Shown here in pieces: positions 1 through 48,143 of a DNA stretch of 48,143 bases. The notes below the pieces were generated by a model. The model had not been told where the DNA came from. It saw only the letters and a list, made by a program, of their open reading frames with translations, and made no database searches. This DNA is from Microgenomates group bacterium GW2011_GWF2_46_18. Its GTDB lineage: Bacteria; Patescibacteriota; Microgenomatia; UBA1400; UBA12108. The translations under genes and the position numbers were made by a program. The stretch's first letter is position 1; each line of letters opens with the position of its first letter. The stretch lies in the NCBI GenBank assembly GCA_001002415.1, contig LCMB01000006.1, positions 1 to 48,143 of the forward strand, read 5' to 3'.

Positions 1-2
1 CC

Positions 3-112
3 TACAGAATGGGTTACCTATCTGGCAAACTGAAGGCATACGAAACAACGGATGATTTGATGAAAATGGTCAAGCAGGGTAAAAATCTAGATGAAACTAA
101 TGAAAATAGTTA
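3..112 (+). CDS. 3' end of a CDS truncated by the window edge, unknown function
   Basis: Open frame from the window edge: YRMGYLSGKLKAYETTDDLMKMVKQGKNLDETNENS*; followed closely by an XRE gene. Confidence 0.5.
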
Positions 113-157
113 AAAATTGGGGTTTTTTGACCCGTGATGTTAGAATATAAATATATG

Positions 158-373
158 AATAGTGATTCCATGGATTTGAAAGAGAAAAAAGAATTCGGAG
201 ATAAAGCTCGTGTTGCTAGAGAGAAACTATCTTTAACTCAAGCCGATGTAGCCAAAAAAGCCAACATGACCGTCAACTACTACGCCATGATTGAACGAGG
301 TGAAGCTAATTTGTCCTTTGAAAAAATGAAGAGTATCGTCAAAGTCCTTAAGCTCAAGATCACTATTTCGTAG
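158..373 (+). CDS. XRE-family helix-turn-helix regulator
   Basis: ARVAREKLSLTQADVAKKANMTVNYYAMIERGEANLSFEKMKSIVKVLKLKI is a typical HTH_3 pattern; start could be 134 or 158. Confidence 0.85.
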   Translation, partial: NSDSMDLKEKKEFGDKARVAREKLSLTQADVAKKANMTVNYYAMIERGEANLSFEKMKSIVKVLKLKITIS

Positions 374-659
374 CTTGTTGGTTCTCCAATGCCAATTTCG
401 CAAACCTAATCATCATGTCCGCCAGTTGCTCTGCCCTGTATTGTGAAGCGTTCTCTGGCTCAGTCTTTTTCAAACTTTTGAAAGCTGCCTTTATCAACAT
501 ATCCCTATTTGCCTCATCAAGTACGAATTTATAGGTTTCCTCAGAAACATTTTCATATTTTCCCTTGGAAAATGCATCCAGTTCATCCCATGGCAAAGCA
601 TCTACCACATTTGCTAAATCATCATTCGCGCCGTTTTGCATGGCCTTATTATAATCCAA
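363..659 (-). CDS. hypothetical protein
   Basis: 98-aa ORF with natural composition, convergent with the XRE gene. Confidence 0.5.
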   Translation of the reverse strand: MDYNKAMQNGANDDLANVVDALPWDELDAFSKGKYENVSEETYKFVLDEANRDMLIKAAFKSLKKTEPENASQYRAEQLADMMIRFAKLALENQQATK

Positions 660-692
660 TAAACCTAGTAGAGGAAATTACCTATATTTTCG

Positions 693-1133
693 CTACATGT
701 ATTTTTCGTACCCAATAAAGTTAAATAAATCTACGGCGAAGCCGCCGTCCTCAAGACGGCGCATAAATTCTCTGCTTTTTGCCTGAGAAAGTATATTAAG
801 ACTTCCTTCCCATACAATATTGCGGTCGATAATAGCTAGTTTTCGGTGGTGATTGCCTGTGCAAAGCAGTACTTGGATGCCAACAGCCTCAAATTCTTGG
901 ATTTCCACCTCAGACTGCTCATCATAGCCATCTAGGTGCTCTCGTGGGTCACGGGTCACTATGTAGATTTTGACACCGCGCCCAACCAAACGTCGAAACA
1001 CTGGCCAAAAAGTCTTCATTCTAGCTATGGTGATGAATGGACTTTCGATAATTACCTCATTCTGACTATTCTCTAAATCTCTCAGGAATTTGGAGAAGAA
1101 GGTTTTTTCGTCGTGCAAAGAGGTTTTAATCAT
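693..1133 (-). CDS. phospholipase D-like domain protein (single HKD motif)
   Basis: HHRKLAIIDRNIVWEGSLNIL matches HxKxxxxD plus a downstream GSxN-like motif. Confidence 0.8.
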   Translation of the reverse strand: MIKTSLHDEKTFFSKFLRDLENSQNEVIIESPFITIARMKTFWPVFRRLVGRGVKIYIVTRDPREHLDGYDEQSEVEIQEFEAVGIQVLLCTGNHHRKLAIIDRNIVWEGSLNILSQAKSREFMRRLEDGGFAVDLFNFIGYEKYM

Positions 1134-1272
1134 GTAAATCCTCCTCCGACTTCGATTGATACACTTCCATTAACCTGGTAAAATGCACTAGGTAGTTATG
1201 GGAGAGCGGTTCAAAATAAGAATCGTCCTCCGCACAATCCTGACCAACCTAATGCTATAATCCATATCCGTT

Positions 1273-1992
1273 ATGCCAAAAAAACCCGCACTAACTCAAA
1301 AACCAGACGGAACCGTCAAATTTAGTTTGACTATTCCCCAAAAGGCAGTCGCCCAGGAATACCAACACGTCTTGGTCGAATTCAGTAAAACCGCCGAGAT
1401 CAAAGGCTTCCGCAAGGGGAAGGCTCCGATCGCGATGGTCGAGCAAACTACCGATCAATCCAAGATCATTAGTCACGTTCTCGAGCATGTGCTTCCATCC
1501 GCTTATTCTCAGGTCATCCAGGTTCATCAACTCAAACCGCTTGTAGAGCCCCAGGTGACCCCCACCGCCATGAAAACCGGGGAAGACTGGCAATTCACTG
1601 TCGTTACCGCCATCGCCCCCACCTTCGTTCTGGGTGACTACCGTGCCAAGCTGACTAAAGCTCTGGCCAAACACAAGGAAAGCAAAAAGGACGAACGCCT
1701 CAAAGTCATTTTTGACACTCTTCTCTCGCTCGGCAAATTCTCCGTCGCACCGCTTCTAGTGGACATGGAAACCAAAGCCGCTCTCTCCCGTCTGATCAAT
1801 CAGCTCGGTAACCTCAAACTCACGGTTGCTGACTATGCCAAGTCTCTCAAAAAAACTCCCGAAGAGTTAGTTGCCGAATATCAAACCACCGCTACCACCA
1901 ATCTACAACTTCACTTTATTCTTCAGGCTATTCAAACTGACCAAAAGCTCGCCGATTCTGCTGCTACTCTTGACTTCCTTCAAGCATTATAG
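1273..1992 (+). CDS. tig: trigger factor-like chaperone lacking the PPIase domain
   Basis: N-terminal ribosome-binding signature (EIKGFRKGKAPIAMVEQ) followed directly by a helical C-terminal region; 239 aa. Confidence 0.8.
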   Translation: MPKKPALTQKPDGTVKFSLTIPQKAVAQEYQHVLVEFSKTAEIKGFRKGKAPIAMVEQTTDQSKIISHVLEHVLPSAYSQVIQVHQLKPLVEPQVTPTAMKTGEDWQFTVVTAIAPTFVLGDYRAKLTKALAKHKESKKDERLKVIFDTLLSLGKFSVAPLLVDMETKAALSRLINQLGNLKLTVADYAKSLKKTPEELVAEYQTTATTNLQLHFILQAIQTDQKLADSAATLDFLQAL

Positions 1993-2009
1993 GATAATAA
2001 GTCGTTACT

Positions 2010-2681
2010 ATGTCCTTCGATCCATTCAAAAATTTTAAACCACTCAATTCTAAACCAGCGACCAAAACAAATCCGCCTGTTACTCGCTCCGATAACTTCG
2101 TGGAATCTGTCAAAGACATTGGCAGTAATACCCTCCAATCCTTAAAGAATGACGTTGTCAAAGGGACTGCTCAAAATATTTTTGATCAACTCCTGGGTAG
2201 CACCAAAACCGGTCAAGTTCCCTCGGAAAACCAGACAATCACTCCCGATCTCGAAGAGTATATTGCCGAGCGCGAACAAAATGCCGCCGAACAAGCTCGT
2301 TCCCAAGAACGGCTCTTCCACCAGCAAAAACAAAAAGAAACTCAAGTCCTCTTCTCTTTTGCCGACGAAAAGGTGAAAAAGGAAATCGAGGGTGTCCGTC
2401 AGGAATTGGCCATGCTGGTCAATACCATGGGTCAGGTCGAGGCCCAAATCGAAAACGCCATTATGGACAACGTGACCGATGCCGGTGTCTACCACTTGAA
2501 CTACTTCCGCAAACTCAAAACCTGGATTGTTTTTATGCGCAAATCTCTCGAAGACGCTTCTCTTTGGTTAAGTGTCGCCAAGGGCCGCAAAACTCAAGGT
2601 TATTTCTGGAGTCAAGTAGCCAAATCCGGTACCAAATACAGTATGTCTCATGAGCGCGCCGTCCAAATGGGCGCGGGGTAA
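2010..2681 (+). CDS. conserved-looking hypothetical protein
   Basis: 223-aa ORF between tig and tRNA-Val, coiled-coil-like composition. Confidence 0.7.
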   Translation: MSFDPFKNFKPLNSKPATKTNPPVTRSDNFVESVKDIGSNTLQSLKNDVVKGTAQNIFDQLLGSTKTGQVPSENQTITPDLEEYIAEREQNAAEQARSQERLFHQQKQKETQVLFSFADEKVKKEIEGVRQELAMLVNTMGQVEAQIENAIMDNVTDAGVYHLNYFRKLKTWIVFMRKSLEDASLWLSVAKGRKTQGYFWSQVAKSGTKYSMSHERAVQMGAG

Positions 2682-2707
2682 TTTTTCTGTTAAAATATCT
2701 CCATCTT

Positions 2708-2781
2708 GGGTTCGTAGCTCAGTTGGTTAGAGCGCCACATTGACATTGTGGAGGTCAGAGGTTCGACTCCTCTCGGACCCA
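2708..2781 (+). tRNA. tRNA-Val (anticodon GAC)
   Basis: Acceptor GGGTTCG/CGGACCC, D-arm TAGCTCAGTTGGTTAGAGC, anticodon arm CCACA-TTGACAT-TGTGG, T-arm GAGGTTCGACTCCTC, discriminator A; CCA not encoded. Confidence 0.95.
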
Positions 2782-2831
2782 CTTTTCTTTCTCTCCCCAT
2801 TATCTAGCTTCATATGTAGTAATATATCCAT

Positions 2832-3008
2832 ATGAACAAAATTAACGAACAAGTAAAAAGTAAACCTGGTGAACCTGAGCCCAAAAATGCCAGGGTTACC
2901 GGCAGAGAAATAGCCAAAATTTCTGAATTGATCCCCGACCCAAAAGATCAAGAACTAGTTCCCATTAATCGGATTAAGGAAGCTCTGGAAAAGCTCAAGA
3001 AAGCTTAA
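2832..3008 (+). CDS. small hypothetical protein (58 aa)
   Basis: MNKINEQVKSKPGEPEPKNARVTGREIAKISELIPDPKDQELVPINRIKEALEKLKKA*; fills the tRNA-thrS gap. Confidence 0.5.
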   Translation: MNKINEQVKSKPGEPEPKNARVTGREIAKISELIPDPKDQELVPINRIKEALEKLKKA

Positions 3009-3055
3009 TACACCCTAGCCAAAACGATCGGTAATCCTGGTATACTATTCACCAT

Positions 3056-4795
3056 ATGTCAGATTCAGCCCGTTCATCGCTCGAAGCCTTGCGTCACTCC
3101 GCCGCGCATCTTTTAGCCGCGGCAATCGCGGAGCTTTATCCCAACGCCCTCCCAACCCTTGGTCCCGCCATTGAAACCGGCTTTTACTACGATTTTGACC
3201 ATCTCAAGATTGGTGCCGAAGATTTTCCCCTCGTCGAAGCGAAAATGCGTGAGCTCGTCAAGACCTGGTCTAGTTTTAAGAAATTCAAACTTTCTGCCAG
3301 CGAAGCCAAAGCCGAATTCAAGGCTAATCCTTATAAACTTGAACTCATCGACGAAATTATCGCCAAAGGGGAGGAGATTACGGTCTATCAGTCCGGCACT
3401 TTCCGCGATCTCTGTCGCGGCGGCCATACCGACAAACCGGGCGAGATCAAAGCCTTCAAACTTTTGTCCGTAGCCGGCGCCTACTGGCACGGTGACGAAA
3501 AGAACAAAATGCTCACCCGGATCTACGGCACAGCTTTTTCTTCCCAAGAAGACCTCGATAAATACCTCTGGCAAATAGAAGAAGCGAAAAAGCGGGACCA
3601 CCGCAAACTTGGGAAAGAGTTGGATCTCTTTACTTTCTCCGAGCTCGTTGGGTCGGGTCTACCTCTCTATACCGCCCGCGGTTCCTTTATTCGGCGCACC
3701 GTCACCAACTTTGTTGAGTCCGTCCAAAGTAAACTCGCCTATACTCAGGTCTGGACTCCTCAAATTGCCAAAGCCGAGTTGTTCAAAAAAAGCGGTCACT
3801 ACGACAAGTACAAAGACGATATGTTTCGGGTTGTGAGTAACTACAGCGATGAAGAATTCTTCCTCAAACCCATGAACTGTCCTCAGCACGCCGAAATTTA
3901 TGCCAGTCGGCCACGTAGTTACCGCGATCTTCCCCTCCGCTTGACCGATTTTGCTATGCTCTACCGCGACGAAAAACCGGGGGAACTTAGCGGCCTAGCT
4001 CGCGTTCGTGCCTTCAGCCAAGACGATTGTCATGTCTATTGCCGCGAGGATCAGGTCGATTTTGAGGTTGATCAGATGCTCGACATGATCAAGCAGATTA
4101 TGAACACCTTTGGCTTCACCTACCGCTACCGGCTTTCGACTCGCGACCCCGCTCACCCCGAAAAATATTTAGGTGACCCGAAAGTCTGGGACAAACTCGA
4201 AGCCTGGGCCGTCAAGATTATGGAGCGTAATCACATCGAGTATTACGATGGACCTGGGGAAGCCGCCTTCTACGGTCCCAAAATGGATCTGATGGCTACC
4301 GACGCTTTGGGACGGGAATGGCAACTCTCGACGGTTCAGATCGACTACGTTCAGCCTGAGCGCTTTAACCTCGAATACACGGCTCTCGACGGCTCGCGTC
4401 AGCGACCGGTTACGTTACATCGCGCCATCCTGGGCTCTCCCGAGCGCTTACTGGGGATCTTGATCGAACATTACGCTGGTGCCTTCCCCCTCTGGCTCTC
4501 ACCCACCCAACTCACTCTCCTCCCCATCTCCGAGCACGAACTTACCTTTACCCAAAAACTGGCCAAGGAGTTAACAAAAGCCGGTCTGCGGGTTGAGATT
4601 GACGAGAGTAGTAACACCCTCGGCAAAAAAATTCTTCGCGGCCGCAATTACAAGGTTCCGTACCTTGCAATCATCGGCAAAAAAGAAGTCGAAACCAATA
4701 CTCTGACTCTCAAAAATCGCGCTGGGGACCAGTTGACTCTCTCCCTCGATGAAGTTATCGCCAAATTAACCCAAGAGACCGAGAGTAAGTTATAA
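3056..4795 (+). CDS. thrS: threonyl-tRNA synthetase (no TGS domain)
   Basis: Starts directly at the editing domain (LRHSAAHLLAAAI); class II motifs MNCPQHAEIY and LHRAILGSPERLLGILIEHYAGAFP. Confidence 0.95.
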   Translation: MSDSARSSLEALRHSAAHLLAAAIAELYPNALPTLGPAIETGFYYDFDHLKIGAEDFPLVEAKMRELVKTWSSFKKFKLSASEAKAEFKANPYKLELIDEIIAKGEEITVYQSGTFRDLCRGGHTDKPGEIKAFKLLSVAGAYWHGDEKNKMLTRIYGTAFSSQEDLDKYLWQIEEAKKRDHRKLGKELDLFTFSELVGSGLPLYTARGSFIRRTVTNFVESVQSKLAYTQVWTPQIAKAELFKKSGHYDKYKDDMFRVVSNYSDEEFFLKPMNCPQHAEIYASRPRSYRDLPLRLTDFAMLYRDEKPGELSGLARVRAFSQDDCHVYCREDQVDFEVDQMLDMIKQIMNTFGFTYRYRLSTRDPAHPEKYLGDPKVWDKLEAWAVKIMERNHIEYYDGPGEAAFYGPKMDLMATDALGREWQLSTVQIDYVQPERFNLEYTALDGSRQRPVTLHRAILGSPERLLGILIEHYAGAFPLWLSPTQLTLLPISEHELTFTQKLAKELTKAGLRVEIDESSNTLGKKILRGRNYKVPYLAIIGKKEVETNTLTLKNRAGDQLTLSLDEVIAKLTQETESKL

Positions 4796-4802
4796 TATCC
4801 TC

Positions 4803-5324
4803 ATGAAATTTCATCCGATCAACCAGTTTATCAAATCCACCGAGCTTAGGGTTATCGACGACACCGGTAAGCAAATTGGGGTCATGTCCCGCGAAGAAGC
4901 CCTCAAAACCGCCCAGGAGAGGGGACTGGATCTCGTCGAAATCGCCTCACAAGCTACTCCTCCGGTCGCCAAAGTCATTGACTTCAAGAAATTCAAATAC
5001 CTTGAAGCCAAAAAAGAACGTGACAGCAAAGCCAGTAGCGGCAAAGTCGATCTCAAAGAAATTCGTTTCACTCCCTTTATCGCCCAAGGTGATCTCGCTT
5101 CTAGACTGGAACGCATTCGCGAAATCCTGGGGGATGGAGACAGAGTTAAAGTTGTGGTAAAATTCACCGGTCGTCAAATTACCCGGGTCGAGTTCGGTCA
5201 TGAACTGATCAAAAGGATCATGACTCAACTGGAAGGAGTGGCCACCGCTGACGGAGTTCCCAAACTCCAAGGCAAGACACTCTTTTTGATTCTCAACCCC
5301 AGCAAGAAGAAAGTTGAAAAATGA
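4803..5324 (+). CDS. infC: translation initiation factor IF-3
   Basis: VIDDTGKQIGVMSREEALKTAQERGLDLVEI; followed by rpmI-rplT. Confidence 0.95.
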   Translation: MKFHPINQFIKSTELRVIDDTGKQIGVMSREEALKTAQERGLDLVEIASQATPPVAKVIDFKKFKYLEAKKERDSKASSGKVDLKEIRFTPFIAQGDLASRLERIREILGDGDRVKVVVKFTGRQITRVEFGHELIKRIMTQLEGVATADGVPKLQGKTLFLILNPSKKKVEK

Positions 5325-5512
5325 AACGTAAATCAAAAAAATCGCTTACTCGTCGAGTCAAGATCACCAAAACCGGCAAAATTATGCGTCGCACCCAAAA
5401 TATGCGTCACATTCGCCGGCACAAGTCCAAAGCGCAAATCCGCCGAATGAAAGCCCCCAAATTTTTAACCGGCCAAATTGCCAAAAACATTAAACACATC
5501 CTAGGAATCTAA
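5321..5512 (+). CDS. rpmI: 50S ribosomal protein L35
   Basis: Basic 63-aa protein with L35 pattern, ATGA overlap with infC. Confidence 0.93.
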   Translation: MKRKSKKSLTRRVKITKTGKIMRRTQNMRHIRRHKSKAQIRRMKAPKFLTGQIAKNIKHILGI

Positions 5513-5513
5513 C

Positions 5514-5864
5514 ATGACTCGCGTCAAAAACTCTCCTGTCAAACGGGCTCGTCACAAAAAGGTTTTAGCCAGAACCAGCGGCTTCCGCATGACCAAAAAC
5601 CGCTTGTGGAAAGTGGCCCATGAAGCTTACTTGCACGCCCTTGATTACAGTTTTCAAGGCAGAAAAGACCGCAAAAGTGATTTTCGTGCTCTCTGGATTT
5701 TGCGCCTTAACGCAGCTTTGCGCGCTATCGATCCCGCTCTTACCTACAGTCGCTTTATCCCGCTTCTTAAAACCAAGCAAATTACCCTGAACCGCAAAGT
5801 CCTAGCCGACATTGCTACTTCCGACCCCGAAACGTTTGCCAAAATCGTTGAAAAAGTGCGTTAA
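5514..5864 (+). CDS. rplT: 50S ribosomal protein L20
   Basis: KRARHKKVLARTSGFRMTKNRLWKVAHEAYLHALDYSFQGRKDRKSDFRALWILRLNAALR. Confidence 0.95.
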   Translation: MTRVKNSPVKRARHKKVLARTSGFRMTKNRLWKVAHEAYLHALDYSFQGRKDRKSDFRALWILRLNAALRAIDPALTYSRFIPLLKTKQITLNRKVLADIATSDPETFAKIVEKVR

Positions 5865-5873
5865 ATCAAACTC

Positions 5874-5903
5874 TTGACAGTTCCCCATCTTATAGTGTAG
5901 TAT
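5874..5903 (+). promoter_or_regulatory. sigma70-type promoter between rplT and pheS
   Basis: TTGACA (5874-5879), 18 nt, TAGTAT (5898-5903). Confidence 0.6.
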
Positions 5904-5908
5904 GCATA

Positions 5909-5975
5909 TCTTGCGAGAAGCAACCATCCGCACGTTCCCACTCATAAAGGGTTCGCTGGCAGGAAGGTTGCTTTT
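5909..5975 (+). ncRNA. candidate short structured transcript or attenuator upstream of pheS
   Basis: AAGCAACC (5918-5925) pairs with GGTTGCTT (5966-5973), ends in a 4-T run; lies just downstream of a TTGACA/TAGTAT promoter. Confidence 0.4.
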
Positions 5976-6009
5976 GGCGTATCTAGAGGGTTTGTTATAG
6001 AATAATCCC

Positions 6010-7011
6010 ATGCAAACCCAAATTACCCAAATACAATCACGTTTTACCTCAGATCTGGACCAAGTTCACACCCCAACCGAACTCGACGCACTCTACCTCA
6101 AATACCTCGGGAAAAAGGGTAGTACTACCCAGCTTCTTGGCCAACTCAAAGAACTTTCTCTTTCGGACAAGAAAATTTATGGGCCTCTCCTCAACCAACT
6201 CAAACAATCCCAGGAATCGCAAATTAAAGACAAGTCAAAATTACTATCGTCTGACGTCTCGCATCTATTGTCTATGGATTTGACCATTCCTGGTCAAATC
6301 AAGCCCATCGGTCATCTCCACCCAACTACCATTCTAATCCGGGAGATGAACGATTTCTTCCGTCAGCAAGGCTACTCCATCGGCGAAGGTCCCGAAATCG
6401 AAAATGTCGAGTACAACTTCCGCCGGCTCAATCTTCCAGAAGGCCACCCCGCCACTGATCTGCAGGACACTCTCTTTATTCGCGAAGGTGATCTTTTGCT
6501 CCGGACTCACACCAGCTCCGTCGAAACCAGAATTCTCTCAAGCCAGAAGCCCCCCTTGCGGGTTGTTGTTCCCGGCAAATGTTATCGCAACGAAACCAAT
6601 AGTACGACCAACACCAACTTTTTCTATCAATATCAGGGCTTTGTCGTCGACCAAGGAATCAACATTCAACACCTCAAATCCATTCTTACCGAGTTTCACC
6701 AATTTCTCTTTGGGAAAGATATCAAACTGCGTTTTCGTTACAAATACTACCCCGAAGTCACTCCCGGCATGGGGGTGGATATCGAGTGCAACTTTTGCCA
6801 TGGCAAGGGCTGCCAAATCTGCAAATACCGTGGCTTTATCGAAGTTTTGGGTAGTGGGATGATCCATCCCAATACCCTCAAAGCCTGCGGCATTGATCCC
6901 AGCATTTACACCGGCTTTGCCTTTGGGATGGGGCTTGACCGCTTAGTCATGACGAAATTTGGTATTACTGATATCCGCAAACTCTATGGCGGAGAATTAA
7001 TTTACCTATGA
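6010..7011 (+). CDS. pheS: phenylalanyl-tRNA synthetase alpha subunit
   Basis: GKCYRNETNSTTNTNFFYQYQGFVVD, GFAFGMGLDRLVMTKFGITDIR. Confidence 0.95.
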   Translation: MQTQITQIQSRFTSDLDQVHTPTELDALYLKYLGKKGSTTQLLGQLKELSLSDKKIYGPLLNQLKQSQESQIKDKSKLLSSDVSHLLSMDLTIPGQIKPIGHLHPTTILIREMNDFFRQQGYSIGEGPEIENVEYNFRRLNLPEGHPATDLQDTLFIREGDLLLRTHTSSVETRILSSQKPPLRVVVPGKCYRNETNSTTNTNFFYQYQGFVVDQGINIQHLKSILTEFHQFLFGKDIKLRFRYKYYPEVTPGMGVDIECNFCHGKGCQICKYRGFIEVLGSGMIHPNTLKACGIDPSIYTGFAFGMGLDRLVMTKFGITDIRKLYGGELIYL

Positions 7012-8861
7012 AAATACCTCTTATTTGGCTCAAAGATTATCTCAAAATTGACAAAACTCCCCGCGAAATTGCCGCCAGTTTTACCCAGCTTGGGCTTATG
7101 CTCGACAAACCCCTCGATCAAACTGGCGTGCTTGATCTCGAACACCGGATGGATCGCTCCGATTGGCTAAGCATTATCGGCTGTGCCCGCGACCTCGCTG
7201 CCTTCGAAAATTTACCTCTCAAACTTCCCAAGCCAACTTCCAAACTTAAACAAAAAACTCTCTCTCAACCCGAAATTGCTATTCGAGTCCAAACTCCCCA
7301 TGTCCGCCGCTTTGCGACCAAAGTTTTTCACCAGGTTAAAGTCGGCCCTTCCCCGCGCTGGCTCACTGAACGTCTTTTGGCCTACGGCATCAAATCAGTC
7401 AACAATATTGTCGATGTCACCAACTTTGTCATGGTCGAATACGGTCAACCCCTGCACGCTCAGGATCTCGCCAAACTACCGGGGCAAGATATTACCATCA
7501 GAGCAGCCTGTGCCGGGGAGAAACTAACCACTATTCTAGGTACAGACATAAAACTAGATTCTAACGTCTTCATTCTAACGTCTGGCGGATTGCCCACCGT
7601 CATCGGCGGGATCGTTGGCGGTGTTGGTACCAGTGTAACTCAAAAAACTACGGACATTATCTTGGATGCTGGTAACTACGATCAACGGATTATCCGCCAA
7701 ACCAGTCGTCGCTTAAAAATCATTAACGAAACTGTCAGTCACTACGACAAATACCTCGATCCTCGCTTGATTGATCCAGCTCTTTCTCGCGCCACCTCCC
7801 TTATTCTCGAACTAGCTGGTGGCACTGTGACAGATAACGACGACTACTATCCCCATCCCCCCAAGCCCCAAACCCTGACCCTCCATTGGTCTCGTCTCCA
7901 ACTTCTCTCCGGCCTCACACTTCCCAAACCCACGGTCAAACGCATTCTCCGTGCTCTCGACTACTCCATTGTCGAAGAAGACCCTTCCTCCCTCGTCGTC
8001 GAAATTCCCTACTTTAGGACCGATGTCGAAGTCGAAGACGATTTGATTGCCGATATTCTCCGGATTAATAATTACGACAATCTTCCGGCTCTGGCTCTCT
8101 CAACTCCGATTCCCCCAGACATTACCCCCGAGCTTTATCGCTTCGAAGACCGCTTGCGCGATCTGCTGGTAGCGAAAGGTGCCCACGAACACATTACTAG
8201 TTCCCTAACTACTGCTTCCCCCGATAATCACGCTATTACTCTACTTAGTGCTACCTCCTCTGACCAAAATACGCTTCGTTCCTCCCTAGTTCCTTCCCTC
8301 CAAAATGTCCTTGGCTATTACGCTAAACATGGGCTCAAAAACATTGCCCTTTTCGAAATCGGCAAAGTCTTTTCCCAACAAGGTGACAAGTATTTGGAAC
8401 ATCGTCATCTCTCGGTTGTCTCTACTCAAAAAATTGCCGACTCACTTTCCACTCTTATGCATGTGCTTGGCATCAACTATCACATTTCTTTAACCTATCA
8501 GATTGTGGTCAAACAAAAAACGGTGGGGGCGATTGGTCCTCATTTCTACACCTTATATCCTGATTTACTTCTCCCGCTCTCTCAAGCCTACTCTCCAGTC
8601 GTGAGTGAGTTTTTGCACTCGCAATCCCGCGATTTGTCTCTTCTTGTCCCGCCCCGCTATGTCTACGCTGATATTCTAGCCGCCCTTAATCCTCTTACTC
8701 TTACCTATCAAACTATCAACTGTAAATCCGCTACTCCCTTAGGTAAAGTTAACAATTATCTGCTCACTTTCACTTGGCCAGCCAAAAGCAACACATCCGC
8801 CGAAATCAAACAAATCCTCAAGACACTCAAAACCGCTCTCTCCATCGATTCCAAATCCTAA
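7008..8861 (+). CDS. pheT: phenylalanyl-tRNA synthetase beta subunit, short form
   Basis: B3/B4-like core FVMVEYGQPLHAQDL, follows pheS; 617 aa, lacks the N-terminal tRNA-binding domain. Confidence 0.93.
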   Translation: MKIPLIWLKDYLKIDKTPREIAASFTQLGLMLDKPLDQTGVLDLEHRMDRSDWLSIIGCARDLAAFENLPLKLPKPTSKLKQKTLSQPEIAIRVQTPHVRRFATKVFHQVKVGPSPRWLTERLLAYGIKSVNNIVDVTNFVMVEYGQPLHAQDLAKLPGQDITIRAACAGEKLTTILGTDIKLDSNVFILTSGGLPTVIGGIVGGVGTSVTQKTTDIILDAGNYDQRIIRQTSRRLKIINETVSHYDKYLDPRLIDPALSRATSLILELAGGTVTDNDDYYPHPPKPQTLTLHWSRLQLLSGLTLPKPTVKRILRALDYSIVEEDPSSLVVEIPYFRTDVEVEDDLIADILRINNYDNLPALALSTPIPPDITPELYRFEDRLRDLLVAKGAHEHITSSLTTASPDNHAITLLSATSSDQNTLRSSLVPSLQNVLGYYAKHGLKNIALFEIGKVFSQQGDKYLEHRHLSVVSTQKIADSLSTLMHVLGINYHISLTYQIVVKQKTVGAIGPHFYTLYPDLLLPLSQAYSPVVSEFLHSQSRDLSLLVPPRYVYADILAALNPLTLTYQTINCKSATPLGKVNNYLLTFTWPAKSNTSAEIKQILKTLKTALSIDSKS

Positions 8862-11413
8862 GGCGTCGCCGAAGCCGAAGCGGTCGGTGAAGGCACAAAA
8901 TTCCACTCCATCTTCACCCCGATTCTTATCTTAGTTTCTGTCTCACTCCCATCCTTTGTGCGTACCTTCCCCATAAGCTCATATGTTCCATCCGGTAAAG
9001 TTATATTTGTCACTACCAATTTCTCATTTCCAAAACTCTCGATCTCACTCCCATTTTTGTATAACTTAACCCACTCAATTTCTTTGCTAGTGGTTATTCT
9101 CAGTCTTACCTCAAAAGTATTATTGTCAATTTTGCTTTCATTTGTTGGTTTCTCAAACCCGATTACTGTCTCCGTGTTGGCAGTGCAATATTCCCGTGGC
9201 ACCTTAAACTTAGCGTCTCCCTGTGAGTCAATCCAAGCCCAAATATCGTCCTGCCAAGCCGAACTTTCATTAGCCAAAACATAATATTCCTTTTCGTTAT
9301 ACTCTCCTCGTGCTACGTCCACCTCAGTCGCCAGTCTATTTTCATCCGCGCGACAAACCTTCACTTTTGTATGAATCGGATCCGGCTCAGTCGGGATCGT
9401 TCCTCGGATAAAATAATCCGCTCGGGCTAAATATCCATCGTGTTCTGGATAACCAGACACCGTATCGACCTGTCTGGCTTCCACCCCAGTTGGGACACTA
9501 AACTCGCTTCCCTTATATTTTTCCCAAGTCTTAAGCATAATCTTTCGCCAAATTGGCGATGCTCCGGTCACTCCCGAGGCCACCTCCTTCATTGCTGAGT
9601 TATCGTTATTTCCCACCCACACCCCAACCACTGCCCCCGTACTCCATCCAATCGTCCAGTTATCCCGCTTGTCATTGGTTGTCCCGGTCTTAACTGCAAT
9701 TGGTCGCCCGCTCATATTCAAATAACTATTTGGTCCAAAGGTGAGTAAGCGCGCATTGTTGTCATACAGCACGTGATTGATCAAAAATGCCACTTCTTCT
9801 GTCAAAACTCGCTTTTTCTGAGGTTCTCTTGTCTCAAAAATTGTCTTCCCATTCTTCTCCACTTTCAAAATCGAAATCGGCGTCACCCGCTCACCTCCGT
9901 TCGCAAACACCGCATAACTTCTCACCAAATCAAACAGTCTAACTTCTCCGCCTCCCAAGGTTACCGACAACCCAAAGCGTTTCATATTTTCGGTAGTCGG
10001 TGCCAAAGTCTCCAGTCCCATATCGTAGGCAGTTTGTAGCATATCGCGCAGTCCGATCAACGACAGTAATTTAACCGCCGGGATATTCAAAGACGAGCCT
10101 AATGCAAAGCGAAGCTGTACCGGTCCATGAAACTTGCCATCATAATTCCTTGGTTCATAAAATTCCTCGGCCGTTGCTCCCGGAAACTTGGTCGGCACAT
10201 CGAGTAGCATACTCGAAGGTGAGTAGCCTTTGGTAAAGGCAGTCGCATAGGTTACTGGCTTGATCGCACTTCCTGGTTGGCGCAGGGACATGACTACATT
10301 GACCTTCCCATCATAATCCTCGGCAAAATAATTTTTAGATCCCACCATGGCCAAGACTTCTCCATTTTGCGGATTTATGACCATTGCCGCCCCATTCCCG
10401 ATCTTCATACTCGCCAGCTTGTCGATTTCTTCGGTCACCGTCGTTTGGGCAAAATCCTGCAATTCAGAATCGAGAGTAGTTGTCACTGTATATCCACCTT
10501 CTTCTACTACCGCTTCTCCCAAAAGTTCAACCAGCTGTTCTTTCACGTAAAACACAAAGTGAGGAGCTGTAATCGCCACCGATTGATCACGAAACTCGGC
10601 TTTGGGTAACTCGGATACACTCAATTCTTCCGCTTGCTTATCAATGTATCCATCCTCCCGCATCCGTCGTAGAACCGCGGTCGCTCGAGCCACATAAGCT
10701 TGGTTATCCGTTCCGTATGGCGAATAGCGTGACGGAGCTTGCGGCATTCCTGCCAAAATCGCAGCTTGAGTCAGGGTCAAATCTCTCGGCTCCTTGCCAA
10801 AATAGCGCTCACTTGCCGCTGCTATCCCCACCGCCGTCCCTCCATATGGCGCTTCGTTTAAGTACATCGTCAGAATTTCGTCTTTACTAAATTTCTTCTC
10901 AATTTGCAGTGCCAATACCAACTCCTTAAACTTGCGGACCAGTGATCTGTCCGACGTTAACAGTACATTTTTAACTAGCTGTTGAGTCAAAGTACTGCCG
11001 CCCTGAGCTCGACCTCTCGTCACCCCCCGTGATAGTCCTCTAATCATTCCCCACATACTAAAACCTTCGTGGGAATAAAATTCCTTATCTTCAATCGCGA
11101 TCGTGGCTTGTTGCATCACCTGAGGAATTTCCGTCAAAGCCACTGGAAGTCGATTGTAATCCGTGTACAAGTCATACAGAGTCTTACCCTCCCGGTCGAC
11201 TATCTTAGTGCTAAATCCTTCTCTTCTGACCACTTTATTAGGATTAGGCAGCGAGGCTGCCGTCCAAGCAAACAAAATAATGACTAAAATAATTCCGGCT
11301 AAAACTCCAAACAACGCCAGAATTCCCAAATTTTTTAATATTGTCTGTCTATCCCACCTCCGCCTCCGATTCCCCATCCGCCGCTGATTCCACACTTGCT
11401 TCCACTCCTGCAT
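8858..11413 (-). CDS. class A penicillin-binding protein (transglycosylase/transpeptidase)
   Basis: AIEDKEFYSHEGFS, QGGSTLTQQLVKNVLL, RQPGSAIKPVTYATAF, AVKTGTTNDKRDNWTIGW. Confidence 0.95.
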   Translation of the reverse strand: MQEWKQVWNQRRMGNRRRRWDRQTILKNLGILALFGVLAGIILVIILFAWTAASLPNPNKVVRREGFSTKIVDREGKTLYDLYTDYNRLPVALTEIPQVMQQATIAIEDKEFYSHEGFSMWGMIRGLSRGVTRGRAQGGSTLTQQLVKNVLLTSDRSLVRKFKELVLALQIEKKFSKDEILTMYLNEAPYGGTAVGIAAASERYFGKEPRDLTLTQAAILAGMPQAPSRYSPYGTDNQAYVARATAVLRRMREDGYIDKQAEELSVSELPKAEFRDQSVAITAPHFVFYVKEQLVELLGEAVVEEGGYTVTTTLDSELQDFAQTTVTEEIDKLASMKIGNGAAMVINPQNGEVLAMVGSKNYFAEDYDGKVNVVMSLRQPGSAIKPVTYATAFTKGYSPSSMLLDVPTKFPGATAEEFYEPRNYDGKFHGPVQLRFALGSSLNIPAVKLLSLIGLRDMLQTAYDMGLETLAPTTENMKRFGLSVTLGGGEVRLFDLVRSYAVFANGGERVTPISILKVEKNGKTIFETREPQKKRVLTEEVAFLINHVLYDNNARLLTFGPNSYLNMSGRPIAVKTGTTNDKRDNWTIGWSTGAVVGVWVGNNDNSAMKEVASGVTGASPIWRKIMLKTWEKYKGSEFSVPTGVEARQVDTVSGYPEHDGYLARADYFIRGTIPTEPDPIHTKVKVCRADENRLATEVDVARGEYNEKEYYVLANESSAWQDDIWAWIDSQGDAKFKVPREYCTANTETVIGFEKPTNESKIDNNTFEVRLRITTSKEIEWVKLYKNGSEIESFGNEKLVVTNITLPDGTYELMGKVRTKDGSETETKIRIGVKMEWNFVPSPTASASATP

Positions 11414-11420
11414 AGCTTAG

Positions 11421-11449
11421 AGTATAACCCGAACCAGTTACCAGAGCAA
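11421..11449 (-). promoter_or_regulatory. promoter of the PBP gene, leaderless-type
   Basis: On minus strand TTGCTC (11449-11444), 17 nt, TATACT (11426-11421), 7 nt, ATG. Confidence 0.5.
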
Positions 11450-11451
11450 AT

Positions 11452-11479
11452 TTGACACAGCAAAAAATAGTGTTATATT
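11452..11479 (+). promoter_or_regulatory. promoter of the T-box operon
   Basis: TTGACA (11452-11457), 16 nt, TATATT (11474-11479). Confidence 0.6.
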
Positions 11480-11486
11480 TATAGGA

Positions 11487-11820
11487 CAAGTTAATAGGAA
11501 AGCGTTGATGGAGCCAATAGTAGGCTTGAGCGGGTAATCAGAAAGATGTCGGTTGCTGCAAGACATCCAAGAACTCAAGTCCGAATTTACTCTCCGAAGC
11601 AGGTCTGACAAAATCAGACACGGTAGTCCCCGTAATCAGACTAAGATGTGTCACACAAGAAACAGAGCATCTGGAAATGAGGTTACTCTCAGTTATTTCA
11701 GATCCCGTGTTTAGCGGGATTTTTTATAGCTAAAAGTAACGAAGCAGGGTTGGTATCGCCGCACTTGCAGGCCCCTGTCTACTCCCAATTATGGTTGGTG
11801 GTAGGCAGGGGCTTATTTGT
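11487..11820 (+). promoter_or_regulatory. T-box-like riboswitch leader
   Basis: Stem I lower helix GGAG/CTCC with GATG...CCGAAG; AGTA (11519-11522) opposite GAA (11583-11585); GGCTTGAG/CTCAAGTC; distal hairpin GATGTC/GACATC; T-box-like AGCAGGGTTGGTATCGCCGC (11743-11762); terminator GCCCCTGTCTAC/GTAGGCAGGGGC; competing pairing CAGGG (11745-11749)/CCCTG (11773-11777). Confidence 0.8.
11771..11820 (+). terminator. T-box regulatory terminator hairpin
   Basis: GCCCCTGTCTAC (11771-11782) pairs with GTAGGCAGGGGC (11801-11812) with one G-U wobble, followed by TTATTTGTTATT. Confidence 0.65.
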
Positions 11821-11836
11821 TATTAAAAGGATATCT

Positions 11837-12796
11837 ATGAACAAGACACACCCGGAAATCGAAGTGATGCCTCCTGGCACTCTTCCTCCGGCAGATACGG
11901 CCACACATATGATTTCTCTACTTAGGGCTGTCTACGTCAATCATGGCATTGCTAACCGGGTTAGAGATATTACTCGCGATATCGAATCGGGGAATCTGCA
12001 AACTTGGCTAGCCAAAAGAGAAGGTCAATTAGTGGCTACGGCCTCTCTCGTCCATCAACCAAACGGCGATGTAGAGATAGGACGAGCTGTCTCGCTAGAA
12101 AAAGGTAATGGCAAATTGCTTATGCTCCTAGCCAGTCTTGCCCACCTTAAAAATAATTCAGACGCACCTATCGTAGCAGAAGTTCGGGCTGCAGAACAAT
12201 TCGGTGGTATTCCCTCTGGAGAAGCAACTCAACATATTTGCTTCGAACTTTTAGATCTAGTGCCTCATGCGCTGGCGCCGTTCTTTAACCATGGAGGGCC
12301 CGTCCGCAATGAAAGTTTTATTCTGGCCCGAAGCGATCGGCAACCAGGGCGAACAGCCACCGAAATGGTGCTGTCCACGCTGACCAATCGAGATCTACGG
12401 GGGAGAGTCCAGAGAGTCAAACTAGTTCAGGATGAACCTTTTCAAATCATAGTTCCCGACACCAACGGGTCAACATTGTCCGAAATCTGGACTGCCAAAG
12501 ATATACAGTTTAAAGAAGGGTTCACTCTCTTCCCCATAGAAGTAACCGATGCCAATCTCGCATTAGTGGGTACTTTACTCACCAACCCGCGTATTGTCAT
12601 GTGTGGGATCGACCACCGTCAGGGAGAAAACGGCAAACCCATTATCTTATTCGGGACCGTTGGCAAAGACACGAAAGTTGCTCCTTCCAAAATTACCGAC
12701 GCACTTGCGCCTGCTGTCCGTCGCGACCTCCAAATATTGCCGATCAGTTTACCCAGCTTGGCAATCAAGATCTCAACACGACCGGCCATGGTCTGA
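11837..12796 (+). CDS. hypothetical protein, possibly GNAT-like acyltransferase; probably frameshifted near its 3' end
   Basis: ATG 11837 with AAAAGG upstream; GNAT-like layout is weak; alternative frame continues to 12846. Confidence 0.55.
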   Translation: MNKTHPEIEVMPPGTLPPADTATHMISLLRAVYVNHGIANRVRDITRDIESGNLQTWLAKREGQLVATASLVHQPNGDVEIGRAVSLEKGNGKLLMLLASLAHLKNNSDAPIVAEVRAAEQFGGIPSGEATQHICFELLDLVPHALAPFFNHGGPVRNESFILARSDRQPGRTATEMVLSTLTNRDLRGRVQRVKLVQDEPFQIIVPDTNGSTLSEIWTAKDIQFKEGFTLFPIEVTDANLALVGTLLTNPRIVMCGIDHRQGENGKPIILFGTVGKDTKVAPSKITDALAPAVRRDLQILPISLPSLAIKISTRPAMV

Positions 12797-12842
12797 GTGG
12801 GTTTTGGACAGATAAGGACGGCAAAATTTGGGGGAACTGGTC

Positions 12843-13910
12843 ATGAATAATCATTCCGTCTCATCCATTCTCCAAAAGCTTATCCACATCCCCTCGGTCA
12901 CGGGGGATACGAAAGCATGCAAACAAATCATCCACGAAGCTCACCATGTCTTAAATCTGCAGAAAGTTAAATCAAAGGTAATATCGCTACACAAAAAACC
13001 CATCCTTATCTGGGGAGAGCTCGATTTAGGGAAAACCACTTGGCTCATCAATTCTCATCTTGATGTCGTGCCAGGTAAGCCCTCTCAATTTATTCCCAAA
13101 GTCAGCAAGGGAAAAATTTGGGGTAGAGGCTCTGCAGACACCAAAAGTAGCTGCGCCATCATCCTCGCCAATTCTAAGCACTGGGTTTCACTGGCAAACG
13201 ACAAACATATAACTTTTATGTTAGTTGTTGATGAGGAAGTTGGAGGTGATACCACCAAACTTGTTTTACAAAAAATGCCCAAGTTAAAAGGGGGCATATT
13301 TTTCGAACCCACTAATGAACAAATGATCGTTCATGCGAAGGGAATTATTCAATTAAAAATTATTGCAGAAGGAAAAGCATGTCATGGCTCTCGGCCCTGG
13401 GGAGGGGATAATGCTCTCGAAAAATTGACCCATTCTCTAACTAAGTTCCGCCTCAAGCATCCTACTCCTACTCACGAAACTAGATCAACTACCTTCAACT
13501 TCTCTTTGCTGTCCGGTGGCACTGCTATTAATCAAGTCCCAGAGTCTGCTACTCTCTGGTGCGACATCAGGTGGAATCCACAGGATGATCCGCAAACAAT
13601 TATTTCTGATCTAAAGAAAATATTCCAAGACTGTAAAGTTAAAATTCTCAAACTTGAATCCCCGATCAATTGTTCACATAGAAGTAAGTTGTGTGAATCA
13701 TTCGTCCTTTCACTCAAAACCAATTCGATCAATCCAATTTTTGGTTTCGAACACGGTAGTTCAGACGCACGACACGCTACAGCGCGAAATATCCCAGCCA
13801 TAGTCTTTGGCCCAGTAGGAAAAAATCTTCATGGTCCAAACGAGTGGGTGAGTGAAAAAAGTTTAAGTAAAGTGCAAATGGTATTAGATCACTGGATTAA
13901 AAATATTTGA
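12843..13910 (+). CDS. M20-family metallopeptidase/deacylase
   Basis: INSHLDVVPG, GRGSADTKSSCA, VVDEEVGGDTT, FFEPTNEQ; C-terminal FEHGSSDARHATARNIPAIVFGP. Confidence 0.9.
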   Translation: MNNHSVSSILQKLIHIPSVTGDTKACKQIIHEAHHVLNLQKVKSKVISLHKKPILIWGELDLGKTTWLINSHLDVVPGKPSQFIPKVSKGKIWGRGSADTKSSCAIILANSKHWVSLANDKHITFMLVVDEEVGGDTTKLVLQKMPKLKGGIFFEPTNEQMIVHAKGIIQLKIIAEGKACHGSRPWGGDNALEKLTHSLTKFRLKHPTPTHETRSTTFNFSLLSGGTAINQVPESATLWCDIRWNPQDDPQTIISDLKKIFQDCKVKILKLESPINCSHRSKLCESFVLSLKTNSINPIFGFEHGSSDARHATARNIPAIVFGPVGKNLHGPNEWVSEKSLSKVQMVLDHWIKNI

Positions 13911-13928
13911 TACAATACTAGGAGTCCT

Positions 13929-15080
13929 ATGAAAACCAATAAAGATCTTTTAACTCGTCGCGTCGCCAAGATTCTCCCTTCTAAAGAGGGGTTGGAAAAA
14001 TTAATCACCGGCAAAAAAATCCGTCTCTATCAAGGAGTAGACCCTACCTTCAAAAATCTCCATCTCGGTCATACCATCGGTTTCCGCAAACTTATGGACT
14101 TTGCCAATGCCGGCCACGAAGTTATTCTCCTCTTTGGCACCGGGACCGTCCTCGTCGGTGATCCCAGCTTGCGAGACACCGGCCGCAAGCTCATCACTCC
14201 CGAAGAGGTCGAAGCCAATATTCAGGAATGGAAAAATCAGGTTTCGCCCATTATCGACTTTGACAAGGTCGAGGTTCGCCAGAACGGTGACTGGCTTACC
14301 AAGATGACTCTCAAAGACATTATTCATGTCGCCAGTAACATCAGTGCCGTTCAACTTTTTAAACGAGACTCTTTCACCCGTCGGATCGCTAAAAACGATC
14401 CTGTCTGGTATCACGAAACCATGTACCCCTTACTCCAAGGTTACGATTCCGTTGTTATGGATGTGGATCTTGAAATTGGCGGCACCGATCAAGAATTTAA
14501 CATGCTCGTAGGGCGTGAACTCCAACGGAAAATGAACAACCGCGAAAAATACGTGCTTACCGTCCCCATGATTCTCGGTACCGATGGCAAAACTATGAGC
14601 AAATCCTCCGGCAATTGTATTTGGCTAACCGACACGGCCGAAGAGATGTACCGCAAAATTATGGCCGTCCAGGATGATCTCATCACCACCTACTTTGAGC
14701 TTTTGACCAATGTTTCCCTAGAGGAAGTTGATGCTCTAGACCCCACCCAACCGGTAGAGAACAAGAAAAAGCTAGCCTTTGATATTACTAAGCAATTTCA
14801 TGGGGAAGATGGCGCCCAAACAGCGGCCCGTCATTTCGAAACCGTGGTTCAACCTAAAGGGATTGATCCCTCCCAATCACCGATTACTCTGAAAGCCAAC
14901 CTCTTCGAAACGTTAAAAACCGCTGATCTTGGAGTGAGCAATAGCGACATCAAGCGCACCATCGAACAGGGAGGTGTAGAAATTGATGGCCAGAAAATTA
15001 CCGATCCTTTATCAGTCGTTTCGGGTAGTGAACTCAAATTTGGCAAGTCTATTCGCCGTCGCCTCGTAACTGGAGATTAA
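13929..15080 (+). CDS. tyrS: tyrosyl-tRNA synthetase
   Basis: GVDPTFKNLHLGHTIGF, DLEIGGTDQEFNMLVGRELQ, GKTMSKSSGNCIWL; C-terminal S4-like domain. Confidence 0.95.
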   Translation: MKTNKDLLTRRVAKILPSKEGLEKLITGKKIRLYQGVDPTFKNLHLGHTIGFRKLMDFANAGHEVILLFGTGTVLVGDPSLRDTGRKLITPEEVEANIQEWKNQVSPIIDFDKVEVRQNGDWLTKMTLKDIIHVASNISAVQLFKRDSFTRRIAKNDPVWYHETMYPLLQGYDSVVMDVDLEIGGTDQEFNMLVGRELQRKMNNREKYVLTVPMILGTDGKTMSKSSGNCIWLTDTAEEMYRKIMAVQDDLITTYFELLTNVSLEEVDALDPTQPVENKKKLAFDITKQFHGEDGAQTAARHFETVVQPKGIDPSQSPITLKANLFETLKTADLGVSNSDIKRTIEQGGVEIDGQKITDPLSVVSGSELKFGKSIRRRLVTGD

Positions 15081-15083
15081 AAT

Positions 15084-15185
15084 ATGACTCTAACCAAAAA
15101 ACAGCGCAAAATCTGGACTATCATCACCGCGATCTCCACTCTGGCCCTCATTTCCATGTCTTTCGCCCCCTTTTTCTTTGGCTAA
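15084..15185 (+). CDS. candidate small membrane protein (33 aa)
   Basis: MTLTKKQRKIWTIITAISTLALISMSFAPFFFG*: basic N-terminus plus one hydrophobic segment, 3 nt after tyrS. Confidence 0.5.
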   Translation: MTLTKKQRKIWTIITAISTLALISMSFAPFFFG

Positions 15186-15200
15186 GCTATACTTGAATAC

Positions 15201-17111
15201 ATGGAATTAATCGATCTTCCTGGGGTAGGGGAGAAGACTCTTCACCTTCTTAATCTTCACGGGATTACTACCATCCCCCAACTCTTAATCTACTATCCTC
15301 GCACCTATCGCACGTACTACGCTAAAACTGCCAAGACCGTACTACAGGGTGAGTGGGTCAGCCTCCAAGGCCAATTATCTCGTCCCGTAAGCCATCACAC
15401 CGGCCGCGTGAGTACTCAGCTGAGCACTTTCCGTGACGAAACTGGCACTCTCACCATCCGTTGGTTTAATTCACCCTTTGTGACCCGTTCAGTCTCACCC
15501 GCTACCACCTACTTAGTTCGCGGTCAGCTCGATTCCTTCTCCGGCCGACTCCAAATAGTAAATCCCCAGCTGACCAAACTTAGGTTGGAGAATCCCTCCT
15601 TGCCGATCGACGAAATCCAGCCTATTTACACCCCGCTCGGCACTCTCAAATCTGGTCACCTCCGTAATTTAATTAAATCTGCCCTGGACCATCTTTCTCC
15701 TGACCCGCTTCCTCTAGCCATTCAAAACCGCTATTCTCTTCTCGATTTTGCCACAACCATTCGCTCAATCCACTTTCCCTCATCAAAGTCCGATCTCGAA
15801 AATGCCATTCACCGTTTAGCCTTTGATGAACTTTTTGCTCTTCAAAAAGAGGCACTCAAAAATCGCGAATTGGCTCAAGTTCCAACTCTTCCTCTCTCCC
15901 TCAACCAACCCGAGCTAGCCGATTTTATCGCTTCGCTTCCCTTTACCCCAACCGCCGCCCAATCCCGGGTGATTCAGGAAATTACCGCCGACCTCTCCCA
16001 ACCTCTCGCCATGCATCGCCTACTATCTGGCGAAGTGGGGAGTGGCAAAACCTTAGTTGCCGCCTACTCAGCACTTCTCACCCACTACTCTTCTCGCCGC
16101 ACCCTACTCATGGCTCCTACCCAAATTCTTGCCGAGCAACTCTTTGCCAACTTCTCTTCTCTTCTTGGCTCCCGCTGTACTCTTTCCCTCCTCACCAGTG
16201 TAAGCAAGGGGGATGTGGATGCCGACATCGTGATCGGCACTCACGCTTTGCTCAAACAAATCTCCAACTTCCACAATATCGGTCTTGTTATTATTGACGA
16301 ACAGCATCGCTTTGGGGTCGATCAGCGCTTACTCCTAACCAAACTTAATCCCGCCCCCCATTTTTTGATGATGACCGCGACCCCCATCCCTCGCACTCTC
16401 GCTATGACTGTCTTTAGTCATCTTTCGCTTTCCCGCTTGGACGAACTCCCCCAAAACCGTCTTCCCGTCAAAACCTACCATGTTACCGAAGACAAACGAG
16501 TTGCCGCCTACGACTGGATCCGCCAGGAAGTTCTTACTCATCAAAACCAGGCTTTTGTCGTCGTCCCCTTGATTGATCAAGCCGAAGACGACGAGACCTC
16601 CGCCACCCAATCACTCAAAAAACTAGAAAAAGATCTCTCCGCTCGCTTCCCCGATCTCGTTGTTGATATTATGCACGGGAGAATGAAAGGTAGTGAAAAA
16701 ACTGCTCATCTGCAAGCTTTCCGAGACGGCCACACCCAAATCCTCGTTGCCACCAGCATGATTGAAGTTGGTCTTGATATCCCCGAAGCCAATATTATGG
16801 TTATCGAAAATGCCGATCGCTTTGGTTTAGCTACCCTGCATCAGCTTCGAGGTCGAGTCGGTCGCGGTGGCAAACAAGGCCACTGTCTCCTCTTTGCGCA
16901 TCAGCCTAGCGAGAAAGCGCTGGCGCGTCTTGCCTATTTTGTCCGGGAAAAGGACGGTGCCAAACTGGCCGAATTTGATCTTGCTTCCCGTGGCCCTGGT
17001 GAACTCTACGGTACTACTCAGCATGGTTTCTTCTCCCTCCGTTTTGCCTCTATCTATGATCAAGCTTTATTGCGCCAAACTGCCGAAGCTGTTAAAATGC
17101 TCTCTATATGA
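15201..17111 (+). CDS. recG: ATP-dependent DNA helicase RecG
   Basis: LLSGEVGSGKTLVAAYSAL, IIDEQHRFGVDQR, MTATPIPRTLAMT, HQLRGRVGRGGKQGHCLLF. Confidence 0.95.
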   Translation: MELIDLPGVGEKTLHLLNLHGITTIPQLLIYYPRTYRTYYAKTAKTVLQGEWVSLQGQLSRPVSHHTGRVSTQLSTFRDETGTLTIRWFNSPFVTRSVSPATTYLVRGQLDSFSGRLQIVNPQLTKLRLENPSLPIDEIQPIYTPLGTLKSGHLRNLIKSALDHLSPDPLPLAIQNRYSLLDFATTIRSIHFPSSKSDLENAIHRLAFDELFALQKEALKNRELAQVPTLPLSLNQPELADFIASLPFTPTAAQSRVIQEITADLSQPLAMHRLLSGEVGSGKTLVAAYSALLTHYSSRRTLLMAPTQILAEQLFANFSSLLGSRCTLSLLTSVSKGDVDADIVIGTHALLKQISNFHNIGLVIIDEQHRFGVDQRLLLTKLNPAPHFLMMTATPIPRTLAMTVFSHLSLSRLDELPQNRLPVKTYHVTEDKRVAAYDWIRQEVLTHQNQAFVVVPLIDQAEDDETSATQSLKKLEKDLSARFPDLVVDIMHGRMKGSEKTAHLQAFRDGHTQILVATSMIEVGLDIPEANIMVIENADRFGLATLHQLRGRVGRGGKQGHCLLFAHQPSEKALARLAYFVREKDGAKLAEFDLASRGPGELYGTTQHGFFSLRFASIYDQALLRQTAEAVKMLSI

Positions 17112-17257
17112 CACCGCTACCCAAACGTCGCTGGTCTACTCGTCGCCAAGGCAAGCGCCGCGCCAGTATCAAACTCCAGCTTCCCCAACTCACCACCTGC
17201 AAAAACTGTGGTCAATCCAAACGTTCCCATTCCCTCTGCGCTAACTGCAACCAATAA
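17108..17257 (+). CDS. rpmF: 50S ribosomal protein L32
   Basis: MTPLPKRRWSTRRQGKRRASIKLQLPQLTTCKNCGQSKRSHSLCANCNQ*; zinc-ribbon CxxC...CxxC; ATGA overlap with recG; absent from the ORF track. Confidence 0.88.
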   Translation: MTPLPKRRWSTRRQGKRRASIKLQLPQLTTCKNCGQSKRSHSLCANCNQ

Positions 17258-17260
17258 CTC

Positions 17261-17587
17261 ATGAAAACCTCCTCCGACCCTCGTCACAAAAAGAGAATTC
17301 TCCAAGTTCAAGCTCAATTTTCCCAGAGTTTTCACCCTGGTTTTACTACTCCCGTCGATCCCACGATCAGCCTCGCCGCTCCCGAGTGGCCGCTGTCCAA
17401 AATTAACAAAATTGATCTGGCTATTCTGCGAGTTGCTACCGACGAACTTCTCCATTCCGACACTCCTCCCAAAGTAGTGATCGACGAAGCTGTCGAGATC
17501 GCCAAAACCTACGGTACCGAAAGCAGTGCTAGTTTTGTGAATGGTGTCCTTGGCACTATTCTGAAAGGACTTCATGCCGAAAAATAA
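17261..17587 (+). CDS. nusB: transcription antitermination factor NusB
   Basis: [54 protein letters not shown]. Confidence 0.92.
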
Positions 17588-18269
17588 TCTCGTCCCGCTT
17601 TTATCTCAACTTAACTTAACTCCTAAAAATGAACACTTGATCCACAACGCTTTCGTTCACCGCTCATATCTCAACGAATCCAAAGATTTTGAAGAAAGTA
17701 ATGAACGCCTGGAATACTTAGGAGATGCAGTTCTTGAACTGATTGTTTCTCAATATCTTTTTGAGTCCTATCCCGATTTCCAGGAGGGTATGCTCACTAA
17801 TCTGCGCGCCGCCCTCGTTCGCACCGAAAGTCTCGCACTCGTGGCTACCGAGCTAGGCTTTCCCCCCCTCCTCTTAATGAGTAAAGGCGAAGAAGCTACC
17901 GGCGGCCGCCAAAATATTTCTATCCTCGCCGACACCTTCGAAGCCTTTTTAGGGGCTCTTTATCTCGATCAAGGACTCGTTCCTTGTCAACAAATTCTCG
18001 AAGTTCATCTTCTCCCTCAAACCAAAACCATTCTCAAAACCCAAGCCTACAAGGACAACAAATCACTTCTGCAGGAAATCGCTCAAGCCAGATATAAAGC
18101 AACTCCTCTCTATTCTCTCTTGACCGAATCTGGTCCTGATCATGACAAAAATTTTGTCATGCAAGTGACCATCGATGGCAAGAATTATGCCGAAGGGCAG
18201 GGGAAGAGCAAACAAGCCGCCCAAGAGGACGCCGCTTATCACACCCTTGAGCAGATCACCAAATCTTGA
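17574..18269 (+). CDS. rnc: ribonuclease III
   Basis: [38 protein letters not shown]-terminal dsRBD. Confidence 0.95.
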
Positions 18270-18275
18270 TACAAT
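18247..18275 (+). promoter_or_regulatory. leaderless-type promoter of rpsP
   Basis: TTGAGC (18247-18252), 17 nt, TACAAT (18270-18275), 7 nt, ATG 18283. Confidence 0.5.
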
Positions 18276-18282
18276 ACCACCT

Positions 18283-18552
18283 ATGCTCAAAATCAAACTC
18301 TCACGCGTCGGCAAAAAGGGACAACCCCAATACCGTATCGTCGTCCAAGAAGAACACAGTAAACTGACCGGAACCAACAAAGCACAGCTCGGATTCTACA
18401 ATCCCAGTACCAACCCCTCCCAAATCAAACTTGATCACACCGCCTATCTTCACTGGCTTAGTCTCGGCGCCCAGCCCACTAGCACCGTCCGTAATCTCGC
18501 CAGTAAAAACGCTCCTGCTGCCAAAAAACCCAAATCAACCAAGAAAATCTAA
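18283..18552 (+). CDS. rpsP: 30S ribosomal protein S16
   Basis: MLKIKLSRVGKKGQPQYRIVVQEEHSK; start chosen at 18283 rather than 18175. Confidence 0.93.
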   Translation: MLKIKLSRVGKKGQPQYRIVVQEEHSKLTGTNKAQLGFYNPSTNPSQIKLDHTAYLHWLSLGAQPTSTVRNLASKNAPAAKKPKSTKKI

Positions 18553-18583
18553 CATCTATTATCTATATTAATCAAGGAGCCCC

Positions 18584-18916
18584 ATGCAAGAAGTCCTCGA
18601 ATTTGTTCTCAAAAATATCGTAACTCACCCAGACGATGTCAAAATCGATACGGCTGACGAAGCCGGTACTACCAACTATCTTATTACCGTTCACAGTGAC
18701 GATGTTGGCCGAATTATTGGCAAAGAAGGCAAAGTTATCAAAGCTATCCGCACCATTATGCGGGTGATCGCCATCCAAAAGGGTGTTCACGTCCGCGTCT
18801 CAGTCCTTTCCGAAAACTCCGCTCCCACCGAACCTACCGAACCCACTCCTGCTCCCGAAGAAGCTCCTGCTCCCGAAGAGGTTCCTCCTACTGATGGTCT
18901 TACGGTTGAGGTGTAA
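18584..18916 (+). CDS. KH-domain RNA-binding protein (KhpA-like) with acidic Pro/Glu-rich tail
   Basis: DDVGRIIGKEGKVIKAIRTIMR; follows rpsP. Confidence 0.9.
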   Translation: MQEVLEFVLKNIVTHPDDVKIDTADEAGTTNYLITVHSDDVGRIIGKEGKVIKAIRTIMRVIAIQKGVHVRVSVLSENSAPTEPTEPTPAPEEAPAPEEVPPTDGLTVEV

Positions 18917-19649
18917 AAAGACTAGCTCTCCCAACTACCTCTCCTGCTGTCTCTGCAAGTTCTGGCGCTACATATCGGCGATACCCAGATAATCGGGTAA
19001 AATATTCCTCTTCTTTTTGATCAAATAGGGTAATCTGTCCTTTTACCCCCACAGAGTCCGCTCCCGCCCACAACATCCCCAACCCCAGGGACAGGGTGTA
19101 TTCTCCCTCCTCGCTGGCGCTTACTTTTACATCCCCAATCTGCATGAGTGGTAAGGTAGTTTCAACCGTTCGCAAAAACGCATAAATACTCTCCTGTGAG
19201 CCGGTAATCTTGATTTCTGTATCCAAACTATCCAGCTTCAAATCTGGCGTTCTGGCTGTTTTCCCTTTGGTAGTAGCACTTGTGCTGGCCGCTTTGATCT
19301 CTCCTCCCTCCAAACTAATTCCGCCAAAGCTGACCCCCAATTCCTGCGACAACCCACTAATTGCCGTCAAATACAGCATCACATCCCGCTTAGGTGGCAA
19401 AGCCGCATCCAACACGGTTACCCTCTCTTTTAAGACACTCTGATCAATTCCTGCCAAAATACTAACTTTCTTCGCCAAGTCTTCCAGTTCTTCAGTTTTA
19501 GTCCGTAGCTGTTTGGTCGTTTTGTTAATGGATCCTATTAGTGGCAAAGCCACCAGCAAAATCATCAATCCCGCGACTCCCGCAATAATTATAGCCAAGA
19601 CCAAACTGCGGTGACGTGTAATCAATCCTGTCAAAACGTTTTCCTTCAT
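18900..19649 (-). CDS. type IV pilus PilO-like protein
   Basis: Single N-terminal TM followed by coiled coil; position after PilN/PilM. Confidence 0.75.
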   Translation of the reverse strand: MKENVLTGLITRHRSLVLAIIIAGVAGLMILLVALPLIGSINKTTKQLRTKTEELEDLAKKVSILAGIDQSVLKERVTVLDAALPPKRDVMLYLTAISGLSQELGVSFGGISLEGGEIKAASTSATTKGKTARTPDLKLDSLDTEIKITGSQESIYAFLRTVETTLPLMQIGDVKVSASEEGEYTLSLGLGMLWAGADSVGVKGQITLFDQKEEEYFTRLSGYRRYVAPELAETAGEVVGRASLFTPQP

Positions 19650-20195
19650 CTAACTACCTTTCGCTATACTTAAATCAAGTGTCAACTGATAATTTTGTTC
19701 AGAATCCTGGCTAACTCCGCGCGAAACTACCTGGCTAAAAAACGAGTTCTCCTGTTTAAAGTAATCAATCGCCGCATTAAACGCGGATACATCCAAGGCT
19801 GTGAGCTGGATTCGAACCGTATAACCATCCAAAAACTCCATACTACTGATATTTACTCCCGGGATCACAATCGCGAACAGTTCCTGCAATGCCTGCCGTG
19901 CCAATGACTGATCATCCAAAAACTCTGTAATCAATCCCAATCGGCTTTTCAAATAAAGCTGCTCTGCGTTAGCCTGGGTGAATGCCTGCAACTCGGCAGC
20001 TGCCTGGGCAATTTCCCCCTGAACGTTTGTTAGCTTCTGCTTCATAAAAAAGTTCCAAAGAGTAAGCGCCACTACCACTACTCCGACACTAATTCCCGCT
20101 ACCAAACTGAGCCGCAAGTAGTTTCGTTCCCGCTGATAATCCTTCTCCGTTAGGGTGCGCTTATTCTTTAGCAAATTAACTTGTAAATTGGCCAT
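19650..20195 (-). CDS. type IV pilus PilN-like protein
   Basis: Cytoplasmic N-terminal NLLKNKR segment, TM, coiled coil; between PilM and PilO-like genes. Confidence 0.8.
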   Translation of the reverse strand: MANLQVNLLKNKRTLTEKDYQRERNYLRLSLVAGISVGVVVVALTLWNFFMKQKLTNVQGEIAQAAAELQAFTQANAEQLYLKSRLGLITEFLDDQSLARQALQELFAIVIPGVNISSMEFLDGYTVRIQLTALDVSAFNAAIDYFKQENSFFSQVVSRGVSQDSEQNYQLTLDLSIAKGS

Positions 20196-20203
20196 AATAA
20201 CTC

Positions 20204-21226
20204 CTAAAACACCCGCATAGCTAACCCGATCGAGACCGCATAACTAGCTCGGTCCTTGGGGATCACCACTCCCTTTACCGGCTTCGCCCACGCCATAGGG
20301 TCAGCCATCACCACTTCAATCCCCCCAAACACTCCCGACAAATATGCCGGTAGTCCTGGTAGATAAGCCCCACCTCCCGATAACACCACTCGGTCAACCT
20401 TGGTTTTTTGCACGGTTAAATAGTTCTCCATCGCTTTTCTCATCTCTCCGACCAATGATTCCAGAGCCAAAAGTAACCCCGTTCGGACTTTTCCTTCCAT
20501 CATCGTTTCATCTAATCCATAGGTCCGTTTGTACTCTTCAGCCTGGGGTAGGGGAAGTGCCAGCGATTGGGCTAAGGCTCTGGTTAAGGCTACTCCGCCG
20601 ATTTGGGCCACATACGAAAATACCAATTCTCCATGGTCAACTATCGCCAGTACACTCGATAACGATCCCAAATTGACCAACATACTAGTAACGTCCGGCG
20701 TTCCAAACGTAAGCGATCGGGTTAGGGCCACCATCTCACTTTCAATCGCAATCGGCTCTAGCCCACACCCAATCACCAAATCCGTCACTTCGGTCAAATA
20801 TTTCTTCGTAGCCGCAACCAAATACACACTCATCTTCCCTTCTTTACCTGCCGCTGCCTGTTTAACTACCGTGTAATCAATCTCTACTTCCGAAACTGGT
20901 ACCGGGATAAACTGCTCCGCCTCCCATTTGATTGCACTGGCTAGCTCCGCATCCGACATTTTAGGCATTTCGACTATCCGGCTAAATACCTTGGCCTCCG
21001 GTACTGCCACTACCACTCTTCTTTCTCTAATCCCGCTCTCTTTAAGTGCCTGTTTCACCGCCCCAGTTGCACTCAATACCACCTGCTGATCGGCAAAATC
21101 CAGTGACCCCGCCGGGTTACTCACTCCCCCTATGGCATTTAACACAAACCCCTTGGTTCCGGTCAAAGTCAGCTGACACACCTTAATTGCGGTTGCCCCC
21201 AAATCCAAAGCAAAAAATGATCCCAT
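20204..21226 (-). CDS. pilM: type IV pilus assembly ATPase-fold protein PilM
   Basis: FFALDLGATAIKVCQL, AIKWEAEQFIPVPVSEVEIDYTVV, VVLSGGGAYLPGLPAYLS. Confidence 0.93.
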   Translation of the reverse strand: MGSFFALDLGATAIKVCQLTLTGTKGFVLNAIGGVSNPAGSLDFADQQVVLSATGAVKQALKESGIRERRVVVAVPEAKVFSRIVEMPKMSDAELASAIKWEAEQFIPVPVSEVEIDYTVVKQAAAGKEGKMSVYLVAATKKYLTEVTDLVIGCGLEPIAIESEMVALTRSLTFGTPDVTSMLVNLGSLSSVLAIVDHGELVFSYVAQIGGVALTRALAQSLALPLPQAEEYKRTYGLDETMMEGKVRTGLLLALESLVGEMRKAMENYLTVQKTKVDRVVLSGGGAYLPGLPAYLSGVFGGIEVVMADPMAWAKPVKGVVIPKDRASYAVSIGLAMRVF

Positions 21227-21283
21227 GGGCAGATTACTCCTCTAAATGTTATCTATGCTATCTTCTACTATATACTAGCCTCT

Positions 21284-22087
21284 CTATTTCACAATAGTCC
21301 CAGCCGCAAATACCGCGTAATCAAATACGCTTCCCGAGGCATCGAGCCCCCTCTTAACTTCGATTTCCTGTTTAGCGTCCCCGCCGCCCGCCACCGATTT
21401 AACCAAATACAACTGAGTCGTTAGCGGACTTCCCGCCGCCCCCACAACCTGCAGGGTTGCTCCATGATAAATCATTTTTACTCTCAATACCCCCTCACTT
21501 CCCACCTCAATCGGATGATTTTTGGCACTTAAATAAGTCGCATTGACCCCCGAACTCACCGCAAAACTATTGCTGGTAGTTAAAGCAGCATGGCAACTCG
21601 ATGGGTTGTAATATGCCCGCTTTGTTGCTCCTGTCGTTGGAATCTGAGTTACCTCGATAGCTGCCGGTACCGTCCCACTACCTTCTACTCCACACCCAGG
21701 ATCTTCCGCCGTATTCTTTTTAGTCCATCTCAAAGTAATGGTAGCTCCAGTATAATCCGTCAAATCTATCTGGGCAGTATCGCCCTCAGCCAAATACAGG
21801 GAGTGAGATTGTAGTTCCTGAACTTTATAAAAACCAGTGACATTCCCCGTACTGTCTCCAATAGTTACATTACCCGTATTCACCGTCCCTTGTCTAAGTT
21901 CATTGAGAGCATTCTCGATTCCTCCCTCAGCCAAACTAAAAGCCGCTCCACTCTCTCTTTCCTGCCTGGACAAAGTCGTATCGGCCAAACTCCGTAGAGC
22001 TACCGATAATACTAAGGAAATCAATAACCCCATGACTACCAACAAGACCAATCCCACCTGCCCACTCTGCAATTCTTTTTGTTTCAC
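21284..22087 (-). CDS. PilX-like pilus accessory protein
   Basis: GQVGLVLLVVMGLLISLVLSVALRSLADTTLSRQERESGAAFSLAEGGIENALNELRQG. Confidence 0.7.
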   Translation of the reverse strand: MKQKELQSGQVGLVLLVVMGLLISLVLSVALRSLADTTLSRQERESGAAFSLAEGGIENALNELRQGTVNTGNVTIGDSTGNVTGFYKVQELQSHSLYLAEGDTAQIDLTDYTGATITLRWTKKNTAEDPGCGVEGSGTVPAAIEVTQIPTTGATKRAYYNPSSCHAALTTSNSFAVSSGVNATYLSAKNHPIEVGSEGVLRVKMIYHGATLQVVGAAGSPLTTQLYLVKSVAGGGDAKQEIEVKRGLDASGSVFDYAVFAAGTIVK

Positions 22088-22140
22088 CCCTCTATCAAAG
22101 CAAACTTGACCCCATCCGTCAATTACGCCATACTCAAAGA
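22088..22140. promoter_or_regulatory. symmetric divergent promoter region
   Basis: + strand TTGACC (22106-22111)-17-CATACT (22129-22134)-6-GTG; - strand TTGACG (22122-22117)-17-TTTGAT (22099-22094)-6-GTG; -35 boxes inside the palindrome TTGACCCCATCCGTCAA. Confidence 0.55.
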
Positions 22141-22554
22141 GTGAAAGGTTTTACTTTAATCGAGCTTCTTGTAGTAATGGCCATCCTTGGTATTCTCTCG
22201 GTCATCGGCTTTGGCAGTTTCCAATCCGCTAGAATCAAAGCTCAAGACGCCAAAACCAAATCCGATCTTGCTCAGGTTGCTAAAAGCCTCGAAGCGTACC
22301 AAAACGATCATCGCACTTATCCAACCACTGATCTTACTTGGGGAGCAGCCTTTACCGATGGTACTACCATATATTTTGCCAAACTTCCCGAAGCTCCCAC
22401 CGGTAACTATTACTATGCTTCCGACGGTACCGGTTTTACTCTCTATGGTCGCCTTCAAAACAGCGATGATCCCGCTATCGAAGTCTTTGATCCCCCAATA
22501 GATTGTGGTACCGTCGTGTGCAATTACAAAATTACCAGTAGTAACCTCCCATGA
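22141..22554 (+). CDS. type IV pilin-like/pseudopilin (GTG start)
   Basis: MKG|FTLIELLVVMAILGILSVIGFGSFQSARIKAQD. Confidence 0.9.
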   Translation: MKGFTLIELLVVMAILGILSVIGFGSFQSARIKAQDAKTKSDLAQVAKSLEAYQNDHRTYPTTDLTWGAAFTDGTTIYFAKLPEAPTGNYYYASDGTGFTLYGRLQNSDDPAIEVFDPPIDCGTVVCNYKITSSNLP

Positions 22555-23042
22555 TAAAAAAACTTGGTTTTACCCTAATCGAACTCCTAGTTGTCATCGC
22601 CATTATCGGGATTTTGGCTGCCCTAGTCTTATCCAACCTCCAAGGTGCCCGGGAACGCGCCCGTGATGCCCGCCGCAAAAACGATCTTCACGCTGTCTCT
22701 CAATCCCTCCGCCTTTACTACAACGATAATCAGGGTTTCCCCCCCTCAAGCACCAGCACCTACAAGATCCAAGGTTGTGGGGTCTCAGTCTGTGAGTGGG
22801 GAAGTACCTTTACCGACGGCGGGACCGTCTACATGAACCGGCTCCCTCTCGACCCTTCCAGTAGTGCTAGCAACCCTATTACATACTATTACTATTCTGC
22901 TGATACCGATCAGTTCGCCCTGATCGCTACTCTCGAAAACCAATCAGACTCCGAGATCGCCGATTCTCAAGCAAGGTGCGAAACTGCTCTTGACGGTTAC
23001 ACAGTCACTGAATCAACTGATTACGTTGTTTGTGCCGAATAA
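22551..23042 (+). CDS. type IV pilin-like/pseudopilin
   Basis: MIKKLG|FTLIELLVVIAIIGILAALVLSNLQGARERARDARRKNDL. Confidence 0.92.
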   Translation: MIKKLGFTLIELLVVIAIIGILAALVLSNLQGARERARDARRKNDLHAVSQSLRLYYNDNQGFPPSSTSTYKIQGCGVSVCEWGSTFTDGGTVYMNRLPLDPSSSASNPITYYYYSADTDQFALIATLENQSDSEIADSQARCETALDGYTVTESTDYVVCAE

Positions 23043-23060
23043 TCTATAAGGAGGTTTTTT

Positions 23061-23468
23061 ATGCGCCGCCAAGGTTTCACCCTCATCGAACTTCTAGTTG
23101 TGATCTCGATCATTGGTGTCTTAATTACTAGTGCCATGACCAGCTACATCAACGCCCAAAAGAAAAGCCGCGACGCCCGACGTCGTAACGATATGAAAAC
23201 CATCCAGCTTACTCTCGAACAGTACTATGCCACCACCGGCGCCGGCAGCTATGCTGCGGTTGCCACCGCCTTTAGTCCCCAGCCAGTTCCCAGTGACCCC
23301 AAACCTTCTCCTCACACCCAATACCAAACCAGCACAATCGATACCGACAGCTATTGTATCTGCGCTACCCTCGAAGAAACCACCAAAGGCAATGCTACTG
23401 CCGGAGCCGCTTCTGGTTGTACCTGGAATTCTGCCGGTACACTTTATTGTGTCCAAAATCAACAATAG
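23061..23468 (+). CDS. type IV pilin-like/pseudopilin
   Basis: MRRQG|FTLIELLVVISIIGVLITSAMTSYINAQKKSRDARRRNDM. Confidence 0.92.
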   Translation: MRRQGFTLIELLVVISIIGVLITSAMTSYINAQKKSRDARRRNDMKTIQLTLEQYYATTGAGSYAAVATAFSPQPVPSDPKPSPHTQYQTSTIDTDSYCICATLEETTKGNATAGAASGCTWNSAGTLYCVQNQQ

Positions 23469-23475
23469 GAGGGAT

Positions 23476-23877
23476 ATGAAAAAAGGCTTTACACTAATCG
23501 AACTCTTAGTCGTCTCGACCATTATCATCACCCTGATCGGGATCGGGAGTGTCAGTTACGTCCGTGCGCTCCAAACATCTCGTGACAGTCGCCGCAAAAC
23601 TGATCTCGAACAAATTCGTCAAGCCCTCGAAACCTACCGTTCCGAAAATGGTAGCTATCCAACTACCGCCACCTGGAAAAACTCCGGTGTCCTTTACCCG
23701 ACTTACTTAACCACCATCCCCTCCGATCCCAAAGCCGGCTATCTCTATGGTTATATTCGCACTACCGCCACCACCTATGTTCTTTGTGCCGCTCTTGAAG
23801 TTACTACTACACCTATCTCCTGTGGAACCGGAACTTGTGGAACAGGGACATGCTCATATGCCGCCACCAATCCCTAA
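23476..23877 (+). CDS. type IV pilin-like/pseudopilin
   Basis: MKKG|FTLIELLVVSTIIITLIGIGSVSYVRALQTSRDSRRKTDL; start 23476 after GGAGGG. Confidence 0.9.
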   Translation: MKKGFTLIELLVVSTIIITLIGIGSVSYVRALQTSRDSRRKTDLEQIRQALETYRSENGSYPTTATWKNSGVLYPTYLTTIPSDPKAGYLYGYIRTTATTYVLCAALEVTTTPISCGTGTCGTGTCSYAATNP

Positions 23878-24337
23878 ATATCTTCCGGGATTTACCCTGG
23901 TAGAACTCCTTATTATCAGCGCCATTACCGCTATTTTGGTGGTAGCCGGCCTCTCAGCCTACCGCCAAGCCGCTGATCGCCAAACCGTCAATAACTCCGC
24001 CGAATTGATAATGAGCACCTTCCAATCCGCCCAAAAACGGGCGCAAATCAGTGACAAACAATGTGATGGCATTTATTTAGGTGAAAGAGTTGTTGTCAGT
24101 ACGAATACTCTAGTCACCAGTTCTCTTTGCGATGGCGACACAGTAACGTTGGAGACAATTACTATCCCCAATGTCACTTCTATTACTTCCGCCACGATTA
24201 TTTTCCGCCCTCTTTCAGGCGGAGTCGACTTAGGGGGTGGTACCTCTTTGACGCTTGTAGTTACTTCCAGTACTGGCGCCACCGCCAGTTTTTTACTAAC
24301 CCAAAGCGGCACCATCGAATATTTAGGGATTGATTAA
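23858..24337 (+). CDS. GspH-like pseudopilin
   Basis: MPPPIPKYLPG|FTLVELLIISAITAILVVAGLSAYRQAADRQ. Confidence 0.85.
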   Translation: MPPPIPKYLPGFTLVELLIISAITAILVVAGLSAYRQAADRQTVNNSAELIMSTFQSAQKRAQISDKQCDGIYLGERVVVSTNTLVTSSLCDGDTVTLETITIPNVTSITSATIIFRPLSGGVDLGGGTSLTLVVTSSTGATASFLLTQSGTIEYLGID

Positions 24338-24339
24338 AT

Positions 24340-24819
24340 ATGCGCAAACTGCTGGGCCAATCTATCGTCGAAACTACCATTGCCGCCGGCCTCATCATGG
24401 TCTGTTTTGTCGCTGCTTTGTCACTCCTCAACTACACCATCAAACAAAACACCTATGCCCGGCAGCTCTCCGTTGCCAACAAATATGCCTACCAAGCAGC
24501 CGACTGGCTCCGGGCCGAGAAAAGCCTCCTTGGCTGGACCGACTTTACCGCCAAACTAGTTACCGATGCCGCTGGAAGTAATACTGTCAGCTACTGCCTG
24601 ATCACTTTGCCAGCTCCCACCATCGCTGCTTTTACCACTTTAGCTAAAGGCGCTTGTAGCTCCACTAACTACATCACGGGTACCACCATTACTCGTGAAC
24701 TCACTCTCAACCTCGCCAGTCGCGCCAGCGGCATCATCTCCGGCGTAATCACCACCTCTTGGCAAGCCAATACTACTCGTACTACCAGTCTCGAATTGGA
24801 GCTTTCCCAATGGAATTAA
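24340..24819 (+). CDS. PilV/GspI-like minor pilin
   Basis: MRKLLGQSIVETTIAAGLIMVCFVAALSLLNYTIKQNTYARQLSVANKYAYQAADW. Confidence 0.7.
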   Translation: MRKLLGQSIVETTIAAGLIMVCFVAALSLLNYTIKQNTYARQLSVANKYAYQAADWLRAEKSLLGWTDFTAKLVTDAAGSNTVSYCLITLPAPTIAAFTTLAKGACSSTNYITGTTITRELTLNLASRASGIISGVITTSWQANTTRTTSLELELSQWN

Positions 24820-25298
24820 CTAAAACAAAGTCCGGTTTCTCGCTGATCGAACTCTTGGTCGTGGTCGGCCTGACCAGTATTTTGGGACTTGCCATCTCAG
24901 CAGTTCTTTTAACTAGTCTTACTAACAGTGCCAGGATCCGTGCCCAAAGCAAAATCAAAGCTGCCGGAGACTACACCATCACCCAAATCCAAAGTTTAAT
25001 CAGAAACTCCCGCGAAGTAACTAGTTGCAACTCCACCACCAACACTATCGTTTTGGTCAACCAAGACCGAGAAACTACTACTCTGGCCCTAAGCGGGACC
25101 GCTATTGCCAGTAACTCCGCCGCCTTAACGCCTGCCAACCAGACAGTTTCCAACTTTGACCTCAACTGTGAACCAAGCAACACTAATCCTCGACTAATTA
25201 ATTTAGCTTTTGATTTATCCCTTACTTCCGCCAATCTCCGCTTAGGGGAGAGTCCCAGCCTTCACTTTGCCACTTCTATCCTAGTAAGAAACGAATAA
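24810..25298 (+). CDS. PilW/GspJ-like pseudopilin
   Basis: MELTKTKSG|FSLIELLVVVGLTSILGLAISAVLLTSL. Confidence 0.8.
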   Translation: MELTKTKSGFSLIELLVVVGLTSILGLAISAVLLTSLTNSARIRAQSKIKAAGDYTITQIQSLIRNSREVTSCNSTTNTIVLVNQDRETTTLALSGTAIASNSAALTPANQTVSNFDLNCEPSNTNPRLINLAFDLSLTSANLRLGESPSLHFATSILVRNE

Positions 25299-26073
25299 TA
25301 GCTTCTCCCCACCACAAAGCCAGGGTGGCTCCCAACACCATAAACGGCCCAAAGGGGATGGTCGAACCCATTTTTTTCTTCCCCAGTCCAATCAAAATTA
25401 TTCCCACGATTGCCCCGACCACAAAAGCCAAAAGTGCCGCAACCAGTGTTCTTGGCCAGCCTACCAATACTCCAAGTAAAAAGGCCAAATACGGGTCTCC
25501 CTCTCCCATCCCGCGTCCTTTGGTCAAGTACCGCAGTCCCGCCAAAAATCCTGCATACCCGAGTCCCGCCAACAAAGCAAGCCCTCCATCCACCAGTTGG
25601 TACTGTCCAAACAACCACAGAATTATCCGATACCCTACTACACTCACTACTCCGATTTTGACTAATGGCATCAAAATCACTCCGCCGTACGCATCCGCTA
25701 CCGCCACAATCAGTAGAACTACTCCCGTTATCAGCCAAAACAACGGTTGAATGACCAATAGGGGAGTGACAGCCAAGCGAAAGAACATAAACCCAACCAA
25801 AAGCCACCACACAAACAAAGTGCCAAACAAGAGTTCAACCAGCGGGTGACGCCAGGACAAACGTTTGTGGCAGCAGCGTGATTTCCCTTGGTAGAACAAG
25901 TAAGAGAGGAGGGGAATCATGTCATACCAAGCGAGGGTTTTACCGCAGTGATCACACTTGCTTCTACCTTTAATCCAATCCTTCCCCGCAATCGACCGCT
26001 CAACCAAGACATTGACAAAGCTTCCAACCGCCGCCCCAAAAAAAAATGTGAGAATGAGTAACCCCATCCTCAC
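25276..26073 (-). CDS. pilD: prepilin peptidase (A24)
   Basis: CDHCGKTLAWYDMIPLLSYLFYQGKSRCCHKRLSWRHPLVELLFG; VADAYGG and GEGDPYLAFLLG Asp motifs. Confidence 0.92.
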   Translation of the reverse strand: MRMGLLILTFFFGAAVGSFVNVLVERSIAGKDWIKGRSKCDHCGKTLAWYDMIPLLSYLFYQGKSRCCHKRLSWRHPLVELLFGTLFVWWLLVGFMFFRLAVTPLLVIQPLFWLITGVVLLIVAVADAYGGVILMPLVKIGVVSVVGYRIILWLFGQYQLVDGGLALLAGLGYAGFLAGLRYLTKGRGMGEGDPYLAFLLGVLVGWPRTLVAALLAFVVGAIVGIILIGLGKKKMGSTIPFGPFMVLGATLALWWGEAIIRFLLG

Positions 26074-26095
26074 ATTTTATCAGTTTCTTTACTAG

Positions 26096-26707
26096 TTATG
26101 GCAGACAAATAAAACACGCAGTCGCAAGATCTGAAGTAGCAGCCGTTGCACAAGTTCCACCTGCCGGACAGGCGAGTGGAGGGAAATCCCCTGGCAACGC
26201 TCTTGCTACACCATCATCAGAACACCTCTTCCACGCTTCTTCCCTGAACGATGCTGATTTCGGAGTAAAACAAATATAAGTCGAGTCAGAACTCAAACTT
26301 CCCTCATTGAAAATTCTCAAAGGTGTAGTTTGCTCAGCATTAATAATTCTCGTTATAAATGACTCTTTTACTTCAGAAGTCCCTCCGCTCGACAAATTTG
26401 CCAACATATCCTCACCGTCCGCACCCACAGCAATAGTCGTTGTAGCGGTCCCTTGTAACTCTACCCACGCTGCCGCAAGATTCTCCGACTCATTATCAGC
26501 CATCCATGGATAATAACCTCTACCAGCATAATATCTATCAACTGCGGATAATAATTGCTCCGCATCCGATCTAGTTCCCGTATCCTTACCCCGGTTGATC
26601 TGCTCAATCGGGTTGATAGCCGCCAAGACAGCAACCGCCAAGATACCCAAAACGGCAATCACGATTAACAGCTCGATCATGGTGAAACCTAATTTTCTTA
26701 AAAACAT
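26096..26707 (-). CDS. type IV pilin (possible major pilin), Cys-containing C-terminus
   Basis: MFLRKLG|FTMIELLIVIAVLGILAVAVLAAINPIEQINRGKDTGTRSDAEQLLSAVDRYYA. Confidence 0.88.
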   Translation of the reverse strand: MFLRKLGFTMIELLIVIAVLGILAVAVLAAINPIEQINRGKDTGTRSDAEQLLSAVDRYYAGRGYYPWMADNESENLAAAWVELQGTATTTIAVGADGEDMLANLSSGGTSEVKESFITRIINAEQTTPLRIFNEGSLSSDSTYICFTPKSASFREEAWKRCSDDGVARALPGDFPPLACPAGGTCATAATSDLATACFICLP

Positions 26708-26741
26708 ATATTACCTCCTATATCTAATCATTATGCGCACA

Positions 26742-27938
26742 TTAGAATGCACTCGTCAAGTTGTAGATGGGGACCACGATCGCAATCACCAAAAATCCGA
26801 CTCCCAGTCCTAATATGACCATAATAATCGGCTCCATCGCACTCGACAGATTCTTGATCGCATGTTCACTCTCCACCTCAAAATACCCAGCAACCCGGGT
26901 CAAGATTTCATCCAATTTCCCTGTTTGCTCGCCAACCGACACCATCTGCGGCACAATCATCGGGAATACTTCTTGCCTAGCAAGAGATACCGCCAATGCA
27001 TTTCCTTTCTCCACTTCGCCAGCCACCACTTCCAAAGCATTATGCATCACAGTATTCCCCACCACATCTTTCACAATTCGGATAGCTTCAACCAACGCGA
27101 CTCCCGCCGAAACCAATAGAGCCAGCGTGCGGGTAAACTCGGCCATCGTTGTCATCATCTTGATCTTGCCAAAAATCGGCAGCTTAAACAAAAACTTATC
27201 AATTGCGAGCGCTCCCAGTTTAGTTTTACGCCACGCTTGAAGGGCATAACCAGCCCCCATAATTCCTGCAATCACCAAATACCACGCCCGGCTCACCAAA
27301 TTAGAAGCTCCAATCAAAATCTTCGTAACTGCCGGCAGTTCCACATTAAAATCCTGATACATCAAAGTCATCTTTGGCAAGACAAAAATCATCATCACTC
27401 CCGCAACCAACATCATCCCGATTAATACCACCACAGGGTAAATCAACGCTCCCTTAGTTTTCGCCCGAAACTCCCGCTGTTTCTCCAAGTTATCTGCTAG
27501 TCGTGCCAAAACCGTATCCAATACTCCCGCCGCCTCACCTGCCGCAACCAAGGCCACATACACCGGACTAAACGTATCTTTATGGGCCCGAAGCGCATTT
27601 GCCAAGGTCGAACCACCCTCAATCGACTTTAAGACTTCGGCAATCTGCACCTGCATGACAGGCGAGACCTGTACCTGCAAAATCGACAAGGCATCTGTTA
27701 GAGGCAGCCCCGCTCCGATCATGGTGGAGAGTTGGCGGGTGAAATTGACCACGTCATCAAACTTAACTTTATTCCCAAAATTAAACAGTCCACCCCCAGC
27801 TTTAAGTTCATGTAATTCAACTATCACCAAATTCTGTCCCCGCAACACCTCCGCCGCCGTTGCTACACTTTGAGCTTCAACTATTCCCTTACGCAGTAAT
27901 CCCTCTTTTGATCTTGCCCTAAATCTAAATCGTTGCAT
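26742..27938 (-). CDS. pilC: type IV pilus inner-membrane platform protein
   Basis: Repeated GspF-domain pattern: FTRQLSTMIGAGLPLTDAL, FTRTLALLVSAGVALVEAI, VPQMVSVGEQTGKLDEIL. Confidence 0.95.
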   Translation of the reverse strand: MQRFRFRARSKEGLLRKGIVEAQSVATAAEVLRGQNLVIVELHELKAGGGLFNFGNKVKFDDVVNFTRQLSTMIGAGLPLTDALSILQVQVSPVMQVQIAEVLKSIEGGSTLANALRAHKDTFSPVYVALVAAGEAAGVLDTVLARLADNLEKQREFRAKTKGALIYPVVVLIGMMLVAGVMMIFVLPKMTLMYQDFNVELPAVTKILIGASNLVSRAWYLVIAGIMGAGYALQAWRKTKLGALAIDKFLFKLPIFGKIKMMTTMAEFTRTLALLVSAGVALVEAIRIVKDVVGNTVMHNALEVVAGEVEKGNALAVSLARQEVFPMIVPQMVSVGEQTGKLDEILTRVAGYFEVESEHAIKNLSSAMEPIIMVILGLGVGFLVIAIVVPIYNLTSAF

Positions 27939-27941
27939 AGC

Positions 27942-29003
27942 TTACGTAACTTTCCCAACAACTCGGTTAACTTCTTCGACGTTGCTGGCATACTCCCTAG
28001 CTACCGGCAAAGTAATCTTCCCAGCTTTGTAAGCCTCAACCAACGCCATATCCATTGTCTTCATCCCCACCTCGCTCGAAGTCTGCATCACATTCGTCAG
28101 CATGTGAGTTTTCCCTTCCCGGATTAATGACCGTACCGCCGAGTTGGCGAGCATAGTTTCGACCACCACCATTCTCCCTCCGCTTGCCGCTGGGATCAAC
28201 CGCTGGGAAACTACTGCCTCAAGGGACATCGATAGCTGGGCCCGCACCTGTTGTTGCTGTTCCTCCGGGAACACGTCCACAATCCGGTCGATCGTCTGGG
28301 CCGCACTACTGGTATGCAAAGTGGCGAGAACCAAATGTCCCGTCTCCGCGATGAGTAAAGCACTCTCGATCGTCTCGTAGTCCCGCATCTCCCCAATTAA
28401 AACGACATTGGGATCCTCCCGAAGAACACTCTTCAAAGCCACTGACCAGCCATGGGTATCCGAATGGAGTTCTCGCTGTGAAATCAAACTTTTTTGCGGC
28501 GTATAAATAAACTCGATGGGGTCCTCAATCGTCACAATATGCTCCCCCCGCTCATTATTAATCCGCTCAATCATCGCCGCCAAAGTCGTTGATTTCCCGT
28601 GGCCGGTTGGACCCGTGACCAAAATTAAGCCCTGTTTTAATGAAGTAAGTCTTCCCAATAATTGGGGTAAACCCAACTCTTCCAGTGACTTAATCTGGTT
28701 AGGAATATAGCGAAGCGCCGCCGCCAAATTGCCCTTTTCGTAATATACATTCGTCCTAAACCGAGCTCCGTTATTTAACGAATAAGAAAAATCTAGCTCC
28801 CGATCCACCTGCACCAGCTCTCGCTGGGACTGGCTCATTAAAGGGCTAATTAACTCGCTCGCTATCGCCGGTGTTACTACTTGCGAGTCCGGCACCACCA
28901 CCAACTGTCCGTTTAATCGTAGTGACGGTGGGGTTCCGACCAGGATATGCACATCGCTAGCTCGGTACTGTACACACATCTCTAAGATTTTCTTGATTTC
29001 CAT
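27942..29003 (-). CDS. pilT: twitching motility ATPase PilT
   Basis: GPTGHGKSTTLAAMIERIN, HIVTIEDPIEFI, GEMRDYETIESALLIAETGHLVLATLHT. Confidence 0.96.
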   Translation of the reverse strand: MEIKKILEMCVQYRASDVHILVGTPPSLRLNGQLVVVPDSQVVTPAIASELISPLMSQSQRELVQVDRELDFSYSLNNGARFRTNVYYEKGNLAAALRYIPNQIKSLEELGLPQLLGRLTSLKQGLILVTGPTGHGKSTTLAAMIERINNERGEHIVTIEDPIEFIYTPQKSLISQRELHSDTHGWSVALKSVLREDPNVVLIGEMRDYETIESALLIAETGHLVLATLHTSSAAQTIDRIVDVFPEEQQQQVRAQLSMSLEAVVSQRLIPAASGGRMVVVETMLANSAVRSLIREGKTHMLTNVMQTSSEVGMKTMDMALVEAYKAGKITLPVAREYASNVEEVNRVVGKVT

Positions 29004-29020
29004 ATTGTTTCCTTTCCCGT

Positions 29021-30736
29021 TTATGTTTTGGCTACCCTCATCACTTCTTCGAGAGTAGTCACTCCCTCCAAAGCTTTTAAGTAGCCGTCTTGTTGCATGA
29101 GTACCATCCCGTCCATTACCGCCGCCTGCTCAATCTGCACGGCTGGGGCGCGCTCCAGTATCAGCTTACCAATCTTTTCCGTCACTTTCAAAACTTCAAA
29201 TATCGCCAGTCTTCCCATATATCCCGTCTCCCCGCAAGCCTCACACTTTCTTCCTCGCTTTAATGTGATTGGTTTGCCATTGAGCTGTGATACGTACGAA
29301 TCAAACAATGGCCCCAAGACCTGTTTCATCTCCGCCAATACCTCGGCAGGGGGAGTATAGGCTTCTTGACACTTTTCACACACTTTCCGTACCACCCGTT
29401 GTGCCACCACACAAGTCATCGATGAGGCGAGCAAAAATGGCTCCGCCCGCATATCCAGTAACCGGGGCAGTGCTCCCGAAGAAGAATTGGTATGCAAAGT
29501 CGAAAACACCAAGTGGCCAGTCAAAGATGCCTGAATTGCCAACTCCGCGGTCTCGTTATCCCGAATCTCTCCCACCATAATAATATTCGGGTCTTGTCGC
29601 AAAAATGACCTAAGTCCCGTAGCAAAGGTGAGTCCTGCCTTAGGATTAATCTGAACCTGGTTCACTCCGTCTATCTGGTACTCAACCGGATCCTCCAAGG
29701 TCACAATATTCACCTTAGGAGTATTTAAAACATGCAGAACTGAGTATAGGGTAGTGGTTTTCCCGCTTCCGGTTGGACCGGTAATCAACACAATCCCGTG
29801 CGGCACATGGATCGAATCTTCCACATTTTTAAGTGCCATCCCCCGTAGTCCCAACTCGGCCAAACTTGGGACATTACTGCTTTTCCGAAGTAAACGCATC
29901 ACGATCTTTTCCCCATCTACTGTTGGGAGTGACGATACCCGCAAATCCACCTCTTGCTCACCGATCCTAAAAGTAAACCGTCCATCCTGTGGCACCCTTC
30001 GCTCATCGATCTTCATCTCTCCCAAAATCTTCACCCGCGAGATAACCCCATCATGAACTTTTTTGGGCAATACCAACTTTTCCTGCAAAATTCCATCAAT
30101 CCGATAACGTACCCGGGTATGATCTTCCAACGGCTCAATATGAATATCCGAAGCTCGGGCTTTGATCGCAAACTCCAAAACTGTAGCTACGATCTTGGCA
30201 ATCGGTGCCTCTCGAATGACGTCGCCCAATCGCTCCACATCCACCACTCTTTTGGTCAACTCTCCCTCACCGCTTTCTTTAAGTACTTGGGTAACTTCCG
30301 CACTCAAACTCTGGGCATACCGTTTGGGAATTTCTTCAAGTAGCTCCTCCGCAACTGCCAAATGTGGAGTAATTTTGGCCTTCGACTTAGCTTCCAAAAA
30401 CGCCACCGTCTGCAAATCCAAGGGGTTTTCCATGGCGACTGACAAAAGATTTTCCTTAGTGTCATACGCAAAGGGGAGAGCCCGATAATACTCCGCCACC
30501 GATTCTGGTATTTTTGCCAAAGCTTCTGGCGAAGAAGCCAGTGACGACAAATTCACAAACGGCACATTATGAACTTTGGCCTTGGCTTTCATCAACGCGT
30601 CTGGCGGGATCAACCCCGACTTCTCCACCAATTCATCCAGTGGTGTCCCACTGGCAAAACTCTGCTGTTGTAAGCGTGTGAAATCTGCTTCCGGCAGAAG
30701 ACCGTCCGTTTTGAGGACGAGGGCAAGATCCTGCAT
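29021..30736 (-). CDS. pilB: type IV pilus assembly ATPase PilB
   Basis: GPTGSGKTTTLYSVLHVL, GEIRDNETAELAIQASLTGHLVFSTLHTNS, CxxC zinc motif, N-terminal MshEN region. Confidence 0.96.
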   Translation of the reverse strand: MQDLALVLKTDGLLPEADFTRLQQQSFASGTPLDELVEKSGLIPPDALMKAKAKVHNVPFVNLSSLASSPEALAKIPESVAEYYRALPFAYDTKENLLSVAMENPLDLQTVAFLEAKSKAKITPHLAVAEELLEEIPKRYAQSLSAEVTQVLKESGEGELTKRVVDVERLGDVIREAPIAKIVATVLEFAIKARASDIHIEPLEDHTRVRYRIDGILQEKLVLPKKVHDGVISRVKILGEMKIDERRVPQDGRFTFRIGEQEVDLRVSSLPTVDGEKIVMRLLRKSSNVPSLAELGLRGMALKNVEDSIHVPHGIVLITGPTGSGKTTTLYSVLHVLNTPKVNIVTLEDPVEYQIDGVNQVQINPKAGLTFATGLRSFLRQDPNIIMVGEIRDNETAELAIQASLTGHLVFSTLHTNSSSGALPRLLDMRAEPFLLASSMTCVVAQRVVRKVCEKCQEAYTPPAEVLAEMKQVLGPLFDSYVSQLNGKPITLKRGRKCEACGETGYMGRLAIFEVLKVTEKIGKLILERAPAVQIEQAAVMDGMVLMQQDGYLKALEGVTTLEEVMRVAKT

Positions 30737-30758
30737 AACTCCATGCTAACATATCCTT

Positions 30759-31403
30759 ATGCTTCCTACCATTATCGACCATGGATCTCTCTCTTCCCGT
30801 GCCGCCCATATTCTCTCTCTGGTTGAGCCCACCACAACTGAGCTTATTCATCTCACTGCTTCTTTAACAAGTATCGGTATCCCTCAAATCCACGCCCTGC
30901 TTAAAACTCTCTCCCTCTCTCCCGTTCTCTCTAGAATAGTTTGGCTCGAAGAAGCCAACCTCCTAACTATTCCCGCTAGTAATGCACTTTTAAAACTGCT
31001 CGAAGAACCACCCTCTCGTACGCATTTTTACCTAACTTGCCCCACTTCCGCTAGTCTTTTACCGACCATCCGCTCTCGCTGTCAAATTATTACCCTTCCT
31101 TCCATCACTCCGCCTGCCACCTCCCAACTCTCTGTGATTAAATCGGCCCTCTCCGCCTCGGCTGGTGATCGGCTCCTCTTAGCTCAAACTCTCCCTTCCG
31201 ACAAAACCCAAGCCCTGGCCTGGCTTGCTTCCTTACTTGTGGAAATTCACGCCCTGCTATCCCAAACCATCGCTCCCAATAGCCGCCTTCTCCTGGTCAA
31301 AATTGCCCGCTTAGCCCATCAAACTCATACTCAGCTTGTGAGTAATGTCAACGTCAATTTGGCTCTCGGCAACCTCTTTCTTCACCTCCCCAAATCCAAA
31401 TAA
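30759..31403 (+). CDS. DNA polymerase III delta'-like protein lacking the P-loop region
   Basis: RIVWLEEANLLTIPASNALLKLLEEPPSRTHFYLTCPTSASLLPTIRSRCQIITLP. Confidence 0.82.
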   Translation: MLPTIIDHGSLSSRAAHILSLVEPTTTELIHLTASLTSIGIPQIHALLKTLSLSPVLSRIVWLEEANLLTIPASNALLKLLEEPPSRTHFYLTCPTSASLLPTIRSRCQIITLPSITPPATSQLSVIKSALSASAGDRLLLAQTLPSDKTQALAWLASLLVEIHALLSQTIAPNSRLLLVKIARLAHQTHTQLVSNVNVNLALGNLFLHLPKSK

Positions 31404-33440
<2,037 letters not shown>

Positions 33441-33466
33441 TTAGTAACATTAATATAGGAGACCAT

Positions 33467-33961
33467 ATGACCGACTCAACCAAAAATATTACCGTCTTTA
33501 TCGAAATCCCCGAGGGTAGTCACGTCAAATATGAGCGGGACGAAAAAACTGGGATGCTGATGGCCGACCGGATCCTTCACACCCCCATGAGCTTCCCCTT
33601 TAACTATGGCTGTGTCTTGGGTACCCAAGGCGAAGATGGGGACCCCACTGATATCGTTCTCTTAGCTTCCGAACGCCTAGTTCCCGGAGTCGGCATCAAA
33701 GCCCAACTAATTGGCATGCTCGAAATGGAAGATGAAGAGGGGGTAGATACCAAGCTCATTGCTGTCCCAATTAAAAAAGTCGATCCACTCTTCGGTGACT
33801 GGACCGACGTCTCGGATATTCCGGCTCATACTCAGAACAAAATCAAACATTTTTTTGATCACTACAAAGATCTCGAACCCGGCAAATTTGTCAAAACTGG
33901 CCGATTTCTGGGAGCCGAGGAAGCCATAAAAGTATTAACCGCTGATCTTCAAAGGAAATAA
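33467..33961 (+). CDS. ppa: inorganic pyrophosphatase (family I)
   Basis: FIEIPEGSHVKYERDEKTG, GEDGDPTDIVLLASE, HFFDHYKDLEPGKFVK. Confidence 0.95.
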   Translation: MTDSTKNITVFIEIPEGSHVKYERDEKTGMLMADRILHTPMSFPFNYGCVLGTQGEDGDPTDIVLLASERLVPGVGIKAQLIGMLEMEDEEGVDTKLIAVPIKKVDPLFGDWTDVSDIPAHTQNKIKHFFDHYKDLEPGKFVKTGRFLGAEEAIKVLTADLQRK

Positions 33962-36900
33962 ATGTCCGACGACAATCTCTTGCGCCCCCTTGATTTGGAT
34001 GATGATTCCTCAACTGTCGAGGATACTCCTCCTTCAACTCCAGCTTTAACCGCTCAAGAAGGCGGCATGCTCGTGGGCGCCCAAAAAGCTTGGGATATCA
34101 AAGATACCGAGTTTGGCAAAATTGCCAGCGTTCAAGTCGTCGACGAGATGAAAAAGAGCTATCTCGATTACGCCATGAGCGTGATCGTCAGCCGTGCCTT
34201 ACCTGACGCCAGAGATGGTCTCAAACCAGTCCATCGCCGTATTCTCTATGGCATGAAGGAGCTCGCGCTCACTCACCCCGCCAAATATAAAAAATGTGCC
34301 CGTATCGTCGGAGAAGTGTTGGGTAAATACCACCCACACGGCGATAGTGCGGTTTATGAGGCTTTAGCTCGCCTAGCCCAAGACTTTTCTATGCGCTACC
34401 TCCTGGTCGATGGCCAAGGTAACTTTGGAAGTGTCGATGGGGATTCTCCCGCCGCCATGCGTTATACCGAAGCCAGGCTTGCCAAGATTACTAGCGAACT
34501 CTTGTCCGATTTAGACAAAAAGACCGTGGACTGGATCGACAACTTTGATGGTACTTTCCAAGAACCAACTGTCCTTCCAGCCCTTCTACCTAACCTACTT
34601 CTAATGGGTAGCGACGGCATTGCCGTTGGGATGGCCACCAAAATCCCCACTCATAATCTAAGTGAAGTCGTTGATGCACTTACTACTCTGATTCACCAAG
34701 TTGACTCAGCCAGTTTGCCTGATCTTACTAATTTCACTGACGAAACTATTGTTTCCGCACCCCACTCTGACCTAACCGGCGAATTTAACTCAACTGCCAC
34801 CGTTGACGACTTGCTGACAAGTATCCAAGGACCCGACTTCCCAACCGGCGGGATTATCTACGACGCCTCCGCCATTCGCGAAGTTTACGCGACAGGCAAA
34901 GGCAAAGTAATAACCCGTGCCGTCGCCGACATCGAAGAAACCAAAACTGGCAAATTCCAGATCATCGTTACCGAAATTCCTTATCAAGTCAACAAAGCCA
35001 AGTTAATCCAAAAGATCGCTGATTTGGTCCGTGACAAAAAAATTGATGGGATCAGTGACTTAAGAGACGAATCTGACCGGGAAGGCTTACGTATCGTCAT
35101 CGAACTCAAAAAAGCCAGTAAACCCAAAAGTGTTTTAAACAATCTATTTAAACACACCGAACTCCAAAGTAGTTTCCCCGCCAATATGGTTGCTCTCGAT
35201 GGCAAAGGCACTCCTCACCTCATGAATCTCAAAACTATTTTGACCCACTATGTGCAACATCGCCAAATGGTGATCGTCAGGCGCAGCCAATTTGAACTGC
35301 AAGAAGCCAAAGCTAGGATTCACATTCTCGAAGGTTTTATCAAAGCCCTCGATAATTTGGACGCCGTCATCGAAACCATCAAAAAAAGCAAAGATACCGA
35401 TGATGCCAAAAAGAACTTGATCCAGAAATTTGGTTTCAGTGATATCCAAGCCACCGCCATCCTCGATCTTCAGCTCCGCCGTCTCTCCGCCCTCGAACGT
35501 CAGAAAATCGAAGACGAATACAACGCCATTCTCCAAACTATCAAGGCTTTATTGGCCCTCCTCCATAACCCCCAGGCAGTCCTCGATACTATTATCACAG
35601 AACTTTCGGCTCTCAAAAAAGAATACGGCGATCCTAGACGGACCAAAGTAGTCAAAGGCAAGCTCGGCGAATTTAGCGAAGAAGATTTAGTTGCCTCGGT
35701 TGATAACCTGGTTGTGATTACCCGCGAAGGCTACATCAAACGCATGCCTCTCAACTCCTACCGTACCCAGAGGCGCGGCGGCAAAGGTGTGGTCGGCATG
35801 ACTACCAAAGACGAAGATGAGGTTCTCCACATGACTGTCGCCAACACTCATGACTACTGTCTCTTCTTTACCGACCTTGGCAAAGTTTACGCCATTCGTG
35901 CCTTCGAGCTTCCCGAAGGCTCCCGTCAAGCCAAAGGCCAAGCCATCATTAATTTACTCAGTATTGAACAAGACGAAAAAGTTCAGGCTCTCCTTACCCT
36001 AACCAAAGCCAACTTTGCCGACCAATCCCACTTTGTCACCATGGCCACCCAAAAAGGCATGGTCAAAAAGACCCCGCTTGCGGAATATGAAAGTATTAGA
36101 ACTAGCGGCAAGATCGGTATCTCCTTAAGAGATAACGATAAGCTCGTCAAAGTGGTTCTAAGTAACGGCCAAAACTACATTGTCCTGATTACCGCTCTGG
36201 GCAAATCCATCAAATTCAAAGAAACCGACGTGACCGCGACAGGCCGGGACACCATGGGAGTCAAGGGGATGACCCTCAAACCCGAAGATAAAGTCCTAAC
36301 TATGGAAACCGTTGAGATCAAACCCCCCAAACCTGATGATAAACGGCGCAAATTCTTCCGGGAAATCCTGGTTGTTACTGAGCATGGGCTCGGCAAACGC
36401 ACGAACGTTGAGGAGTATCCCGAGCAAAAACGGGGAGGGCAGGGGGTCAAAGTGGCCGAACTCTCCGACAAAACTGGTCAAGTTGCCGCGATCCGCCTAG
36501 TCACCGAAGATGACGAGCAGGTCGTCATTACTACCAAAGCTGCCCAGGTCATTAAGCTTCCGCTCAAAAACATCAAAGTCTTGGGTCGCTCAACCCAGGG
36601 AGTTATCTTGATGCGCCCCCACCCGGGCGATGTTGTGACCAGTGTCACCACCCTCCAAGAAAAAGACGATACCATTTGGACTGTCCCCGACTCAGAACGG
36701 CAACTCGAAAAAACTTGGATTCTTGGAGAAATCACCCGCCTTGGGGAAGATAGTTTACTCAAATTGTGCCAGTCAGCCGCTCAGCAACGTCAACATGCCT
36801 ATGTTCCCTACTCCCATTATCAAGTTGGTGTTGCCATTCTGGCAAAATCAGGCCAAGTGTATTTGGGCAACAATGTCGAAAGGGTAAGCTACAGCGAAAC

Positions 36901-37162
36901 CGACCACGGTGAAGAAGCCGCCATCACCAACGCAGTTATTCAAGGAGAAGTCGAACAAAGTGGCCGGAAATTTTTAGTTGCTCTTGCCTGCGCCCATTCC
37001 GGTGATAGCGCTCCGTGTGGTCGCTGCCGTCAGATTATGGCCGAGCACGCGGATAATTGTCTTGTTCTAGTCGCAGATCCTAAGGGGAATGTTAAACGTG
37101 TGACTAGTCTCAAAACTTTGCTTCCCTATGCCTTTACTCCTACCCACCTAGGAATCAGCTAA
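33962..37162 (+). CDS. gyrA: DNA gyrase subunit A fused to a C-terminal cytidine deaminase domain
   Basis: Gyr[51 protein letters not shown], GyrA-box QRRGGKG; C-terminus: [26 protein letters not shown]...[11 protein letters not shown]...[11 protein letters not shown]. Confidence 0.93.
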
Positions 37163-37187
37163 CTACGAGGGTTGATCCCTTGTAGTT
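37161..37187 (+). terminator. hairpin after gyrA-cdd (no U-tract)
   Basis: AACTACGAGGG (37161-37171), loop TTGAT, CCCTTGTAGTT (37177-37187): 11 bp with one G-U. Confidence 0.45.
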
Positions 37188-37219
37188 GTGGTTAATAACC
37201 ATATATTTAGCCTACAAGT

Positions 37220-37247
37220 TTGACTTTATAACTAAAAGATATATAGT
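37220..37247 (+). promoter_or_regulatory. leaderless-type promoter of alr
   Basis: TTGACT (37220-37225), 16 nt, TATAGT (37242-37247), 6 nt, ATG 37254. Confidence 0.55.
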
Positions 37248-37253
37248 GGAGAT

Positions 37254-38363
37254 ATGCCACAGTATCGGGTCCTTAACGAAATAACTGTCAAAAAGTCCGC
37301 TCTCCTCCATAACTATAATTATTTTAAAAAGCTTAACCCTCAAGCCCAACTCGCCCCTGTTCTTAAAAGTAACGCCTACGGTCACGGCCTAATTCCTACC
37401 GCTCAATTTATCGATCAAAATCTTTCTCAAGTTCCCTTCCTCTGTGTCGACTCTCTCTATGAAGCCTATGAATTGTATAAAGCTGGGATCAAAACCCCGA
37501 TCTTTATCATGGGCTACACCGACCCTGCTAATTATCAGGTCTGGAAAAACATTCCCTTTATCTTTGGTGTCTCAGACTGTGAGACTCTCCTGGCGCTTAA
37601 CAAGTATCAGCCAGGGTCCCGCGTCCATCTCAAGTTAGATACCGGGATGCACCGCCTAGGTTTCACCCTCGCCGACTTACCCCAACTGCTTTCCACTCTC
37701 AAACACTGTCCTCATCTCCGCCTAGAGGGAGTTTTTTCTCATTTGGCTTCGGCCGATGATCCTCGGCAAGTTACCGCTACCCGCCGCCAGATCGCGTTAT
37801 TCAAACAAATGACTACTCTTCTCGAAGCCAAAGGTTACCATTTTTCCCTCCGCCACCTTGCCGCCACTGCTGGATCAGAAATTATTCATGATCCCTATTT
37901 TAATTTGATCCGTCTAGGGCTCGGTTTCTATGGGCTCTCTCCCTTTGGCCCTCATACCAAAGAGGGTAGGCGCGAGCGCCAAACTCTCAAACCTGCTCTA
38001 ACTCTGACAACCCACGTTGCGGCCGTGAAAAACCTGGCTAAAGGTGATGCCGTGGGCTACGGTGCCGCTTACGTCGCTAAACAGCAGGAAGCAATTGCAA
38101 TTCTCCCCTTGGGGTATAACGAAGGCATCTCGCGCGAACTTAGTAACCTAGGTTACTTTATTCTGCCCTCGAAGGAAATTTGCCCGATCATCGGCCGCGT
38201 CAGTATGAACATGACCGCCATCAAACTCCCACGGAGGACTAATCTCAAACCCGGCGCTTCCCTAACCCTTGCCCCCATCCAAGCCCAGGCCCAACTTCTC
38301 CACACAATCCCATATACTATCCTTACTAGCCTTCATCCCTCAATCAGGAGGACCTTTATCTGA
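37254..38363 (+). CDS. alr: alanine racemase
   Basis: PVLKSNAYGHGLIPTAQF (PLP lysine), HLKLDTGMHRLGF, GRVSMNMTAIKLP. Confidence 0.94.
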   Translation: MPQYRVLNEITVKKSALLHNYNYFKKLNPQAQLAPVLKSNAYGHGLIPTAQFIDQNLSQVPFLCVDSLYEAYELYKAGIKTPIFIMGYTDPANYQVWKNIPFIFGVSDCETLLALNKYQPGSRVHLKLDTGMHRLGFTLADLPQLLSTLKHCPHLRLEGVFSHLASADDPRQVTATRRQIALFKQMTTLLEAKGYHFSLRHLAATAGSEIIHDPYFNLIRLGLGFYGLSPFGPHTKEGRRERQTLKPALTLTTHVAAVKNLAKGDAVGYGAAYVAKQQEAIAILPLGYNEGISRELSNLGYFILPSKEICPIIGRVSMNMTAIKLPRRTNLKPGASLTLAPIQAQAQLLHTIPYTILTSLHPSIRRTFI

Positions 38364-39376
38364 AAACTCGTCTCGTTATTATCCAAGGTGGAACCAATAC
38401 CGAACACGAAATCAGTCTGATCTCGGCCAAGGGTATCCTGGCCAATCTTAATCGCCGTAAATATCAAGTTAAAGTTTTGACGATTACCCAAGACAATCGT
38501 TGGGTCGACGAGCAGGGTAGGGGAGTCGACCCTTTTTCTCTCCCTACTTTTGCTGATCTAGTCTTCCCCATACTTCATGGCCCCTACGGCGAGGATGGCA
38601 CCATCCAAGGCCTTCTCGAACTTTTACGCCTCCCCTATGTCGGCTGCGGAGTCACGGCATCTGCTGTTTGTATGGACAAAGTATTGCAAAAAAATGTCTG
38701 TCAAAGTTATTCAATTCCACTCGTTCCCTACTTCTGGTTTACCCGCAGAGAGTGGGATCATGACCAAGAACAAGTCCTCAAATCTCTTTCCCAAAAATTT
38801 CCGTCCACTAATTTTCCTCTTTTTGTGAAACCGGCTAACCAGGGTAGTAGCGTCGGGATCACCAAAGCCCACCACCAAACCGAGCTAATTTCAGGTATTG
38901 AAACTGCGCTCATCCGTGATACCAAAGTCGTAGTCGAAATAGCCGTGTCAGACGTGCGCGAGATCGAATGCGCCGTTCTCGATCCCAACGATTCTCCTCA
39001 AGCATCGGTCTTGGGAGAAATCATTCCTGACCGCGAGTTCTACGATTACTCTGCCAAATATGCAGATAGTCAAAGCCAGGCTATTATCCCTGCCCAACTT
39101 TCCAAAAAGCTTACCGAGCAAATCCAAAGTGTTGCCATCAAAGCCTTCCGCGTACTAGACTGTTACGGTCTCGCTCGCCTGGATTTTCTAGTTAACGGGG
39201 CAACTAGCGAATTCTATCTTAACGAAGTTAATACGATGCCCGGCTTTACCCCCATCAGTATGTATCCTAAACTCTGGGAGGCTACTGGTCTCGCTTACTC
39301 CGATCTACTCGACCGACTGATTGAGCTCGCCTTCGCTCGCTTCCGCGAGAAATCCGCCCTCAACCTCATCCACTAA
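38360..39376 (+). CDS. ddl: D-alanine--D-alanine ligase, probable CTG start
   Basis: LKTRLVIIQGGTNTEHEISLISAKGI upstream of the listed ORF; AGGAGG (38346-38351) 8 nt before CTG; PILHGPYGEDGTIQGLLELLRLPYVGCG; LNEVNTMPGFTPISMYPKLWE. Confidence 0.9.
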   Translation: MKTRLVIIQGGTNTEHEISLISAKGILANLNRRKYQVKVLTITQDNRWVDEQGRGVDPFSLPTFADLVFPILHGPYGEDGTIQGLLELLRLPYVGCGVTASAVCMDKVLQKNVCQSYSIPLVPYFWFTRREWDHDQEQVLKSLSQKFPSTNFPLFVKPANQGSSVGITKAHHQTELISGIETALIRDTKVVVEIAVSDVREIECAVLDPNDSPQASVLGEIIPDREFYDYSAKYADSQSQAIIPAQLSKKLTEQIQSVAIKAFRVLDCYGLARLDFLVNGATSEFYLNEVNTMPGFTPISMYPKLWEATGLAYSDLLDRLIELAFARFREKSALNLIH

Positions 39377-39385
39377 TTCACCCAC

Positions 39386-39427
39386 ATCTGCTAACATTTG
39401 ACAATATCTGCCAATATCTGCTAATAA
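39386..39427 (+). promoter_or_regulatory. fic promoter with three phased ATCTGCYAA repeats
   Basis: TTGACA (39398-39403), 18 nt, TAATAA (39422-39427), 6 nt, ATG 39434; repeats at 39386, 39406 and 39416. Confidence 0.5.
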
Positions 39428-39433
39428 TGGAGT

Positions 39434-40408
39434 ATGTTACTAAACCAGGTTTTTACTCTTAATCCAAAAATCCAATCGCTTCTCAACACCCTAGAAGGTC
39501 AAAAGACGGCCTTCCATCTGATCCCCGTCAAGCCAGCCATAACCATTAATCTCCGTCGTCACTCGCTCCTAGGTAGCGCTCGTTTTTCTGCTCGCATTGA
39601 AGGTATTGTTCACGACTCAGACACCAACAAACTAGCTATTCAAAATTTAGAAAATACTTACACCTGGCTCTACACCCAGCCTACGACAATTCCACTTGAC
39701 CTAAACTTTCTTAAAACTCTTCATGCCAAATCTCTTCACAATCTTCGCAGTGACGCCGGGCAATTCCGAACCGAGCAATCTGCCATCTTTAACTCTGCAG
39801 GGATCGCCGTTTACCTCACACCTCCTCCCCAAGATATTATCCCTCTCCTATCTTCCTGGCAATTACAAGGTTCCGTCCTTTGTAAAACTATTATCTCCCA
39901 CTATCAGTTTGAGAAAATCCATCCATTCCTCGATGGTAACGGTAGGGTGGGTCGTCTTATCCTAACCCAACAACTCCGCAGAATAAACTTCGATTTCTCC
40001 GGCCTTCTTTCCCTCGAAGAGAAAATTGATCAAACTCGAGACGATTACTACTACCACCTCCAAAATGAAAGCCGTGACGTAACTGCCTTTATCGAATACT
40101 TTCTTTCCTTAATGGTGGACTCCGCCTCCCAAGTTTTAACCAAAATCTCTCAGCCTCACGATCTTTCCACTGCTTCTACTCTCCTTCCCCGCCGCCAGGA
40201 GCTACTCAATATTATAGCCGATCACTCTCCCTGCAGTTTTGACTTCCTCCATCGGCGTTTTATGGCTATCCCCGCCAGTACTCTCAGGTACGATCTCCTC
40301 AATCTCCAAAGAAAAAACCTCATCACCAAACTCGGTGTTACTCGCGGAGCTCTCTACTCTACTCGAATCCAGAGCTCCCCGTCGCTACCGGAATCGGACT
40401 CATCATGA
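39434..40408 (+). CDS. Fic-domain protein (class II type, N-terminal inhibitory motif)
   Basis: HPFLDGNGRVGRLI Fic motif; SARIEG fits (S/T)xxxE(G/N); C-terminal winged-helix-like region. Confidence 0.92.
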   Translation: MLLNQVFTLNPKIQSLLNTLEGQKTAFHLIPVKPAITINLRRHSLLGSARFSARIEGIVHDSDTNKLAIQNLENTYTWLYTQPTTIPLDLNFLKTLHAKSLHNLRSDAGQFRTEQSAIFNSAGIAVYLTPPPQDIIPLLSSWQLQGSVLCKTIISHYQFEKIHPFLDGNGRVGRLILTQQLRRINFDFSGLLSLEEKIDQTRDDYYYHLQNESRDVTAFIEYFLSLMVDSASQVLTKISQPHDLSTASTLLPRRQELLNIIADHSPCSFDFLHRRFMAIPASTLRYDLLNLQRKNLITKLGVTRGALYSTRIQSSPSLPESDSS

Positions 40409-40470
40409 TCGTCATCAGTTCCGATGTACTCTTGGTGGTAATTGCTTGTGGTGCCATAATTGCCACCCAG

Positions 40471-43400
40471 TTATATACATAGTCCCGCAAAGCCAATCGA
40501 TCCAAGAGAATTGTAAATCCTCCTGGGGTAACCTCGGTAATGGTTGCTTCCCACCAACGAGATGTTTACCATCGGAGCAACTTGGTAGGGAGTGGTAAAG
40601 TTCACCCGTACTTGATCGGTATAGGTTTTAACTGTTGCGATCCCTGCCATATCCTTGTCGCCAAAACTCACCCTCCCGACCAAACTGGTATTCCCTTCAA
40701 ACTGCAAAGCCTCCGGAGTATTTAACAGTTGGTTAATATCCAGTTTGCGATACAGTCCGTGGACAGCTCCGTCACTCATAAAAGTCTCCACGTAAGGAAT
40801 CAGGGTATCTCCGATCGAAAGACCAGCTACTTCCTCCTTGGGGATCTGAAAGCCGGCTGTTCTAGCCGCATAGTGCCACTCTCCTCCCTCTCTAAAGTAA
40901 ATTCTATGATTGGTAGTATCAATTCCTAGGAGTCCATCGGTGGCTCCTCCTGAGAAGTCAGAGTCAGAGATCGTCCCTGCCTTAGTATAGGTAGCTACTC
41001 CATTTAAGGTGCCATTGATTAGTCCCTGGACGTTAAGACCTGTTACTCCCGTATTAGAGTCTAAGACATACATGGTCTGGGTACTGCCTACTCCTACTTG
41101 AACCTTGACTTCATCTACATATACGGTCTTCCCAGCTTTCACTCTGACTCCATAGTTCTTGCTAGATGCTACGCCGGTAAAGCTACCTGTCAGCTTGTAC
41201 CAGCCTGTTCCTCCCATGGGAGTGTAGGTGGTGGTGAGAGTGGTCGTGTCGTAGTAAAGGGAGAGGTCTGCGGAGGTGACGACACTCCCATCGGTGTAGG
41301 CGTAGGCAATGAGGTTATATGTTTCTGTGTCTCCTACGTTGGCGGATTGAAGGTAATCTCCATAAGTAGTTCCCCCGACCAGTTTGACCGAGGCGGTACT
41401 ATTGTTGTATTTAATCGTTGTTTCTCTTGTCGCTGTTAGAGTTGTTGGTGTAATCTCTTCATACTCTCCTCCCGTCCCCCGAGGGAACAAACTAAAGTTA
41501 TCAAAGCTGTTGCCACTATATGTACTAAATAGCCCGTGTTTAATGTTGGTATTTGCTGTCATGGTTAGTTCTGCGCCTACTAAAGCGTTGTTGTAGTAGA
41601 CACGAAGTTTGGTCCCCTCACGGATTACCCGCAGGGTAGCACCTGCAGAATAGGTAACAGTCGTAGTTTGTTTATTGGTATAAACCCCTGCTACGGCTTC
41701 ATCTACTTTTACACTGGTGCCGTCATGGTAGATAATAATAAAGTTGGCAGGGCTTGAAGTACTATCCAGATTCAAAACTAATCCTGCCTGTGTCCCGGCA
41801 GTTAAAGTAACATTAGCGTCTGCTATCACATCACTATCACTGGTTGAGACAGTGGAGAAGAGGGAGGAGAGGGTGAGGGGCTTAACTAAGAAATTATCTA
41901 TAGTAATATCTTCTGTGGCACCTCTATTTATTTGTATAAGTGTTGAAGCTGCTCTACCAGTATATAATTTTGTTCCAACTCCTGTTATTCCACCAATAGC
42001 CATACCACTGACACCACCAATGTATGCGTTTAAGGTTCCTAAAGTAGAGTCTGTTAAATCAACATTAAATTGATACCATGTTCCTGTTGTGGCAGTGTTC
42101 TGATTTATACCAGTTCCTTTAGTATTGTCGCTAACCAATCGTGCTTTTCCAGAAACCTCAGTCACATAGTTATTTGCATCTTCTGTATCAACAAGTGTCC
42201 AACCTGTGGGATTGTCGCCAGACCATGAAGCAAAATCGCCGTTTGTAACTACACTATCTCCAACTGTTGGTGTAATCACATTGGTATTTCCTGATATTGC
42301 CCCACCTGTCCACTCTAGGGCAGGGGTAGTTTGCTCGTCTGGCCCAGTTGTCTCACTTGAGCCAATCGCCCCGTCCGCTCTGGTAAAAGTATCGTAGGCA
42401 AGAGGAGTAGGAAGCCATGTAGCGGTGGGGATGCGGATGTTGTCGGCGGTAAAGACCGAGGCGCCATAAGCCTGACCTACAAATGGGTACATGGGAGTTG
42501 TAGTTGTTACTTTTGTTGTATAAAGAAGTGTCCAATTTGTATATGCCCCGCCTTTTATAAACATATAGTGTCCAGTACCACGCAACACATCAGCAAGTAA
42601 ATAATCCGTCCCAGTAGAAAATGAGTTTGCAACGGCAATTCCAGTATCATAAATAGAGCCATTAAAATTAAATCCTTCTGTTCCAATCCCAGAACCAGAT
42701 GCAATTGTCCACCCAAATCTTACAATACCACTTGCACTATTTACTTTTATAATGGCTGTTTTCCCAGCAGTTCTGGCTTGGGAAGCATACCATAGTCCAG
42801 GGTCAGGAACACCAGTACCAACCCCCCCCGTTGCAAAACTCAACTGACTACCAGTAATACTCAATTTTGAATTAGTATCCACCACCGTCCTTGTTCCCCC
42901 AGTCGGTTCAGCAGATGTGCCATTGACTGCTCCGGCAGCACGGTCGGTAGTAAATTCATCATTCAGGGTGTAGCTAGGTTCCTCACTCCAACTAGTTAGG
43001 TCAGCGTCAAAGGTGCCGTTGGTGAGTTTGTTGGTGGGGTCAGTAGAGGTTGCATCCCAGGTCGTGGAGTTAGTGCCATAGGAAAGGCCGAGGACTTTAG
43101 TGCCAGAGTTAGTTAGCCTTAGTCCATCAACTCCACTGGTAGCTCCGATATCTAGTAGGGAGGTAGGAGCGGTGGTATTGATCCCGATATAGCCGGAGGA
43201 GGTGTCCGCTACTAGATCATTGGTATTGACGATAAAGTCACCGGTAGTAGCGAGTGTGACGTTCAGGTTCTGTCCAGCGGTGGGGGAGAGAGTGAGGGCT
43301 CCTCCCGTGCCCACTCCTTGCATAGTGAGGGCTCCGGTTATCCCAACGGTACTGGTCCAGTAGTTAGAGGTGTCATAGCCTAGTCGCTCTTGTTCAGTCA

Positions 43401-46400
43401 GGGCGATGACATGGAGCTTGGCTGATGGGGTAGTAGTTCCTATTCCCACTCTCCCTTCCGAAGTATCCACCACTAAATCATTGGTATTAACTTTAAAATC
43501 TCCGGTTGTAGCTAGAGATAGATTCAGTCCTGATCCCGAAGCGGGGGTAATGGTCAAGGCTCCGGTTGAGGTTAGAGAGTTGCCGGATAGATTAAGTGAC
43601 CCAGCGATATCGTTACTGGTTCCGTTAATATCTAGGTTACCTGTAAGAGAGAGTCCTCCACTCGGTGTTAGACTCCCTAGTACTGCTCCGGTTGAATCTT
43701 GCCACTCTTGGAGGTCCTCGGTTTGACCAGAGAAACCTTTGACAATTAAGGCTTGGAGACTAGCTAGGCCAGAATTGAGGGTAGTAGTTGATTCCACACT
43801 CATGCCCCCTAGTCCGGTGGTTGAGTTAGTGATCCCCAGGATGGTTCCGGCTCCGCTGGTATTAAAGAGAGCTAGGTTATCGACATACACAGTTTTGCCT
43901 CCCTTGACCTTCACTCCATAGTTCTTGGCACTGGCTACTCCGGTTAAGGTACCTGATAGTTTGTACCACCCGTCCCCGACCGAGGTATAGGTGGTAGAGA
44001 GGACGGCGGTGTCGTAGTAGAGCTCGAGGTCAGCGGAGGTAACTGCCGCTCCAGTGGTGTAGGCGTAGGCGGTGAGGTTATATGTTGAGGTATCGGGGAG
44101 GGTAACGGATTGAAGGTAGGTAGCATCTACTCCACCTGCTACCAGTTGAACTGATGCTTCTCCGGAGTACATAATACTGGTATTTCTAGTTGGAGTTATC
44201 TCTTCAAATGGTGCACTGGAATATTCTCCTCCTGTCCCCCTGGCAAACAAACTAAAGTTATCGAATGAGTTACCACTGTAGGTAGAGAATAGCCCATGTT
44301 TGGTGTTACTGATGATTGAGGCGTCAGTCACTGTTTGTTCTGTTCCTACCAAAGCGTTGTTGTAGTAGACACGAACCTTAAGAGTATTAGCATCACTGTG
44401 ATAGGTAACAACTTGCAGTGGTGCGCTATGTACATAAGTGGTCGTAGCACTAATTAAATTTGTCCATGTAGTAGCCGTTGTAAATTTATATAACTTAACA
44501 TAAGTGCCATCGGTATAAGCCACCAATCCTGCAGTCGGGGTGGTTGCATCATTTAAATTGGTTACAATTCCGGCCGGTGATATCGAATGTACGTCTGCCG
44601 CCGATAAAACATTTACGGTTGCTACCACATCAGTATCGCTCGTCGAAACCGTTGAAAAAAGTGACGAAAGAGTCATCGGTTTGACAGATATTTCATCAAA
44701 TAAATTTGTTGCCCCTAGTGTCGGATAATTCCACAATTTTTGGTATAGAGACGTTCCGCCACTTAAAAACATAGCTGTTTTCTCCGTCCAAGTTGAATTC
44801 TCAATTGCCTTCCCCCAATATTGTCTACCCCCATCTGTATAACCTCCCTCTATATACGCATTTATGGTACCCTTTTTATAGTAAAGGGACGATTTATACC
44901 ATACTCCGGTACTCATAGAAGATTGTTGTGATACGGTTCCGTAATCCGTAGTGGTATTAGTTATTTGCAAAGCATTACCCGATTGTCCACCGGCCACACT
45001 TTCAAGAGTCGCTTTCACCGGGGTCCAGCCAGAGGCATCACTTTCAAATGTTCCATTGGTAATTACTTCATCTCCCAATACCGGTGTGATGACATTTTTG
45101 TTAGAAGCAATTGCTCCCCCTGTCCACGCCAAACTCGGTGTAGTTTGCGAATCCGGTCCAGTTGTCTCACTACTGCCGATTGTCCCATCTGCTCGGGTAA
45201 AGGTATCGTAAGCTAAGGGAGTCGGTAACCACAAATCAGAGATTACTTTTATCTCATCGGCCGTGAACACAGATGTAGTCGAGCCGGCACTAATCGATGG
45301 CGTTTCTCCCGGCACCGAGAATCTAAAGGGCATGTAATTGGTATATGTGCCCTGAACTAAACCTTTTCCGTAATCTCCATAGTCTGCAATCCGCCATTTA
45401 TACTCTTCTCCAGGTGTCAGATTAAGTGTTTGTGTCGGTGATATCGAACAAACCAATCCACTACAAGCTTGGGCGACTGTGTACCACAGTACGTGTACAG
45501 CCGTTCCATCATTCTTATATGCTTCAAAACGGTAATATGTCGCCCCGGTAACTCCCGTCCAACTAAAAGTATTATTCCAAGAAGCTTGGTTATTAATCGG
45601 AGAGTTTAAAACCACGTATGATCCTGACCACCACGGAGTAGTCCAAAGTAAAGTCCAATTTGTGTATGATCCACCTTTTATGTACCAATAAAATCCGTTT
45701 GTCTGCATTACTCCGGCAACGTAATACGTTCCTGCTGTGTAGGTGCCAACAGCAGTCGCCGCAATATTATTTGAAGCAATCTGCAAGACACCGGACGCTG
45801 CAAAAACCAATCTATCGGTAATTGCACCACCGGCAACCGTATCCCAACCTACGTTGATTACTCCATTGGTATCTGATGCTATCACTTTCGCGACCAATAT
45901 CTTACCCGCCCCCGTCGTAATTGACGGATATCTGACTCCATCATTGGCTACCCCCCCAGTCGAAAAATTTAATATTCCCGATCCCACACTGATTTTTGAA
46001 TTTGTATCCACTGCTGTTCTGGTATTCACTCCATCGGTCGCCAGTGTGTTATTGACGGAACCCGCCGAAACAGTATCGGAAAACTCATCTTCAAGACCAT
46101 AAGTCAGTCCTACCCACCCAGTCAAATCCGTCTCAAACGTTCCGTTACTTAGTTTGTTCACGGATGAGAGGGCAGGGGAGTCAAGGTTAACTCCGGTTGA
46201 GTTCCACTTGATCGCCAACTTCGTGACATCACTGGTATCCGTTAGTTTCAGCCCCTCCACCCCAGTTGCCACCGATGAGGCGGTATCTCCCAGGACGGTG
46301 AGGGTATTAGCTGGGGTAGTCGTGCCGATCCCTACGTTCCCTCCAGCCATCAACAGTAAATTTTCACTCCCCGTGGTCGTAATCTGATTCGTTGCCCCTC

Positions 46401-47769
46401 CATCAATCGTGATTGTTCCTCCCGTCACCGTCCCCGTGGTGGTAATCCCATCGGCTCCCGTATCAATCGCACCGAAGCCGCTGGTTATACTGCCCGAATT
46501 TAAAGCTCCCACGGTGGTCAATGAGGAAGTAACGATATTCACCCCCAAAGTACTCCCGCTCAAAGCGGAGGTTCCTCCTATCAACAAAGCTCCCGTCAAA
46601 TTAGCGTTCCCACTCTCATCAATGTAAGCCACATTCGTCGCATTATGCCCATATATCGTCAAAGGGTAGGCCGTGACCGGTACCGAAGCCACTCCCGAAT
46701 ATCCCAAAATAATGTCTCCATCCTCATCCACCACTGCTTTCTCATAACCATTGATCGCCAGTCCCAACAGTTGTCCGTTGGCTACCGCCGTCGTCGGATT
46801 AATAATCACCGAAGCCTGGGCAAAGGTGGAGGCGGTTGGAGCATAACTAAAAGTAGTTTGACCCGAAAATGTCAGAGAGTCATTGGAATAAATGTTCGCT
46901 ACCATTAGATTATCAAACCGCAAAGCCGCTGATCCCAAATCACTCCCCAAGTCTGTATCCGGTAGCAAATTTGTTCCATCTGCTATTCGGCCGGTAAAGG
47001 TAACCGTATCGGTCACTGCATTGCCCAAAGTTATATTCCCATTCAAGGCTAGGGTTCCATCTAAGGTGGTAGTTCCGGTTACTCCCAGGGTAGAGTCTAG
47101 GGTGAGGGCTCCCGTATAGTGGCCGGTACCTGCAACATCTAGTTTGTAGGTGGGGGTGAGGGTACCGACTCCCAGGTTATCGGTAGTAGTTGTTAAGTAG
47201 ACACTAGTCCCTGAGTCAGTAAAGCCGGAGAGGGTGTAATCAACTGCCGCACTAGTAATGGTGATCTTGTCACTGTCGGGGTCAGTTGTGAGGGTAATCC
47301 CTCCACTCCCAGCCAGGGTTAAGGTATCGGCATTGGTATCGGTACTTAAGCTGGTCTGGCCTGAAACCGCAATCGTTTTAAAGATATTCTGTCCGCTCCC
47401 CGTATCGGAGTTAGTGAGAGTAAGGCCGGAGAGGGTCATCCCACTCCCCGCGGTTAAGGTTAAAGCTCCGGTTTGTCCTTGGAGGGAGAGTACTCCCGTA
47501 TTAGTGAGGGTAGGGGACTGACCCTCGGAGACTCTGATCCCACTTCCCCCGGTTAACGAATAGATTACGTTGGGAGCTGTGAGGGGTTGGGTAAAGCGGG
47601 CCGGGACATTGACGGTAAAGTAGAGCTGTTCCTGGGTGGTTCCAAGCACACTCTGCTCGATTTGTTCCTGTGGCTCAGCTGGAGCCGGCTGTTTCTTCCC
47701 CACTAGCCAGATCCCCCCAATTCCCAGGAGTCCCAATCCGATTATGACCAAACCTCGTTTCATATTCAT
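40471..47769 (-). CDS. giant modular surface/fibre-like protein (about 2,430 aa) with N-terminal membrane anchor/signal; 3' end frameshifted
   Basis: KRGLVIIGLGLLGIGGIWLVGKK N-terminal hydrophobic segment; at least four GIGTTxPxxxLxV-type repeats; two large homologous blocks; start 47769 chosen over 47805. Confidence 0.85.
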   Translation of the reverse strand: MNMKRGLVIIGLGLLGIGGIWLVGKKQPAPAEPQEQIEQSVLGTTQEQLYFTVNVPARFTQPLTAPNVIYSLTGGSGIRVSEGQSPTLTNTGVLSLQGQTGALTLTAGSGMTLSGLTLTNSDTGSGQNIFKTIAVSGQTSLSTDTNADTLTLAGSGGITLTTDPDSDKITITSAAVDYTLSGFTDSGTSVYLTTTTDNLGVGTLTPTYKLDVAGTGHYTGALTLDSTLGVTGTTTLDGTLALNGNITLGNAVTDTVTFTGRIADGTNLLPDTDLGSDLGSAALRFDNLMVANIYSNDSLTFSGQTTFSYAPTASTFAQASVIINPTTAVANGQLLGLAINGYEKAVVDEDGDIILGYSGVASVPVTAYPLTIYGHNATNVAYIDESGNANLTGALLIGGTSALSGSTLGVNIVTSSLTTVGALNSGSITSGFGAIDTGADGITTTGTVTGGTITIDGGATNQITTTGSENLLLMAGGNVGIGTTTPANTLTVLGDTASSVATGVEGLKLTDTSDVTKLAIKWNSTGVNLDSPALSSVNKLSNGTFETDLTGWVGLTYGLEDEFSDTVSAGSVNNTLATDGVNTRTAVDTNSKISVGSGILNFSTGGVANDGVRYPSITTGAGKILVAKVIASDTNGVINVGWDTVAGGAITDRLVFAASGVLQIASNNIAATAVGTYTAGTYYVAGVMQTNGFYWYIKGGSYTNWTLLWTTPWWSGSYVVLNSPINNQASWNNTFSWTGVTGATYYRFEAYKNDGTAVHVLWYTVAQACSGLVCSISPTQTLNLTPGEEYKWRIADYGDYGKGLVQGTYTNYMPFRFSVPGETPSISAGSTTSVFTADEIKVISDLWLPTPLAYDTFTRADGTIGSSETTGPDSQTTPSLAWTGGAIASNKNVITPVLGDEVITNGTFESDASGWTPVKATLESVAGGQSGNALQITNTTTDYGTVSQQSSMSTGVWYKSSLYYKKGTINAYIEGGYTDGGRQYWGKAIENSTWTEKTAMFLSGGTSLYQKLWNYPTLGATNLFDEISVKPMTLSSLFSTVSTSDTDVVATVNVLSAADVHSISPAGIVTNLNDATTPTAGLVAYTDGTYVKLYKFTTATTWTNLISATTTYVHSAPLQVVTYHSDANTLKVRVYYNNALVGTEQTVTDASIISNTKHGLFSTYSGNSFDNFSLFARGTGGEYSSAPFEEITPTRNTSIMYSGEASVQLVAGGVDATYLQSVTLPDTSTYNLTAYAYTTGAAVTSADLELYYDTAVLSTTYTSVGDGWYKLSGTLTGVASAKNYGVKVKGGKTVYVDNLALFNTSGAGTILGITNSTTGLGGMSVESTTTLNSGLASLQALIVKGFSGQTEDLQEWQDSTGAVLGSLTPSGGLSLTGNLDINGTSNDIAGSLNLSGNSLTSTGALTITPASGSGLNLSLATTGDFKVNTNDLVVDTSEGRVGIGTTTPSAKLHVIALTEQERLGYDTSNYWTSTVGITGALTMQGVGTGGALTLSPTAGQNLNVTLATTGDFIVNTNDLVADTSSGYIGINTTAPTSLLDIGATSGVDGLRLTNSGTKVLGLSYGTNSTTWDATSTDPTNKLTNGTFDADLTSWSEEPSYTLNDEFTTDRAAGAVNGTSAEPTGGTRTVVDTNSKLSITGSQLSFATGGVGTGVPDPGLWYASQARTAGKTAIIKVNSASGIVRFGWTIASGSGIGTEGFNFNGSIYDTGIAVANSFSTGTDYLLADVLRGTGHYMFIKGGAYTNWTLLYTTKVTTTTPMYPFVGQAYGASVFTADNIRIPTATWLPTPLAYDTFTRADGAIGSSETTGPDEQTTPALEWTGGAISGNTNVITPTVGDSVVTNGDFASWSGDNPTGWTLVDTEDANNYVTEVSGKARLVSDNTKGTGINQNTATTGTWYQFNVDLTDSTLGTLNAYIGGVSGMAIGGITGVGTKLYTGRAASTLIQINRGATEDITIDNFLVKPLTLSSLFSTVSTSDSDVIADANVTLTAGTQAGLVLNLDSTSSPANFIIIYHDGTSVKVDEAVAGVYTNKQTTTVTYSAGATLRVIREGTKLRVYYNNALVGAELTMTANTNIKHGLFSTYSGNSFDNFSLFPRGTGGEYEEITPTTLTATRETTIKYNNSTASVKLVGGTTYGDYLQSANVGDTETYNLIAYAYTDGSVVTSADLSLYYDTTTLTTTYTPMGGTGWYKLTGSFTGVASSKNYGVRVKAGKTVYVDEVKVQVGVGSTQTMYVLDSNTGVTGLNVQGLINGTLNGVATYTKAGTISDSDFSGGATDGLLGIDTTNHRIYFREGGEWHYAARTAGFQIPKEEVAGLSIGDTLIPYVETFMSDGAVHGLYRKLDINQLLNTPEALQFEGNTSLVGRVSFGDKDMAGIATVKTYTDQVRVNFTTPYQVAPMVNISLVGSNHYRGYPRRIYNSLGSIGFAGLCI
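41105..43035 (-). repeat. internal protein-level repeat, copy 2
   Basis: LTNGTFDADLTSW ... WLPTPLAYDTFTRADGAIGSSETTGPDEQTTPALEWTGGAI ... KHGLFSTYSGNSFDNFSLFPRGTGGEY ... GKTVYVDEVKV. Confidence 0.8.
43870..46165 (-). repeat. internal protein-level repeat, copy 1
   Basis: LSNGTFETDLTGW ... WLPTPLAYDTFTRADGTIGSSETTGPDSQTTPSLAWTGGAI ... KHGLFSTYSGNSFDNFSLFARGTGGEY ... GKTVYVDNLAL. Confidence 0.8.
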
Positions 47770-47770
47770 A

Positions 47771-48143
47771 TTATTCAATTCCTCCCGTAGGAACTGAGAT
47801 CGCAAACCAATAGTAAGAATAATCGCGGGGAGCCAGTGAATCTAACTGTAAAGTGAACCCGGCGGAAGAAGCATTGGTCAAAGATACTCTTCTCCCCTCC
47901 GCTAGGAATGCCGAATCACTCGCTGTCGGCGTTGTGAGTGTATAGGTAATAATCGGCGTACTTGCAAACGGTGTCTGGAAGGCTACATCCACTTTATCGG
48001 TATACATACTAATCGTCGCCACTCCCGCCATATCGGAATCAGCGAAGGTCACTCGGTTGTTAAAGGTCACATCGTTGGTGAGGGTGATGGCGGAACTCGT
48101 ACTGAGTAATTGGTTAATATCCAGTTTGCGGTAGAGTCCGTGA
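47771..48143 (-). CDS. C-terminal part of a second fibre-like paralogue, truncated by window edge
   Basis: HGLYRKLDINQLLSTSSAITLTNDVTFNNRVTFADSDMAGVATISMYTDKVDVAFQTPF...GFTLQLDSLAPRDYSYYWFAISVPTGGIE*. Confidence 0.85.
   Translation of the reverse strand, partial: HGLYRKLDINQLLSTSSAITLTNDVTFNNRVTFADSDMAGVATISMYTDKVDVAFQTPFASTPIITYTLTTPTASDSAFLAEGRRVSLTNASSAGFTLQLDSLAPRDYSYYWFAISVPTGGIE

What the first reader, a model, noticed from the sequence alone, without database searches (positions are those of the whole stretch)
11487..11820. T-box-like leader controlling an operon that ends in tyrS
The leader has T-box hallmarks: lower stem I GATG/CCGAAG-type element, AGTA opposite GAA, specifier region GAATTTAC, apical hairpin, AGATG...CATCT stem, a T-box-like GGGTTGGTATCGCCGC whose TGGT could pair with an ACCA tRNA end, and a terminator (GCCCCTG...) that competes with an antiterminator (CAGGG/CCCTG). 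The specifier is ambiguous: immediately after GAA it is TTT (Phe, followed by A), two nt later it is TAC (Tyr, 11588-11590), which fits tyrS downstream. T-boxes are best known from Firmicutes and Actinobacteria, so one in a probable CPR genome is worth following.
Basis: partly seen in the sequence, partly recalled or inferred. Interest (0 to 1): 0.75.

Follow-up and report, generated by a model that had tools for sequence, protein, structure and literature searches.

The report
Tyrosine T-box in a Patescibacteria genome
A tiny-genome bacterium of the Patescibacteria (CPR) appears to sense tyrosine starvation with a tRNA-binding RNA switch (a T-box) in front of its tyrosyl-tRNA synthetase operon; the switch type is known, but its abundance in this phylum, an extra conserved terminator-like hairpin, and relatives in which it precedes the very tRNA gene it senses look new.

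Summary
Window 11496-11779 (+) matches the whole Rfam T-box model (71.9 bits, genome-wide E 3e-16), although below Rfam's curated 93-bit cut-off. Stem I, specifier loop, apical T-loop motif, F-box, antiterminator bulge (UGGU) and a mutually exclusive terminator are present; in an alignment of 36 related leaders 23 of 24 stem I pairs show compensatory changes. The specifier is UAC (tyrosine), not UUU: a register rule gives UAC here and in relatives that precede tRNA-Tyr or tyrS, and five Bacillota tyrS T-boxes also carry UAC. The element should switch a three-gene operon (GNAT-fold protein, M20 peptidase, tyrS) by tRNA-Tyr-dependent antitermination. The genome belongs to the Microgenomates/Patescibacteria, where T-boxes prove common (151 of 281 genomes of the class, 95 of 287 of the phylum). 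Two features look new. A terminator-like hairpin plus U-tract sits inside stem III, before the antiterminator, in 30 of 36 Tyr T-boxes (shuffles 3.6%; 0 of 5 Bacillota controls). In sister genomes T-boxes lie directly upstream of the cognate tRNA gene (Tyr, Phe, Arg); in the window genome tRNA-Tyr is elsewhere. Function is inferred; nothing was tested experimentally.

The parts
11452..11479 (+). sigma-70-type promoter TTGACA-16 nt-TATATT; predicted start about 11486-11488
   Evidence: 11 of 12 consensus matches; position fits the leader start; inference
11496..11779 (+). T-box leader, full length of Rfam RF00230
   Evidence: 71.9 bits, E 3.4e-16 genome-wide
11502..11600 (+). stem I: base GC/GC, K-turn region, lower stem GGAG/CUCC, upper stem, distal hairpin
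   Evidence: alignment A1 of 36 leaders: 23 of 24 pairs with compensatory changes; 0 of 500 shuffles reach the covariation score
11519..11522 (+). AGUA of the specifier loop (opposite GAA 11583-11585)
   Evidence: invariant or nearly invariant columns
11539..11567 (+). distal end of stem I with the double T-loop motif (CAGAAAG ... GGUUGCUGCAAG)
   Evidence: conserved columns; tRNA-elbow contact per review PMC7583486
11588..11590 (+). specifier codon UAC (tyrosine)
   Evidence: register rule; Bacillota tyrS T-boxes have GAAUUAC / GAAUAC
11603..11619 (+). stem II hairpin
   Evidence: fold
11620..11636 (+). stem IIA with F-box-like CCGUAAU
   Evidence: matches the CM consensus CGguuauuucCGUUA; pseudoknot not tested
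11644..11672 (+). extra hairpin AGAUGUGUC...CAGAGCAUCU between IIA/B and stem III
   Evidence: an insertion relative to Rfam; similar GUGUC...GAGC motifs seen by eye in many relatives
11682..11740 (+). stem III with outer stem
   Evidence: fold -23.8 kcal/mol; outer stem at or beyond the best 5% of shuffles in about half of relatives
11701..11725 (+). T1: terminator-like hairpin GAUCCCG/CGGGAU plus U6, inside stem III
   Evidence: -11.7 kcal/mol; conserved in 30 of 36 Tyr T-boxes, shuffles 3.6%
11745..11777 (+). antiterminator: A1 CAGGG/CCCUG, bulge UUGGUAUC with UGGU (11751-11754), A2 GCC/GGC
   Evidence: -13.4 kcal/mol; A1 5-nt exact complement found in 34 of 36 leaders
11769..11823 (+). T2: main intrinsic terminator, 5' arm shared with the antiterminator, U-rich tail
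   Evidence: -33.2 kcal/mol
11837..12796 (+). gene 1: 319-aa GNAT-fold protein, T-box-associated family
   Evidence: no Pfam family; weak FeeM hit E 0.11; low-confidence model whose listed PDB matches are GNAT-type transferases; homologues behind T-boxes
12828..13910 (+). gene 2: M20 peptidase (DapE/ArgE-like)
   Evidence: PF01546 E 8e-21, TIGR01910 E 5e-45 below its cut-off
13929..15080 (+). gene 3: tyrS, the only tyrosyl-tRNA synthetase found in the genome
   Evidence: TIGR00234 E 4.5e-92; one match in G000

Best explanation
The element is a tyrosine-specific, transcription-attenuating (class I) T-box riboswitch in a Microgenomates (Patescibacteria/CPR) genome. Uncharged tRNA-Tyr(GUA) pairs with UAC at 11588-11590, its elbow docks on the distal T-loops of stem I, and its free 3' ACCA end pairs with UGGU at 11751-11754. 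This stabilises the antiterminator (11745-11777) and prevents terminator T2 (11769-11814), so the GNAT/M20/tyrS operon is transcribed; charged tRNA-Tyr cannot do this and transcription stops. The hairpin plus U-tract T1 inside stem III most likely acts as a strong pause or leaky terminator that gives the tRNA time to bind before the antiterminator is made. Shown: sequence elements, pairing conservation, specifier register, operon content. Inferred: tRNA binding, read-through, and the role of T1.
For: Full-length RF00230 match, E 3.4e-16, the only one in the genome. RF00230 matches in 34 of 53 relatives, 151 of 281 of the class, 95 of 287 of the phylum. Stem I covariation: 143 double-changed cells against 58 in shuffles, 23 of 24 predicted pairs compensatory. 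UAC by register; GAAUUAC shared with Niallia, Cytobacillus, Paenibacillus and Peptoclostridium tyrS T-boxes, GAAUAC in Pusillibacter. Own tRNA-Tyr has anticodon GTA and discriminator A, matching UGGU. Antiterminator and terminator share 11773-11777. tyrS lies downstream of a Tyr T-box on the same contig in 13 of 18 checked genomes with a convincing TyrS (positions). Promoter of 11/12 consensus.
Against: Score below Rfam's gathering cut-off (but the Paenibacillus tyrS T-box, 80.1 bits, is too). The specifier loop has one extra U, and the T-box sequence one extra U and a C-to-U change relative to consensus. The T2 U-tract is interrupted (UUAUUUGUUAUU). The closest TyrS relatives by sequence (L031, L040, L044) have no T-box directly before tyrS. 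No expression data; stem IIA/B pseudoknot not tested.
Confidence: 0.92

Rival explanations
1. The leader senses tRNA-Phe (UUU) or tRNA-Leu (UUA) rather than tRNA-Tyr.
For: UUU directly follows GAA and is followed by A; pheS and pheT lie about 3-5 kb upstream in the window. In the most common spacing (GAA plus one nucleotide) the window would read UUA.
Against: Counted from the 3' side (one nucleotide before CUCC) the codon is UAC, as in tRNA-Tyr- or tyrS-linked T-boxes where the rule reads cleanly, short stem I forms included; L006 carries the same kind of extra nucleotide; the operon ends in tyrS; TBDB gives UUU as 1% of Phe specifiers (PMC7778990).
Confidence: 0.04
2. A decaying T-box that no longer switches.
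For: Lower score than many relatives, extra nucleotides in two loops, interrupted U-tract at T2, only T-box in this genome.
Against: All helices intact, strong promoter, T2 -33 kcal/mol with full antiterminator overlap.
Confidence: 0.08
3. Translational (class II) T-box.
For: Long leader; class II forms exist in Actinobacteria (PMC7583486).
Against: Strong terminator hairpin with U-rich tail; the T2 stem ends about 11 nt before the ribosome binding site and no sequestering pairing was seen in the folds.
Confidence: 0.03
4. Leader-peptide attenuator.
For: Terminator before a synthetase operon.
Against: Leader ORFs of 8-53 codons hold at most one Tyr codon; CM match and covariation.
Confidence: 0.01

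Closest known systems
tyrS T-box leaders of Bacillota (Niallia, Cytobacillus, Paenibacillus, Peptoclostridium, Pusillibacter fetched here; Bacillus subtilis tyrS from knowledge)
   Same: Long stem I with AGUA/GAA, UAC specifier, distal T-loops, F-box, UGGU antiterminator, terminator, tyrS downstream.
   Different: The five fetched leaders have no terminator-like hairpin plus U-tract before the antiterminator (0 of 5) and are shorter (198-249 nt against 284); the window has an extra hairpin between IIA/B and stem III, and tyrS is third in the operon.
Short stem I T-boxes (intermediate or ultrashort, as in Actinobacteria; review PMC7583486)
   Same: Many Microgenomates relatives carry the specifier in the apical loop of a very short stem I.
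   Different: The window's own element has a long stem I. The review describes short forms mainly for translational T-boxes; the Microgenomates short forms appear to be followed by terminators (seen by eye).
Rfam RF00230 (T-box leader)
   Same: Full-length match with significant E-value.
   Different: 71.9 bits, below the curated 93.

Membership tests
T-box riboswitch (RF00230) | Significant full-length covariance model match | tested here: met
   1-219 of 219, E 3.4e-16 genome-wide
T-box riboswitch (RF00230) | Rfam curated gathering score (93 bits; a database threshold, not a biological feature) | tested here: not met
   71.9 bits; a Paenibacillus tyrS T-box scores 80.1 and also misses it
T-box riboswitch (RF00230) | Stem I with K-turn region, AGUA/GAA specifier loop and distal T-loops | tested here: met
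T-box riboswitch (RF00230) | Specifier codon matches the controlled amino acid | tested here: met
   UAC by register and tyrS in the operon
T-box riboswitch (RF00230) | Antiterminator with UGGN bulge, N complementary to the tRNA discriminator | tested here: met
   UGGU; own tRNA-Tyr discriminator A
T-box riboswitch (RF00230) | Terminator mutually exclusive with antiterminator (class I) | tested here: met
   shared strand 11773-11777
T-box riboswitch (RF00230) | Stem IIA/B pseudoknot with F-box | tested here: inconclusive
   F-box-like CCGUAAU present; pseudoknot pairing not tested
T-box riboswitch (RF00230) | Binds uncharged tRNA and antiterminates | not testable with these tools
   needs biochemistry
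Translational (class II) T-box | Sequesters the ribosome binding site instead of terminating | tested here: not met
   intrinsic terminator present, no sequestering pairing in folds

The most novel reading that the evidence does not exclude
Patescibacterial tyrosine T-boxes are a two-barrier attenuator: RNA polymerase must first pass a terminator (T1) built into stem III before it meets the tRNA-controlled terminator T2, and in sister lineages the controlled transcript carries the gene of the sensed tRNA itself together with its synthetase, closing a tRNA autoregulation loop not described for T-boxes in the literature I could search.
Probability: 0.35. Interest if true: 0.78.

Novelty: new variant of a known kind. 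Interest (0 to 1): 0.58.

Why it matters
T-boxes are described mainly for Bacillota and Actinobacteria; the 2008 survey (PMC2494555, Table 3) finds them only in Firmicutes, Actinobacteria, Chloroflexi, Deinococcus-Thermus and Proteobacteria. Searches for T-box together with candidate phyla or Patescibacteria found no open paper. Finding T-boxes in about half of the sampled genomes of this class and a third of a phylum sample makes them a major regulatory system of bacteria with very small genomes and bears on the age of the mechanism. The stem III terminator and the T-box/tRNA-gene operons are directly testable: do T-boxes control tRNA supply, and why would starvation for charged tRNA raise the tRNA as well as the synthetase?

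Tried and rejected
Default Rfam scan of the window found only tRNA-Val. Leader-peptide attenuation: no Tyr-rich ORF. Regulation of T1 by an alternative upstream pairing: complementarity to the T1 5' arm is no better than shuffles (median rank 51.5 of 100). Pfam/NCBIfam for gene 1: no family; structure prediction with five sequences reached only pLDDT 46, so only the GNAT fold is taken from it. Literature searches for CPR or Patescibacteria T-boxes or for T-boxes on tRNA genes gave nothing on point; the held library lacks most subscription papers, so absence is weak evidence.

Full report
What is there. The region 11440-11840 reads as promoter, T-box leader and operon start. A sigma-70-type promoter, TTGACA-16-TATATT, lies at 11452-11479 (11 of 12 consensus positions). 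From 11496 to 11779 the + strand matches the whole Rfam T-box model RF00230 with 71.9 bits (E 1.1e-15 for the stretch; E 3.4e-16 for the 674-kb genome, where it is the only match). It misses the curated score of 93, which explains its absence from a default scan; a Paenibacillus tyrS T-box also misses it at 80.1 bits. The leader folds far better than dinucleotide shuffles (z -5.2).

Which organism. TyrS relatives with titles in the genome collection are Microgenomates and other Patescibacteria (Woesebacteria, Blackburnbacteria, Beckwithbacteria, Chisholmbacteria, Collierbacteria). The genome is 674 kb in 24 contigs, 89% complete.

Conservation. RF00230 has matches in 34 of 53 close relatives, 151 of 281 genomes of the class and 95 of 287 of a phylum sample. 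I aligned stem I of 36 long leaders. For the window's stem I, 143 cells carry a double change that keeps the pair (shuffles 58, 0 of 500 reach it), and sliding the partners by 1-3 columns lowers every measure. RNAalifold on the same alignment predicts 24 pairs, 23 of them with compensatory changes. Caveat: 35 of these 36 rows were chosen because UAC is in the specifier region, so the invariance of UAC in that alignment is by selection.

Specifier. An independent rule avoids this selection: take the three nucleotides one position 5' of the 3' strand of the lower stem. It gives UAC at 11588-11590 and UAC for T-boxes followed by tRNA-Tyr or tyrS, including shortened stem I ones such as L021, L161 and L178. 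The rule fails or is ambiguous for a few (L153, L170, and L183/L189, where UAC is the second choice). Five Bacillota tyrS T-boxes fetched as outside controls have GAAUUAC (four) or GAAUAC (one). The window has one extra U between GAA and UAC, as L006 has one extra nucleotide. The TBDB paper reports UAC as 99% of Tyr and UUU as 1% of Phe specifiers (PMC7778990). The genome's tRNA-Tyr has anticodon GUA and a discriminator A, complementary to the last U of UGGU.

Switch. The antiterminator (CAGGG/CCCUG, bulge UUGGUAUC, GCC/GGC; -13.4 kcal/mol) and the terminator T2 (-33.2 kcal/mol) share 11773-11777 and exclude each other. An exact 5-nt complement for the A1 helix was found in 34 of 36 leaders.

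Operon. Gene 1 (11837-12796) has no Pfam or NCBIfam family at the default threshold. Its closest hints are a sub-threshold match to FeeM, an N-acyl amino acid synthase (E 0.11), and a low-confidence model whose listed PDB matches are acetyltransferases of the GNAT type. Homologues (38-40% identical) are the first or second gene behind the T-boxes of L005, L008, L014 and L186, so the family is T-box-associated. Gene 2 is an M20 peptidase of the DapE/ArgE group. Gene 3 is tyrS (TIGR00234, E 4.5e-92), the only TyrS match in the genome. Comparing T-box and tyrS positions, tyrS lies downstream of a Tyr T-box on the same contig in 13 of 18 genomes; other genes often stand between. A plausible reading is release of tyrosine from acylated or peptide-bound forms plus charging of tRNA-Tyr; this is inference.

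Terminator inside stem III. The window carries GAUCCCG...CGGGAU followed by U6 (11701-11725) before the antiterminator. The same kind of hairpin plus U-tract was found by a fixed rule in 30 of 36 Tyr T-boxes, against 3.6% of shuffled sequences, and in 36 of 45 Tyr against 12 of 65 other T-boxes (Fisher p about 1e-10, not corrected for shared ancestry). None of the five Bacillota tyrS T-boxes has it. No alternative upstream pairing that would control it stands out. I read it as a pause or leaky terminator; a true second terminator is not excluded.

T-boxes in front of tRNA genes. In 19 of 139 T-box loci a tRNA gene starts on the same strand within 300 nt of the end of the T-box match: 15 tRNA-Tyr (two of them near-identical loci), one tRNA-Tyr-like gene with an altered anticodon loop (L093), one tRNA-Phe followed by pheS (L185, UUC), and two Arg clusters of three tRNA-Arg genes followed by an ArgRS (L204, argS; L205, ArgRS N-terminal domain behind a B3/4 domain). 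In 11 of the 19 loci the tRNA starts 0-10 nt after the U-tract, leaving no room for a separate promoter outside the terminator. L204 and L205 have TATAAT between terminator and tRNA, so an own promoter is possible there. Seven of 18 checked genomes hold two tRNA-Tyr genes, one of them the T-box-linked one. In the window genome the single tRNA-Tyr found is elsewhere (contig C3, near 35303).

Known or new. Mechanism and membership are those of a class I T-box. T-boxes in Patescibacteria, the stem III terminator-like hairpin and T-box/tRNA operons were not found in the literature searched; the library is incomplete, so novelty is provisional.

Noticed in passing
L003, L015, L021, L078, L080, L086, L088, L090, L155, L157, L161, L169, L178, L183, L189 (tRNA-Tyr); L185 (tRNA-Phe); L204, L205 (three tRNA-Arg each): T-boxes directly upstream of the tRNA gene they should sense, often followed by the cognate synthetase; the anticodon matches the specifier amino acid.
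   Followed up: partly
L093, about 119-207 nt downstream of the T-box: A tRNA-Tyr-like gene with an abnormal anticodon loop (CGGTTAG instead of CTGTAAA) behind a Tyr T-box: pseudogene or a tRNA with a non-translational role.
   Followed up: no
L019, L020, L021, L023, L140, L150, L168, L174, L191 and others: Short T-boxes whose specifier sits in the apical loop of a roughly 4-5 bp stem I, apparently with transcription terminators: Trp UGG, Pro CCC, Gly GGC, Asp GAC, Ile AUC, Ser AGC/UCC, Arg CGC, matching the downstream gene.
   Followed up: partly
L004, L008, L011, L013, L014: Long T-boxes that read AAC (Asn) in the specifier register although L008 and L014 precede the same gene family as L005, which reads UAC; in L004, L005 and L008 tyrS lies just upstream of the T-box.
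   Followed up: no
L138 (G001): Two T-boxes in tandem about 500 nt apart: a short Arg-like one (UCGCAA loop) and a long Tyr one (UAC).
   Followed up: no
window 11837-12796 and L005, L008, L014, L186: Unnamed T-box-associated protein family with GNAT-like fold and a weak FeeM (N-acyl amino acid synthase) match; the partner M20 peptidase could be an amidohydrolase.
   Followed up: partly
window 17261-17587: NusB-like protein of 108 aa that matches only the C-terminal half of the family profile (63-132 of 133).
   Followed up: no
window 40471-47805 (-): ORF of 2444 aa in a 674-kb genome, not examined.
   Followed up: no
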